A stretch of 64,000 bases of DNA from an uncultured Clostridia bacterium (GTDB lineage Bacteria; Bacillota; Clostridia; UBA1381): contig CANQQZ010000009.1 in NCBI GenBank assembly GCA_947626135.1, positions 32,713 to 96,712 on the forward strand. Reading direction: 5' to 3'. The notes under the pieces were generated by a model. That model saw only the letters and a list, made by a program, of their open reading frames with translations. It had not been told where the DNA came from and searched no databases. Each line of letters starts with the position of its first letter. The first letter of the stretch is position 1. Positions 1-64,000 of the stretch are shown piece after piece. The translations under genes were made by a program, and so were the position numbers.

Positions 1-218
1 GCAGCCTCGACGTTTCCGCCGTAGCCCTCGAAATCCTTATCCATCGACGACGCCGCGGCGAGGGTTACGCCCTTTGTATCGTCGATTACCTGCGCGTATA
101 TGTGATTCAAGCTTCTGTACACATTAAGACGAGGTCTCTGAGCCGTTCCGGAGATGTTCTTTCTCACTCTCTCGTGACGCTTGATTCTCGCAGCCTCTGT
201 GTCTACTCTTTTTATCAT
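1..218 (-). CDS. rplR: 50S ribosomal protein L18 (partial, runs off the window edge)
   Basis: Minus-strand translation from ATG at 216-218 reads [47 protein letters not shown]..., L18-like, and sits downstream of L6 as in the spc operon. Confidence 0.93.
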
Positions 219-237
219 TTAAGAACTCTCCTTTCCA

Positions 238-786
238 TTACTTCTTCTTAGCGCCCGCTTTTCCTTCTTTACGTCTGATGTGCTCATACGAGTACTTAAT
301 ACCCTTGCCCTTATACGGCTCAGGCTGTCTGAACTCGCGTATCTTGGCGGCTGTCGCGCCGACAAGCTCCTTGTTCGCACCCTTGACGATAATCTGGTTC
401 GGAGCGGGAACCTCTAAAGTAATACCTTGCGGCGCCTCAAACTCCACGGGATGGGAATATCCCAGGCTCAATACGAGCTTTTTGCCCTGGAGCTGCGCTC
501 TGTAGCCGACGCCGTTGATTTCAAGATTCTTTGAAAATCCTTCCGTTACACCGACTACCATATTGTTCACAAGCGTTCTGGTCAAACCGTGAAGCGACTT
601 GTGCATCTTATCCTCGCTCGGACGCTCTACCGTTATAACCGAGCCTTCAACCTTAACAATCATATCGGGATGAAGCTGTCTGGTAAGCGTTTCCTTCGCG
701 CCTTTAACAGTTATTGTGTTATCGTCACTGATTTTCACGTCCACACCTGCGGGCACAGTGATCGGTAACCTGCCTATTCTTGACAT
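238..786 (-). CDS. rplF: 50S ribosomal protein L6
   Basis: [19 protein letters not shown]... and C-terminal [11 protein letters not shown]; operon position. Confidence 0.98.
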
Positions 787-968
787 AGGTCTTTCCTCCT
801 TAACTTAAATTTTCTTCCGGCTTCCTTTTCCTTGCCGGAGTTTTCAGTTACAATTATACTTTATCTGTATCATTGCAGCTTTGTGAAGCAAGCGCAACCT
901 GCGCGGCTGCGTCACAGTTTTGCAAATCGGTTTACTCTGTTTTATATTATTATTGACATCTGCCGGCA

Positions 969-1367
969 TTACCAAACAAACGCCAGAACCTCTCCGCCAA
1001 CGTGCAGCTCTCTCGCCTTTTTATCCGTCATAATACCCTTTGAAGTGGATACTATAGCTATACCCAGACCCTTCAAAACTCTGGGAAGCTCATCCGCGCC
1101 TGCGTAAAATCTCAGACCGGGCTTGGAAACTCTCTTAAGACCGCTTATAACCCTCTCGTGGTTCGGACCGTACTTAAGGTTTATTCTCAAAACGCCCTGC
1201 TTGCCGTCCTCAATTTCCTGATATCCCTTGATGTAGCCCTCATCGTTGAGAATCTCAACTATCGCCTTCTTCATTTTAGAAGCGGGAACATCAACCGTAT
1301 CATGCCTTGACGTGCTCGCGTTCCTGATTCTCGTGAGCAAATCCGCAATCGGATCAGTAATTTGCAT
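969..1367 (-). CDS. rpsH: 30S ribosomal protein S8
   Basis: [17 protein letters not shown]... GGEVLAFVW. Confidence 0.98.
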
Positions 1368-1574
1368 TATATTTTCCTCCTTCCGAAATCCTTGTAGAAA
1401 TCGTACTTTTAACTAAAATACCCTTTTAAGCCTTTAAATTCCCCAAACGCTTACCTGTCCGCGCGGACCGCGTTTTATCCGAAGCGCGTCTCTTGCAAAA
1501 GCGCCCCTTTGCCCGGAATACCGCCTGCGCCGCGCGCGAATATCCGCACGGTTTTTTTAAAGACCGACCTTATT

Positions 1575-1760
1575 TTACCAGCTTGCTTTTCTCACGCCCG
1601 GAATTTGTCCCTTATAAGCGAGTTCTCTGAAGCAGATACGGCAAATGCCGAACTTTCTCAGATAAGCATGCGGTCTGCCGCAGATTTTGCATCTTGTATA
1701 AGCCTGAGTGGAATACTTGGGCTTTCTCTGCTGCTTTACTTTCATAGACGTTTTAGCCAT
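1575..1760 (-). CDS. rpsN: 30S ribosomal protein S14 type Z
   Basis: 61 aa with CKIC...CRIC zinc motif. Confidence 0.97.
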
Positions 1761-1777
1761 TTTATTTTCCTCCTTAA

Positions 1778-2317
1778 TTATGAACGGAACGGAGCGCCCA
1801 TAAGCTTTAATAACTCGCGGGCTTCCTCATCGGTCTTTGCGGTTGTGACAAAGTTAATGTCCATGCCTCTGATTTTATCAATCTTATCATAATCTATTTC
1901 CGGAAAGATTAACTGCTCTCTTATGCCGAGGGAATAGTTGCCTCTGCCGTCAAAGCCGTTGGGGTTAATGCCTCTGAAATCGCGGACACGCGGAAGCGCG
2001 ACATTGAAAAGTCTGTCAACAAACTCATACATTCTCTCCGCTCTGAGCGTAACCTTGCAGCCGATGTTCATGCCCTCTCTGAGCTTGAAGTTAGCCACCG
2101 ACTTTCTCGCCTTCGTAACTATAGGCTTCTGACCGGTGATAGCGGCTATGTCCGAGCAAGCCGCTTCAACCGCCTTCGGGTTGTCCTTAGCCTCGCCGAG
2201 ACCGACGTTTATAACAACCTTGTCGATTTTCGGTATCTGCATAACGCTCTTATAACCGAACTTCTCCATAAGCGAGGGGGCGACCTCCTTCATATATTTA
2301 TCTCTTAATCTACTCAT
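1778..2317 (-). CDS. rplE: 50S ribosomal protein L5
   Basis: [43 protein letters not shown]. Confidence 0.98.
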
Positions 2318-2335
2318 AATCCGACCTCCTCCCGA

Positions 2336-2659
2336 TTAATCGTTAAACGTTTCCTTGCACTTTTTGCAGTATCTCACCTTTGAGCCGTCATCCAAAATCT
2401 GAACGCCTGTTCTCGCGGGCTTTCCGCACTTAGCGCATATTCTCATTACGTTCGACGCGTCGATCGGAGCCTCCATGCGGATGATTCCGCTCTGCTCGCC
2501 CTGGCGTCTCGCCTTCTGGTGCTTTGCAACGATGTTCACGCCTTCTACCATTACCTTGCCGGCGGCGGGATATGCGTTGACAACCTTGCCCTTCATACCC
2601 TTATCCTTACCGGCGATTACCTGAACCTCGTCGCCTCTTTTAACATGCATTTTCTTCAT
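2336..2659 (-). CDS. rplX: 50S ribosomal protein L24
   Basis: KRGDEVQVIAGKDKGMKGKV KOW motif; C-terminal CxxC pair. Confidence 0.98.
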   Translation of the reverse strand: MKKMHVKRGDEVQVIAGKDKGMKGKVVNAYPAAGKVMVEGVNIVAKHQKARRQGEQSGIIRMEAPIDASNVMRICAKCGKPARTGVQILDDGSKVRYCKKCKETFND

Positions 2660-2676
2660 TGTTTCGTATCCTCCTA

Positions 2677-3045
2677 TTACAGAACTTCCGGAGCCAATGA
2701 CAATATTTTCATGTACTCTTTATCTCTGAGTTCCCGCGCAACAGGTCCGAAAATACGTGTGCCTCTCGGATTTTTATCGTCTCTTACGATTACTGCCGCG
2801 TTTTCGTCAAATCTTATATAAGATCCGTCCGGACGCTTTGTCTCCTTCACGGTTCTTACGACAACAGCCTTTACAACGTCGCCCTTCTTAACAACGCCGC
2901 CCGACGTTGCTTTCTTAACGCTGCAAATAATTTCATCGCCGACCGCCGCGTATCTTTTTCTGGAGCCGCCCATTACACGGATACACATTACTTCCTTGGC
3001 GCCTGTATTATCGGCTACCTTCAAAAGCGTCTGCTGCTGTATCAT
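2677..3045 (-). CDS. rplN: 50S ribosomal protein L14
   Basis: [28 protein letters not shown]. Confidence 0.98.
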
Positions 3046-3079
3046 TTACAATTCCTCCTATTCCTGCAAAAAAGCTCAA

Positions 3080-3337
3080 TTACTTAACCTTTTCCACGAT
3101 TTCAACAAGTCTCCATCTCTTGTCCTTAGAGAGCGGTCTTGTTTCCATTACTCTTACTCTGTCGCCTACCGAGCACTCGTTGTTCTCGTCATGCGCCTTG
3201 AGCTTATAGGTACGCTTTACAATCTTGCCGTAAAGCGGATGCTTTTTGTTATATTCGATAGCTACCACGATAGTCTTATCCATCTTATTGCTGACTACCT
3301 TGCCTATCTTAACCTTGCGGCTGTTTCTTTCTTCCAC
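3080..3337 (-). CDS. rpsQ: 30S ribosomal protein S17
   Basis: [19 protein letters not shown]. Confidence 0.98.
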
Positions 3338-3376
3338 TGATAAGTGCCTCCTTTTCTCAATAACCTGCGCCCGTTA

Positions 3377-3580
3377 TTACATCGCGGAGCTTTCGAGCTC
3401 TCTCTCGCGAATAATGGTCAAAATACGAGCGATCGTCTTCTTAACGTCACCTATTCTCTTGGGGTTATCCAACTGATTGATGGCGTTCTGAAATCTGAGA
3501 TTGAAAAGCTCCTGCTTATACGATACGAGCTTTTCCTCAAGCTCTGCCGTCGATAATTCTCTAAGCTCATTTATTTTCAT
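3377..3580 (-). CDS. rpmC: 50S ribosomal protein L29
   Basis: [18 protein letters not shown]...NLRFQ. Confidence 0.97.
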
Positions 3581-3582
3581 CT

Positions 3583-4005
3583 TTATTCACCATCCTTCGC
3601 TTCACGTGTTACGAACTTGCACTTTATAGGAAGCTTATGCATAGCAAGACGTAACGCCTCTCTGGCGGTCTCCTCAGGCACTCCCGCAATTTCAAAGAGC
3701 ACTCTGCCCGGCTTAACGACCGCTACCCAGTATTCGGGTGAACCCTTACCTGAACCCATTCGGGTCTCAGCCGGCTTTCTTGTTACCGGCTTATCCGGGA
3801 ATATCTTTATCCATACCTGACCGCCGCGGCGTGTGTATCTGGTCATCGCAATACGCGCCGCCTCGATTTGTCTCGACGTGATCCACGCCGGTTCGAGCGC
3901 CTGCAAGCCGTACTCTCCGTTTGATACAACGTTGCCGCGCGTTGCCTTACCGGTCATTCTGCCGCGCATTACACGTCTGTATTTAACTCTCTTAGGTAAT
4001 AACAT
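3583..4005 (-). CDS. rplP: 50S ribosomal protein L16
   Basis: [25 protein letters not shown]. Confidence 0.98.
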
Positions 4006-4799
4006 TATTCATTGCCTCCCTTCGGGCTTCTGTCGCCGCCGTCGCGTCTGCCGCGTCTGTCGCGTCTGTCGCCGTCGCGTCCGCGTCTGTCGCGTCCTCT
4101 GCCGCGTCTGTCGCGTCTGTTATCCGACGGAGCGTTCTGTGCCTCGGCTTCCTTCTTTCTGCCCTCGGCAACGTTTAATATCTCGCCCTTGTAAATCCAT
4201 ACCTTAACGCCTAAGATTCCATAGGTCGTTTTTGCCTCGGCAAAGCCGTAGTCTATATCAGCTCTTAATGTCTGAAGCGGAATGGTACCCTCGTGATAGC
4301 TTTCCGAGCGCGCGATCTCCGCGCCGCCGACACGACCCGATACCGTTGTTTTAATTCCTTTGACTCCGCGTCTCATAGCATTTGACATAACCTGCTTCAT
4401 AGCGCGTCTGAACGAAATTCTTCTTTCAAGCTGAGCGGCTATATTTTCAGCAACAAGCTGAGCTGTTGTATCGGGAGACTTAACCTCCATGATATTAACG
4501 TTAACCGTCTTTTTGGTAAGCTTTTCAATCTGAGCCTTGAGCTTGTCGATCTCCGTGCCGCCGCGTCCGATTATAAGACCGGGCTTAGCCGCGTAAATCG
4601 TAATGAAAACTCTGTTCTGCTTTCTCTCGATGCCGATTTTTGCAACGCCCGCGTCAAAGCAAGCCTTTTTAACGAACTTTCTGATATTATAATCCTCGAC
4701 CAACTGATCGCCGAAATCCTTTTTGCCCGCAATCCATCTTGAGTCCCAGTCCTTTATGACGCCGACTCTCAAGCCGTGCGGATTAACCTTCTGTCCCAT
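4005..4799 (-). CDS. rpsC: 30S ribosomal protein S3 with Arg/Asp/Gly-rich C-terminal tail
   Basis: [24 protein letters not shown] region GLIIGRGG; tail [32 protein letters not shown]. Confidence 0.98.
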
Positions 4800-4821
4800 T
4801 TAGTTAATAACCTCCTTCTTG

Positions 4822-5160
4822 TTAGTCTTCCATTTCCTTGAGTACCAAGGTAATGTGGCTGGTTCTCTTCAAAATTTTGAATGCTCTGCCCTGTGCGTGA
4901 GGCTGTATTCTCTTTAAAGTAGGACCCTGCGATGCGTAACATTCCGCAACATACAATTTTTCCGTATCCATGCTATGGTTATGCTCTGCATTAGCCTTTG
5001 CCGAGTCGAGAAGCTTTATAAGCAGCCCGCTTGCGGATTTGGGCGTATTTTGCAGAATACCCGCCGCGACGTTAACCGGCTTGTTTCTTATCAAATCAAG
5101 CACTATCTTAACCTTTCTCGGCGAAATACGGGCATATTTCAATACTGCGCGTGATTCCAT
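4822..5160 (-). CDS. rplV: 50S ribosomal protein L22
   Basis: ARISPRKVKIVLDLIRNKPV. Confidence 0.98.
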   Translation of the reverse strand: MESRAVLKYARISPRKVKIVLDLIRNKPVNVAAGILQNTPKSASGLLIKLLDSAKANAEHNHSMDTEKLYVAECYASQGPTLKRIQPHAQGRAFKILKRTSHITLVLKEMED

Positions 5161-5226
5161 GTCGTTTTGTTCCTCCTTATTAGGTTATATATCTCAATTA
5201 GCTTAACTTATGTCTTTTTTACCCGA

Positions 5227-5499
5227 TTATCTCGAGGTTTTTGCGCCCGCGTGTCCTTTAAAGGTTCTGGTCGGGGCGAACTCGCCCAGCTTATGACCTA
5301 CCATATCCTCGCTGATAAACACCGGAACGTGCTTTCTGCCATCATGAACGGCAATTGTGTGACCTACCATTTCGGGGAATATTGTGGATGCTCTGGACCA
5401 GGTTTTTACAACCTTTTTCTCATTCGCCGCGTTCATCGCGTCGATGCGCTTCATAAGTCTTTCCTCCACATAGGGTCCCTTCTTAATCGATCTGCTCAT
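5227..5499 (-). CDS. rpsS: 30S ribosomal protein S19
   Basis: [19 protein letters not shown]... Confidence 0.98.
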
Positions 5500-5534
5500 T
5501 AAGTTTTCCTCCTTTCAGGAAATCTCTTGCCGCC

Positions 5535-6368
5535 TTACTTATCGTTGCGGCGTCTTACGATAAACTTGTCTGTCTTATTATGATGCTTTCTGGTCTTCAA
5601 ACCGAGAGCGGGCTTACCCCACGGAGTAACCGGTGCGGGACGTCCGATCGGGGATTTACCCTCGCCGCCGCCGTGCGGATGGTCGTTCGGGTTCATAACA
5701 ACGCCTCGAACGGTCGGTCTCCAGCCCATATGACGCTTTCTTCCGGCTTTACCGATAGAAATGTTTTCGTGCTGCTGATTGCCTATAACGCCGATCGTCG
5801 CTTTGCAGTCAAGACGAACCATTCTCACCTCGCCGGAGGGAAGTCTTATCTGACCGTAGCCGTTCTCCTTAGCCATAAGCTGAGCGCTTACGCCGGCGGA
5901 GCGAACGAGCTGACCGCCTCTGCCCGGATAAAGCTCAACATTATGAATGAGCGTACCTACCGGAATATCGCTTATAAACAGCGCGTTGCCGGGCTTGATG
6001 TCGGCGCCCTTGCCGGATACTACCGTGTCGCCGTCCTTTAAGCCCTGCGGAGCAAGGATATACGCAAGCGTCCCGTCCTCATACTTTATCAGCGCGATAT
6101 TCGCGCTTCTGTTCGGGTCGTACTCTATGCCGATCACCGTCGCGTTCATACCGTCCTTAATTCTCTTAAAATCTATTATTCTGTACTTTCTTCTGTTCCC
6201 GCCGCCTCTGTGACGAACCGTTATTCTGCCGTAGGAGTTTCTTCCCGCGTTTTTCTTGTTTACAGCAAGAAGTGAACGCTCGGGGGACTTCTTCGTGATT
6301 TCCGCGAAATCGGAAACGGTCATAAATCTTCTGGCAGGCGAGGTAGGATTATACTTTTTTATAGCCAT
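5535..6368 (-). CDS. rplB: 50S ribosomal protein L2
   Basis: [25 protein letters not shown]...GRRNDK. Confidence 0.98.
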
Positions 6369-6398
6369 TATCTTACTCTCCTTATCTTAATATCTCGA

Positions 6399-6701
6399 TT
6401 ACATATCGAAGAACTCTATCGTCTTACTGTCAGATGTAAGAGTTACTATAGCCTTCTTATACGATGAGCGTCTGCCCTCGTAGCGTCCCATACGCTTAAG
6501 CTTGCCCTGCATACGGATCGTGTTTACCGCCGCCACCTTAACGCCGAAAACCTCCTCGACCGCCTGCTTTATCTCAACCTTATTAGCGTTCACGGGAACC
6601 TTAAATGTGTATTTCTTTATCTCGTTGCCCTGTCTGTCATAAACGGGAGTCATTGTGCGCTCCGTCAGAACAGGCTCTCTTATCAAATCGTAAGCATTCA
6701 T
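6399..6701 (-). CDS. rplW: 50S ribosomal protein L23
   Basis: [13 protein letters not shown]... [21 protein letters not shown]. Confidence 0.97.
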
Positions 6702-7321
6702 TACGCGAACACCTCCTCAATTTTAGCAACCGCGTCCTTTGAAACAACAAACGCGTCATGCTTTAAGATGTCATACACGTTGAGCGTGCCGACATGCGTC
6801 GGGGTTACGCCCTTCAGATTTCTCGCCGACTTATAAACCTTTTCGTCCGCGTCGGCAGTTACGATTAACGCCTTGCTTACGTCAAGCCCCTTTATAAGCG
6901 CCGCGATTTTAGCGGTCCTGATCTCGTCAACCGACAAATCGTCGATCACATATACCTGATAATCAGCGTATTTTGCCGACAAAGCCGACTTCATCGCAAG
7001 TCTCTTTACCTTCTTGTTAAGGCTGTAACGATAGCTCCTGGGCTTGGGTCCCAAGGCTACGCCGCCGCCCGTCCACTGAGGCGCGCGTATGCTTCCCTGT
7101 CTTGCGCGTCCGGTGTCCTTCTGTCTCCAGGGCTTTCTTCCGCCGCCCGCAACCTCTGTGCGTGTCTTTGTGCTCTGTGTTCCCTGACGCTTGTTGGCAA
7201 GCTGATTGACAACAACCGAATGGAGCACAGCCTTATTTATGTCAGCCGCAAAAATCGCGTCGGATACCTCCATTGAGCCGGTTTTCGCGCCTTCCATATT
7301 ATATATAGCAACTGTTGCCAT
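6701..7321 (-). CDS. rplD: 50S ribosomal protein L4
   Basis: [43 protein letters not shown]. Confidence 0.98.
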
Positions 7322-7349
7322 TACATTTCCTCCTTTCCGATAACCCCGA

Positions 7350-7976
7350 TTACGCCTTTACAGCGTTTCTTACGGTAACAAGTCCGCCCTTGGCGCCCGG
7401 AACCGCGCCTCTTATAAGAATAAGATTCTGCTCCGGAATAACCTGAACAACCTCGAGGTTCTGTACCGTCACCTTGTCAACACCCATATGACCCGGCAGC
7501 ACCTTGCCCTTGAAAACTCGTCCCGGGAATGAGCACATACCCATTGAACCGGAAACTCTCTTCGACTTTGAGCCGTGAGTCATAGGTCCTCTGTGCAGAC
7601 CGTGCTTCATCGGACCCGCGAAGCCCTTTCCCTTTGAGATGCCGCTTACGTCAACCTTTTCGCCTGCCTCAAAGGTATCGGCTTTAATCTCGTCTCCGAC
7701 ATTGTACGCCGAGCAATCCTCAAGTCTGAATTCTCTTAAATACTTCTTGTTGGCTGTGTCCGCCTTCTTGAAGTGACCGATAAGCGGCTTGTTTAAGTGC
7801 TTCTCCTTAACGTCGCCGAAACCGACCTGAACGGCTTCGTATCCATCGGTCTCAACGGTTTTCTTCTGCGTAACAACGCACGGACCCGCCAGAACGACCG
7901 TTACCGGAATAACCGCGCCGCCTTCGCCGAAAACCTGCGTCATGCCGATTTTCGTGCCTAAAATCGCTTTTTTCAT
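7350..7976 (-). CDS. rplC: 50S ribosomal protein L3
   Basis: [28 protein letters not shown]. Confidence 0.98.
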
Positions 7977-8100
7977 TGTTTTCTCCTCCTTATTCAGTTA
8001 TTGGTTCCCGTTAAAAAGCAAAACTGGGGAACTTGACCCGCATCATATGCGCAGCGCGCATACTGCGTTTTTATGTGATCAAACCTTCGGACAAGACCCG

Positions 8101-8415
8101 TTATTTCTGAATAACGTCAATGTCAACGCCCGCCGGCAAATCAATCTTTATAAGCGCCTCCATAGTTTTAGCACCCGGCACAACGATATCTATAAGTCTC
8201 TTGTGCGTTCTTCTCTCGAACTGCTCTCTGGAGTCCTTATACATGTGCACCGCTCTTAAAATAGTGATAATCTCCTTGTCCGTGGGAAGCGGGATCGGAC
8301 CCGAAACCTTCGCGCCCGTGCGCTTTGCGATTTCAACGATCTTTGCCGCCGACTGATCAAGGATTACATTATCATAAGCCTTTAACTTGATTCTGATTTT
8401 CTGATTTGCTGCCAT
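8101..8415 (-). CDS. rpsJ: 30S ribosomal protein S10 (start trimmed to [15 protein letters not shown])
   Basis: [22 protein letters not shown]; the longer ORF to 8484 has no support for its N-terminal extension. Confidence 0.97.
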
Positions 8416-8576
8416 ACCGACATCCTCCTGTAAATTTGTTTTTTCCGCCGCTCGGACGGTATTATAAAATAAGGGTCGAAACACGCCAAAAGCGTGTTAT
8501 CAAAAATGTTGCGCGTTTGCACGACAGCGCCTTATGAAAATTGCACACACCGCCGGGCGTTCCCTGCCGCCCGAAT

Positions 8577-8612
8577 AAAAAATCCCCGCCACACAAATTC
8601 TTGTGTCCGGGG
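8577..8612 (-). terminator. Intrinsic terminator-like hairpin inside the S10-operon leader
   Basis: Minus strand reads CCCCGGACACAAGAATTTGTGTGGCGGGGATTTTTT. Confidence 0.75.
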
Positions 8613-8827
8613 CATAATAAGTCAATTTTCGCCGCGTTTATACGGGTTTCGGATGTGATAACGCGTTCCTCGCACCCTCACTCGTATAAATAATTCAGCG
8701 TGACTGCCGCCCGGTTTCTTGAATCGGACATTCTCCACGGAAAAACCGGCTCTTTTACGGATTTCCCGCGAAATCCTTCAGCCGCAACCTCCCGCTTCAT
8801 CGTTTGTCAAGTGTCACAACGTTAATT

Positions 8828-8856
8828 ATTATACAGGAAATCCCTTAAATTTGCAA
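8828..8856 (-). promoter_or_regulatory. Sigma70-type promoter of the S10 operon
   Basis: Minus strand TTGCAA-17 nt-TATAAT; about 400-nt leader before rpsJ. Confidence 0.75.
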
Positions 8857-9032
8857 GTTTTTTCTGCAAAAAAATTGATTAAATTCTTGACAAAATTACA
8901 GAAATTCAGAAAATAATTTTGTGCATTTTGACGAATGTTTTTTGGCGTATACTATGCGGACTATGTTAACATAATCGCAATACGATACACGGCGGCAATA
9001 TTTTCTCTCACATGCGGCGTATATCGGCGCAT

Positions 9033-9066
9033 CAAAAAAGACGCTTTGTGAAAAGCGTCTTTTTTA
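9033..9066 (-). terminator. Intrinsic terminator after the solute-binding protein gene
   Basis: aaaaaagacgctttgtgaaaagcgtctttttt. Confidence 0.85.
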
Positions 9067-9079
9067 TAGATTTACAGCG

Positions 9080-10993
9080 TTAGTTCATTGACGGTTTTTC
9101 CGCCTGCGCTTTTGCGTCGGCAGCGGCAGCGGCGTCCTCTACAGTTTCGGCTGCTCCCTCGAGAACCTCCTCGGCGGGAGCTTCCGTCTCAGCCGCCGCT
9201 TCGGGTCCCAAGTCAGCCTCGCGCTGGAACTCGGCAGCCTCTTCGGGTGTAAGCCACTGCATTACGCCCTCCTCAAACTGAACCTTGTGGTTATCCTTCC
9301 TGATGGACTCAGCCGTCACCTTATCGGTATCAGCCTCATAGAACTCGTTCATCTCGTCGATAACCTTCTGTCCGCCCTGGTCAAGCCAGCGGTCACGCTC
9401 CGCGTACCATGCGTCAAGATCTATCGCGCCGGAGATATACTTCGTCGTAGCTGACGACATGATAGCGTCAAGCTGCGTCGAGTGTCTCGAATACGTCGGC
9501 GAGATGTATGCTTCGGCGTAGTTCGGAAGCTTATAAAGCTTATTCGTCTGGTATACGTCGTTAACGGTCTTTGCAACCTGTGTCGAGTAATACGTCGTGA
9601 TTTCAGATGTAACATAACCCATGCCGAACTGGTTAAGGTCATTATACTCGTTTACTCTCGCCTGGTCGGTGGACTTAATAGCCGACTTTGTGCCGTCGGG
9701 GTTCTCGATGATAGCGTAATGCGCCGTCGGCGGATCTACCTTGATATCGGTCGAACCGTCAGCGTTCTTTACCTCCTCGTAAGCCGTACCTACGATACCG
9801 TAGTTAAGAAGGTCGGATACATACGTGTCGTTTAAGATATCCATAACCTTTAACATGAAGTCGCGGTGAGCCTCTGTCGGAAGCGAAGCAACCGGCAGTA
9901 CGAAGTAGCCCGAATAACCTGTCGTCGGCAGCGTTACCGGCTCCTGGTCAGCGCTCTTTCTCGCAAATCCGAATACGTCTACAACAGCGTTCGGATTAAG
10001 GTCCTTAATGTTGTTCGCTACACGGCGCGCACGGTCGGCAACGTCGATGATCGCGCCCGCCTGGCTCTGAAGGAACGGATTATCCCAGTTGGTGGATGAG
10101 AACGTGTCCATATCGCGGTTGATAACACCGTCAGCCTTCCACTTTCTCATTCTGGTAATCATTTCCTCATACTCGGGGAACATGTAATCCGGAAGGATCT
10201 TGCCTTCCTCCTCGCTGTAGCCCCACGCGTTGGGAGCGCCGTTCCATACAACGAGGTTATTAAGCGGACCGGCTATATAGTCCGCGCCGGCTACAACCAT
10301 ACCGTATGTATTGTTCTGACCGTCGCCGTCGGGGTCATCGTCCTTGAATGCGTAGAGCATTTCCTCGAATTCGTCGAGAGTAATATCGTTAATGTGATCC
10401 GAGCCGAATGACAGAGCGCCCTTTGCATGAAGGTTGTCTATCCAGTCGTCGCGCACCGTAACGCCGGCACGTCCGATTTCTCTCGCTCTGTACAGACCGT
10501 AAATACGTCCGTCAACGGAGATGTTATGGTTGATCATGTCGTCCGTCTCGGCAAGATTGGGATACTTATAAACCGTCTCGCCGTTTTCATCGGTCGTGGT
10601 CGCCTTTAACTCGTCTGTCAAATCCCAGAAGTTACCCGCACGGGAATTCTGAATAATCGTCGATGTTCTCTCGGTAATGAGCATTACGTGAGGCCAGTTG
10701 CCCGCGCCCATCGCGGCTGTAACCTTTTCGCCGTAATTTGAGTTTGCAGCCCACTTGAGCTCGAACTCAAGATTGGGAACGCCCATCTTCTCCGCTACGT
10801 ATCTCTCGATTTCCTCAACAACCGGACCCTCCTCGTCGGCAGATACCGTCTGGAAGGTGGGGAGCATTACCGTAATAACGGGATTTTCCATATCGAGTAT
10901 AACGGTATCGGAGCACGCCGTAAGACCCATCGCCATGATACCCATCGCGCCCGCCATTGCAACGGACACTATTCTTTTCCAAATATGTTTCAT
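9080..10993 (-). CDS. Extracellular solute-binding lipoprotein (LplA/YtcQ-like) of a carbohydrate ABC importer, Ala/Glu-rich C-terminal tail
   Basis: Lipobox MGLTACSD; large SBP followed by LplC/LplB-type permeases. Confidence 0.85.
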   Translation of the reverse strand: MKHIWKRIVSVAMAGAMGIMAMGLTACSDTVILDMENPVITVMLPTFQTVSADEEGPVVEEIERYVAEKMGVPNLEFELKWAANSNYGEKVTAAMGAGNWPHVMLITERTSTIIQNSRAGNFWDLTDELKATTTDENGETVYKYPNLAETDDMINHNISVDGRIYGLYRAREIGRAGVTVRDDWIDNLHAKGALSFGSDHINDITLDEFEEMLYAFKDDDPDGDGQNNTYGMVVAGADYIAGPLNNLVVWNGAPNAWGYSEEEGKILPDYMFPEYEEMITRMRKWKADGVINRDMDTFSSTNWDNPFLQSQAGAIIDVADRARRVANNIKDLNPNAVVDVFGFARKSADQEPVTLPTTGYSGYFVLPVASLPTEAHRDFMLKVMDILNDTYVSDLLNYGIVGTAYEEVKNADGSTDIKVDPPTAHYAIIENPDGTKSAIKSTDQARVNEYNDLNQFGMGYVTSEITTYYSTQVAKTVNDVYQTNKLYKLPNYAEAYISPTYSRHSTQLDAIMSSATTKYISGAIDLDAWYAERDRWLDQGGQKVIDEMNEFYEADTDKVTAESIRKDNHKVQFEEGVMQWLTPEEAAEFQREADLGPEAAAETEAPAEEVLEGAAETVEDAAAAADAKAQAEKPSMN

Positions 10994-11019
10994 TCTTTCA
11001 TTCCTCCTTCTCTTACGGA

Positions 11020-11931
11020 TTAACCCTTGATAGCGCCTGTCATAACACCAGCCGCAAAGTGCTTCTGGAGGAACGGATATACGATAAGGATAGGCACTGT
11101 ACCGATAACGATAACCGCCATTTTCAACGTATCCGAGGGCGGAAGGTCGTCAAGATTGTCGATGTCCGCCGCAGACTGGTTTACTATATTTCTGAGCACT
11201 AACTGGAAGGGATACTTCGCGCTGTCGTCAAGATACAGCAGGGCGCCGAAGTAGTTGTTCCAGTGACCAACCGCATAGAACAGACCGAAGGTTGCAAGCA
11301 TCGGCAGTGACAGCGGCAGTGCGATTTTCACGAATATCCCGATATCCGTGCAGCCGTCAATTGACGCCGCCTCCTCAAGTCCCGCGGGAAGATCCATGAA
11401 GAAGTTTCTTATGATAATCATGTTGTACGCCGAAATCGCGCCCGGTAAGATAAGGGCGGCGTATGTATCGTACATGCCCAGGCTCTTTACAACGATGAAG
11501 GTCGGGATCATACCGCCGGAGAAAACCATCGTGAAGAGTACGATGTTCATGAGCGCCTTTTTACCTATAAGGTCTGAACGCGAAAGGCCGTAAGCCATAG
11601 TCGTCGAACAGAAGAGGTTGATGATTGTACCTACTACCGTTACGCAGATTGAAATACCGAGTGATCTCAGTACCTGCATACCCATGCCGCTCATATCGAA
11701 TACTTCCTTATAAGCCGCAAGGGTAAAGCCGTTGGGGTGACCCGCCATAGGCTGGAATATCTTCCAGAACAGGTCCATAGAGGTTATCTGAATGAGCGAC
11801 TCTCTCGCAAACGACGCTACGATTACATAGATGAACGGAATAACCATTATCAGCGCAAGGAACGTCAGTATGATGTAGATTACGACGTCCCATATAAGGT
11901 CGCCGACAGTTCTTCTTTTTATACTAAGCAT
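11020..11931 (-). CDS. Carbohydrate ABC transporter permease (LplC/YtcP-like)
   Basis: EEAASIDGCTDIGIFVKIALPLSLPMLATFGLFYAVGHWN. Confidence 0.9.
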   Translation of the reverse strand: MLSIKRRTVGDLIWDVVIYIILTFLALIMVIPFIYVIVASFARESLIQITSMDLFWKIFQPMAGHPNGFTLAAYKEVFDMSGMGMQVLRSLGISICVTVVGTIINLFCSTTMAYGLSRSDLIGKKALMNIVLFTMVFSGGMIPTFIVVKSLGMYDTYAALILPGAISAYNMIIIRNFFMDLPAGLEEAASIDGCTDIGIFVKIALPLSLPMLATFGLFYAVGHWNNYFGALLYLDDSAKYPFQLVLRNIVNQSAADIDNLDDLPPSDTLKMAVIVIGTVPILIVYPFLQKHFAAGVMTGAIKG

Positions 11932-11949
11932 ATCATTCTTCCCCCTCTC

Positions 11950-12927
11950 TTAGAATAAGCCGGTCTGTCCGGCCTTCTTGGCGGCGCGGTTAGCAGTCTG
12001 GATACAGATAATACTGATTATGGACTTGAACAAACCAACCGCCGTCGAATAACCGTAGTTACCCTCGACACGACCGTATTGGTAAACGTATGTGTCGAAC
12101 GTCTCGGAATATTCGCGGTTTATAGCGTTCTGCATAAGGATTATCTGCTCGAAGCCTGTGTCAAGCACGCTGCCCATACGAAGGATGAACATCGTCACGA
12201 TTGTTCCCATGATAGCGGGGAAGGTTATGTAGATAAGCTGCTGGAAGCGGCTCGCGCCGTCAACTATGGCAGCCTCATACTGCTCTACGTCTACGCCGGC
12301 AATTGCGGCAAGGAAGATAATGGTTCCCCAACCTGTTTCCTTCCATATAGACTGCAAAAGCAGTATCCAGTAAATCGCAGGACCGTTTGCAAGAATGTTT
12401 ACATCAGGATTGCCTGTAAGCTTTCTCGCAAGCTCCGTAATAATACCGCCGGTCGCGCTCTCCATAGCCGGTGTCTTTAACAGCATGAAGGTTATAGATG
12501 TAACGACAACCATAGATACAAAGTGCGGTACGTAAACGAGCGTCTGGAGCGCTTTCTTGTACCATTGAACTCTGATTTCGTTAAGCAAAAGCGCCAATAT
12601 AATAGGCAGCGGGAAGAAGAATATCAGGTTCATCAATGAAATGATAAGCGTATTCCTCAATAACTGCCAGAAGCTGACGTCGCTGAAGAAATCAATAAAG
12701 TTGTCAAAACCTATCCACGGTGCTTTCAGGAACGAAACACCAGCGAAGTAGTCCTTAAACGCGATAAGAACACCCCACATAGGAATGATTTTGAAGATAA
12801 TGAAGTACAACGTGCCCGGAAGCAGCAAAAGGTACATCCATTTGTCTCTTTTAAGCTTCGTCCACGTTTTTGCCTTTGCGGCAGCCTTGTCCTGTGCGGA
12901 AAGCGCCGCCTTTTGTGTCTTGGCCAT
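11950..12927 (-). CDS. Sugar ABC transporter permease (LplB/YteP-like)
   Basis: EQYEAAIVDGASRFQQLIYITFPAIMGTIV EAA loop; multiple TM segments. Confidence 0.9.
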   Translation of the reverse strand: MAKTQKAALSAQDKAAAKAKTWTKLKRDKWMYLLLLPGTLYFIIFKIIPMWGVLIAFKDYFAGVSFLKAPWIGFDNFIDFFSDVSFWQLLRNTLIISLMNLIFFFPLPIILALLLNEIRVQWYKKALQTLVYVPHFVSMVVVTSITFMLLKTPAMESATGGIITELARKLTGNPDVNILANGPAIYWILLLQSIWKETGWGTIIFLAAIAGVDVEQYEAAIVDGASRFQQLIYITFPAIMGTIVTMFILRMGSVLDTGFEQIILMQNAINREYSETFDTYVYQYGRVEGNYGYSTAVGLFKSIISIICIQTANRAAKKAGQTGLF

Positions 12928-12962
12928 AAAATCCCTCCCTGAATTTTTTATTTATAACCACT

Positions 12963-12994
12963 TTGTACAAATCTACTGTAAGCAATTTGTACAA
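12963..12994. promoter_or_regulatory. Two TTGTACAA palindromes 24 bp apart, just downstream of the importer promoter (candidate operators)
   Basis: TTGTACAA at 12963-12970 and 12987-12994. Confidence 0.5.
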
Positions 12995-13007
12995 GTAACA
13001 TAAGGTT

Positions 13008-13036
13008 ATTATAAAATAAATTAGATGTTTTTGCAA
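13008..13036 (-). promoter_or_regulatory. Promoter of the importer operon
   Basis: Minus strand TTGCAA-17-TATAAT upstream of the lplB-like start. Confidence 0.65.
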
Positions 13037-13094
13037 TATATTTGCTATAAAAATACAATATTTGCAAATATAAATCTATTTTTGCAATATAAGT

Positions 13095-13129
13095 AAAAAA
13101 CAGGGCTTTTTTTATGACCCTGTTTTTTG
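13095..13129. terminator. Intrinsic terminator after the GH105-like gene
   Basis: aaaaaacagggctttttttatgaccctgtttttt, 11-bp stem. Confidence 0.8.
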
Positions 13130-13175
13130 CCTTTATTTCCTGATTCCTTTATATTCCTCCGTCAATATGCACAAA

Positions 13176-15332
13176 TCATTTTTGACGTCCGCTCAGGTAA
13201 TCCGAAATTCTTATTACCTCGATACCCGCGAGCATTACAATTCCCGTTCCGTGCGTATCGTTTAAATTCCATCCGAGCTCATTCTTGTAATAATCCGGGA
13301 TAAACGAAAACTCCGAGCCGCGGCACACGCCGTAAACATTGCCGTCGCCGTCAACGGACGTCTTTGAAACAGCCTCCCAGCCCTTGAATATGGATTTTAC
13401 GAATTTCTCGGGCTCCCTCAGCCAGCCGAAGCGCACGCCGCGCGAAAACGCGTAGATGAACATGGAGGTGCATGACGTCTCCGGATACGAGGTCCAGTCG
13501 TTAAGAACCTGATGCCACATACCGTCCTCGTCCTGAAGCTTTAAATAGCCGTTGCACAAATCGTTCAGGAACTCTATCAAATCAGCTTTTTTCGGATGGT
13601 CGTCCGGCAGCTTTTCCAAAAGCTCCGTCATTGAAAATACCACCCAGCCGTTGCCGCGTCCCCACGGAACTCCCGTTTTGGAATTATAGCGGAAGTCATA
13701 CACATGCGAGAAGATATGCTCCTCCGGCATGTACAGCATTTCCTTGAATCCGAAGAATTGATTCGCTGCGTCATCGGCGTATTTTATATCGCCCGTAAAC
13801 TCGTAATAACGCGTGAGGAACGGAACGCTCATATACAAATCGTCCGCCCACATCGTACCGTTGTGGAACGAGTGAAGCATATCCTTGCGCCAAAACGCGC
13901 CGGACGGGAGCCTGTCCTGTTTATTATATATGTAATCGCCCACGTAATCAGCCACATATTTTACGTTGTCAATGCCGAGATACTTGTGAACCTCCAGCAT
14001 CATTGACGCAAAGGAGCCGCAGTCGTCAAGCGAATCTATGGACGTGAGCAGATTGTGTATCGCAGTCGCGCCGCCATACTGCTCCTTGTCCCAGAGAGCA
14101 TACTCGAGCGTATCGCAGCAAAGCTGAACGTGATCCTTCAAATATTTTTTCAAATCCTCGTTTTCGGTGATAAGCGCCGTATGAAGCAAGCCGTACATCG
14201 TAACGCCGAGCGGATAGTTCCAGCGTCCGAACAGTGTGTTTTCGTTATACGGTCTTACCGAGGTTTTCGGCGCGTCAATCCGCCAATAAACCGCCGGCTC
14301 GCCCACTATATGATGCATATCCGAGGCTCTGTCCCACGGGAACCCGAAATCCGCGGCAAAGGGACCTATGTAAATCCACGCATCATCGGTGCCCTTTACG
14401 CGCGCGGGATTTGTGAACCCGATCCTGTCGCAGCACAGACTGTATCCCCAGTCATCGCCGCTCTCAGCCTTAACGTGAATATCATGGCTTCCGAACGGAA
14501 TGTCAAGCGTAAATTCCGACCTCCCGGGCTCAGCCTCATAAACCGCCCGGCGGTCAAGATAAACCACCGCCTTTGAAGCCGTGTCAATCGTAAATTTGTA
14601 GGACGTGTCCTTAATATCGTCAAAAAAGCCCTTTGTCCAGCCCATCGCGTATTTACCCGCCTCGGTGCCGAACATGCGCGCCATCTGACCCTTCGCCTTG
14701 TCCTCGGCGCTCCATTCCGCCTCCGGATATAGCTTTTTGTCAAAATCCTTCTCGCTCATGCCTATATGGAAATCGGGCTCGTATTTGTCATCCACCAGCT
14801 CAGTGAACACAAAGCCCTCCTGACCGTCGCGTTCCTTTGTCGGCATAAGCGTATACAAATCCCATTTTCCCAGCCACGGTCCGAACTGTCCGCCGAATCC
14901 CGCTTTTGTTTTCTTAAACTGAATACGAATATCGTTCCAGCCGGGATTGAACGGCAAATGAACGCGCGTGGCATTTTCGGAATATCTCTCTTTGAAGATA
15001 TCGGACTGATACACAATCTCGCCGTTGACATACATGATCATAGGTCCGAAGCAATTTACGTCAAAATCCGTGCCGCCCGCGCCGGCGGAATAGATTTTCG
15101 TGAATGCCCACACGCAGTCCTTCTGCTGCGCGTCGGGATATACCTTGTTAAAGTCTATCAGATACCGGTAATCGCTCACTCGGGTTATTCCGTCATTGCA
15201 GTAAGCTCTGTAGTAAAGACCATGCTCAAGGTTCTGTCCGAGATAGCGGTGCGCAAGAGAGTTTATTATTGCTTTCGGGTCCGTTCCCTCATATGCGTAT
15301 ATGCTTCTCGAATCGTCAAAATAGTATCCCAT
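13176..15332 (-). CDS. GH105/GH88-like unsaturated glucuronyl/rhamnogalacturonyl hydrolase with an N-terminal accessory domain
   Basis: C-terminal HNGTMWADDLYMSVPFLTRYYEFTG...WGRGNGWVVFSMTELLE as in YteR-type proteins. Confidence 0.8.
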   Translation of the reverse strand: MGYYFDDSRSIYAYEGTDPKAIINSLAHRYLGQNLEHGLYYRAYCNDGITRVSDYRYLIDFNKVYPDAQQKDCVWAFTKIYSAGAGGTDFDVNCFGPMIMYVNGEIVYQSDIFKERYSENATRVHLPFNPGWNDIRIQFKKTKAGFGGQFGPWLGKWDLYTLMPTKERDGQEGFVFTELVDDKYEPDFHIGMSEKDFDKKLYPEAEWSAEDKAKGQMARMFGTEAGKYAMGWTKGFFDDIKDTSYKFTIDTASKAVVYLDRRAVYEAEPGRSEFTLDIPFGSHDIHVKAESGDDWGYSLCCDRIGFTNPARVKGTDDAWIYIGPFAADFGFPWDRASDMHHIVGEPAVYWRIDAPKTSVRPYNENTLFGRWNYPLGVTMYGLLHTALITENEDLKKYLKDHVQLCCDTLEYALWDKEQYGGATAIHNLLTSIDSLDDCGSFASMMLEVHKYLGIDNVKYVADYVGDYIYNKQDRLPSGAFWRKDMLHSFHNGTMWADDLYMSVPFLTRYYEFTGDIKYADDAANQFFGFKEMLYMPEEHIFSHVYDFRYNSKTGVPWGRGNGWVVFSMTELLEKLPDDHPKKADLIEFLNDLCNGYLKLQDEDGMWHQVLNDWTSYPETSCTSMFIYAFSRGVRFGWLREPEKFVKSIFKGWEAVSKTSVDGDGNVYGVCRGSEFSFIPDYYKNELGWNLNDTHGTGIVMLAGIEVIRISDYLSGRQK

Positions 15333-15551
15333 AATTCTTTCTCCTTCTTTCTTCGCATATTTTTTATATTATTGTAATTATATCGTATATGCACAAAAAA
15401 GTCAATTAAGAATTGCTGTTTTTACAACATTTTTACAACCGTGCCGTTATTTTGCGCAAAAACCGCTTGATATAACGCCGCGCGTGGTATATAATAGAAA
15501 AAAAGCGGACGGAGAAGAGAGAGCGCCGCGGAGCAAACGGAGGAAAACGAT

Positions 15552-17240
15552 ATGAAGCTTGAAACCAAACAGGATTTTACCGATATGCTTTTTACGCTTA
15601 CGGAGCCTATTAAAAAATTTGTTTTGCCGGATAAGGCGGGCTATATTTTCGGATCGCACTCCACCTGGTATGACGACCGCGCAGCCGTATGCGAGGCGTT
15701 TTCGCGCCCTCTGTGGGGGCTTGCGCCGTATTTTGCGGGCGGCAGGCGCGATGCGGATTTTGAGGACATATATCTTACGGGTCTGAAAAACGGCTCCGAC
15801 CCCGAAAGCGGCGGCTATTTCGGGGATTGCCGCGACCGCGACCAGCGGTTTGTGGAAATGGCGGCTATAGCGTATGCCATGCTCCTATGCCCGGACATAT
15901 TATGGGAGCCGCTGCCGGTCCAGGCAAAAAACAACCTTTGCGCATGGCTCAATCAGATAAATTCACACGATGTATGCGACAGCAATTGGATATTCTTCCG
16001 CGTGCTTGTAAACACGGCGTTTAAAAAACGCGGCAGACCTGAATTTAATCGGGAACGGCTTGAGAAGGATCTTGCGCGCATAGACGAGTTCTATATAGCC
16101 GACGGCTGGTATATGGACGGCGTGAACGGGCAGAAGGATTATTATATAGCGTTTGCCATTCATTTTTACAGTCTTATCTACGCGGCGTTTATGAGCGGGG
16201 ACGACCCCGAAAGATGCGAAATATACAAAGCCCGCGCCGAACAGTTTGCGAAAACCTTTATCTACTGGTTTGCCGACGGCGGCGAGGCTCTCCCTTACGG
16301 GCGCTCTCTTACCTACAGATTCGCGCAGGCGGCATTCTGGAGCGCGTGCGTAATCGCGGATATACGCCCGTTTTCCATTGGTGTTATGAAGGGATTGATC
16401 ACGCGCAATCTCAATCAATGGTTAAAAAGCGATATGCTTGACAACGCCGGCATCCTGACAGTCGGCTATAAATATCCGAATCTCATCATGTCCGAGCATT
16501 ACAACGCTCACGGTTCGCCGTACTGGGGATTAAAGGTATTCGCCGTACTGGCGCTGCCGGACAGCCACGAATTTTTCACCGCGCAGCCGGAGCCTCTGCC
16601 TGAGCTCGATAAAATCAAGCGCATAGACGCGGCGGACATGCTGTGCGCGCGGCGGGGCGCGGACGTCACCGCGTATCCCTCCGGCACACACCGTGAATTT
16701 GGGTGCGGACAGATTATACCGAAATATCTGAAATTCGCCTACTCGACAAAATTCGGTTTTAACGTCAGCTATTCAAACGTATCGCTGCCGGAGCTCGCGC
16801 CGGATAATATGCTTGTGTTTGAGATAAACGGGGTCCTGTTCACACGGAACAATTCCGAGGGCTTCGAGCTTTTTGAAAACGGTTTGAAAACACGCTGGTC
16901 GGCGTTTGAGGACATAAAGGCGGAAACGGAAATCATTATAACCGAAACCGGGCACATACGCCGTCATAAAATCACCTCTCCTTACGCGGGGTTTGCATAC
17001 GATTGCGGATTCGCCGTTGCCTCGCGCGACGCAGACTGCGCCGGCAGCGGCGCGGACGGCTCTACAGCATGGGCGAAAAACAGCTTTTCAGCCTGTTCCG
17101 TCTCGGGGAACGGTACGGCAATGGTATTTGACGCTTCGCCCAACACGAATATATTTTACGGCAAAACCGTGATCCCGGCTGTAAAATATATTCTCAGAAA
17201 GGGCGAGACAATAATAGAAACGGTAATAACGGAGGAATAA
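15552..17240 (+). CDS. DUF2264 domain-containing protein
   Basis: Alpha/alpha-barrel-like sequence typical of the DUF2264 family (FSRPLWGLAPYFAGG, YGRSLTYRFAQAAFWSA). Confidence 0.8.
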   Translation: MKLETKQDFTDMLFTLTEPIKKFVLPDKAGYIFGSHSTWYDDRAAVCEAFSRPLWGLAPYFAGGRRDADFEDIYLTGLKNGSDPESGGYFGDCRDRDQRFVEMAAIAYAMLLCPDILWEPLPVQAKNNLCAWLNQINSHDVCDSNWIFFRVLVNTAFKKRGRPEFNRERLEKDLARIDEFYIADGWYMDGVNGQKDYYIAFAIHFYSLIYAAFMSGDDPERCEIYKARAEQFAKTFIYWFADGGEALPYGRSLTYRFAQAAFWSACVIADIRPFSIGVMKGLITRNLNQWLKSDMLDNAGILTVGYKYPNLIMSEHYNAHGSPYWGLKVFAVLALPDSHEFFTAQPEPLPELDKIKRIDAADMLCARRGADVTAYPSGTHREFGCGQIIPKYLKFAYSTKFGFNVSYSNVSLPELAPDNMLVFEINGVLFTRNNSEGFELFENGLKTRWSAFEDIKAETEIIITETGHIRRHKITSPYAGFAYDCGFAVASRDADCAGSGADGSTAWAKNSFSACSVSGNGTAMVFDASPNTNIFYGKTVIPAVKYILRKGETIIETVITEE

Positions 17241-17242
17241 CG

Positions 17243-17419
17243 ATGAATATGCCAAACGACAGCGCAATACTTCTGAGCGTGGTCAACATGAAGCTCAGAG
17301 ATTTTTACGGCAGCCTCGACGCCCTGTGCTCCGACCTGGAATGGGACCGCGCCGAGCTTGAGGACAGGCTCGGGAAAATATCATATACCTACGACGCGGC
17401 TCGCAATCAATTCGTATGA
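17243..17419 (+). CDS. DUF4250 small protein (58 aa), not in the supplied ORF track
   Basis: ATG at 17243, RBS ggagg, translation MNMPNDSAILLSVVNMKLRDFYGSLDALCSDLEWDRAELEDRLGKISYTYDAARNQFV; stop overlaps the next start (ATGA). Confidence 0.85.
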   Translation: MNMPNDSAILLSVVNMKLRDFYGSLDALCSDLEWDRAELEDRLGKISYTYDAARNQFV

Positions 17420-19998
17420 CGGCGGAGGATACGCGCATGAAAAGGATTGCGGCAGGAATTTTAGCGCACGTCGATTCCGGAAAAACCACGCTGTCGGAGG
17501 GGCTTTTGTATACCTCCGGCGCGATACGGCGGCTCGGGCGCGTAGATCATAAGGACGCGTTTCTGGATACGAATTCGATAGAGCGGGAGAAGGGTATAAC
17601 TATATTTTCAAAGCAGGCGGTATTTTCGTATAACAATACCGAAATCACTCTGCTCGACACGCCGGGACACGTCGATTTTTCCGCGGAAACGGAGCGCACT
17701 CTTTCGGTGCTCGATTACGCGGTTCTCGTTATAAGCGGTTCGGAGGGAGTTCAGAGCCATACGGAGACCTTGTGGCAGCTTTTGAGCCGATACGAAATCC
17801 CGACATTTATTTTTGTAAATAAAATGGACATGCCGTCCGCAGACAAGGACGCGCTGATGAAGGATCTGCGCGCTAAGCTCAGCGATTTCTGCGTAGATTT
17901 CACCGACGACAGGTCAAGCGAATTTTATGAAGAGGCGGCGCTGTGCTCGGAGGAGCTTATGGACGAGCTTATGGAAACGGAATCCGTGTCAAAGCAGGCG
18001 TTAACGGACGCCGTCCGCCGCCGCAAAATTTTCCCTTGCATGTTCGGTTCGGCTCTCAGGCTGCACGGCGTGGAGGAATTCCTGTCGGTTTTCACAGAAT
18101 ATGCCGCCGAAGCGGATTTCGGCGAAGAGTTCGGAGCGAAAATTTTTAAAATATCCGAGGATGAAAAGGGGCAGCGGCTCACGCATATGCGTATAACCGG
18201 CGGTTCCCTTAAAATACGGGACGAAATTTCCGACGGAGACCAAACGGAAAAGGTAAATGATATACGCGTATACTCCGGCGCGAAATATAAAAATATAACG
18301 GAGGCTCTGCCGGGAATGGTAGTCGCGGCGGCGGGACTGACAAAAACGCGCGCCGGCGAAGGGCTCGGCTTTGAGCGCGACGCCCGCGGTCTCACCCTTG
18401 AGCCCGTATTTTCCTACCGCGTAAAGATCCCGCGCGGACGCGATATCCCATCCGCGCTCGCCGATTTGAAAAAGCTTGAAGAAGAGGAAACGCAGCTTAA
18501 TGTTTACTGGGACGAAAGGCTGCGCGAGATAAGCATACGCCTTATGGGCGAGGTGCAGCTCGAGGTTCTGAAAACCATAATCGCCGAGCGGTTCGGCATG
18601 GATGTGGAATTTGAAAACGGCAGTATAATTTATCGCGAAACCATCGCCGATACCGTTGAGGGCGTCGGGCATTACGAGCCTCTCAGGCATTATGCCGAGG
18701 TGCATCTTCTGCTCGAGCCGAACGAGCGGGGAAAGGGGCTCGAATTTAAAACCGCGTGCAGCGAGGATTTGCTGAACCGAAGCTGGCAGCGGCTCATATT
18801 GACGCATCTCGCCGAAAAAGCTCATATAGGAGTGCTTACCGGCTCTCCGATTACCGATATAAAAATCACACTCGTTGCCGGGCGCGCTCATGTGAAGCAT
18901 ACCGAGGGCGGAGATTTCAGGCAGGCGACTTACCGAGCGGTTCGCCAGGGGCTTATGCAGGCGCACAGCGTTTTACTGGAGCCGTGGTACGATTTCAGGC
19001 TCACTCTTCCGTCAGCCTCCATCGGACGCGCCATGAATGAAATCCAGCTTATGGGAGGCACGGTGTCGGCGCCTGATACCGTTGACGCCGAGACGTCGGT
19101 AATCGCGGGCAGCGCGCCTATCTCAAAAATGCATAATTACCAAGCCGACGTAACGGCGTACACGCACGGCAAGGGCGTTTTGACCTGCAATTTCGGAGGC
19201 TACCGCGAATGCGTAAACGCGGAGGAGGTTATAGAAAAAATCGGGTATGATTACGAGTCCGATTTGCGCAACAGCCCCGATTCCGTATTCTGTACGCACG
19301 GCGCGGGATATTATGTGCCGTGGTACGATGTGTTCAATCATATGCATCTTGAGCTCGCGGGAACGGCAAAGCCTCAACCCGAGGACGTACCCGTCACTCG
19401 CCGGAGCGAACCGGCGCAAATAAGCGAGGATGAGCTTATACGCATTTTCGAAAGAACATACGGAAAAATAAACAGGGATGTTCCGCAGCGGATGAAAACG
19501 GAAAAAATCGTACCGAAGCAGCCTAAATATAAGACGCGCCCGCGCCCGCAGGGACCGGATTATCTTCTCATAGACGGATACAACATCATCTTCGCGTGGG
19601 ATGATTTGACCGCTGTCGCAAGGGAAAGCCTCGAGGCGGCTCGCGACGCTCTCATAAACCGCATCGCCGGATACGGAGCCATGAAAAAAATCGAGATTAT
19701 ACTTGTTTTCGACGCGTATAAGGTCAAAGGGAACCGCGGCGAGATTGAAAAGGTAAACGGTATAACGATAGTATACACAAAGGAGGCTGAAACAGCCGAC
19801 GCGTATATCGAGCGCGTGACGCATGAATTAAGCCGCCGCCACCGCGTCCGGGTCGCCACCTCCGACAGCCTCGAGCAGCTGATAATCCTGGGGAACGGCG
19901 CTCTGCGCATCAGCGCGCGTGAGTTCCTTGCCGAGGTAGAGGAAACGGAAAGGGAAATCAGGCGCTTTATTGAAGAATACAATTCCCGCGCAGAATAA
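17416..19998 (+). CDS. TetM/EF-G-like ribosomal GTPase fused to a C-terminal YacP/Rae1-type NYN nuclease domain
   Basis: N-term [36 protein letters not shown]-term YLLIDGYNIIFAWDDL...ILVFDAYKVKGNRGE...VVYTKEAETADAYIERVTHEL (NYN_YacP). Confidence 0.88.
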   Translation: MTAEDTRMKRIAAGILAHVDSGKTTLSEGLLYTSGAIRRLGRVDHKDAFLDTNSIEREKGITIFSKQAVFSYNNTEITLLDTPGHVDFSAETERTLSVLDYAVLVISGSEGVQSHTETLWQLLSRYEIPTFIFVNKMDMPSADKDALMKDLRAKLSDFCVDFTDDRSSEFYEEAALCSEELMDELMETESVSKQALTDAVRRRKIFPCMFGSALRLHGVEEFLSVFTEYAAEADFGEEFGAKIFKISEDEKGQRLTHMRITGGSLKIRDEISDGDQTEKVNDIRVYSGAKYKNITEALPGMVVAAAGLTKTRAGEGLGFERDARGLTLEPVFSYRVKIPRGRDIPSALADLKKLEEEETQLNVYWDERLREISIRLMGEVQLEVLKTIIAERFGMDVEFENGSIIYRETIADTVEGVGHYEPLRHYAEVHLLLEPNERGKGLEFKTACSEDLLNRSWQRLILTHLAEKAHIGVLTGSPITDIKITLVAGRAHVKHTEGGDFRQATYRAVRQGLMQAHSVLLEPWYDFRLTLPSASIGRAMNEIQLMGGTVSAPDTVDAETSVIAGSAPISKMHNYQADVTAYTHGKGVLTCNFGGYRECVNAEEVIEKIGYDYESDLRNSPDSVFCTHGAGYYVPWYDVFNHMHLELAGTAKPQPEDVPVTRRSEPAQISEDELIRIFERTYGKINRDVPQRMKTEKIVPKQPKYKTRPRPQGPDYLLIDGYNIIFAWDDLTAVARESLEAARDALINRIAGYGAMKKIEIILVFDAYKVKGNRGEIEKVNGITIVYTKEAETADAYIERVTHELSRRHRVRVATSDSLEQLIILGNGALRISAREFLAEVEETEREIRRFIEEYNSRAE

Positions 19999-20006
19999 GC
20001 GCGTAT

Positions 20007-20038
20007 AAAAAAAGCGACGGAAACATCGCTTTTTTTAT
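20007..20038. terminator. Intrinsic terminator
   Basis: aaaaaaagcgacggaaacatcgcttttttt. Confidence 0.85.
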
Positions 20039-20221
20039 GGAGAAAAATTTATGAAAACAACAAACGCATATACATCGTTGTTGCCGGGATACCGACCCTC
20101 GGCAAATTACGGGGGAGTGTGATCTTACCGACCAGTCTTTATCCTTATAACCGAGTGTACAGCGCTTTTCTTAAAATAACCTTAAAAAGCTTAATATAAA
20201 TAAAATTTTCCCGCAGCCGGT

Positions 20222-21079
20222 TTATTTCCGACCCCGCGGGGACACTGACGGCTTAAGGCGTCCGAGGACCTTTTCAAAGCACACGCCGTCGGTAAGCGGA
20301 ATATCATGCTTTTCCGTTTCCTCTATGCACATCTTTACAAAGCCCGCCGATTTTTTCACGCTGTCCGTGAATGCCGCGCCGTTCACGGCTTCGGCGGCAA
20401 TCACCGCCGCGAATATATCGCCGGTACCCGAGCGAAACACGCCGGTTTTTTTCTGGCGCGGCAGGCTGAACCCGTTTATTTCGTCATACACGGCGTTGCC
20501 TATGTATTGTCCCATCGGTATCCCGGAAATTACAACATTTTTCGACCCCATTCCGTGCAGGCTGCGCGTCAAATCGAACAGCTCCCTCCTTGTCCAGCCG
20601 TCCTGCTTGTACGGGGTATCGGTAAGCATACACGCCTCCGTCACGTTTGGCGTCAGTATATCGGCGCGGGCAGCGAGCCGCCGCATTTCGCCGCACATGC
20701 GGGCGGTATATGTCGGATACGCCCGCCCGTTGTCACCCATAACAGGGTCAACTATCACCGTGGTCCTCCCGTCGGCGAAATAATCTATAAAATCCTCCAC
20801 TATGCCTATCTGCTCAAGCGAGCCGAGAAATCCGGACGCAATCCCCTCAAAACGCAGGGAAAGCTTTTTCCATTCGTCTATATACCGTCCCATATACGGG
20901 GTAAAATCACGGAAATAAAAGCTGTCAAAGCCAGTATGATTTGAAAACACCGATGTCGGAAGCGGACAGCATTGTATTCCCATATGCGATATTATCGGCA
21001 GCGCCACCGCGATAGAACACTTTCCGAAGCCCGAAATATCGTTTATTACGGCTATTTTCTTTTGATTATTGTGCGTCAT
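20222..21079 (-). CDS. Pyridoxamine kinase
   Basis: AVINDISGFGKCSIAVALPIISHMGIQCCPLPTSVFSNHTGF; GTGDIFAAVIAAE. Confidence 0.9.
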   Translation of the reverse strand: MTHNNQKKIAVINDISGFGKCSIAVALPIISHMGIQCCPLPTSVFSNHTGFDSFYFRDFTPYMGRYIDEWKKLSLRFEGIASGFLGSLEQIGIVEDFIDYFADGRTTVIVDPVMGDNGRAYPTYTARMCGEMRRLAARADILTPNVTEACMLTDTPYKQDGWTRRELFDLTRSLHGMGSKNVVISGIPMGQYIGNAVYDEINGFSLPRQKKTGVFRSGTGDIFAAVIAAEAVNGAAFTDSVKKSAGFVKMCIEETEKHDIPLTDGVCFEKVLGRLKPSVSPRGRK

Positions 21080-21257
21080 TTCCTTTTCCTCTCTTTCGCT
21101 TATGACATTATACTACTTAACCGTTCAAAAATCAAATACTTTTTCACGGCTGAACTCCGCCGATCAAATAAACGGCGGTATCACCCGATAAATTACTTGC
21201 TTTTGCCGCCGATTTATAGTACAATAGACATATATTTCATTTAAGAGGAGCGTAAAA

Positions 21258-22865
21258 ATGATCACGGTAAATAATGTAGGAATGAATTTTGCGGGGCAGC
21301 AGCTCTTTTCCGATGTAAATCTGAAATTCACACCCGGCAACTGCTACGGCGTGATAGGCGCGAACGGCGCGGGCAAATCGACTTTTCTGAAAATCCTGTC
21401 AGGCGAGCTCGAGCCGACAAAGGGCGAGGTTTCCATTGACCCGAATTGCCGAATGTCGGTTTTAAAACAGGATCACTTCGCGTTTGACGAGTACAGTGTG
21501 CTTGACACGATTATCATGGGCAACGAAAAGATGTACTCCATCATGAAGGAAAAAGACGCAATCTATATGAAAGAGGATTTTTCCGACGAGGACGGTATGC
21601 GCGCGGCTGACCTTGAAGGCGAATTTATGGAGATGGGCGGCTATGAGGCGGAAAGCGACGCGTCCAAGCTCATACAGGGGCTCGGTCTTGACGAGAGCGT
21701 TTTATATTCGCAGATGTCATCGCTCGACGGAAACGAAAAGGTAAAGGTCCTGCTTGCACAGGCGCTGTTCGGGAACCCGGATATAATACTTCTCGACGAG
21801 CCGACAAACGGTCTTGATTTGCAGGCGGTTGAATGGCTTGAGGATTTCCTGCTCGATTACGAGGGCACGGTCATAGTCGTATCGCATGACAGATATTTCC
21901 TCAATATAGTATGTACAAATATAGTCGATATCGACTATACGAAAATAAAAATGTACGTCGGAAACTATGAGTTCTGGTACGAGTCCTCACAGCTGGTGCA
22001 GAAAATGATAAAGCAGCAGAACAAGCGCGCGGAGGAAAAAATAAAGGAGCTTCAGGCGTTTATCCAGCGCTTCTCGGCGAACAAGTCAAAATCAAAGCAG
22101 GCGACCAGCCGTAAAAAGATGCTCGACAAGCTGACGGTTGAGGAAATGCCGGCGTCATCGCGGCGGTACCCGTTCGTGGGATTCGATATGGACAGAGAGG
22201 CCGGACGCGATTTGCTTACCGTGACCGGCGTATCAAAAACCGTTGACGGCGTTAAGGTGCTCGATAATATATCATTCTCTCTCAATCACGGCGACAAGAT
22301 AGCTGTGATCGGCGATAACGAAATAGCCGTCACGGCGCTTCTGGAAATACTCGCGCTCGAATCGGAGCCCGACGAGGGGTCTGTAAAATGGGGCGTGAGC
22401 ACGTCGAGGAGCTATTTCCCCAAGGATAATACAAAATATTTCGAGGGCTGCACGCTCAATCTCATGGATTGGCTGAGACAGTACAGCAAGGCCGGCTTTG
22501 AAACGCAGAACGAGACGTATATACGCGGATTCCTCGGGCGTATGCTGTTCTCGGGCGACGACGTGTTTAAACCCGTCAATGTGCTTTCCGGCGGCGAGAG
22601 GGTAAGATGTATGCTCTCGCGCATGATGCTGTTCGGCTCAAACGTGCTGCTTCTCGACCAGCCGACAAACCACCTCGACCTTGAGTCTATCACAGCCGTA
22701 AATAACGGACTTACCGCATTTAAAGGCAACGTCATATTCGCATCGCACGACCATGAATTTATTCAAACCATCGCCAACAGGATTATTGATATAAAATCCG
22801 ACGGCTCTGTCGTTGACAGAATGTGTACCTATGACGAATATATTGAAATGACACGGGAGAAATAA
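21258..22865 (+). CDS. ABC-F family ATP-binding protein, degenerate second ATP site
   Basis: GANGAGKSTFLKIL...LLDEPTNGLDLQAVEWLEDFL; second domain GDNEIAVTALLEIL and LLLDQPTNHLDLESI. Confidence 0.92.
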   Translation: MITVNNVGMNFAGQQLFSDVNLKFTPGNCYGVIGANGAGKSTFLKILSGELEPTKGEVSIDPNCRMSVLKQDHFAFDEYSVLDTIIMGNEKMYSIMKEKDAIYMKEDFSDEDGMRAADLEGEFMEMGGYEAESDASKLIQGLGLDESVLYSQMSSLDGNEKVKVLLAQALFGNPDIILLDEPTNGLDLQAVEWLEDFLLDYEGTVIVVSHDRYFLNIVCTNIVDIDYTKIKMYVGNYEFWYESSQLVQKMIKQQNKRAEEKIKELQAFIQRFSANKSKSKQATSRKKMLDKLTVEEMPASSRRYPFVGFDMDREAGRDLLTVTGVSKTVDGVKVLDNISFSLNHGDKIAVIGDNEIAVTALLEILALESEPDEGSVKWGVSTSRSYFPKDNTKYFEGCTLNLMDWLRQYSKAGFETQNETYIRGFLGRMLFSGDDVFKPVNVLSGGERVRCMLSRMMLFGSNVLLLDQPTNHLDLESITAVNNGLTAFKGNVIFASHDHEFIQTIANRIIDIKSDGSVVDRMCTYDEYIEMTREK

Positions 22866-22867
22866 TC

Positions 22868-23572
22868 ATGAAGCTTATATTTATACGGCACGGCGACCCC
22901 GACTATGAAAACGATTCCCTGACCGAGCGCGGCTGGAAGGAGGCGGACGCTCTCGCAAAACGCGTATCGCGCTGGAACGCCGACGCCTTCTACTGCTCGC
23001 CTCTGGGGCGCGCCCGGCACACGGCGCAGGTATCGCTCGATTTAATACACCGCGAGGCATGTATAAAGGACTGGCTGAGAGAATTCAAGGCGGATATACT
23101 CGATCCGTTCACTAATCAAAGACGCATACCGTGGGATCTGCTCCCGTCGTACTGGACGGCAAAGCCGGAGCTTTACGACAAGAACGTATGGCATCAAAGC
23201 GACGTCATGCTCACGGGAAATGTCGCCTCGGAATACAGGCGCGTATGCGGCGGTCTTGACGAAATATTAGCCGAACACGGCTATGTGCGGAGCGGCGGCT
23301 TCTACAGAACGAACCCCGGCAACGAAAAGACGCTCGTGTTCTTCTGTCATCTGGGCGTCATGTTCGTAATGCTTTCTCATTTGTTCGGTCTGTCCGCGCC
23401 GACGGTATGGCAGAATTTTTTCGTCGCTCCGTCGTCGGTAACGGTCGTTTCCACCGAGGAACGCGTAAAGGGCGAAGCATATTTCCGCTGCAAAAAGCTC
23501 GGCGATACCTCGCATTTATACGCCGCCGGACTTACGCCGTCGGATTCCGGCTTTTACCCGTGGTATGAATAA
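22868..23572 (+). CDS. Histidine phosphatase family protein
   Basis: MKLIFIRHGDPDYENDSLTERGWKEADALAKR. Confidence 0.92.
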   Translation: MKLIFIRHGDPDYENDSLTERGWKEADALAKRVSRWNADAFYCSPLGRARHTAQVSLDLIHREACIKDWLREFKADILDPFTNQRRIPWDLLPSYWTAKPELYDKNVWHQSDVMLTGNVASEYRRVCGGLDEILAEHGYVRSGGFYRTNPGNEKTLVFFCHLGVMFVMLSHLFGLSAPTVWQNFFVAPSSVTVVSTEERVKGEAYFRCKKLGDTSHLYAAGLTPSDSGFYPWYE

Positions 23573-23617
23573 TCGCAATGAATCCGGAAAATTTTCATTC
23601 ATAAAGGAGAAACCGCT

Positions 23618-24268
23618 ATGAAATTTGAACATACCGAAGTTTACGGCTTCACGAGCGCCCTGCGCGGAATGCGTAATCCGCTTGAATCCTGGGCGAAAAA
23701 CGACACCGTTGAGGAAAACGGCTCCGTATTTATCGGAGAAAACGACCTCTCCCTCGCCGTGCGTCTGATAAAATCGGGAAGCGAGCACCGCAAATTCATG
23801 CGCCAGATTTTTGTGTCCGTTGATATAACCGGACCGCTCTACTGGTGGAAGGAATTTGACACATACAAGGTAGGCACCGTCGCCAACAGTACCTCGACCA
23901 TGCACAAGCTCGCATCCTCCCCCATTACGCTCGGCTGCTTTGAAACGGATGATTACGACGGCTCTCTCGGATACGGCAGCGGAAAGCTGTCGGACATAAT
24001 AGAGCGGCATATAGACTTCCTTGAGGAGATGCGCAAAAAATATCTTGAAACAAAGGATAAAAAATACTGGAAGGAATTAATACGCTGGCTGCCGTCGTCC
24101 TGGCAGCAAACGCGCACGGTTACGATGTCTTACGAAAACCTGCTCGCAATGTGTTCTCCCGGTCAGCGCCGGTATCATAAGCTGACCGAATGGTCGGTTT
24201 CGTTTATCAGCTGGGCGCGGACCCTTCCCTACGCGCAGGAGCTTATTTTTTTCGATGAAAACGAATAA
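23618..24268 (+). CDS. ThyX-like (flavin-dependent thymidylate synthase-related) protein lacking the canonical RHR motif
   Basis: FVSVDITGPLYWWKEFDTYKVGTVANSTSTMHKL can be laid over the ThyX core; adjacent DHFR. Confidence 0.55.
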   Translation: MKFEHTEVYGFTSALRGMRNPLESWAKNDTVEENGSVFIGENDLSLAVRLIKSGSEHRKFMRQIFVSVDITGPLYWWKEFDTYKVGTVANSTSTMHKLASSPITLGCFETDDYDGSLGYGSGKLSDIIERHIDFLEEMRKKYLETKDKKYWKELIRWLPSSWQQTRTVTMSYENLLAMCSPGQRRYHKLTEWSVSFISWARTLPYAQELIFFDENE

Positions 24269-24755
24269 TCTGATTTTAATCGCCTGCGCCGACAGCAGCT
24301 GGGGCATAGGTAAAAACGGCTGTCTTCTGTTTTCCCTGAAAAAGGACATGGAATTTTTCCGTTCCCTCACTATGGGAAACGTTGTGATAATGGGGCGGAG
24401 AACGTTTGATTCTCTTCCCGGCAAAAAACCCTTGCGCGGCAGGATAAACATGGTTTTTTCACGCCGCGCCGTTGACGCGGCAAACATTGTTTCCGTGAGC
24501 TCCGTTGACGGGCTTTTCTCGGCTCTCGGGCGATATCCCGGTAAAAAGGCGTTTGTAATCGGCGGCTCCGAAATTTACCGGCTGCTTCTCCCCTATTGCT
24601 CAAGGGCGTATATAACGCGCGTTGATGCAGACGGCGGCGCCGAGGTATTTATGCCGGATCTCGACGAGGCTCCCGGTTGGCTGCTGACGGAAAAATCCGA
24701 TATTGTAACGGAAAACGGGGTTCCCTTCCGTTTTTGCGTCTATGACCGGCAATAA
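24255..24755 (+). CDS. folA: Dihydrofolate reductase
   Basis: LILIACADSSWGIGKNGCLLFSLKKDMEFFRSLTMGNVVIMGRRTFDSLP. Confidence 0.93.
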   Translation: MKTNNLILIACADSSWGIGKNGCLLFSLKKDMEFFRSLTMGNVVIMGRRTFDSLPGKKPLRGRINMVFSRRAVDAANIVSVSSVDGLFSALGRYPGKKAFVIGGSEIYRLLLPYCSRAYITRVDADGGAEVFMPDLDEAPGWLLTEKSDIVTENGVPFRFCVYDRQ

Positions 24756-24818
24756 ATTTCCAAAATAATGTTAGATAACGGCAAATTGCGGGTAAATATA
24801 TATATGTAAATTAATTTA

Positions 24819-26066
24819 ATGAAGGAAGGAATGTATATGGTAAACGGAAACGTAATCGTAGGACAGTCGGGCGGACCGACGTCCGTAATCAACTCCAGTC
24901 TCGTGGGCGTGTTTAAAACCGCCAAGGATATGGGCTGTTTAAAGGTATACGGTATGAGAAACGGCATAGAGGGACTGCTCACGGGACGCTATGTCGACTT
25001 GTCCGACTATATAAGGAGCGACCTTGACATTGAGCTTTTAAAGCGCACACCGTCGTCATTCCTGGGCACGTGCCGTTATAAGCTGCCCGAGCGCGAGGAC
25101 GACCCCGGCGTATACGACCGCATTTTTGATATATTAAAGCGCCTTGATATCAAGCACTTCTTCTATATCGGCGGCAACGACTCTATGGACACAATTAAAA
25201 AGCTCTCGAATTACGCGCAGGAAATCGGCTCTGACATAACGTTTATGGGAGTGCCCAAAACCATTGACAACGACCTCGCCGTAACAGACCACACCCCGGG
25301 CTACGGCAGCGCGGCAAAATACATAGCTGCGGCAATGAAAGAGATTATCCGCGACGCGAACACCTATCCGACCGACTCCATAACGGTAGTGGAAATTATG
25401 GGCAGAAACGCCGGCTGGCTTACAGCGGCTTCGTCGCTTTCCTGCTCCGAAGACTGCAACGGTCCGGATTTAATCTATATGCCCGAGGTCGTATTCGACC
25501 ACGATAAGTTTATGAAACGCGTAATGGAGGTCAAAAAATTCAAAACCACGGCTATTGTCGCCGTTTCGGAGGGCATAAAAACTGCTGACGGGAAATATGT
25601 GTGCGAGGCGAACAAATCGACTGTATTTGAGGATTCGTTCGGTCATAAGACGCTTGGCGGCACCGCGCTGTATCTTGCCGATTTCCTCGCGGAAAACACC
25701 GGTATCAAATCGCGCGGCATCGTATTTTCCACTCTTCAGCGCTGTGCGTCGCACCTTGTTTCAAGACGCGACATAACCGAGGCGTTCACTGCCGGCGCGG
25801 ACGCAGTCGTAGCGGCTCTTAACGGCGAAACCGGAAAAATGATAATTTTCGAGAGAATCTCAAACGCGCCGTATCAGCTTAAAACCGCGTCATATGACGT
25901 TAATCTTATAGCAAACATCGAAAAATGCGTTCCGAGTGAGTGGATTTGCGACGACGGAACCAATGTTACAAAGGAATTTGATGAATACGCGCGTCCGCTT
26001 ATAATAGGCGAGCTTTCGCCGTTTATGGTAGACGGACTGCCCAGACATCTGTTTATTGACAAATAA
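24819..26066 (+). CDS. 6-phosphofructokinase, PPi-dependent type
   Basis: VGQSGGPTSVINSSL; GGNDSMDT; PKTIDNDL. Confidence 0.9.
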   Translation: MKEGMYMVNGNVIVGQSGGPTSVINSSLVGVFKTAKDMGCLKVYGMRNGIEGLLTGRYVDLSDYIRSDLDIELLKRTPSSFLGTCRYKLPEREDDPGVYDRIFDILKRLDIKHFFYIGGNDSMDTIKKLSNYAQEIGSDITFMGVPKTIDNDLAVTDHTPGYGSAAKYIAAAMKEIIRDANTYPTDSITVVEIMGRNAGWLTAASSLSCSEDCNGPDLIYMPEVVFDHDKFMKRVMEVKKFKTTAIVAVSEGIKTADGKYVCEANKSTVFEDSFGHKTLGGTALYLADFLAENTGIKSRGIVFSTLQRCASHLVSRRDITEAFTAGADAVVAALNGETGKMIIFERISNAPYQLKTASYDVNLIANIEKCVPSEWICDDGTNVTKEFDEYARPLIIGELSPFMVDGLPRHLFIDK

Positions 26067-26138
26067 TTTATATGAACGCAGCCGCCCGCAAAATCGCGGG
26101 CGGCTGTTTTCATATTCGTTTATAAAAATATCTTGTTT

Positions 26139-27068
26139 TTAATCCCTGTCGGTCTCCCACTTTACAATCTCGCCCGTCGCGGCGTCAATCTCGGCGTCGT
26201 ATTCCATATCCCTCCTGCCGCTTGCGTTAACGGTGTAAAACTCCACCTCGTAAACCTGACGGCTGTGTTCACGGTCAAGCTTTATCTTTTCAAATCTTAC
26301 GCCGCTTTCCGCCAATCCCGCTTTTTCCAGCGCTATCGCCTTCGCCTGGTCCTCGGTGATCTGAGCGCCGCTCTGCGTACCGGTATTGCCGCTCTGAGCG
26401 CCTGCGCCGTCAGCCGATACCTGTCCGTTTTTCACGGGCTCGGTCTCATATTTTACGACCTCTCCCGTATTCGCGTCAACATCAATATCATACTCCGCCG
26501 CGTATGTGCCGTCCGCGTTTACTGTAAAGAACTCCATTTCGTACACGAGCCGCCCGTCGTCGCGGTCGAGACGGATATAATTGAATTTAAGCTCTCCCGC
26601 ATCCGCAAGTCCCGCCTTTTCAAGCGCGATCGCGCGCGCCTGCTCCTCCGTAAGCTTCGCGTCGGAAAGGCTGAACGCGCCGCCGGTATTTCCGGCGCTT
26701 CCGCTATTGCCGGGTACTATTACGTCCGCGTCCGTCACGGTCGTTCCCTCGTCCTTTAATTCTATTTTCTTTTGATCCTCATACCAATAAACCTTCTTAC
26801 CCATCAATTCGCCTATCGCGCGCACCGGAAGATATGTCGTTCCCTCATAAAGCACCGGGTCAACGACATCGCCGTTAACGTTTTTAAACACGCGCTCCTG
26901 TCCGTCAACCACGATCGTGAAATCCGGTCTGAGCTCCGCCGTAATCTGCGTAACCGCCGTCGCCGCGCACGCGCCTATAACCGCGCTCAGCGCGCACAGT
27001 CCGCATGCCGCGCCTACTGCCATCGTTTTTTTCTTCATCAATACCCTCTCCTTCTCAATAATACTCAA
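26139..27068 (-). CDS. Copper-amine-oxidase-N-like stalk domain plus two PepSY domains, secreted
   Basis: VDGQERVFKNVNGDVVDPVLYEGTTYLPVRAIGELMGKKVYW; two ITEDQAKAIALEKAGL...YEVEF..NA.G...YD.EIDA.TGEIVK repeats. Confidence 0.85.
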   Translation of the reverse strand: MSIIEKERVLMKKKTMAVGAACGLCALSAVIGACAATAVTQITAELRPDFTIVVDGQERVFKNVNGDVVDPVLYEGTTYLPVRAIGELMGKKVYWYEDQKKIELKDEGTTVTDADVIVPGNSGSAGNTGGAFSLSDAKLTEEQARAIALEKAGLADAGELKFNYIRLDRDDGRLVYEMEFFTVNADGTYAAEYDIDVDANTGEVVKYETEPVKNGQVSADGAGAQSGNTGTQSGAQITEDQAKAIALEKAGLAESGVRFEKIKLDREHSRQVYEVEFYTVNASGRRDMEYDAEIDAATGEIVKWETDRD

Positions 27069-27261
27069 ATTATATCTTAATTATAGGATATACCCGCTGT
27101 TTTGTCAATACGCTTTGCCTTCGGAGGGTGTAAACTTTTTATGTACAAATAATTTATAAATTGTGACTTAAATAAATTTATCACGTATATTATTCTTTAC
27201 TTTTTGCATTAATTATGGTATAATTTACCCAAACAAAATATTTTGCAAAGGAGAGAGGCAT

Positions 27262-29403
27262 ATGGGAAAAACAAAGGGCGGCTTTACGCTGCCGGGCGAA
27301 AGCGGCTATGAGGAGCTTACGCTGCAAATGGCTGAAAAATGGGGCGCGGACGTAATCCGCGACTCGGACGGAACGGAGCTTTCGCCGGAAATTATAAACG
27401 CGGGCTACGGTATTTATTCGACCATCTGCATAATACGCGACCATAACGAATGGGCGAAAAAGAATCCCGACAAGCTTCAGCAGACGTTTCTTATGACCGA
27501 TCCGGTCGTCGCATCGGGCGATACCGTTACGATCGACCTGATGAAGGATTTCTTCGCGGAGCAATTCAAAATTAACGACAGCAGCGAATCAAAGGAATAC
27601 TGGCAGGTATTCGACCGTACAGCCGACAAGGAAATCACCGGCTGGACTTACTCTGACGGGAAGGTAACAATCAAAAACGCTCAGCCGTGGCATAAGTACA
27701 CTGTTAATTTCCTCGCCTGGAGAATATGGGAAGAAATATCAATGTACAATCACACGACCAACAACTGGGATAAGGAACACCTGATGCAGATCGATCCCCG
27801 CTATCCCGAAACCAGGGAATATATGCTCTCGTGGCTCAAAAACTGGTGCGAGACCCACCCCGCAACAACAGTGGTGCGCTTTACATCCATGTTTTACAAT
27901 TTCGTATGGATCTGGGGCTCGAATCCGCGCAACCAGCAGCGTTATTCCGACTGGGGCTCATATGATTTCACCGTTTCTCCCCCGGCGCTTAAGGAATTCG
28001 AAAAAAGGTACGGCTACCGAATCACGTCGGAGGATTTTATAAACAAGGGCAATCTCCATGCCACGCATATGCCGGCTCCGCAGTCAAAGCTTGACTGGAT
28101 GGAATTTATAAACGACTTTGTCGTTGATTTCGGAAAACAGCTCGTGGATATGGTCCATGAATACGGCAAGAAGGCTTATGTATTCTACGATGATTCGTGG
28201 GTAGGCGTTGAGCCGTGGGGCAAGAGATTTAAGGATTTCGGCTTCGACGGGCTGATAAAATGCGTATTCAACGGCTTTGAATGCCGTCTCTGCGCCGGAG
28301 TTGACGCTGTGGAAACGCACGAAATAAGGCTTCACCCATATCTGTTTCCTGTGGGTCTGGGCGGCGCGCCGACATTCGCGCCCGGCGGAAATCCCACAAG
28401 AGAAGCGCAGGGCTACTGGAAAAATGTCCGCCGCGCGCTGCTGCGTGAAAAGATAGACAGAATAGGTCTCGGCGGATATTTGTCACTGACGCTGCCGTTC
28501 CCTGATTTCAACGATTACATTGAGAAAATTTCCGATGAGTTCCGCGAAATACGCGATTTTCATACGGACGGCAAGCCATACATTCTCAAACCGCGCGTAG
28601 CTGTTCTCTCGTTCTGGGGCAGTCTGCGCTCATGGACATGCTCCGGGCACTATCACGAGCATCCTGAGGTTGATTTGATAAATGTGAACGAGGCTCTTTC
28701 CGGGCTTCCGCTTGACGTGAAGTTCATAAGCTTCGACGATTTAAAGGAAAAGGGACTTGACGGCTACGATGTTGTTATTAACGCCGGATTCGCGGGAAGC
28801 GCGTGGTCGGGCGGCAGCGAGTGGGCTGACGTGAAGGTAATCGAAACGCTCACAAAATGGGTTTATAACGGCGGCGTATTTATAGGCGTAAACGAGCCCT
28901 CCGCTCTGTCCGGCGGCGACACGTTCTTCAAAATGGCTCATGTGCTCGGCGTTGACAAGGACATGGGTGAAAAAATATGCCACGGCAGATATTCGTTTGA
29001 TGTCGAAAACCCGAGCATAGTCGTTGACGGCACAAAAATCGACCCGAGACGCGGCATTTATCTTACCGACAGCGACACAAAGGTGCTCATGGCTGACGAT
29101 ATACACCCGCTTATAACAACGCATCCGTTCGGCAAGGGACAGGGCGTTTATCTCGCGTCGTTTAAGCACGGCGAGCCGAATAACCGCACTCTGTTAAACC
29201 TTATACTATCGGCAGCGGGCGAGGATTTGAACCAGAATTATCTGACCGATAATCCGTACACCGAATGCTGCTATTATCCGGCTGATAAGAAGCTCGTTGT
29301 TATCAACAACTCAGATAAGGAACAGACCGTGACGGTTAACACCGAATCCGGCGTAAAAACATTTACCATAGCCGGCTTCGACTCCGAAATCACTGAGCTG
29401 TAA
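27262..29403 (+). CDS. 1,3-beta-galactosyl-N-acetylhexosamine phosphorylase (GH112)
   Basis: MGKTKGGFTLPGESGYEELTLQMAEKWGADVIRDSDGTELSPEI; GH112-like throughout. Confidence 0.93.
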   Translation: MGKTKGGFTLPGESGYEELTLQMAEKWGADVIRDSDGTELSPEIINAGYGIYSTICIIRDHNEWAKKNPDKLQQTFLMTDPVVASGDTVTIDLMKDFFAEQFKINDSSESKEYWQVFDRTADKEITGWTYSDGKVTIKNAQPWHKYTVNFLAWRIWEEISMYNHTTNNWDKEHLMQIDPRYPETREYMLSWLKNWCETHPATTVVRFTSMFYNFVWIWGSNPRNQQRYSDWGSYDFTVSPPALKEFEKRYGYRITSEDFINKGNLHATHMPAPQSKLDWMEFINDFVVDFGKQLVDMVHEYGKKAYVFYDDSWVGVEPWGKRFKDFGFDGLIKCVFNGFECRLCAGVDAVETHEIRLHPYLFPVGLGGAPTFAPGGNPTREAQGYWKNVRRALLREKIDRIGLGGYLSLTLPFPDFNDYIEKISDEFREIRDFHTDGKPYILKPRVAVLSFWGSLRSWTCSGHYHEHPEVDLINVNEALSGLPLDVKFISFDDLKEKGLDGYDVVINAGFAGSAWSGGSEWADVKVIETLTKWVYNGGVFIGVNEPSALSGGDTFFKMAHVLGVDKDMGEKICHGRYSFDVENPSIVVDGTKIDPRRGIYLTDSDTKVLMADDIHPLITTHPFGKGQGVYLASFKHGEPNNRTLLNLILSAAGEDLNQNYLTDNPYTECCYYPADKKLVVINNSDKEQTVTVNTESGVKTFTIAGFDSEITEL

Positions 29404-29431
29404 GGGCTGTCTCAAAAAGGATTATTCAATA

Positions 29432-29466
29432 AAGGACCGTTCACTTCAATAGACGGTCCTTTTTTC
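29432..29466 (+). terminator. Intrinsic terminator after GH112
   Basis: aaaggaccgt...acggtcctttttt. Confidence 0.85.
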
Positions 29467-29590
29467 CGGGATATTTTTTTATAATCGAAAAAAAGTATTG
29501 ACTTTAGCGCGATAAAGTGGTAAAATACCAAATGTTTTAAAGGGACGTTATATCTCGTCCCGAAATTATAAATTTTGGAGGTCATTGAAA

Positions 29591-30496
29591 ATGAAAAAAT
29601 TGATTGGTTTGCTTGCGGCGGCGATGCTTATTCCGGCGCTCGCTTCATGCGGCGGTTCGCAGCAGGCGGACACGACGGGCGCTGACACGGCTGCCGATAC
29701 GACGGCGGCGGAAAGCGACTGGGCGCAGGTACAGGAGAAGGGCGTTCTCACGATAGGCGTTACGAATTATCCGCCTATGAACTATCTCGACGACAACGGC
29801 AACTGGACCGGATTTGATACGGAATTCGCGCAGGCGGTAGCCGAAGAGCTGGGAATAGACGTTACGTTTACCGAAATCAGCTGGGACGCGAAGGAAACAG
29901 AGCTTGCCTCAAGAAATATCGACGCTCTCTGGAACGGCATGTGCATCACTCCCGAGCGCGAAGAGGCATGGGAGATTACAACCCCGTATATGTACAACAC
30001 TCAGGCTATGGTTATGAAGGCTGACAGAGAGGCTGAGATTATGGCTGACGTAGCCGGAAAGAATGTCGTTTCCGAAGCGGGCTCTACCGGCGAGGAAAAG
30101 GTGACCGGAAAGATGGACGACGCAAACGACCCGACTGTCGAGGTTATCGCGGCTGATTATTTCAAGGACGCAAATTACACCGGCGTAAGCAACATGGCGA
30201 CGGCGCTCATGGACGTCCAGAACGGTATCGCGGATATCGCTGTTGTTGACTCTGTAATCGCGGAGGGTATGATAAACGGCGACGGCTCGTCTCTTACAGA
30301 CCTTGTTATCAACACCGACAACAAGTTCGGCGACCAGTGGTTTGGCGCGGCATTCAGAAAGGGCAGCGATATATGCCCAATGGTTAACGAGGCTATGAAG
30401 AAGCTCGTTGACAACGGAAAGCTTATGGAGCTTGCTCAGAAGTACGGTCTTACCGAGAGCGTACAGAAGGCTATGGATCATAACGCGGCGCAGTAA
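29591..30496 (+). CDS. Polar amino-acid ABC transporter substrate-binding lipoprotein
   Basis: Lipobox LASCGG; GVLTIGVTNYPPMNYLDDNGNWTGFDTEFAQAVAEELG. Confidence 0.93.
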   Translation: MKKLIGLLAAAMLIPALASCGGSQQADTTGADTAADTTAAESDWAQVQEKGVLTIGVTNYPPMNYLDDNGNWTGFDTEFAQAVAEELGIDVTFTEISWDAKETELASRNIDALWNGMCITPEREEAWEITTPYMYNTQAMVMKADREAEIMADVAGKNVVSEAGSTGEEKVTGKMDDANDPTVEVIAADYFKDANYTGVSNMATALMDVQNGIADIAVVDSVIAEGMINGDGSSLTDLVINTDNKFGDQWFGAAFRKGSDICPMVNEAMKKLVDNGKLMELAQKYGLTESVQKAMDHNAAQ

Positions 30497-30551
30497 TTCT
30501 TGATTTAAGGGGCGGGGCAAATAGCCCCGCCCTTATATATTTTTGGAGAGA

Positions 30552-30966
30552 TAAATTTTAGTTTATCGCACTTTTGCATATGGTGGCGCTCAACTAAGGC
30601 CCCTTGTCAAAGGGGGCTGTCAGCGTAGCTGACTGGGGGATTCCATAATTACAACAAATCGCTCAAATGTGTGGTTTTCTGTAAAAATGAATCCCTCCAC
30701 CGCCTGCGGCGGTCCCCCTCCCTTTGACAAGGGAGGCTCTCGCCCGCCATATGCGATTTCTGCTCACGGTAGCGCTCCGCTTGCGCCCCTTGTTAAAGGG
30801 GAGAGGGCCAACGAAGTTGGCGAGGGGATTTCGCAATTACAACAAATCGCTTAAATATGCGATTTTCTGTACACATAAATCCCTCCACCGCCTTCGGCGG
30901 TCCCCCTCCCTTTGACAAGGGAGGCTTGCACCCGCCGTTTATGTTATCCCGATAAACTAAAATTTA
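30552..30966. mobile_element. MITE-like composite: tandem pair of palindromic repeat units inside 17-bp perfect terminal inverted repeats
   Basis: taaattttagtttatcg (30552-30568) and cgataaactaaaattta (30950-30966); two units with ttgtcaaaggg...ccctttgacaa arms. Confidence 0.7.
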
Positions 30967-30992
30967 CATTATAACATAAAGGATAGAATCAT

Positions 30993-32060
30993 ATGACAAA
31001 CTGTAATTTTGCCGGGTACACAATCGGCGCGGACGCGTATGATGCGATTGAAGCCATATGCGCGCCGCTGGGCAGGCGCGCGCTTATAATCGGCGGTGAA
31101 ACGGCGCTGTCAAAAGCGCGGGAGAAGCTTTTGCCGGCAATGAACGCATTTGAAATAATAGACTGCGTTATTTACGGCAAGGAGTGTTACCGCGCGCGTA
31201 TCGCGGAATTAGCCGATACATACAAAAACAGCGGCGCGGATTTTGTTGTCGGCGTCGGCGGCGGAAAAGCTATCGACACCGCCAAATGCGTCGCGGACAC
31301 GCTGAAAATCCCGGTTGTGACAGCGCCCACAATCGCGTCCACATGCGCGGCTTCGTCGGCGCTCGCCGTAATTTACGACGAGAACCACACATACGAAGGA
31401 TTTTGGTATCTGCCTCGCCCGGCGCATCATTGCTTCATCGACACGGATATAATAGTAAACGCGCCGGATATGTATTTCCGCGCGGGGATAGGCGATACGC
31501 TCGCGAAATTTTATGAGGTTGAATTCTCTGCACGCGGACGAAATACGGCTTTTCAGGACGACCTGGGCATTTCGATAAGCCGGATGAGCCGCGAGCCGCT
31601 TATGCGGCGCGCTGTTCAGGCGTATGCCGACTGCCGCAACCATGTTATAACGGCGGATTTTGAGGAAACGGCGCTGATAATTCTCGTGAGCACGGGCATG
31701 GTAAGCATGCTCATTGACGAGGGCTTTAACGGAGCTATGGCGCACGCGCTGTTCTACGGGCTCACCGTGCTGCCGGGATTCGAGGAAAAATTTCTCCACG
31801 GCGACGTTGTGGGATACTGCGTAATGGTTCAATGCGCGCTCGACGGCGATATTAACGAGGCGAAAAAAATCAGCCGCCTGCTGTATGAGCTGGGCGTGGA
31901 AACGACGCTCTCCGGGCGCGGGATAAGGGTCGATTACAATTATCTGCTTCCGGTGCTGACAGCAGCGGTAAACGACCCGGATATGCGGGTGATACCGTAT
32001 AAAATCACGCCGGAGATGATTTTCAGGGCAATATTGGAAATAGAGGATTTGGAGGTATAA
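30993..32060 (+). CDS. Iron-containing alcohol dehydrogenase, glycerol dehydrogenase-like
   Basis: VGVGGGKAIDTAKCVAD; APTIASTCAASSALAVIY; GIGDTLAKFYE. Confidence 0.88.
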   Translation: MTNCNFAGYTIGADAYDAIEAICAPLGRRALIIGGETALSKAREKLLPAMNAFEIIDCVIYGKECYRARIAELADTYKNSGADFVVGVGGGKAIDTAKCVADTLKIPVVTAPTIASTCAASSALAVIYDENHTYEGFWYLPRPAHHCFIDTDIIVNAPDMYFRAGIGDTLAKFYEVEFSARGRNTAFQDDLGISISRMSREPLMRRAVQAYADCRNHVITADFEETALIILVSTGMVSMLIDEGFNGAMAHALFYGLTVLPGFEEKFLHGDVVGYCVMVQCALDGDINEAKKISRLLYELGVETTLSGRGIRVDYNYLLPVLTAAVNDPDMRVIPYKITPEMIFRAILEIEDLEV

Positions 32061-32063
32061 TAA

Positions 32064-32696
32064 ATGAATGCATGGCAAAGCCTTTTGAACGGATTCGGCG
32101 TAAACTGTATGCTGTTCGCCGTGACGCTTGTGCTGGCAGTGCCGCTGGGGCTTATAATAACTCTCGGCACAATGGCGAAGTTTAAGCCGCTGAAATGGGT
32201 AATGAAAACATTTGTATGGATAATCCGCGGCACACCGCTTATGCTTCAGCTTTTTGTCGCGCTATACGCGCCGGGGCTTTTCGGACACCCGATGTCAAGC
32301 CGTATGACCGCCGCGCTTATCGCGCTTGTGATAAACTACGCGGCATATTTTTCGGAAATATTCCGCGGCGGAATAGAGAGCATACCCGTCGGGCAATATG
32401 AAGCGGGGCAGGTTCTCGGGCTTACAAAGGTTCAGGTATTCTTTAAAATCGTACTGTTTCAGGTTATAAAGCGCATAACTCCCGCAATGGGCAACGAGAT
32501 AATAACTCTCGTAAAGGATACGGCTCTGGCGAGAGTTATCGGCATAACGGAAATACTTATGAGCGCGTCGCGATTCGCGGCGAGCGGCGTAATATGGCCG
32601 CTGTTCGCGTCGGGACTCTATTTCCTGGCGTTCACCGCGCTGCTTTCCGCGCTGCTCTCATACGCGGAGAAACGGCTTAATTATTATCAGGGTTAA
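32064..32696 (+). CDS. Amino-acid ABC transporter permease
   Basis: RGTPLMLQLFVALYAPG; EIFRGGIESIPVGQYEAGQVLGLTKVQVFFKIVLFQVIK. Confidence 0.95.
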   Translation: MNAWQSLLNGFGVNCMLFAVTLVLAVPLGLIITLGTMAKFKPLKWVMKTFVWIIRGTPLMLQLFVALYAPGLFGHPMSSRMTAALIALVINYAAYFSEIFRGGIESIPVGQYEAGQVLGLTKVQVFFKIVLFQVIKRITPAMGNEIITLVKDTALARVIGITEILMSASRFAASGVIWPLFASGLYFLAFTALLSALLSYAEKRLNYYQG

Positions 32697-32711
32697 GGAG
32701 GCGCGTTAAAA

Positions 32712-33497
32712 ATGAGTATTCTTGATGTAAAAAATATGCATAAAAGCTTTGGCAATACCGAGGTTTTAAACGGCGTAGGCTTTTCGATGGAGCAGGGCGA
32801 GGTCATCTCGATTTTAGGCTCCTCCGGCAGCGGCAAAACCACGCTTCTGCGGTGTATCAACTTCCTTGAGCGCGCCGATGAGGGACAGATTTACGTTGAG
32901 GGCAATCTTGTGTTCGATGCGGCGGAAACAAAAAATCGCAGCGCGGCGCAAATAAGAAAGGCGCAGCTTAATTTCGGCATGGTGTTCCAGCAGTTCAACC
33001 TGTTCCCGCAGTACAGCGTGCTTGAAAACATTACACTCGCGCCGAAGCTGCTGGCAAAAGAGCGCGGGGATTTTAAAAGCAATAAGAAGGAAATTTTCTC
33101 TGAGATCGAAAAAAACGCACTGGAGCTGATTGACCGTGTCGGGCTGGCGGAAAAGGTCAATAATTACCCGTGCGAACTGTCCGGCGGTCAGCAGCAAAGG
33201 GTGTCAATAGCGCGCGCGCTGGCGCTCAATCCGAAAATATTGCTGTTTGACGAGCCAACGTCGGCGCTTGACCCGGAGCTTACCGGTGAAATTCTAAAGG
33301 TCATACGCGCGCTTGCCGACCAGAATATGACAATGATAATAGTTACGCACGAGATTGGATTCGCTAAAAACGTATCTGACAGGATTATCTTTATGGACAG
33401 AGGCGTAGTGGCGGAGGAGGGTTCTCCGGAGGACGTCATAGACCACCCGAAAAACGAACGAACCAAGGAATTTTTAAGCCTTGTGGACAGGAAATAA
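32712..33497 (+). CDS. Amino-acid ABC transporter ATP-binding protein
   Basis: [53 protein letters not shown]. Confidence 0.96.
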
Positions 33498-33550
33498 AAA
33501 ACCGCGCCTCGATGGCATAACATATTATGGCAGGCTGTCGGACAGGGTTT

Positions 33551-33591
33551 GAGAAAAGGCATATCGCTTGAATTGCGATATGCCTTTTCTC
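33551..33591. terminator. Bidirectional terminator between convergent genes
   Basis: gagaaaaggcatatcgc-ttgaatt-gcgatatgccttttctc, 17-bp perfect stem. Confidence 0.75.
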
Positions 33592-33648
33592 GCATATGTA
33601 TGTTTTTACCGTCGTCAATTCGTCTGTCAAATGCCGTCCGCTCTGCTG

Positions 33649-35505
33649 TTAACGGTTTACAAGGCTGCCGCCGAAGGATTTTATCAGATTCCCATCCTCA
33701 TCAACCCTGACATCTGTTATGCTTTCCCAACCGGTTATTAAGTAGCTGAAGTCAGCTTGCTCGGTCAGATATACTTTCCAATGGACAAATTTATTATCCT
33801 CTTTTCGCTGCTCTCCTGTCGGCGTTGTATTGTCGGTATATTCCGTATAAAACTCCGCACTGATTTGATTTAAAGAATCTTTCGTGTAATCAACTGTTAT
33901 TTCGCTGACAATTTTTTGTGGAGAAAAAATAGTATCGTCATGGTAAAAGCCCGCTATTTTATCAGAGCAATATCTGTCTGCTTGTTCATACTGAGAAAGC
34001 CCGATATTTTTGAAAAACTGGTCAACCGTATATTGGGGCGTACTGTTTTCGTATGGACTGGTGACTACGACGCGAACATTATCGGCGACAAAGCTTCCGT
34101 TTTTGTCATATATCGTATAATCAATAAAATATTTTATGTCAAGCATACAAAGGGCATAGGAATACGGAATATACGTTACATCGTTTCTCAAAATCGGCGC
34201 ATTGTTCATTTCACGGGTCGCCCGGCTATTCGGTAATTCGCCGCTAGGATTATATATCACCTGTGCCGCACCGATTTCCAGTTCGTATCTGTCATCGGCT
34301 TCGTCGTAATTGTCGCCGAAATACACCGTAATTTTTCCGTCGTCATAGCCGATATAGGCGGTTTCATCCTCCATTGCGCCAACCTTTTCAAAGGTTTCCC
34401 GTAGAGGCACATATACCTCGTCGTTCTCGATAAACGGCGGATTTTCAAGCTCTATTTTTTCGCCGTTATTCAAAATTTCAATGGTGTAATCGTCCGCTGC
34501 GAGGTCAGACAGCACGCCGCTTGCAAATACCGTTGTGGACAGTAAAAATACTGCAATGACCGCTGATACTACCGACATGATTTTACTGATTTTCTTTTTA
34601 TTTTTCATCATTTTCAGTCTCCTTTTGATTATTTTTTTACTTCCCGCCATTCCCGTTGTCAAGGGAATAGCTTTTGTTTTGCACGCGGAGAGCATGGAAA
34701 GGATAGTATCAACATAGCTTATTTCTTCCTCGTTGTTCATCTCGGCAATGACCGACATATCACAGGAAATTTCACATTCCGTATTGATTTGCCGCACCGC
34801 ATACCAAACGACGGGGTTAAACCAATGAATGCATTTCACCAACGCGGCAAACCATTTATACAGAATATCCCTTCGCTTTAGGTGCGTTGTTTCGTGGCGG
34901 AGAATGTTGTGAAGCTGCGCCTCCGTAAACGTCCTTTTCGGCAAAATCAGCGCAGAACGGAACACACCTGTCATAAACGGCACACTCACAGCGCCGCACG
35001 ACAGGACGCGGACCTTTTTGTCCGTGTATTGACGAAGCTCCGGGCAGGTGATTTCCACTGAATTTTTACGGATTTTTCGGCACAGCAGAGCATACCCGAC
35101 CAAATACCACAGCAGAAATGCACATGCGCCCGTCAGCCACACAATGCAAAGGACCTTTTGACCGCTGCCGACAATCATCTGTCGCAGCAGCTCCACTTTG
35201 CCCGGCGCGGCGGTTTGCATTGTCGGCGTATGTCCGATTTCCCGCATCTCCGGCTCGGTTTCCGCTGTTTGTGAAATCTCCCGCGTCTGCTGCGCATATA
35301 GTACAGGCGGCGCAGTCATATTGCTTTGCGGCAGCGAAATCCGTACCGGTAAAATCAGCGCCGCAAGCACGGCAAGCCAGATGTAATACTGCCAGCCATA
35401 CCCGAAATGCCTTCTTGTGACGGGACGCAGCAGCAGGATTATTCCCGCAAGCGCCGAGCCCGCAAGGGAGGTGATGAAAAGAGCTGTCAATATCTCGCCT
35501 GTCAT
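33649..35505 (-). CDS. BlaR1/MecR1-like M56 peptidase with a stalk (copper-amine-oxidase-N-like) domain in the extracytoplasmic part
   Basis: LRHETTHLKRRDILYKWFAALVKCIHWFNPVVWYAVRQINTECEISCD. Confidence 0.88.
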   Translation of the reverse strand: MTGEILTALFITSLAGSALAGIILLLRPVTRRHFGYGWQYYIWLAVLAALILPVRISLPQSNMTAPPVLYAQQTREISQTAETEPEMREIGHTPTMQTAAPGKVELLRQMIVGSGQKVLCIVWLTGACAFLLWYLVGYALLCRKIRKNSVEITCPELRQYTDKKVRVLSCGAVSVPFMTGVFRSALILPKRTFTEAQLHNILRHETTHLKRRDILYKWFAALVKCIHWFNPVVWYAVRQINTECEISCDMSVIAEMNNEEEISYVDTILSMLSACKTKAIPLTTGMAGSKKIIKRRLKMMKNKKKISKIMSVVSAVIAVFLLSTTVFASGVLSDLAADDYTIEILNNGEKIELENPPFIENDEVYVPLRETFEKVGAMEDETAYIGYDDGKITVYFGDNYDEADDRYELEIGAAQVIYNPSGELPNSRATREMNNAPILRNDVTYIPYSYALCMLDIKYFIDYTIYDKNGSFVADNVRVVVTSPYENSTPQYTVDQFFKNIGLSQYEQADRYCSDKIAGFYHDDTIFSPQKIVSEITVDYTKDSLNQISAEFYTEYTDNTTPTGEQRKEDNKFVHWKVYLTEQADFSYLITGWESITDVRVDEDGNLIKSFGGSLVNR

Positions 35506-35508
35506 CGT

Positions 35509-35901
35509 TTATTTCCTCCTGTCCGCAAAAAAGTCCTTCAATTCTTTAATATCCTCGTCCGACAGGGTATCCTCCTCCGCCAGAGACACAATCAGGTCAC
35601 GGGCTGAACCCCCGAAAAGGTTTTTAATCAGATTCATTGCCTGCCCCTTTTTATACTCCCTAGCAGAAACCCGCGCTGTATAATACATCGTCCTGCCGCG
35701 TCGTTCGGTATCGAGCATTCCCTTTTCCGCTAATCTTGCCAGAAGCGTAGCAATCGTTGTACGTTTCCAGTCCTTTTCTTCCAAAAGCTCTCCTATTTTC
35801 GCTGCCGTGATCGGCTCACCCGCATTCCATATCACGCGCATGATCTCCAGTTCCGCTTTTGCAATACTGATATTTTCTGTCGACATTGAAAATACCTCCA
35901 T
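35509..35901 (-). CDS. BlaI/MecI/CopY family transcriptional regulator
   Basis: AELEIMRVIWNAGEPITAAKIGELLEEKDWKRTTIATLLARLAEKGML. Confidence 0.95.
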   Translation of the reverse strand: MEVFSMSTENISIAKAELEIMRVIWNAGEPITAAKIGELLEEKDWKRTTIATLLARLAEKGMLDTERRGRTMYYTARVSAREYKKGQAMNLIKNLFGGSARDLIVSLAEEDTLSDEDIKELKDFFADRRK

Positions 35902-35910
35902 TTATATTCA

Positions 35911-35949
35911 TCTACACCTTGTAGACAAATACAGTCTACATCATGTAGA
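35911..35949. promoter_or_regulatory. Two BlaI-type operator dyads
   Basis: TCTACA-CCT-TGTAGA (35911-35925) and TCTACA-TCA-TGTAGA (35935-35949) immediately upstream of the BlaI-like gene. Confidence 0.85.
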
Positions 35950-36155
35950 CGTATTTGTCAAGTCTTTTTTAAAAATTTCCTGAAAAAAATTTTATATTGC
36001 ATTTTGACCTACAGATATAGCTCTCTCTAAGGATGTGATTAAATGAAAAGCGGGATAGCATCGCGTAACGCGACTGTATCCCGCAAAAATATACCTTACT
36101 GTTTTTTTCACGCCACCCGTGGCGCGGTTTTTTTTATACGTTTGAAATGCCCGTA

Positions 36156-36731
36156 TTATTTCAGAAGATTATATACCTCGTTTCTGAGCTCATGGTCGGT
36201 ATCAAACAGACCTCTCACCGCCGCCGTGCGTGTTTTCGAGCCCGCCTTCTTTATTCCGCGCGCCGTCATGCAGCTGTGCTCGCCCTCAACAATAACAATA
36301 ACGTCCTGTGTGCCGCATACCTTCTGCATAATCTCCGCGATGTCCGAGCATATGCGCTCCTGAAGCTGCAAACGCTTTGAAACCATATCGCATATACGCG
36401 CAATTTTCGACAAGCCTATTACCTTTCCGTTTGGAATATATCCCACATGGCATTTCATATTATACATGAGCGCCATATGATGCTCGCAGTAGGAGAATAC
36501 CTCTATATCCTTCACAAACACCAAATCGCGGCTGTCCGCCTCAAAGCATTTGCTGAACATTCGGGCAATTTCATCGTTTGTGTACCTCATGCCCTCAAAA
36601 ATTTCCGCGTACATACGCGCGACGCGTTCCGGCGTTTCCTTAAGCCCTTCGCTGCCTGTATCTCCGCCCAGCTCCTCGATTATTACACGGACTGCGTCCG
36701 CGATTTTTTCCTGATTAAATTCCTTTTTCAT
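36156..36731 (-). CDS. folE: GTP cyclohydrolase I (start trimmed to MKKEFNQ)
   Basis: [41 protein letters not shown]. Confidence 0.96.
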
Positions 36732-36732
36732 G

Positions 36733-37398
36733 TTAAACTCCTCTGCTATCGGGATCCCAGATAAATTTGTGCATTTGCAGCTGCACCCGGACCTCCCGAA
36801 GCGCTTCATTCTCAAGCACGCGCCTTACCAGCTCGGACGGCTCGTATTGTCCGAACACAGCGCCCGCGAACAAATGCGGCATATCCCGAAGCTCGGATTT
36901 TAATCTCAGCACGATTTTGAGCATCGCTGACACATCCTCGTCCGTTCCTACCACAAATTTCACGACGTCACGCGGTCTTAGCTTAAGGAAGTTGCTCCAA
37001 AGCATTCTGCCCTCCTCCCCGCTTGACGGAAGCTTATAATCGATCGTAAAAAACAGCCCTTTATCGCCGGATAAAAATCGGGAGATATCCGCCGCGCCGT
37101 TTGTTTCGATATTGACCTCTTTCCCCTGAGCGAGCAGCAGCGCGATGAGCTTTTGGACATCCTCGTGTATGAGCGGTTCGCCGCCTGTCAGAGTAACGCG
37201 GCGAAGCCTTGCTTTTTCCGCTGCCTCCTCCGGCGTCATCTCGGTATAAACGCACTCTTCCTTTTCCCCGTACAGCGCGTACCTTGTATCGCAGTACGAG
37301 CAGCGCAGATTGCAGCCCGCAAGGCGAATGAACGACGCCGTTTGACCGGCGCGTATCCCCTCGCCTTCTATGCTGTCAAAAATTTCAACCACTCTCAT
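36733..37398 (-). CDS. queE: 7-carboxy-7-deazaguanine synthase
   Basis: [19 protein letters not shown] radical SAM; neighbours queD and folE. Confidence 0.94.
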
Positions 37399-37736
37399 AG
37401 CTCGTCCTTATAATAGCTCGCAGTGTTGTCCGCGCTCTCGCACACATCCACGCGCCAGCACTTCGGCTGGAGAATGTCGCATATGTATTTCGCGAGGTTT
37501 TCCGCCGTCGGATTAAAATCCGCGACATCATTTATCACCTTATGGTCAAACATATCCTCAATTTTTTTCTTGATTACGGTAAAGTCCATAACCATACCGT
37601 TTTTGTCAAGCTCCTCCGAACGCAGATAAATATCTATTATCCAGTTATGTCCGTGAAGATTTGTGCATTTTGATTCGTAATCCAGCGTCAGATAATGCGC
37701 CGCCGATATTTCCAAACGTTTTTTTACCTCATACAT
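37395..37736 (-). CDS. queD: 6-carboxytetrahydropterin synthase
   Basis: FSAAHYL-like EISAAHYLTLDYESKCTNLHGHNWIIDIYL. Confidence 0.94.
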   Translation of the reverse strand: MYEVKKRLEISAAHYLTLDYESKCTNLHGHNWIIDIYLRSEELDKNGMVMDFTVIKKKIEDMFDHKVINDVADFNPTAENLAKYICDILQPKCWRVDVCESADNTASYYKDEL

Positions 37737-37752
37737 AATTTAACCTCGCCGC

Positions 37753-38247
37753 TTAATATGACATGATCGGGTCCGAGCCGTCGTCTTCGCCCTTTGTTAT
37801 GCTCAAAATTTTTACATCGTACCCGCCGTTCGGCGCCTCCACGCGGCACACATCGCCGGCGCGGCGCCCGAGGATCGCTTTTCCGAACGGCGTATCCTTG
37901 CCGAATAACCCCTTTAACGCGTCAGTGCGTATTGTTGTTACGATTTTAACAGTGCGAACCTTGCCGAGCATTTCACACTCCACTAAATCGTACAGCCCCA
38001 CCGCGTCCGCGCCTGAGCTGTCGGAAACCAATTTTGCCGTCTTTACCATGCGCTCAAGGTAGCGTATGCGGCTCTCGTTTTGGTTCTTGAGCCGCTTTGC
38101 CTCCTTATATTCAAAGTTCTCGCTAAGATCCCCGAATGCGCGTGTGCGCTTTACCTCCTCCAGAAGCTCGTGCCGCTTCACCGCTTTACGGTATTCAATC
38201 TCCTCGTTTATCTTGTCGATATCCTTTTGCGTTAATTCATCGTACAT
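37753..38247 (-). CDS. greA: GreA/GreB family transcription elongation factor
   Basis: Coiled coil ENFEYKEAKRLKNQNESRIRYLERM; SPIGKAILGRRAGD-like PFGKAILGRRAGD. Confidence 0.88.
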   Translation of the reverse strand: MYDELTQKDIDKINEEIEYRKAVKRHELLEEVKRTRAFGDLSENFEYKEAKRLKNQNESRIRYLERMVKTAKLVSDSSGADAVGLYDLVECEMLGKVRTVKIVTTIRTDALKGLFGKDTPFGKAILGRRAGDVCRVEAPNGGYDVKILSITKGEDDGSDPIMSY

Positions 38248-38264
38248 AGCATCTTTGCAGCGCG

Positions 38265-39929
38265 TCAGTCATCGAGCATTACGGCGCCCTGCATACCGGA
38301 CGCTACATGCTGAGAATAACGCTTTAAGTAACCTGTTTTGACCTTCGGCTCGTTCGGCGTCCAGCCCTCGCGGCGCTTCGCCATTTCCTCATCGGAAACC
38401 TTTATGTTGAGCACGCAGTTGTCTATGTCAATTTCTATAATATCTCCATCCTTAACGTAGGCAATCGGACCGCCGTCCATAGCCTCGGGCGAAACATGAC
38501 CGATAGCGGCGCCGCGCGTCGCGCCGGAAAAACGTCCGTCCGTAATGAGGGCAACATCCTTATCCAAACCCATGCCGCATATCGCGGACGTGGGAGAGAG
38601 CATTTCTCTCATACCGGGTCCGCCCTTGGGTCCCTCGTAACGGATAACCACAACGTCGCCCTTTACGATTTTGCCCTCGTAGATCGCGGCAATCGCTTCC
38701 TCCTCGCTCTCAAACACCTTCGCGGGGCCCTCATGCCTGAGCATTTCGGGCGCCACGGCGCTGCGCTTGACAACGGAGCCGTCCGGCGCAAGATTGCCCT
38801 TCAATACGGCTATGCCGCCCGTCTGCGAATAAGGATTGTCGATCGGACGAATAACCTCGTAATTCTGAACCGGATGTCCCTTGATATTTTCACCCTGGGT
38901 TTTACCCGTAACGGTCATAGTGTCAAGCTTTAATAAATCGTTCTTTGCCAGCTCGTTCATAACAGCCGTTACGCCGCCGGCCGCATACAAATCCTGAACG
39001 TGATGCTCTCCGGCAGGAGCGAGATGGCACAGATTCGGAGTAACCTTGCTTATGTCATTCGCGTAGTCAAGCGATATCGGAGCCTTCGCCTCATATGCAA
39101 TCGCGGGAAGATGGAGCATGGAATTTGTGGAGCATCCCAGCGCCATATCAACGCGCAGAGCATTATAAATGGAATCCGGCGTGATTATATCGCGCGGACG
39201 GATATTCTTTTCCAAAAGCTCCATAATCTTCATGCCGGCATGCTTCGCGAGACGTATTCTCTCCGAATATACCGCGGGAATGGTGCCGTTGCCCGGCAGA
39301 GCCATACCGAGAACCTCGCAAAGGCAGTTCATGGAATTTGCCGTAAACATACCCGAGCACGAGCCGCATGACGGGCACGCCGCGTTTTCGAGCTCCAGCA
39401 GTCCGTTTTCGTCTATCTGTCCCGCCTTAAACGCGCCTACCGCCTCAAACGCCGTATTCAAATCGCGGTATTTGCCGTTGAAATTCATGGACAGCATCGG
39501 ACCTCCCGATACTATGACCGCGGGAATATTCAGCCTTGCCGCCGCGATAAGCATTCCCGGCACAATCTTATCGCAGTTGGGGATTAAAACAAGCGCATCA
39601 AAGCCGTGCGCGAGAGCCATAGACTCTATCGAATCCGCAATGAGCTCGCGCGAAGCAAGCGAGTATTTCATGCCTATATGCCCCATCGCAATTCCGTCGC
39701 ATACGCCTATCGACGGGAATTCAATCGGCGTTCCTCCCGCCATTCTCACGCCCGCCTTTACCGCTTCGGCTATCTTGTCAAGATGGATATGACCGGGAAT
39801 AATTTCGTTCTTAGCCGAAACCACGCCTATCAGCGGTCTTTCGATTTCCTCATCCGTAAATCCCGAAGCCTTGAAAAGCGAACGGTGCGGGGTTTTTTCC
39901 AGTCCCTTTTTTACTATGTCGCTGTACAT
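38265..39929 (-). CDS. ilvD: Dihydroxy-acid dehydratase
   Basis: [51 protein letters not shown]. Confidence 0.97.
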
Positions 39930-39940
39930 TTTTTTACCTC

Positions 39941-40657
39941 CTATGCTTTCATAAATAATTGTAAAAGTATATTATAATTATAAAAATATTTAACAACGTA
40001 TGTTTCGCTAATCATCGTGTATACCGCCTCGTTATCCGACGCCGCAAACGATATGACCGCGCATATTATATATGTCAGCAGCACCGCGCTCAAAAAGCCC
40101 CACAGCGCGCCGAGCATATGATTTGTGCCGTGTATGACCGGCAGCTTTGAAAAAGCCGCGAGAATACGATATATTATAAACAGCGCGATTTTTACAAGTA
40201 TGAACAATATCAAAGCCGCGCAGAATCCTATCACGGTCATCGTAATCGAGCGTGATATATTATCGACCGCGCGGTTTACGGCGGACTGAGCGCCGCTTGA
40301 CACCGCCTCGGCGTCATAATCCCTCAACACCTGCGACACTACGATATTCGGCATAAACAGCGATGACGCTATATCGTTTATCTCCTGCCGCGTCGCCTCG
40401 CCCTTGTTGAGTCCGTGCGTGAACACCGGGGTTATCCTCTCGCTGACCGCCGAATACATATCCGCCGCCGCGTCCGTCTGCGCCAGCATACTTGTAAACG
40501 GCGTTTTAAACATGACTACGAAAAGTATCACTATTACCCATGCGCCCATTTTCCATATTGTTTTAAGCAGCCCGCGCCGCGCGCCGAGAATTACGGATAT
40601 GATAATCCCGAGCGCCAAAACCGCGTCAAGTATTGCCGCCGCCGAAATGTTTTCCAC
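39941..40657 (-). CDS. CvpA family protein
   Basis: [31 protein letters not shown] and later TM segments. Confidence 0.82.
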
Positions 40658-40673
40658 TGCTCATCATCCTTTT

Positions 40674-42365
40674 TTACTTTTTTATAAGCTCAAGGCTGTT
40701 GGAGTATACGATAAAAAACATATCCTTATCAACCATTATAAGCTCCCGTATATCCATGCTTGCCGTATAACGCTCAAATACGCCGCCGTTAGCCTTTCCC
40801 GCGATAATTTCACGGTCGTTGTTATACATGATTCTGTTTCCGTCTATACACAGAAAATCCGCCGTGTCAAGCGCGGAAAAAACGCTTTTTTCTTTTCCTC
40901 TTCCGTTGTATACCGCGAGCGTCGGAATGTTCGAGGCATTGAGCATGAGCAGCTTTCCGCCCTCGCTGTCGTAAGCATAATGAATCAGCTCCTCGCCGTC
41001 AAACCGCTTATCATATATGATTTCGCCGTCAGACTTGATACCGGCAATCGCGTTATCACCGAACGCGCTTACTGTGTTGCCGAAATACTCCAAATCAAAC
41101 AAAATCACATCGTCGAGCTCAGCCGAGGCTATAGGGTCGTCCTTTGTAATATCAAAAATCTCGACGGTCGATTTTACAGAGTTATCGGTATCGAGCAGCG
41201 CCGCGGCGATATTCCTCGACGACGGGCTCACAGCCGCGTCAATAATGCTTCCGCCGCCGGAGGAACGCGCGAAGATAAGCTGTCCGCTCTTGTTATAGGC
41301 GGCAATGGCGCCCTTGTACAAATCCTTTGTCGTAACCAGCACACAATCGCCGTTCTCAGACAGATCCGCGGCGAGAATATTATCCTCGCAGTCTGTATCA
41401 TAAAGAAGCTTATTCCCCTCGTAAAGACACAGCTTTGTACCGCCCTCCTGCGCTATGAGGATATACCTTCCGGCAGTGTCGAGAATGGGATCTATAACGC
41501 TCGTTGCGCATTCCCACTCAATCTCGCCGTTTCCGTTTATAAAGCACATATAATTCGTTGACGCGCACACAACGCCTCCCGCCCATACTCCGTAATCGGA
41601 TTCCGACGCAAACTCGTAGGGTATTATAACGGAGCTTTTAACGTCCATGTTAACAAACTCCGCTCTGCTTTCGGCTGTATTCTCCTCGTTTTCAGTCGTA
41701 TCGGCTTCAATACCGGCGTCCTGCGCCGTATCCGTTTCGGGATTGTTTTCGGGCTCGTTTATATCCTCCGGCACAAGCTCCGTAACGGGCGTTTCCGGAA
41801 TATTAAAGATTTTATGGAAATTATGCCTGAAATTGCGCTTATACGCGCCTATAAACCCCGTATCCGTCACCGTAAATATTACCGCGGCAGCTATCACCGC
41901 CGCCGCTATAACGCAGCCCTTTACCAAGGCTGACACCTTTGGCGAAGGCTTTTTCTCCTCCTCCGTGTATGCGCCGTCAAATCCGTAGCCGTACTCGATA
42001 TCCGCGCCAGTAAGATGCGCGCCGCCGGGCTCGCCTTCTTCAGAGTCATCCTCCGCGGCTTCCTCCTCATCAGTCACATCGGAAGCGCTATCCTCGGGAA
42101 TATCCGCATCCGCCCCGATGTCAAAATCCTCCGTCTCGGGAATATCTGTTTCCGTCCCGCCGTTAAAATCCTCCGTCTCGGGAATATCCGTTTCCGTCCC
42201 GCCGTCAAAATCCTCCGTCTCGGGGATATCCGTTTCCGTCCCGCCGTCAAAATCCTCCGCCTCGGGAATATTCGGGACATTATCGGACTGCATGGTGTTT
42301 TCCTTGTCCTCATCGCCGAAGCTTATTAAATTTTTTATCTCGTCTCTCTGCGATTTGTCCATCAA
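40674..42365 (-). CDS. DUF5711-like membrane-anchored beta-propeller protein with acidic N-terminal tandem repeats
   Basis: TM VKGCVIAAAVIAAAVIFTVT, repeating WD40/PQQ-like strands; N-terminal IPETEDFDGGTETD repeats. Confidence 0.6.
   Translation of the reverse strand: MMDKSQRDEIKNLISFGDEDKENTMQSDNVPNIPEAEDFDGGTETDIPETEDFDGGTETDIPETEDFNGGTETDIPETEDFDIGADADIPEDSASDVTDEEEAAEDDSEEGEPGGAHLTGADIEYGYGFDGAYTEEEKKPSPKVSALVKGCVIAAAVIAAAVIFTVTDTGFIGAYKRNFRHNFHKIFNIPETPVTELVPEDINEPENNPETDTAQDAGIEADTTENEENTAESRAEFVNMDVKSSVIIPYEFASESDYGVWAGGVVCASTNYMCFINGNGEIEWECATSVIDPILDTAGRYILIAQEGGTKLCLYEGNKLLYDTDCEDNILAADLSENGDCVLVTTKDLYKGAIAAYNKSGQLIFARSSGGGSIIDAAVSPSSRNIAAALLDTDNSVKSTVEIFDITKDDPIASAELDDVILFDLEYFGNTVSAFGDNAIAGIKSDGEIIYDKRFDGEELIHYAYDSEGGKLLMLNASNIPTLAVYNGRGKEKSVFSALDTADFLCIDGNRIMYNNDREIIAGKANGGVFERYTASMDIRELIMVDKDMFFIVYSNSLELIKK
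42097..42276. repeat. Tandem 42-bp minisatellite encoding the 14-aa IPETEDFDGGTETD repeat, about 4 copies
   Basis: Repeated cctccgtctcgggaatatccgtttccgtcccgccgtcaaaat. Confidence 0.9.
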
Positions 42366-43093
42366 TAAAACACCTCCTTCAAAAATAATCCCTGCGGCGG
42401 CGCGGTAATTCCCGCTTTGCTGCGATCCGCGGACGCGATAATTTCATCCGCGCATCGGTAATCTATTTTCCCCGCGCCCATATGCGCAAGCGTGCCGGCG
42501 ATAATGCGGACCATATTATATAAAAATCCGTTGCCGCAGATTTCCATTTCGATCATGCCTCCGTCCGCGCTCAAGTCCAGCGAATAGATAGTCCGCACCG
42601 TTGTTTTGGCGCTGTATCCCGCCGAAGCGAATCCTGCGAAATCATGCTCTCCCAAAAAAGCCTCCGCTCCGATTTTCATTTTTTCCAGATCAAGCGGATA
42701 TTTGTAATGCCACGCGTAATTTCTCAAAAAAGCGTCCGGCATCTCCGTGTTTAAAATTCTGTATAAATACGTTTTTTTTACAGCACTTCGGTTTGCCTGA
42801 AAATCATCCGGAACAACGCTCGCCGCTTTTACCGTTATATCGTCGGGCAAATGCGCGTTCAGCGCATACGGCAAGCGCTCCGCCGGCACTGTTGTCTCGA
42901 TGTTGAAATTGCATACGTAATGCAGCGCGTGCACCCTCGCGTCGGTGCGCCCGCAGCCTATAATGTTGACGCGCTGCGCCGTCACCTCGGCAATTGCGCG
43001 CATGAGCACCGACTGCACGGAAATATCGCGCGGCTGGATCTGCCACCCGTGATAATTGGTTCCGTCGTACTGTAAATCAAGCCGTATATTCAT
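42362..43093 (-). CDS. truA: tRNA pseudouridine synthase A (start trimmed to MNIRLDLQYDG)
   Basis: LDLQYDGTNYHGWQIQPRDISVQSVL; GCGRTDARVHALHYVCNF. Confidence 0.95.
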   Translation of the reverse strand: MNIRLDLQYDGTNYHGWQIQPRDISVQSVLMRAIAEVTAQRVNIIGCGRTDARVHALHYVCNFNIETTVPAERLPYALNAHLPDDITVKAASVVPDDFQANRSAVKKTYLYRILNTEMPDAFLRNYAWHYKYPLDLEKMKIGAEAFLGEHDFAGFASAGYSAKTTVRTIYSLDLSADGGMIEMEICGNGFLYNMVRIIAGTLAHMGAGKIDYRCADEIIASADRSKAGITAPPQGLFLKEVFY

Positions 43094-43159
43094 TATACCA
43101 TTTCTCCCAAGTAATTTCAATGTTTATACTATGGCAAATTTATGTCCGGGCGCAGAAAT

Positions 43160-43969
43160 TTACACCGCGTTCAGAGCCAGGACCGATATGCACACTGCAA
43201 TATATACCGACGCGTACAAAATATCGGCTTTTCCTATATGCGATTCGTGCAGCCTTGTCCTGCGGCTGCCCCCGTTATAGCAGCGCGCGTCCATAGCCGT
43301 CGCCAGCTCGTCCGCGCGGCGAAAGGCGGACACAAACAGCGGCACCAAAAGCGGTATCATAGCCTTAATGCGTTTTATAAGATTTTTTGACGAAAAATCC
43401 GCGCCCCGCGCCGTCTGCGCCTTCTGTATTTTGTCCGTCTCCTCGGCAAGCGTCGGAATAAATCTTATCGCTATAGTCATCATCATCGCTATCTCATGCG
43501 CCGGCACCCTGACAATCGTAAGCGGCGAAAGCAGCTTTTCTATGCCGTCGGTCAGCATAAGCGGCGAGGTCGTGAGCGTCAGCAGCGAGGTGCCCGTTAC
43601 AAGCAGCACAAGTCTGTAAAACATCACCGCCGCCATTCTTACGCCCTCCTTCGTGACAGAAATCGTCCAGCGGAACACATGCGCGGAAGCAAGCGCTTCT
43701 CCCGGCGTGAAAAACAGGTTTATCACCGCCGTGAACACTATTATAAACAGCATGGGACGCAGCCCCTTCAGGAAAAAGCGCAGATTTATACAGCTCAACG
43801 CGATAAGCGCCGCCGTAGCCGCCGCGAATGCGGCGTAGGCCAACGGAGATTTCAGCATAAACAGCATTATAATATATGCCAGTGTAAGTATTATCTTTAT
43901 TTTCGGGTCAAGCCTGTGCAAAACGCTTTTCCCCGGTACGTACTGACCTATGATTATGTCCTTAAACAT
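43160..43969 (-). CDS. ecfT: Energy-coupling factor transporter T component
   Basis: QYVPGKSVLHRLDPKIKIILTLAYI; ARGADF. Confidence 0.94.
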   Translation of the reverse strand: MFKDIIIGQYVPGKSVLHRLDPKIKIILTLAYIIMLFMLKSPLAYAAFAAATAALIALSCINLRFFLKGLRPMLFIIVFTAVINLFFTPGEALASAHVFRWTISVTKEGVRMAAVMFYRLVLLVTGTSLLTLTTSPLMLTDGIEKLLSPLTIVRVPAHEIAMMMTIAIRFIPTLAEETDKIQKAQTARGADFSSKNLIKRIKAMIPLLVPLFVSAFRRADELATAMDARCYNGGSRRTRLHESHIGKADILYASVYIAVCISVLALNAV

Positions 43970-44004
43970 ATCGTTACTCCCTGCATTATGAGCTGTATCC
44001 GGAT

Positions 44005-44850
44005 TTACCGGAGCAGCCTTTCTATTTCCTTTACGGCGTATTTGACCGTGTAAACATCCCTCGGCAGCGGTATCCCCGCCTCTATAAGACGGTTGACCAA
44101 AAGCGTCACCTGCGGAACGTTAAGTCCCATTTTAACAAGCTCCCCGCCTTCGGCAAAAACCTCCGCGGTCGTCCCTCTTATCGCAAGACGTCCTCTGTTC
44201 ATCACGTATACGTATTCAGCCGTCTTCGCGACGTCCTCCATCGAATGAGACACAAATATTATAATCATCCGCGGATTTTGCGCGTGAAGCTGCTTTATTA
44301 TGTCCAGAATCGCGTCGCGCCCTCTCGGATCAAGTCCCGCTGTGGGCTCGTCAAGGATAAGCACCTCCGGATTCATCGCGAGAACTCCCGCGATTGCCGC
44401 GCGCCTTTTCTGACCGCCCGACAGCTCGAACGGCGATCTGCTCAGATACTTTTCCTTTAATCCCACCGCCGCAGATGCCGCGTGCACTCTCTCCTTTATT
44501 TCCTCGTCCGTAAGCCCGAGATTTCTCGGACCGAACGCTATATCCTTTTCCACCGTTTCCTCAAACAGCTGATGCTCCGGATACTGGAAAACCAGTCCGA
44601 CGCGCCGCCTTACTTCCCGCAAATCCGTCTTTTTATCGGTCACATCCGTTCCGTCAATGAAAATCCGTCCCGACGTCGGGCGGACAAGCGCGTTAAAGTG
44701 CTGTATCAGCGTCGATTTTCCGCTGCCCGTATGACCGATAAGCGCGTTGAGAGTGCCGTCCGCAATCTCCATTGATATATCAAAAAGCGCCTGTCTCTCC
44801 CCCGCCATACCGGGCTGGTATATATAATTTACATGCTCTGCCTTTATCAT
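44005..44850 (-). CDS. ecfA2: Energy-coupling factor transporter ATPase
   Basis: GHTGSGKSTLIQHFNAL; GLVFQYPEHQLFEETVEKDIAFGPRNLG. Confidence 0.94.
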   Translation of the reverse strand: MIKAEHVNYIYQPGMAGERQALFDISMEIADGTLNALIGHTGSGKSTLIQHFNALVRPTSGRIFIDGTDVTDKKTDLREVRRRVGLVFQYPEHQLFEETVEKDIAFGPRNLGLTDEEIKERVHAASAAVGLKEKYLSRSPFELSGGQKRRAAIAGVLAMNPEVLILDEPTAGLDPRGRDAILDIIKQLHAQNPRMIIIFVSHSMEDVAKTAEYVYVMNRGRLAIRGTTAEVFAEGGELVKMGLNVPQVTLLVNRLIEAGIPLPRDVYTVKYAVKEIERLLR

Positions 44851-45707
44851 TTCCTCATCTTCCCGAACAGTTCCATTAATTTTTCAGCCGCCTCGTCCAC
44901 ACTCAGTATATCACCCGGCAAATCAAAACCGTCATGCCTGAGCATATGCGCAAGCTCCGTTACCTGCGGCGTGTCCAGTCCAAGCTCACGAAGTCTGTCC
45001 ACCTGCGCGAACACCTTTTTCGGAACGTCGTCAAGCACAATGCTGCCGTTGTCTATCACTATGACCCTGTCGGCTGACGCCGCCTCGTCCATATAATGCG
45101 TTATGAGCACCACGGTCATACCCTTTTCGCGGTTAAGCTTTTGTATGGTCCTCATTACCTCTTCTCTGCCCTTTGGGTCAAGCATAGCCGTAGGCTCGTC
45201 CAATATTATGCACTCCGGCTCCATTGTGAGCACCGACGCTATCGCCACGCGCTGCTTCTGCCCGCCCGAAAGCTTCGACGGCTCGGAATGAGCGAACTCG
45301 GTCATTCCCACAATGCCGAGACATTCGTCCACGCGTCTGCGTATTTCCTTTGGCTCCACACCGAGATTTTCCGGCGCGAACGCCGCCTCATCCTCGACAA
45401 TTGCCGCAACAAGCTGATTATCCGGGTTTTGAAACACCATTCCCGCCGTCGAGCGTATTCCGAATAAATTCCGCTCGTCAGCCGTGTCCATACCCTTGAC
45501 GTACACCTTCCCTCCGGACGGCAGCAAAATCGCGTTGAAATGCTTTGCCAATGTCGATTTTCCCGAGCCGTTATGACCCAAAACCGCCGTAAAGGAGCCC
45601 TTTTTTATATTCAGATTTATTCCATGTAATATTTCGTCATACTCGACCTCTCCCGTTTCAAGGTCCTCGTCACGGTAACGAAAGTATAAATTTTTTGTTT
45701 CAAGCAT
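44847..45707 (-). CDS. ecfA1: Energy-coupling factor transporter ATPase
   Basis: GHNGSGKSTLAKHFNAILLP; GMVFQNPDNQLVAAIVEDEAAFAPENLG. Confidence 0.94.
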   Translation of the reverse strand: MLETKNLYFRYRDEDLETGEVEYDEILHGINLNIKKGSFTAVLGHNGSGKSTLAKHFNAILLPSGGKVYVKGMDTADERNLFGIRSTAGMVFQNPDNQLVAAIVEDEAAFAPENLGVEPKEIRRRVDECLGIVGMTEFAHSEPSKLSGGQKQRVAIASVLTMEPECIILDEPTAMLDPKGREEVMRTIQKLNREKGMTVVLITHYMDEAASADRVIVIDNGSIVLDDVPKKVFAQVDRLRELGLDTPQVTELAHMLRHDGFDLPGDILSVDEAAEKLMELFGKMRK

Positions 45708-45708
45708 T

Positions 45709-46596
45709 TTATTCCCCGCTCCATCTGCCGCTTATGCCGCACGGCAGCACAAGCCCGTTAGATTTCATCGGAAGTCCTATTTCATCCGATTCCGTTTTCC
45801 CGCCGAAATTTTTTTCGGCGGTCATTCTGAGTATATTTGTAAGCGCCTGCGCGCTCAACCCCGTTGTATATGAATTTATCAGGAAAAACAACGGGTCGTC
45901 TGACAGAAGCTTTACGCATTCCTCCACGAGAGGATACAGCTCGTTTTCGATTTTCCAAACCTCTCCGCCCGGTCCTCTGCCGTATGACGGCGGATCCATT
46001 ATAACGGCTTCATATTCGTGTCCGCGCCGCTGCTCGCGCATAACGAATTTTTTTACATCGTCCACGATATATCTGACAGGCTTATCCGCAAGCCCCGAGG
46101 ATATCATATTCTCCTTTGCCCACGAAACCATTCCCCTGGACGCGTCCACATGAACGACCTGCGCGCCCGCTGCCAGTGCCGCGGCTGTCGCACCGCCCGT
46201 ATAAGCGAAAAGATTAAGCACGCGTATCGGTCTTGCGGCATCTCTTATCATATCCGAAAACCAGTCCCAGTTTACAGCCTGCTCGGGAAATAACCCGGTA
46301 TGCTTAAAGCCCATAGGCTTAACATTGAATGTCAGCTCCCCGTATCGGATCGTCCAGCGCTCCGGGATCCTCCGGCTGAAATATTCCCAGCTTCCCCCGC
46401 CGGACGCGGAACGGTGATACGCCGCGTCAGCCTTATCCCACAAGGTTTTCTCCGCGCTCATCCGCCATGCCGCCAACGGGTCCGGTCGGCGCAGTAAATA
46501 TTTGCCCCAATATTCAAGCTTTTCTCCGTCTCCGGCGTCGATCAAAGCATAATCCTCCCATTTGTCCGCTAAAAACATTTCCTGCCTCCCACACAC
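45709..46596 (-). CDS. Class I SAM-dependent methyltransferase (RlmI/RlmK-like)
   Basis: VLNLFAYTGGATAAALAAGAQVVHVDASRGMVSWAKENM; MDPPSYGRG. Confidence 0.85.
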   Translation of the reverse strand: MCGRQEMFLADKWEDYALIDAGDGEKLEYWGKYLLRRPDPLAAWRMSAEKTLWDKADAAYHRSASGGGSWEYFSRRIPERWTIRYGELTFNVKPMGFKHTGLFPEQAVNWDWFSDMIRDAARPIRVLNLFAYTGGATAAALAAGAQVVHVDASRGMVSWAKENMISSGLADKPVRYIVDDVKKFVMREQRRGHEYEAVIMDPPSYGRGPGGEVWKIENELYPLVEECVKLLSDDPLFFLINSYTTGLSAQALTNILRMTAEKNFGGKTESDEIGLPMKSNGLVLPCGISGRWSGE

Positions 46597-46855
46597 TTAC
46601 TTATACAATTATTTATTTTATCATTTTTCCCGCCCTGCCGTCAACCCCGAATGGAAATATTAAGCAGAAAATTTTCGCATATTGCTTGTACATTCTGATA
46701 TTATATGTTATAATTGAGATATATTCCCATAAAACGAAGCCGTTTTTCACAGCCGCAGCCCATACGGCGCCTATCGGTGGACTTCGCGGCGGCGGAACGA
46801 TTCGGACACAGCTTTATGCGGAATTCGGATAATTTCACCAATCGGAGGCAAAAAT

Positions 46856-47701
46856 ATGAGAATTGCGATAATAGGTCTTGGTCTTATCGGAGGCTCTATC
46901 GCGCGCAGACTGCGCGGGTTTCATAACTGTTCCGTAATCGCGTACAATCGCTCTGAGGAACCGCTTGAGCTGGCAAAAAAGGACGGCGTTATAGACGAGG
47001 GGTTTCAGGATGCCGGCGACGCTATGGAAAATGCGGATCTAATAATCCTGTGCCTGTATCCGCAGCTCAATGTAGACATGATACGGCAAAACGTCCATAG
47101 GATTAAAGCGGGCGCCGTGGTAACGGATGTTTCCGGAGTAAAGCAGTTTATGATAGATAATTTAAGAGAAATTCTGCCGGACACAGTTGATTTTGTCGGA
47201 GCGCACCCGATGGCGGGACGCGAGGTCGGCGGATATCAATCCTCAACGGACACACTGTTTAACAAGGCGTCGTTCCTTATAACGCCCACGCCCGAAAACA
47301 AGCCCGAAAGCATCGCGCTTGTGCGCGAGCTGGCTGAGCATATCGGCTGCAGGCATGTCGTAACCACAACGGCGGCGGAGCACGACGCTATAATCGCTTA
47401 CACTTCGCAGCTTATGCATGTCGTAGCGGTGGCATTGTGCGATAATCCGATGATTGAGCGTTCGACGTTTTTCAGCGCCGGCTCATTGCGCGACTGTACC
47501 CGTGTGGCAAAAATAAACGAGGTCATGTGGAGCGAGCTGTTTATAGAAAATAAAACCGAACTTGTAAAACGTATACGTGAAATGGAGGCGAGTCTGGAAA
47601 AAATGGCGGTTGCCGCCGAAAACGAGGACCGCGCCGGACTTGAGGATATAATGCGGCACGCCTGCGCTCAAAAGCTCAGGTGGCTTGAGGAGAAGGAGTA
47701 A
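46856..47701 (+). CDS. Prephenate dehydrogenase
   Basis: [39 protein letters not shown]. Confidence 0.93.
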
Positions 47702-47706
47702 AGCTG

Positions 47707-48189
47707 ATGATGGGAAACGAGAGAGAAACGGAAGGGTTGACCCTTCTTGGCAGCAAAAAAACCGAATACAGGGATGATTACGCGCCGCAGGTGCTTGAAA
47801 CGTTCGCCAATAAGCATCCTCAAAACGACTACATGGTAACGTTTGACTGTCCGGAATTCACATCGCTGTGCCCTATCACGGGTCAGCCGGATTTCGCGCA
47901 TATTTATATTAACTATATTCCCGACAAAAAAATGGTCGAAAGCAAATCCCTGAAGCTGTATCTGTTCAGCTTCCGCAATCACGGCGATTTTCACGAGGAC
48001 TGCGTAAACATAATCATGAAGGATCTTATTAAGCTTATGGAGCCTAAATATATTGAGGTGAAGGGTGTGTTTGCGCCGCGGGGAGGCATTTCGATTTACC
48101 CGTTCGCAAGCTACGGCAAAGCCGGCACAAAATATGAGGAAATAGCGCAAAATCGGCTGTTTGACAGTCTCGGATTTAAGGAGAAATAA
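47707..48189 (+). CDS. queF: preQ1 synthase (NADPH-dependent 7-cyano-7-deazaguanine reductase)
   Basis: [48 protein letters not shown]. Confidence 0.97.
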
Positions 48190-48191
48190 TT

Positions 48192-48857
48192 ATGGGTAAA
48201 AAAGCTCTGGTAGTCTTATCGGGCGGGCAGGACAGCACGACCTGCCTGTTCTGGGCGACAGACAAATTCGGCAAGGAAAACGTGTCCGCCGTAGGCTTTG
48301 ACTACGGGCAGCGGCACAGGCTCGAACTTCAATGCGCGGAGGAAATATGCGCGGACGCGGGAATCTCATACGAGATCATACCCACGCCGGTCATAAGCCT
48401 GCTCAGCGCCAACTCACTCACGCGTGACGATATCCCCGTTGAGGAAACAAAGCCGGACGGCGCTCCGCCAAACACCTTCGTGGAAGGGCGCAATCTGCTG
48501 TTTTTAAGCTACGCGGCGATTTACGCAAAAACACACGGCATAACGGATATAGTTACGGGAGTATGCGAAACGGATTTTTCCGGTTATCCCGACTGCCGCG
48601 ATATTTTTATAAAATCTCTGAACGTAACGCTGAATCTGGCTATGGATTACGGCTTTGTAATCCATACGCCGCTAATGTGGCTCGATAAAGCCGCCACATG
48701 GAAAATGGCTGACGATTTGGGCGTACTCAGCACTGTTTACAGCAAAACCCTCACCTGCTACAACGGTATAAAGGGCGAGGGCTGCGGTCATTGCCCGGCA
48801 TGCGCTCTTCGCCGCCGCGGATACGAAAAATTCATGGCGTCAAAAGGGACTGATTGA
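48192..48857 (+). CDS. queC: 7-cyano-7-deazaguanine synthase
   Basis: [36 protein letters not shown]. Confidence 0.97.
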
Positions 48858-48873
48858 TAATCAGTCCCTTTTT
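48846..48873 (+). terminator. Intrinsic terminator overlapping the queC stop codon
   Basis: gggactgatt-gat-aatcagtcccttttt. Confidence 0.85.
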
Positions 48874-48877
48874 AAAT

Positions 48878-50458
48878 TTATCTGCTTTTTATATAAATTT
48901 CCGTTTCAAACGTGTCCGACGCCGGAATATCCGTAAGATATACGGTTTTTGCCGCGCCGTCGTGCGCGGATATTGTTTCCTCCCTTATTTCACCGGTCCT
49001 GTTCATCCTTAAACCGCCTATTACCGTTGCGCTGTCCTCGATTACCGGTTTAACCGTGCTTACGAAGCGCTCAATTATTTTATGCGGTTTGCCGTCAGCG
49101 AACGAAAACGTGTCGCGAAGCCTGATTTTATTCTCATACAAGCGCGCCTCGCGCAAAATTTTTATCCCGCCGCCGTATGAACCGCCGAAGGATACAGACG
49201 CGCGGTTCCCTCCGCAGACAAATCCGTCGCATCGGAAATCCCCGCCTGTCCGCTGACCGAGCCCGTCTATTATCGGCACACTATGACCGAGAGAGGAGCA
49301 GCACAGATACGAATACCGTTGTTTTTCATCAAAATATCCGCGCGTGTATTCGCCCATACCCAAATCGCATAAAAGCTGACCTTTTCCGTCCGCTATTATA
49401 AACGAGCCTATATCGTTGTGATTATGCGGCTCGCCGTTTGTTCCGCCCTTTATAAAAAAGCCGTAGCTTTCCTTTCGGTTTATGTACCACTGCGAGCGTT
49501 CGAAAATAAATTCACCCTTATCCGCCTCCGCGCCGGTTGAGTACGGATACAGATACGAGCGTATAAAATGCGCCCAGCGTCCGCATTCGTCTGTTCTTTC
49601 TGTCCCGGCGGCGGCGGAAATTCCGTAATATTCGTTAATCATTCCCATAAGCCCCTCCGGAGCGCGAAAATCCTCCGGAGCGTCGGAGCAGGTTATCCGC
49701 ACATTGCCGCACAGCGTTGAGCTGCGCGGGAATTCCGCGATACGGCGGAGCTTATCCGAATGAATTATGTCAACTCCGCGCATTTTTAGCAATATATCCG
49801 CGAAATACAAATAAAATCCGAATCCGTAGCTCCAGTACCCTATCCCCTCAAAGCATATCCCCTCATCGTTATAGCCGGAAATATATGCTTTCATCGCGTC
49901 AATTATCCGCCCGAGAGGCAGCTCGTCGGGCGCGAGATACAAATACGCCGCGCCCACGGCGCCCGCGCATACTGCCGACCAGTTATGCTTTGACTCTTCC
50001 CAGCGGTACCTGTTACGCGAGAACGGCTCAAATATCCGTTCCCGGATTTCCGCTTTTATTCTTGTTACCAAATCCGCTCCGATCGCGCCCTCCGACAGAT
50101 ACGCTATCTCCGCGAGCATCATTGACGTTTCGGCGGCAAAAAGATCTATTTCGGCGGCGTCCGGATCGGAGGTATGCGCGGGCAAAGCCCATGTCGGCTC
50201 TCCGCATACCGCATAAAGCTGTGCGCGCAGCTCCCCGATATATTTTCCGCCCGCCGCTTTCCACAGCATAAAAGCGGCATTAATGCGGTGCCGGAGCGCA
50301 AAATACATATTTTCGTATGAGAGCCTGTTCCCTGTGCGCGAAAATTCAAGAAAATCCTCGCGCGACGGCAGCGGGATCGATTTATATTTGTCATAATATT
50401 CCTTGAGCGCGTCTATATCCGCTTCCGAAAGCCTCAAACGCTTAAATCTGTCAAGCAT
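48878..50458 (-). CDS. Heparinase II/III-like (alginate lyase/PL) enzyme
   Basis: CGEPTWALPAHTSDPDAAEIDLFAAET; GEPHNHNDIGSFIIADGKGQLLCDLG. Confidence 0.8.
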   Translation of the reverse strand: MLDRFKRLRLSEADIDALKEYYDKYKSIPLPSREDFLEFSRTGNRLSYENMYFALRHRINAAFMLWKAAGGKYIGELRAQLYAVCGEPTWALPAHTSDPDAAEIDLFAAETSMMLAEIAYLSEGAIGADLVTRIKAEIRERIFEPFSRNRYRWEESKHNWSAVCAGAVGAAYLYLAPDELPLGRIIDAMKAYISGYNDEGICFEGIGYWSYGFGFYLYFADILLKMRGVDIIHSDKLRRIAEFPRSSTLCGNVRITCSDAPEDFRAPEGLMGMINEYYGISAAAGTERTDECGRWAHFIRSYLYPYSTGAEADKGEFIFERSQWYINRKESYGFFIKGGTNGEPHNHNDIGSFIIADGKGQLLCDLGMGEYTRGYFDEKQRYSYLCCSSLGHSVPIIDGLGQRTGGDFRCDGFVCGGNRASVSFGGSYGGGIKILREARLYENKIRLRDTFSFADGKPHKIIERFVSTVKPVIEDSATVIGGLRMNRTGEIREETISAHDGAAKTVYLTDIPASDTFETEIYIKSR

Positions 50459-50470
50459 ATTTTCCTCCGT

Positions 50471-51865
50471 TTATGATTTTATCAGCGGCAGCTTTACCGT
50501 AAACAATGCATAGCTCTCGGAATCGGATTCCACGCTTATCGTACCCCGAAAGGATTCTGCTGCCGCCTTTGCGATTGCCAATCCCAATCCGTAGCCGGAA
50601 TCCTCCGTGTATGTCCTTGCCTTGTCCGAACGGTAAAACCTGTCGAAAATGTGCGGCAGGTCGGCTTCGTCTATACCCGTACCCGTATTTCTTACAGTAA
50701 GATGAGCGTCAGCGGACTTCTTTTTCAGACTCACCTCGATCGAGCCGCCTGACGGAGTATATTTCACAGCGTTATCCAGCAAAATCATAACGAGCCTCTT
50801 AAGCTGTTCGGAATCCGCGGCGACATTCACGCCGTCCTCTATTTGTGAGTCGAGCCGTATATTCTGCTCAAATACACGAGCCTCCATAACAAGCAGTATG
50901 TTTTTTACGATCTCTGTCCACGAGACGCTCCCGAAAACACGAGTTGACGCGTCATGTCCCGCACGCGCAAGATAAAGAAGGCTGTTCGTCAGCTTATTCA
51001 TGCGTCCGGTCTCATCCTTGATATACATCAGCCATTTTCTGTCCTCGTCATCCGCCCCGTCGCGGGAAAGCAAAACATCTATGTTCGTATTTATAGCCGC
51101 CAGCGGCGTTTTCAGCTCATGCGATGCATCGGCAATAAACTGCTTCTGCTTATTGTACGCCTCCTCTATCGGTTTGATGGAGCGATTGGCGAAAAATAAG
51201 CTTATAAACACGGTGACAATTATAGCGGCGGCGGCTATAAGCAGCAGGCGAAGCGCGAACATACGCAATATGTTGATCTCATAGGAAATTTCCGTGAACG
51301 CTATAACGCATCCTTCGTCAAGGCGCTTTATCGCGTACTGCCAATTTGAAACGCTGCCGTCCGAATTGACCTCGCGGAGCTTTCCGCCGTCCCTGCCCGA
51401 GCTCAGAAGCTCCGCCGCGCGCTCACTGTAAAAATCCTCCGTCATGGAAAACGCCATAGTAACCTCTTTAACGTTTCCCTCCATATCCGTAATTACGGAA
51501 AAGGTGGGCGAAAACTCCTGATTCCTGCCGAAATCCAGACGCTCATTCAAATCCTCCGGAGCCTCGGCGCCGCGCGGCTCCTTACGCCCTTCCGGCGCAT
51601 CCGGGCTTTCATGTTCGCCCCTTTTTTCGGGATACGGGGATGCCTCCCGCGCGGCTCCGGAAATATCCGGCGCGTCCTTTTCCGGCGGCGTCTCATGGCT
51701 TATTCTCCGCTCCGCCATCTTTATCTCGTTTTCAAGCTTGCGGTCCGTAGAGCTTCTCAAGCCCTGATATACCATAAGATAATTCAGACCGAAGCTGCAT
51801 ATTATCAGCGCGGCAATGGTGGCGGAGCTTACCGCGAGAAAGTTGTTGCGCAGTTTCTTAAACAT
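50471..51865 (-). CDS. Sensor histidine kinase with Pro/Glu-rich extracytoplasmic loop
   Basis: FIADASHELKTPLAAINTNIDVLL; LVMILLDNAVKYTPSGG; GLGLAIAKAA. Confidence 0.95.
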   Translation of the reverse strand: MFKKLRNNFLAVSSATIAALIICSFGLNYLMVYQGLRSSTDRKLENEIKMAERRISHETPPEKDAPDISGAAREASPYPEKRGEHESPDAPEGRKEPRGAEAPEDLNERLDFGRNQEFSPTFSVITDMEGNVKEVTMAFSMTEDFYSERAAELLSSGRDGGKLREVNSDGSVSNWQYAIKRLDEGCVIAFTEISYEINILRMFALRLLLIAAAAIIVTVFISLFFANRSIKPIEEAYNKQKQFIADASHELKTPLAAINTNIDVLLSRDGADDEDRKWLMYIKDETGRMNKLTNSLLYLARAGHDASTRVFGSVSWTEIVKNILLVMEARVFEQNIRLDSQIEDGVNVAADSEQLKRLVMILLDNAVKYTPSGGSIEVSLKKKSADAHLTVRNTGTGIDEADLPHIFDRFYRSDKARTYTEDSGYGLGLAIAKAAAESFRGTISVESDSESYALFTVKLPLIKS

Positions 51866-51868
51866 ACC

Positions 51869-52546
51869 CTACTCCTTCAGCTTTAACGTGTACCCCACTC
51901 CGCGCACCGTTGCTATTATAACGTTTTTGCTGACGGACGCGAGCTTATTTCTCAAAAAATGTATATATACCTCGACGTGATTTGCATCAGCTTCCGAGTC
52001 GAAGCCCCATAGCTTTTCTATTATCTGCTCCTTTGAAAGCACGGCGTTCTTATTAAGCATTAAATATTCCAGAAGCTGCGCTTCCTTGCGCGTAAGCTCC
52101 AACACTCCGCCGTCGTGCTTTAAAAGCAGCCGCGCCGTGTCGAGCGTTATATCCCCGAAGCTCATACCGTCCGCGGCGACTATTTCACCCTTGCGTCTGC
52201 CGAGAGCTCTTATGCGCGCGAGAAGCTCGGATGTGTCAAACGGCTTCGCCAGATAATCATCGGCGCCGTTGTCAAGCCCCGCCACCTTATCTGCGACGTC
52301 GCTTTTCGCCGTCAGCAGTATAATCGGCACGTCGAATCCGTCGGCGCGAACTCTTTTTAATATCTCTATTCCGTCCATTTTCGGGAGCATCCAGTCAAGC
52401 ACCACAACATCGTAAATGCCGCTTAAAATATAGTCAAGACCGTCCTCTCCGTCATAAACCACATCGGCTATGTAACCGCTCTTTTTCAATATCTGACCCA
52501 GCGCCTCCGCTAAGCGCCGCTCGTCCTCAACGACCAATATGCGCAT
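51869..52546 (-). CDS. OmpR-family response regulator
   Basis: MRILVVEDERRLAEALGQILKKSGY; DVVVLDWMLPKMDGIEIL; winged-helix C-term. Confidence 0.96.
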   Translation of the reverse strand: MRILVVEDERRLAEALGQILKKSGYIADVVYDGEDGLDYILSGIYDVVVLDWMLPKMDGIEILKRVRADGFDVPIILLTAKSDVADKVAGLDNGADDYLAKPFDTSELLARIRALGRRKGEIVAADGMSFGDITLDTARLLLKHDGGVLELTRKEAQLLEYLMLNKNAVLSKEQIIEKLWGFDSEADANHVEVYIHFLRNKLASVSKNVIIATVRGVGYTLKLKE

Positions 52547-52646
52547 GATCTCACCTCTTGTAATTATTGTGTAATATTACGATAACATAATTTTCTTAAA
52601 TATGTCTTAAAATCATAAAATTATCCAAAAAATTTACATAAAATGC

Positions 52647-52675
52647 TTGCATTGTATATGACAATATGCTATAAT
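52647..52675 (+). promoter_or_regulatory. Sigma70-type promoter on the plus strand with no CDS downstream
   Basis: TTGCAT-17 nt-TATAAT. Confidence 0.75.
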
Positions 52676-52681
52676 ACAAGA

Positions 52682-52871
52682 TGTAGATGAATTTAATTAA
52701 TTACCTACCCTTTTATCCTATACACAGCGTAATAGATTGCGCGGACATCCGCAGTCCGCGCCTTTCTTCCGCTTTTATCCGCAGCCCTGACAGCGAGGGC
52801 TGCTTTTCCTTTATATAAATACGCTGTGCGGATATGCACAGCGCACGGCGGAGGGGTCCCCTCCGCTTTTT
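52682..52871 (+). ncRNA. Candidate novel structured ncRNA, about 190 nt
   Basis: Promoter at 52647-52675; stems 52723-52731/52820-52828, 52739-52746/52754-52761, 52781-52788/52796-52803, 52822-52829/52836-52843; terminator 52848-52866 plus TTTTT. Confidence 0.6.
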
Positions 52872-54030
52872 ATTCCTTATTTTCCACATGCGTGACCTCG
52901 CCGAATACCTGAACCCAGCCGGCTGCGAATTCATCCGTCTTTTCGTCCAGCCACACGTAAATCTCATCGGCATTTTCGCCGCCGGCACGCAGACTGCCGG
53001 CTTTCGGCTCATCCGGCGCATCGGTCGTGTACACCTCGGAGAAGGGATCTATCTCAACATGATACGCCTGCTTGTCATGAACCTTTTTATCTCTTGCGCC
53101 CGCGATCGACGAATTATACTCGCTGTCCTTCATAACCGCAAGCCCGTCCGGGAAATAATAGTATCTCCCGTCATCGCGCACTACGGAAGGCGAAAAATCC
53201 ATGTACTGTCTGCCCGGAGCATCGAGCGAATCGGCAAAGTAATCCATCCAGTCCCAATAATTTATTTCATAAGCATCTCCCGAGCCGCTGCTCACCTTCA
53301 GAGGACTGCGGCGGTCGTTTGCAAGAACGTTGATTTCAAAGCTTGTCCGCATGGTATGCCACGGCATGTTATTGTATTCTATGACCAGTCCATGCCGCCC
53401 CGGCTCAGCCATGTCAATCACTCCCGGACGTATCTTATATTCATCCGCGTTCAAAACGCGCTCTCCTCCGCCCGCGTAGGACGCTGTAACCACAATGCCT
53501 CCAAACAGCGCATTCGTGTCGTCGGCGTCCGTGAAAATCATTTTATCGGGATTTTCCTTGTCAAGCGGAGCACCGGCAAAATAAATATTCGATCCGTAAG
53601 CGTGCACAGCCGTAACAAGAGTCGATTCCGGCTCCTTATATACGCGCTCATTGTGAACAACATTATCCGGCAGCTCCATGCTTACATCCAAAACGCGCGG
53701 GTGGCTTTTGCACAGCAGCTGCAATTTATCCCTGCTGAATTTGATATAATAATCCGACGCGTAATCCGAACCGCCCGCCTCATTGTCGAGCGCGCTGACG
53801 AGCTTGCTCGAATTTCCTTCGCCGACAAGCCTGTACCAGAACAGATTTTCCTTGTCCGCGCTCATTTTCTCCTCGAGCATCGACATAAGCGTCCTGGAAT
53901 ATTCGTTGCATTCGCGCGCATGAGCGTTATCCACGCTCGCCAAAATCGACGGCACGAAGGCTATCCCCGCCGCGCACAGCACGGCAAGCAAAAGCAACGC
54001 GGTCGCCGCGGTCATTAATATACGTTTCAC
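52870..54030 (-). CDS. Hypothetical membrane-anchored protein, pseudopilin-like N-terminus, no recognised family
   Basis: Continuous ORF with an N-terminal TM (MKRILMTAATALLLLAVLCAAGIAFVPSILA) and a long extracytoplasmic region. Confidence 0.65.
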   Translation of the reverse strand: MKRILMTAATALLLLAVLCAAGIAFVPSILASVDNAHARECNEYSRTLMSMLEEKMSADKENLFWYRLVGEGNSSKLVSALDNEAGGSDYASDYYIKFSRDKLQLLCKSHPRVLDVSMELPDNVVHNERVYKEPESTLVTAVHAYGSNIYFAGAPLDKENPDKMIFTDADDTNALFGGIVVTASYAGGGERVLNADEYKIRPGVIDMAEPGRHGLVIEYNNMPWHTMRTSFEINVLANDRRSPLKVSSGSGDAYEINYWDWMDYFADSLDAPGRQYMDFSPSVVRDDGRYYYFPDGLAVMKDSEYNSSIAGARDKKVHDKQAYHVEIDPFSEVYTTDAPDEPKAGSLRAGGENADEIYVWLDEKTDEFAAGWVQVFGEVTHVENKE

Positions 54031-54197
54031 ACCCCGCCTCCTTTCCGGATATCGCCCGAAGCCGCCGTGAGATTAACAGCATGGACTGTGCTTCCCATAC
54101 GAAAAATCCAAACGGCGGCTGATTTGTAAAACGGCGCAAAAACACGGCGATACGGGAGATCGCCGTGTTTTAAAACCTGATCAAAGCAATACGTCAA

Positions 54198-55400
54198 TTA
54201 TTCCTCAATCGCGGTGACAACGCCCGAACCAACTGTTCTGCCGCCCTCACGGATAGCGAAACGAAGACCAACCTCGATAGCTATCGGTGTAATGAGCTCA
54301 ACATTCATCGTTACGTTATCGCCGGGCATGCACATCTCTGTACCCTCGGGAAGGCTGATTATACCTGTAACATCTGTTGTTCTGAAATAGAACTGGGGTC
54401 TGTAGTTGTTGAAGAACGGCGTATGACGTCCGCCCTCTTCCTTTGTCAGAACATAAACCTCGCCGGTAAACTTGGTGTGCGGGTGAATTGTTCCGGGAGC
54501 CGCAAGTACCTGACCGCGCTCAATTTCGTTTCTCTGAACACCGCGGAGAAGCGCGCCGATATTGTCGCCTGCCTCAGCGTAATCGAGAAGCTTTCTGAAC
54601 ATTTCGATACCGGTAACTACGACCTTTCTCTTCTCCTCTGTAAGACCAACGATTTCAACCTCCTCGTTGAGCTTTAACTGACCTCTCTCAACACGGCCCG
54701 TAGCAACGGTACCGCGGCCTGTGATCGAGAAGATATCCTCGATAGGCATAAGGAACGGCTGGTCAGCCTTTCTCTCCGGAGTCGGGATATAGGTGTCAAC
54801 AGCATTCATAAGCTCCCAAATGCACTTGTACTCGGGCGCATCCGGATCTGTGGATGTTGACTCGAGAACGCCGAGCGCCGTACCTATGATAATCGGAATA
54901 TCGTCGCCGGGGAACTCATATTCGCTGAGGAGCTCTCTAACCTCCATCTCAACAAGCTCAAGGAGCTCGGGATCGTCAACCTGGTCGCTCTTGTTCAGGA
55001 ATACTACGATATAGGGAACGCCAACCTGACGCGAAAGAAGGATGTGCTCTCTCGTCTGGGGCATCGGACCGTCAGCAGCCGATACAACGAGGATAGCGCC
55101 GTCCATCTGCGCGGCACCGGTAATCATGTTCTTAACGTAGTCAGCGTGTCCCGGGCAGTCAACGTGAGCATAGTGACGTGAATCAGTCTCGTACTCAACG
55201 TGAGCGGTAGAAATTGTGATTCCTCTTTCTCTCTCCTCGGGAGCCTTATCGATCTGGTCATAAGCCTCAAACTGAGCCTGACCCTTCAGAGCCAAAACCT
55301 TTGTTATAGCCGCTGTAAGAGTGGTCTTGCCGTGGTCAACGTGACCGATGGTACCGATGTTAACATGCGGTTTGGTTCTTTCAAATTTAGCCTTTGCCAT
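54198..55400 (-). CDS. tuf: Elongation factor Tu
   Basis: [27 protein letters not shown]. Confidence 0.99.
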
Positions 55401-55531
55401 TGTAATAATTCCTCCTTAAATTAATCTATTACATTAATAAATTCATTGTACAATCTTTTAATGAAAAAATCAAGTGTTTTTTCATATTTACGGCAATTTA
55501 TTCGGTATTTTTCCCCTTTTGCCGTTAATTA

Positions 55532-57643
55532 TCAGTCATTTTTAGCTCGTTCGCTGATAATTTTCTCCTGAATCGACTTGGGTACCTCGCTGTAATGCGA
55601 CGGCTCCATAGTGTACTGTCCGCGTCCCTGAGTGCCGGAACGAAGAATCGTCGCATAACCGAACATCTCGGAAAGCGGAACCTCCGCCGTAACCTGCGTA
55701 ACACCGCCGGAACGAACCTCCTGGCTCTTTATCATGCCGCGTCTTGAAGAAAGGTCTCCGATAACGAAACCCAGATAATCATCCGGAGCTATTACGTTAA
55801 CGAGCATGATAGGCTCCTTCAGCACGGGATCGGACTTCTTCATGCCCTCCTTGAATGCCATAGAAGCGGCGATCTTGAACGCCATTTCCGAAGAGTCGAC
55901 CTCATGGTACGAACCATCATAGAGCGTAGCCTTCAGGTCAACAACGTTGTATCCGGCGAGCACGCCGTTAAGCATAGCGCCCTGAATACCGGCGTCTACA
56001 GCCGGGATATATTCCTTCGGAATAGCTCCTCCGACAACCGCATTTTCAAATACGTAGCCTTCTCCCTCTGCGAGCGGCTCAAACTTGATGAATACGTGTC
56101 CGTACTGTCCTTTACCGCCGGACTGACGCGCATACTTGTGCTCGATATTGACGGGCTTTCTGAACGCCTCTCTGTAGGATACCTGCGGCGTTCCGACATT
56201 TGCCTCGACCTTGAACTCTCTTAACAGTCTGTCAACGATAATTTCAAGATGAAGCTCGCCCATGCCGGCGATAATCGTCTGTCCGGTCTCCTCGTCCGTA
56301 TACGTTTTAAATGTCGGGTCTTCCTCGGCAAGCTTCGACAAAGCGATACCCATCTTTTCCTGACCCGCCTTAGTCTTAGGCTCTATCGCAACACGGATAA
56401 CCGGCTCGGGGAAGTCCATCGACTCCAGTATGATCGGATGCTTTTCATCGCAGAGCGTTTCGCCTGTCGTTGTGTTGGACAGACCTACAGCCGCCGCGAT
56501 ATCTCCCGAATATATGATATCCAGATCCTCTCTGTGGTTTGCGTGCATTTGCAGGATACGTCCCATTCTCTCGCGTTTTCCCTTGCAGGAATTGAGCACG
56601 TAGGAGCCCTTTTCAAGCACACCGGAATATACGCGGAAATAGCAGATTTTACCTACAAACGGGTCTGTCGCAATCTTGAATGCGAGCGCCGCGAACGGAG
56701 CGTCGTCAGACGAGGGTCTCTCATCCTCCTCATCCGTCTCCGGATTGATACCCTTGATATTGGGAACGTCCGTCGGAGCGGGCATATACTCTATAATCGC
56801 GTCAAGAAGCATCTGCACGCCCTTGTTTCTGTACGCTGTTCCGCAAAGCATGGGAACAATTTCGTTATTAATCGTAGCCTTGCGGAGAGCCAGCTTAAGC
56901 TCTTCAACGCTGATTTCCTCATCGCTGAGGAACTTTTCAAGCAGCGCCTCGTCCGTTTCGCAAATGGCTTCCACCATCTGCTGATGGTACTCCTCAGCCT
57001 GCTCCAGCATATCCTCCGGAATCGCTTCCTTGTGATACTTCTCTCCCAGCTCGTCCTCGTAGATCTCAGCATCCATGTTCATAAGGTCGATGATGCCCAC
57101 AAAGCTGTCCTCGGCGCCTATCGGAAGCTGAATCGGAACGCCGTTCGCCTGAAGTCTCTCGTGGACCATGTTTACAACGTTATAAAAATCCGCGCCCATG
57201 ATATCCATTTTATTAACGAAAATCATACGCGGTACGCTGTAGTCGTCAGCCTGACGCCAAACGGTCTCAGACTGCGGTTCAACGCCGCCCTTGGCGCACA
57301 TAACCGTTACAGAACCGTCCAGAACTCTCAGCGAGCGCTGAACCTCAACGGTAAAGTCAACGTGTCCCGGTGTATCTATTATATTTATTCTGTGCTTAAC
57401 GCCGCCATACGGTCCTTCCTTCGGCTCCCAGAAGCATGTTGTGGCAGCGGACGTAATTGTAATTCCGCGCTCCTGCTCCTGCGCCATCCAGTCCATCGTA
57501 GCCGCACCGTCATGCGTTTCGCCTATTTTATGATTGATACCGGTGTAGTACAAAATTCTCTCGGTCGTAGTGGTCTTTCCGGCGTCAATATGCGCCATGA
57601 TACCGATATTTCTTGTATGTTCGAGTGAATATTGTCTTGCCAA
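55532..57643 (-). CDS. fusA: Elongation factor G
   Basis: [35 protein letters not shown]. Confidence 0.99.
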
Positions 57644-57776
57644 AATATTTTCCTCCTTTCAATAAAGGTAAACAATTTATATTGTATAATCGTAATTGTT
57701 GTGTTGATTGTTCGGTTTCCGCAACACTCACGGAAACGTGTGATTTCGCCGAACCTCACACATGACGATACGCAAT

Positions 57777-57899
57777 GAGATTTTGTTCCGAATGTTTTTG
57801 GGGCAAAAGCTCTATGCAGATTGCCTTTATGAGAAGCGATGGCGTACATTCGGTACGTCGAGCTTCGAATAATGGTGAGATGCGACGAGATTTTGTTCC
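57777..57899. repeat. Intergenic repeat element bounded by 13-bp direct repeats GAGATTTTGTTCC
   Basis: Exact copies at 57777-57789 and 57887-57899 in the rpsG-fusA spacer. Confidence 0.6.
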
Positions 57900-57903
57900 A
57901 AAA

Positions 57904-58392
57904 TTACCACCTATAGTGAGCGAATGCTTTATTCGCCTCAGCCATCTTATGTGTATCCTCACGCTTCTTGACGGAACCGCCGGTACCGTTGATGGCATCG
58001 ATAAGCTCATTCGCGAGTCTTTCCTTCATGGTCTTTTCATTACGAGTTCTTGCGTAATTGGTAAGCCAGCGGAGACCGAGCGTCTGACGTCTTTCGGGGC
58101 GAACCTCCATAGGAACCTGGTATGTGGCGCCGCCGACACGTCTCGCCTTAACCTCGAGAACGGGCATGATATTGTCCATTGCCTGCTGGAAAGCCTCAAG
58201 CGGATCCTTGCCGGTCTTTTCGCTGACAATATCAAACGCTCCGTACACAATCTTCTGCGCGACGCCCTTTTTGCCGTCAAGCATTATGTTGTTTATGAGC
58301 TTTGTGACAACTATACTGTTGTAAACCGGATCAGGCAATACTTCTCTTTTCGCAATAAAACCTTTTCTTGGCACTTTTCTTCCCTCCTTCAT
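57904..58392 (-). CDS. rpsG: 30S ribosomal protein S7
   Basis: [37 protein letters not shown]. Confidence 0.97.
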
Positions 58393-58532
58393 AGATTATG
58401 GGACGTATAATCCCTCATGAATATCACAGGTACTCTGAATTTATTTTTTCAAAATTCCGTAAGCGCGTATCATATTATATGAATATAACCCGATATGCAC
58501 TTGTGATACGCGATTTAACGGTTATCCGTCAA

Positions 58533-58958
58533 TCACTTTTTCTTAGCTTCCTTCGGTCTCTTGGCACCGTACTTGGAGCGTCCCTGGAGACGTCCGTTAA
58601 CACCCTGCGCATCAAGAGTACCTCTTATAATGTGGTATCTTGTACCGGGCAAGTCGCGCACTCTGCCGCCTCTTATAAGAACAACGCTGTGCTCCTGGAG
58701 ATTGTGACCGATGCCGGGGATGTAAGCCGTAACCTCGATACCGTTAGTAAGGCGAACTCTGGCGATTTTTCTCAATGCCGAGTTAGGCTTCTTCGGTGTT
58801 ATCGTTCTTACTGACGTACATACTCCGCGCTTCTGCGGCGAGCTCTTGTCTGTCGTCTTCTTCTTTAACGAATTGAGCGACTTGTTGAGCGCCGGAGCGG
58901 TTGACTTCTTTCTCGATGTCTTTCTACCTGTTTTAACAAGCTGGTTAAACGTAGGCAT
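58533..58958 (-). CDS. rpsL: 30S ribosomal protein S12
   Basis: [13 protein letters not shown]...[50 protein letters not shown]. Confidence 0.99.
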
Positions 58959-59134
58959 ACCGTGTTACACTTCCTTTCTTCAGATTTTTATTATTACGCG
59001 CATTCTTCGCGGCAAGCTCCCGGAATCCCGTGACCGATCCGACGCCGGACTCCGCTGCCGGATATCCTTTGTCACCGATTCGGCGCACATAATCATCGGG
59101 GAGTTTATTTGCGAAGCCATGCTGCGGAATAAGC

Positions 59135-59386
59135 TCATTTTAATATAACAGCGCAGCTTGAGCCGACGTCTATACCGCAGAGCTCGCCGAGGGACTTCAT
59201 TGTTTCAACCTCCGTAACCTCCACGCTATGCTCGTCCGCAGCTTTTTTCAGGACCGCTGTCATTTTTTCATCCACGTCCGCCGCGACAAAGAGCTTTTGC
59301 GCCCTTCCCTCGTTAATCGAACGCAGCGATTGCTTATAGCCTATATGCAATTTCTGCCTTTCGGCATCGCTAATCATTTTTTCCAC
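59135..59386 (-). CDS. L7Ae/L30e/Gadd45-family ribosomal protein (YbxF-like)
   Basis: 83 aa; SINEGRAQKLFVAADVDEKMTAVLKKAADEHSVEVTEVETMKSLGELCGIDVGSSCAVIL; upstream of rpsL. Confidence 0.88.
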   Translation of the reverse strand: MEKMISDAERQKLHIGYKQSLRSINEGRAQKLFVAADVDEKMTAVLKKAADEHSVEVTEVETMKSLGELCGIDVGSSCAVILK

Positions 59387-59479
59387 ACTCCGTATGAATT
59401 AATATGGCTTTTCTACAGCATTTTTGTGTATTTTTACCCGCGTCAGGGTACAAATATCCCATAAATGCCGACTTTTTTG

Positions 59480-59508
59480 ATTATACAAAATATTCCCGCG
59501 ATTGTCAA
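59480..59508 (-). promoter_or_regulatory. Consensus promoter of the L7Ae-rpsL-rpsG-fusA-tuf operon
   Basis: Minus strand TTGACA-17-TATAAT. Confidence 0.85.
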
Positions 59509-59560
59509 GTGCTTTTTAGTTGTTTTTGCAAATTTTTTGCGATTTTCATGAAATTCGGTA

Positions 59561-59589
59561 TTGACAAATAAAAAACTATATACTATAAT
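59561..59589 (+). promoter_or_regulatory. Consensus promoter of tRNA-Thr
   Basis: TTGACA-17-TATAAT. Confidence 0.88.
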
Positions 59590-59612
59590 GTCAGTGTTGC
59601 TTTTTTAAGCAT

Positions 59613-59688
59613 GCTGACGTAGCTCAGTTGGTAGAGCACTTCATTGGTAATGAAGAGGTCGGCGGTTCGACTCCGCTCGTTAGCTCCA
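59613..59688 (+). tRNA. tRNA-Thr (anticodon GGT), CCA encoded
   Basis: GCTGACG acceptor pairs with CGTTAGC; anticodon stem-loop CTTCA-TTGGTAA-TGAAG; GGTTCGACTCC T-loop. Confidence 0.95.
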
Positions 59689-59694
59689 TGAAAT

Positions 59695-59735
59695 ACCGCA
59701 TAGTTAAGCCATTTTCGGCACTATGCGGTGTTTTG
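59695..59735 (+). terminator. Terminator after tRNA-Thr
   Basis: accgcatagt...actatgcggtgtttt. Confidence 0.8.
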
Positions 59736-59895
59736 GTTTTAAGGGCTTTCCGAGTTCTGTCCACCATTTGTCCACCAATCATCTATAATTAAGATAAAAT
59801 ATTTAGACTTGGCAATCAATATACGTTACCGCAATTAAAACGGCTTCGTCCTTTGAGTATCGCTTCATATGTATAACTTTCGATTAAAAATTAAA

Positions 59896-59929
59896 GGGAG
59901 ATTACAGCACCACAGTGCTGTAATCTCCC
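59896..59929 (-). terminator. Terminator after integrase
   Basis: gggagattacagcac-caca-gtgctgtaatctccc, 15-bp perfect stem, T-rich on the minus strand. Confidence 0.8.
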
Positions 59930-60019
59930 TCAATAACTGATTTTTTTGTTGCTCATCAATTCTCCGCCTTGATATGCGGCTTTAATTTCGAGTTTTATAG
60001 GTGTCAGCCCAACGAACCT

Positions 60020-61444
60020 TTATTCGCTATTCTTTTTACCCTGCTTATAATTCTTGTCCGGCGAAAGTACATTCTGAAGTTCTTCGGAAGCCGCTGCGTC
60101 TGCCGACCGAATTGCGTGAGCGTATATGTTTAACGTGGTAGTTGATGTAGAATGTCCAAGCCGTTTGGCTACAGTAACAATATCTGTCCCTCCGGCAATA
60201 AGTAAGGTTGCCGATACGTGACGTAATGTATGTATGTGACTTTCCGGCAAATTGTGCCTTTTTATGAATTTCTTGTACCAGTGTGAAAGCGTGTCTGGGT
60301 GCATATTGCCGCCGATATCAGATACAAATACTCTGTTGCTGTTCTCCCATTGATCTCCCAAGAGACTTTTCATATGGTCTTGTTCATCCTTATAATACTT
60401 CAATAAGTCTATCATGGCAGGAGGAATTTTAATTACACGTTTTGAGCCGCGCGTTTTTGTTGTGTCCTCGAATACGCCTTGTCTTGGGGTATAAAGTAAG
60501 GATTTGTTTACATCGACAAGACCTTTCTCAAAATCAATATCATTCCATGTGAGAGCGCATAATTCACCACGCCGCAAGCCGGTATATAAGATGAGCATTA
60601 TAGCTGTTTTATATTTTGTGGGTTCATCATTAAGACATTCTATAAGCTGGCTGGTTTGATTTTCGTCAAGCATCGACATCTCCTTATATTCAATCTGCGG
60701 AGGCTTTACACGCTCGCAAGGATTAGACGGGATTATTTGCCATTGCACCGCTGTAGTCAATATGCTCGAAAGTATGCGGTGATATTTTGCTTTCGTATTG
60801 GCAGATAATCCTTTCGATGATTCGACCGGAGCGAACAAAGCCTTAATATCTGTTTGCAAAGCCGACGCTATTTTCTGTGCCGTACTATGTGCAACATTAT
60901 TACCGCGAACACACGAGGCGACACTGTTTATAGATGTGTCGGCGATTTTTGCAAATTCTTTTTGAGTAAGGTTGTTATCTTTCAATAACTGCCGAAAGTC
61001 CACGATTGGCGCATATTTAGTATCAAGCCGTATGCCGTCCTCTCCGAGATTTTCATAAAATTCCAAAATTTGGTGCGGCTGTAGCTGTGAAAGATGTATA
61101 TGACCGAGAGCGGCTTTAATTCTCGGAAGCAAATCCATATACCCTACAAAACTCTTTTCCCTAAGCTGTTTTGAGGCATATTTATCAATCCATATATCAA
61201 TAAACTCCGATAGTTTTGTTGTGTTGTCAAGAAATTGTCCGTTTTTACACTTCTCTTCAAAAAGAACTACTTGTCGATTAAGCTCTGTTTCAACCCTTTT
61301 CTTAGACCATTCCGGATTTGGCTTCCACGTCATTGTTTTCACTATGCGTTTATCTCCGTTATAACCGAGATTTACACGTATTTGATATGTTTCGCCTCTT
61401 TGTCGTACTGATGCCATTTTATCACCCCTTTTTATATAGTACAT
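60020..61444 (-). CDS. Tyrosine-type site-specific integrase with an embedded XRE helix-turn-helix domain
   Basis: TGLRRGELCALTW, HTLRHVSATLLIAGG, LGHSTSTTTLNIYAH; internal FRQLLKDNNLTQKEFAKIADTSINSVASCVRGNNVAHSTAQKIASALQTDI. Confidence 0.93.
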   Translation of the reverse strand: MYYIKRGDKMASVRQRGETYQIRVNLGYNGDKRIVKTMTWKPNPEWSKKRVETELNRQVVLFEEKCKNGQFLDNTTKLSEFIDIWIDKYASKQLREKSFVGYMDLLPRIKAALGHIHLSQLQPHQILEFYENLGEDGIRLDTKYAPIVDFRQLLKDNNLTQKEFAKIADTSINSVASCVRGNNVAHSTAQKIASALQTDIKALFAPVESSKGLSANTKAKYHRILSSILTTAVQWQIIPSNPCERVKPPQIEYKEMSMLDENQTSQLIECLNDEPTKYKTAIMLILYTGLRRGELCALTWNDIDFEKGLVDVNKSLLYTPRQGVFEDTTKTRGSKRVIKIPPAMIDLLKYYKDEQDHMKSLLGDQWENSNRVFVSDIGGNMHPDTLSHWYKKFIKRHNLPESHIHTLRHVSATLLIAGGTDIVTVAKRLGHSTSTTTLNIYAHAIRSADAAASEELQNVLSPDKNYKQGKKNSE

Positions 61445-61453
61445 AATTTTTTA

Positions 61454-62212
61454 TTACATATTCGGTCGTACTTCAAATGCACTTAAAAAATCTATGATTT
61501 CTGTTCTTATTTCATCAATATCTTGCAAATAATTTATGTGTTTTGTCCACTGATATATCTCAACAGCGAGATTTTCATAGCTTATGTTTTTCTTTAACTC
61601 TTTAATAAGATTTTCTACTTCATTATCTTCCGGCACATATCTATATCTCAGGGAATGATAATTTTTAATTTTATCAGGCAGTTTCTCATAAACTTTTTGA
61701 ATATTTTCCGCTTCTTCTTTTCTGATATACAAATATATTATACCGCATAATATTGATATAAATTTTTCATCTGACAAAAGAATATTTAATTTCTCATGTC
61801 GCATATTTTCGAGACTGCTGATTTTTTCATTAATAGCTTTCTTGTTGTATTTACCATTATTTTCCCGTATGAATTTTGTTATAATATAATCTTTTTCCGG
61901 CTCAGATACCTTTTGTAGATTAATTATGTTTTTAATAACATTCTCTTTTAATCCCGTATCTCTTCCTATATCTGCCATTTGAAAAGATTTGTAATCTGAA
62001 ACACCAATCAAATAATCGCACGTTACCCCAAAAAATCGGGCAAGCTTTATGATTGCCTCAGTTTTCAAGCTGCGCTCACCATGCTCCCATTGATTTATGG
62101 TTTGGCGTTTAACATTTATTATCTGTGCCAGTTCGTCCTGAGTAATATTGCGTTCTTCGCGTAATTCTTTTATCCTATTACATATGATTGATGTATTTGC
62201 ACTATTAGTCAT
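61454..62212 (-). CDS. XRE-family transcriptional regulator
   Basis: RIKELREERNITQDELAQIINVKRQTINQWEHGERSLKTEAIIKLARFFGVTCDYLIG. Confidence 0.93.
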   Translation of the reverse strand: MTNSANTSIICNRIKELREERNITQDELAQIINVKRQTINQWEHGERSLKTEAIIKLARFFGVTCDYLIGVSDYKSFQMADIGRDTGLKENVIKNIINLQKVSEPEKDYIITKFIRENNGKYNKKAINEKISSLENMRHEKLNILLSDEKFISILCGIIYLYIRKEEAENIQKVYEKLPDKIKNYHSLRYRYVPEDNEVENLIKELKKNISYENLAVEIYQWTKHINYLQDIDEIRTEIIDFLSAFEVRPNM

Positions 62213-62291
62213 ATTAAATAAACCTCCTCCTATATTTTATAAACCTCTATTCTTTGAAAACGTTGCCAATTAGATAAATTGCAACATAATC

Positions 62292-62320
62292 ATTATATAC
62301 TACAATAACATTTTTGTCAA
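62292..62320 (-). promoter_or_regulatory. Promoter of the XRE/integrase genes
   Basis: Minus strand TTGACA-17-TATAAT. Confidence 0.8.
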
Positions 62321-62484
62321 GAGTACCATACCATTATAATCATCTTTTTATAAACTTATCTGTGCGGAGTATCGACTTTACGGAGTATCGGCTTTATTTT
62401 CACATATACACTCGGTTAATATTGATGTTTTTTGAGACACTACAAAAATCAAAAAAAATTTTTTATTTTTTCCAAATTGGGGGG

Positions 62485-62513
62485 TTGCGTTCTAAAGGGT
62501 TGCTCCTTATAAT
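62485..62513 (+). promoter_or_regulatory. Divergent promoter for the element's plus-strand genes
   Basis: TTGCGT-17-TATAAT. Confidence 0.6.
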
Positions 62514-62574
62514 GAAAATAAGAAAGATATTTTTCTTAATAAATAAAATACATCTTTATAAGGAGGATAATATT

Positions 62575-62946
62575 ATGAGTAAGACGTATCAGGAAATTAA
62601 AGCTAGCCAGCAGGCACGACTGAAAGAGGCACTAGTTACTAACTTTATACCGACCTCCTACGCGCCCGTTGCAGGAATCGGAATTGTGGCGATAGAAGCA
62701 CTGCCAAAGATTACAGGGTTGCTAACACAGTTCAACCAAGAGCTTGACAAAGCCATAAAAGAGGGCGGCGCAGATTTCACAAGACAAATGTTTTTGTATG
62801 AGCTGCGCCGCAACCCCCATAGTTCGCCGCTGTTGTATTTGCTGGGCTTGGGCTTCTCGTTCAGCGAGTGCTTCCACCGCCCTGAGATAAGAGAAGGTTT
62901 GCAAGCGGCTGAGGACAGCTTTTACAGGGCTGCTTTGGCGAGTTAA
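62575..62946 (+). CDS. Hypothetical protein, 123 aa (start trimmed to MSKTYQEIKASQ)
   Basis: RBS aaggagg before ATG 62575; terminator follows. Confidence 0.75.
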   Translation: MSKTYQEIKASQQARLKEALVTNFIPTSYAPVAGIGIVAIEALPKITGLLTQFNQELDKAIKEGGADFTRQMFLYELRRNPHSSPLLYLLGLGFSFSECFHRPEIREGLQAAEDSFYRAALAS

Positions 62947-62953
62947 TTGACTG

Positions 62954-62990
62954 GAATACCGCCGCCAATAATGGCGGCGGTATTCTCTTT
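62954..62990 (+). terminator. Intrinsic terminator
   Basis: gaataccgccgcca-ataa-tggcggcggtattctcttt, 14-bp perfect stem. Confidence 0.88.
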
Positions 62991-63035
62991 AGTTTCCGCA
63001 GGGAGAGTTCGGAGAGGGGCGGCAGCCTCTTTCCG

Positions 63036-63262
63036 ACAAAATACTTTGTTATGACAAGTGCCTTGTCATGACAAAGAATATATTTTGTTATAAGAACTGG
63101 AAAGTGACTTTTGGTTGTGACGGCGCACCTTGTATAGCTAGCTGATATAACTATACAAGGGGCGGGTAAGCCTTTAGCTGATTTTTATCAGGTAAAGGTA
63201 AGCCATGTGTAGGCATAGCCGAAGCAGGGCGTACAAGTCACATGGTTTTTACTTTCCAGTTC
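63036..63262. other. Nested inverted-repeat region upstream of the MobV gene (candidate oriT or structured RNA)
   Basis: 63044-63058/63062-63076 15-bp stem; 63128-63137/63151-63160 10-bp stem; outer 63094-63105/63251-63262 12-bp stem. Confidence 0.6.
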
Positions 63263-63305
63263 GCATTTGTTCTATTATTGTATTAAAGAAAGGAGTGTAC
63301 TCCGT

Positions 63306-64000
63306 ATGCTTGCAACAATTTCATTCCATGTCGGACACGAGGCGCGCCAAGCGCATAACCGTCGTGATTTGAATGTCGTTCGCAATGAGAAGCACATAGA
63401 CTTATCGCGCCTGCACGCAAATATTATCGACATTGACGAAGCAGAAGCTTATGAGCAGCTTTTCGGAGCGGCTCAAGACGAATACAACGCCAAACAGAAG
63501 CGTAAAGACCGCAGGATAGATGATTATCACGCTACAATTCGAGAGCCTTATGACGCTATTATAGCCGCTCAGAGAGCCGCCAAGAAGTTCAACGAGGACA
63601 ACAAAGAAGCTATCAAATCAGGCGAAATTGCGCCTGAAAAAGTACCGGAGATCCCTCGCACTATGAAAAAGCCACTTTATGAAACTATAATCGGACTGTA
63701 CTATAAAGCTCCGCGTATCGACGACAACGGCAATCAGGTGATTGATCCGCGCACGGGAGCGCCGATATATGACAGTGTTCCTACACCGTCGGACATAGCG
63801 CGTCGTATTATTTTAGAATTTCTTAACGGCTTTATAGAACGTAATAAGCACCTTTACGTAATCGGAGCTTATCTACATGATGATGAGCGCGGCGAAGCGC
63901 CGCATATCCATATAAATTGGGTGCCGTTCGCTGACGGCTATACTCGCGGATTATCACGTCAAGTTGCCTTAGACAGAGCGCTTAGACAGCAGGGCATAGA
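63306..64000 (+). CDS. MobV/Pre-family relaxase (plasmid recombination enzyme), partial at the window end
   Basis: MLATISFHVGHEARQAHNRRDLNVVRNEKHIDLSR; YVIGAYLHDDERGEAPHIHINWVPF; open to the window edge, absent from the ORF track. Confidence 0.85.
   Translation, partial: MLATISFHVGHEARQAHNRRDLNVVRNEKHIDLSRLHANIIDIDEAEAYEQLFGAAQDEYNAKQKRKDRRIDDYHATIREPYDAIIAAQRAAKKFNEDNKEAIKSGEIAPEKVPEIPRTMKKPLYETIIGLYYKAPRIDDNGNQVIDPRTGAPIYDSVPTPSDIARRIILEFLNGFIERNKHLYVIGAYLHDDERGEAPHIHINWVPFADGYTRGLSRQVALDRALRQQGI

Follow-up and report, generated by a model that had tools for sequence, protein, structure and literature searches.

What is the role of a protein in which a TetM/EF-G-like GTPase and a Rae1/YacP-type nuclease are joined in one chain? 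A gene for such a protein lies in the window, the 64,000-nucleotide stretch of an uncultured Clostridia genome that was analyzed here, and an earlier note on this DNA had suggested that its product could serve in A-site mRNA surveillance or rescue rather than in tetracycline resistance. Tet proteins of ten Clostridiales species have been described as having acquired a YacP-like NYN domain, and a resistance mechanism based on the RNase was suggested (Atkinson 2015, PMC4342817). Judged by architecture (a Tet-subfamily GTPase with a C-terminal YacP-like NYN domain, in Clostridiales), the window protein is a further member of this known, uncharacterized architecture; an experimental study of the fusion's function was not found in the literature searched. 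To the ten species of the 2015 study we add the breadth of the distribution, the mutual exclusion of fused and standalone YacP, a family-specific domain-IV tip, the loss of a tail from the fused nuclease, and the unfused forms, including genomes that carry the GTPase only.

The longest open reading frame (17416-19998, + strand) comprises 860 codons with no internal stops. The 860-aa frame of the earlier note is therefore intact, but its start probably lies elsewhere. Because GGAGG (at about 17424-17428) is found 8-9 bases upstream of a second methionine codon, ATG 17437, because most homologs begin at this second methionine, and because ATG 17416 overlaps the stop codon of the preceding DUF4250 gene (ATGA), the fusion probably starts at ATG 17437, giving a coding sequence of 853 aa (17437..19998, +).

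Within the 860-codon frame, Pfam recognized five EF-G-type domains followed by the nuclease, all on the + strand, so that the proposed joining of a TetM/EF-G-like GTPase and NYN_YacP in one chain was borne out. The G domain (aa 11-230, 17446..18105; GTP_EFTU, 2.5e-50) has motifs that are near-invariant in the family and intact in the window protein. It is followed by domain II (aa 240-316, 18133..18363; EF-G_D2, 1.1e-9), domain III (aa 329-400, 18400..18615; EFG_III, 1.3e-6), domain IV (aa 403-516, 18622..18963; EFG_IV, 5.9e-20) and domain V (aa 519-600, 18970..19215; EFG_C, 4.4e-16). A C-terminal extension with the pattern DSVFCxHGAGxxVxWxxVxxxMH (aa 601-648, 19216..19359) is common to the fused and unfused members of the family. 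The linker of about 66 residues (aa 649-714, 19360..19557) is mostly of low confidence or disordered, except for one conserved helix (aa 671-682) bearing the motif ELxxIFExTYG, which takes a variant form in distant fusions. The Rae1-type nuclease domain occupies aa 715-859 (19558..19992), with the NYN_YacP model (PF05991) matching aa 717-857 at 1.5e-49 and 168.6 bits, against a gathering score of 24.6. Sequence matches in the PDB divided in the same way: TetO (8.7e-76) and TetM (5.4e-74) matched the N-terminal part, and B. subtilis YacP (5mq8/5mq9, 3e-27) the C-terminal part. An AlphaFold2 model built with 40 related sequences (mean pLDDT of 79.8, pTM of 0.61) predicted a folded GTPase and a folded NYN domain, with pLDDT below 50 at residues 650-670 and 686-707; the best fold matches of this model in the PDB were EF-G structures.

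The catalytic residues of the nuclease, which the earlier note had singled out for an alignment, have been retained: no substitution was found in 87/87 fused or 11/11 standalone sequences at D720, N723, D766, T788, D795 or D817. The domain can be aligned with residues 2-144 of B. subtilis Rae1/YacP, the conserved acidic positions included. Unlike Rae1, the window nuclease is joined to a GTPase, and it has no arginine-ended C-terminal tail of the kind found in standalone YacP proteins. Among standalone YacP proteins, 9 of 11 end strictly in the pattern L(E/Q)xxR and the other two in close variants of it; the pattern was found in 2 of 87 fused proteins, the fusions near the window protein being tailless and the distant ones carrying an altered remnant. 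In B. subtilis, the R166P substitution in Rae1 is an efp suppressor of the same class as rae1 frameshifts (PMC6613710), and residue 166 falls outside the region in common with the window protein. The tail of free Rae1 may thus serve ribosome docking or function, a task that the GTPase would take over in the fusion; missing or altered tails in fused nucleases are what recruitment by the GTPase in place of the tail would predict.

We next consider how widespread the fusion is. NYN_YacP was present in 249 of the 391 Clostridia genomes sampled, and the fusion-type GTPase in 168 of them, almost always as a single copy; in a wider sample of the phylum, 22 of 300 genomes contained this GTPase. Frames with an NYN domain fell mainly into two length classes, of about 170-216 aa and of 840-960 aa. 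Exclusion was counted in the 148 genomes among the matches listed, which were the best 150, strongest first, and not the whole set. Sixty-three of these genomes had a standalone YacP, 79 had a fused one, and 7 had a frame between these two lengths that a contig end has probably truncated. Fused and standalone YacP excluded each other in 147 of the 148 listed genomes, the exception (G330) having both. Second NYN matches in three genomes (G136, G201 and G242) were rejected as real copies, since they were 21-bit partial matches below the cut-off. Standalone yacP mostly lies within the order cysS-mrnC-(thyX)-rlmB-yacP-sigH (genes named by eye from their sequences). In the host, rlmB is not followed by yacP, and a search for a separate yacP in the assembly, which is 84% complete, returned the fused copy only. 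Given the near-exclusion of the two forms, the fusion seems to stand in for Rae1 in its host; gut Clostridia commonly carry it, apparently as the only Rae1 they have. One fused gene (L083), which branches among Clostridia, lies on a contig of 1.49 Mb whose title is Alistipes sp. (Bacteroidota); this probably reflects a mislabeled genome, or else a transfer.

Our preferred reading, held tentatively and at a little short of an even chance, is that of a chromosomal Clostridia translation factor whose TetM/EF-G-like GTPase would deliver a Rae1-type endoribonuclease to ribosomes. Surveillance or rescue of mRNA at the A site seems its most plausible task. A more specific version, which we put forward with greater reserve, is a GTP-gated no-go-decay factor, in which the GTPase would check the A site and hand it to the tethered endonuclease, and which would replace free Rae1 across much of Clostridia. 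The GTP-bound GTPase would enter a paused ribosome with a free A site, placing its KHTEGG domain-IV tip at the decoding center; upon GTP hydrolysis it would move out, the tethered NYN domain would cut the mRNA at the vacated A site, and the truncated message would pass to rescue by tmRNA or RqcH. Since domain IV and the NYN domain cannot share the A site, the model needs sequential binding. We infer that the protein binds ribosomes, that it cuts in the A site, that GTP gates the cut and that the message is handed over. In B. subtilis, the defect caused by losing EF-P is suppressed when rae1 is lost (PMC6613710), hence Rae1 acts at paused ribosomes, and the host carries tmRNA and an NFACT/RqcH-type gene as candidates for the rescue step. 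The intact and conserved halves of the fusion, their low dN/dS, the near-exclusion of fused and standalone YacP, the separate YacP that accompanies most unfused GTPases and the altered tails also speak for this reading; genomes with the GTPase or YacP alone speak against it. If the GTPase gates the nuclease, this would explain how nucleases of the Rae1 type are directed to the appropriate ribosomes, and bacteria would possess a GTPase-delivered, mRNA-cutting rescue factor. A similar purpose, rescue at stalled ribosomes, may be proposed for SmrB of E. coli and MutS2 of B. subtilis, which PMC10897456 describes as recruited to collided ribosomes, SmrB cleaving mRNA and MutS2 reportedly splitting ribosomes without mRNA cleavage. 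The likeness would be one of function and not of descent; unlike the fusion, these proteins have SMR domains and no translational GTPase.

The alternative that survives best, although we consider it unlikely, is that the two halves are only loosely connected in function, one being a ribosome GTPase (such as a back-translocase or an EF-G-like helper) and the other an RNase mainly for rRNA or tRNA precursors, with the fusion tying together only their localization or expression. Each half indeed occurs without the other in some genomes. An unfused GTPase of about 640-700 aa, ending where the linker would begin, was found in 20 genomes, and a separate YacP accompanies it in 14 of these. In the other six (G029, G062, G183, G207, G334 and G078) the GTPase occurs with no NYN match, and it must therefore have a use of its own; conversely, 46 of the listed genomes contain YacP but no such GTPase, so the nuclease does not need it. 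A role of NYN domains in rRNA and tRNA maturation has also been proposed, as cited by Atkinson 2015 (PMC4342817). However, mRNA under translation is the reported target of Rae1, the closest characterized relative of the NYN domain (PMC6613710, PMC10100781), and both the conserved helix of the linker and the missing tail point to adaptation of the protein to its fused state. As to a single origin of the fusion, unfused GTPases form one clade in the GTPase tree, which is compatible with one change, by fusion or by splitting, between fused and unfused states, although long outgroup branches leave the root unsure and prevent safe rooting. The NYN tree weakly rejects a single fused clade (AU p of 0.026), possibly due to later splits; in two genomes (G243 and G262) the separate NYN clusters with fused ones, as if a fusion had later split and both parts had been retained.

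More doubtful is antibiotic protection, the proposal of Atkinson, by which the GTPase would clear tetracycline or some other drug that targets ribosomes, helped by the RNase, which could for instance cut RNA on ribosomes stalled by the drug. TetO and TetM are the nearest characterized relatives, with the same five-domain GTPase layout and about 29-30% identity over aa 4-600. The fusion nevertheless scored far below the curated cut-offs: 417 of 775 bits for the Tet model (NCBIfam tet_protect), 289 of 1100 bits for TetM/W and, for EF-G, 288.6 of 659.4 bits. It also has a C-terminal extension of its own, and its GTPase family stands apart from Tet M/O/S in the tree (99% SH-aLRT). The domain-IV tip (aa 490-502, 18883..18921, +) reads RAHVKHTEGGDFR in the window protein, in the place of the Tet-type loop III, which is YYSPVSTPADFR in Tet(M), Tet(O) and Tet(S) and is absent here; the tip of S. 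aureus EF-G was also compared. The form KHTxGGDFR is invariant or nearly so in fusions and is kept in fused and unfused members alike, and it therefore marks the GTPase family and not the fusion. On the other side, the loop has the same length as in Tet, and Tet(M) with the substitutions S508A/P509A/V510A is reported to be still active (PMC4750697). Because this mutant with three altered tip residues was reported active, drug protection keeps some likelihood. The distribution is chromosomal and core-like, with a single copy in nearly all of the 168 genomes and no matches on ordinary plasmids. Together, the missed cut-offs, the different tip and the chromosomal single-copy gene favor a role of the GTPase other than tetracycline protection, as the earlier note had suggested, short of proving it. 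In metagenome surveys, such genes should not be read as tetracycline resistance.

A mobile resistance gene was rejected. Matches of the family in the plasmid collection were confined to two records that are probably chromosomal: one of 518 kb from Monoglobus, which contains spore-coat genes and in which the protein is named a "translation factor GTPase family protein," and one of 760 kb from Limosilactobacillus. In Limosilactobacillus fermentum (L088, 4700-7000), the member is unfused and has a deviating tip, GSIVHTVGGDFR, and the gene is frameshifted in that record. Each of four genomes (G605, G249, G412 and G614) contained an additional GTPase match that was more remote, about 660 aa long and with an E value in the range of about 1e-124 to 1e-138, and that ended near model position 594; these are perhaps true tetracycline-protection proteins.

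It is improbable that the GTPase does the work and the NYN domain is little more than a passenger. Genomes with the GTPase only would fit such a view, but the catalytic residues are invariant in all 87 fused sequences, and in the closest pair no part is under stronger constraint than the NYN domain. Between the window protein and its nearest relative (L008, 85% identical), the NYN domain had a dN/dS of 0.033, compared with 0.071 in the GTPase and 0.175 in the linker, values that are rough since synonymous sites are saturated. The fusion is under purifying selection. A sequencing or assembly error that joined two genes has a negligible chance, despite the fragmented host assembly (50 contigs): of at least 585 related stretches returned when species genomes were scanned, the 80 that were kept are independent loci, some from isolate genomes, and each is an intact single open reading frame of 839-908 aa ending in the NYN domain, which disposes of the frameshift that the earlier note had named as a possible objection.

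The surroundings of the gene vary. A DUF4250 gene of 58 aa (17243..17419, +; PF14056, 1.2e-24) is located directly upstream, but a conserved operon was rejected since the pairing recurs in the closest relative only, and we regard DUF4250 as context. No neighbor of the fusion gene is conserved across relatives, and with no PADLOC match either, a defense system was rejected. Downstream of the stop codon, a terminator-like hairpin, AAAAAAAGCGA-CGGAAACA-TCGCTTTTTTT (20007..20036, +), was read by eye from the sequence; it is absent from the list of a consensus terminator scan. An ABC-F-like ATPase with two ABC_tran stretches and ABC_tran_Xtn is encoded nearby (21258-22865, +). The efp suppressors of B. 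subtilis include both rae1 and the ABC-F gene ydiF (PMC6613710); the nearness of the two genes here is probably due to chance. The window also contains an EF-G of 708 aa and an EF-Tu-like frame of 405 aa (about 54970-57610, -), and given this separate EF-G, the fusion is not the EF-G of the host.
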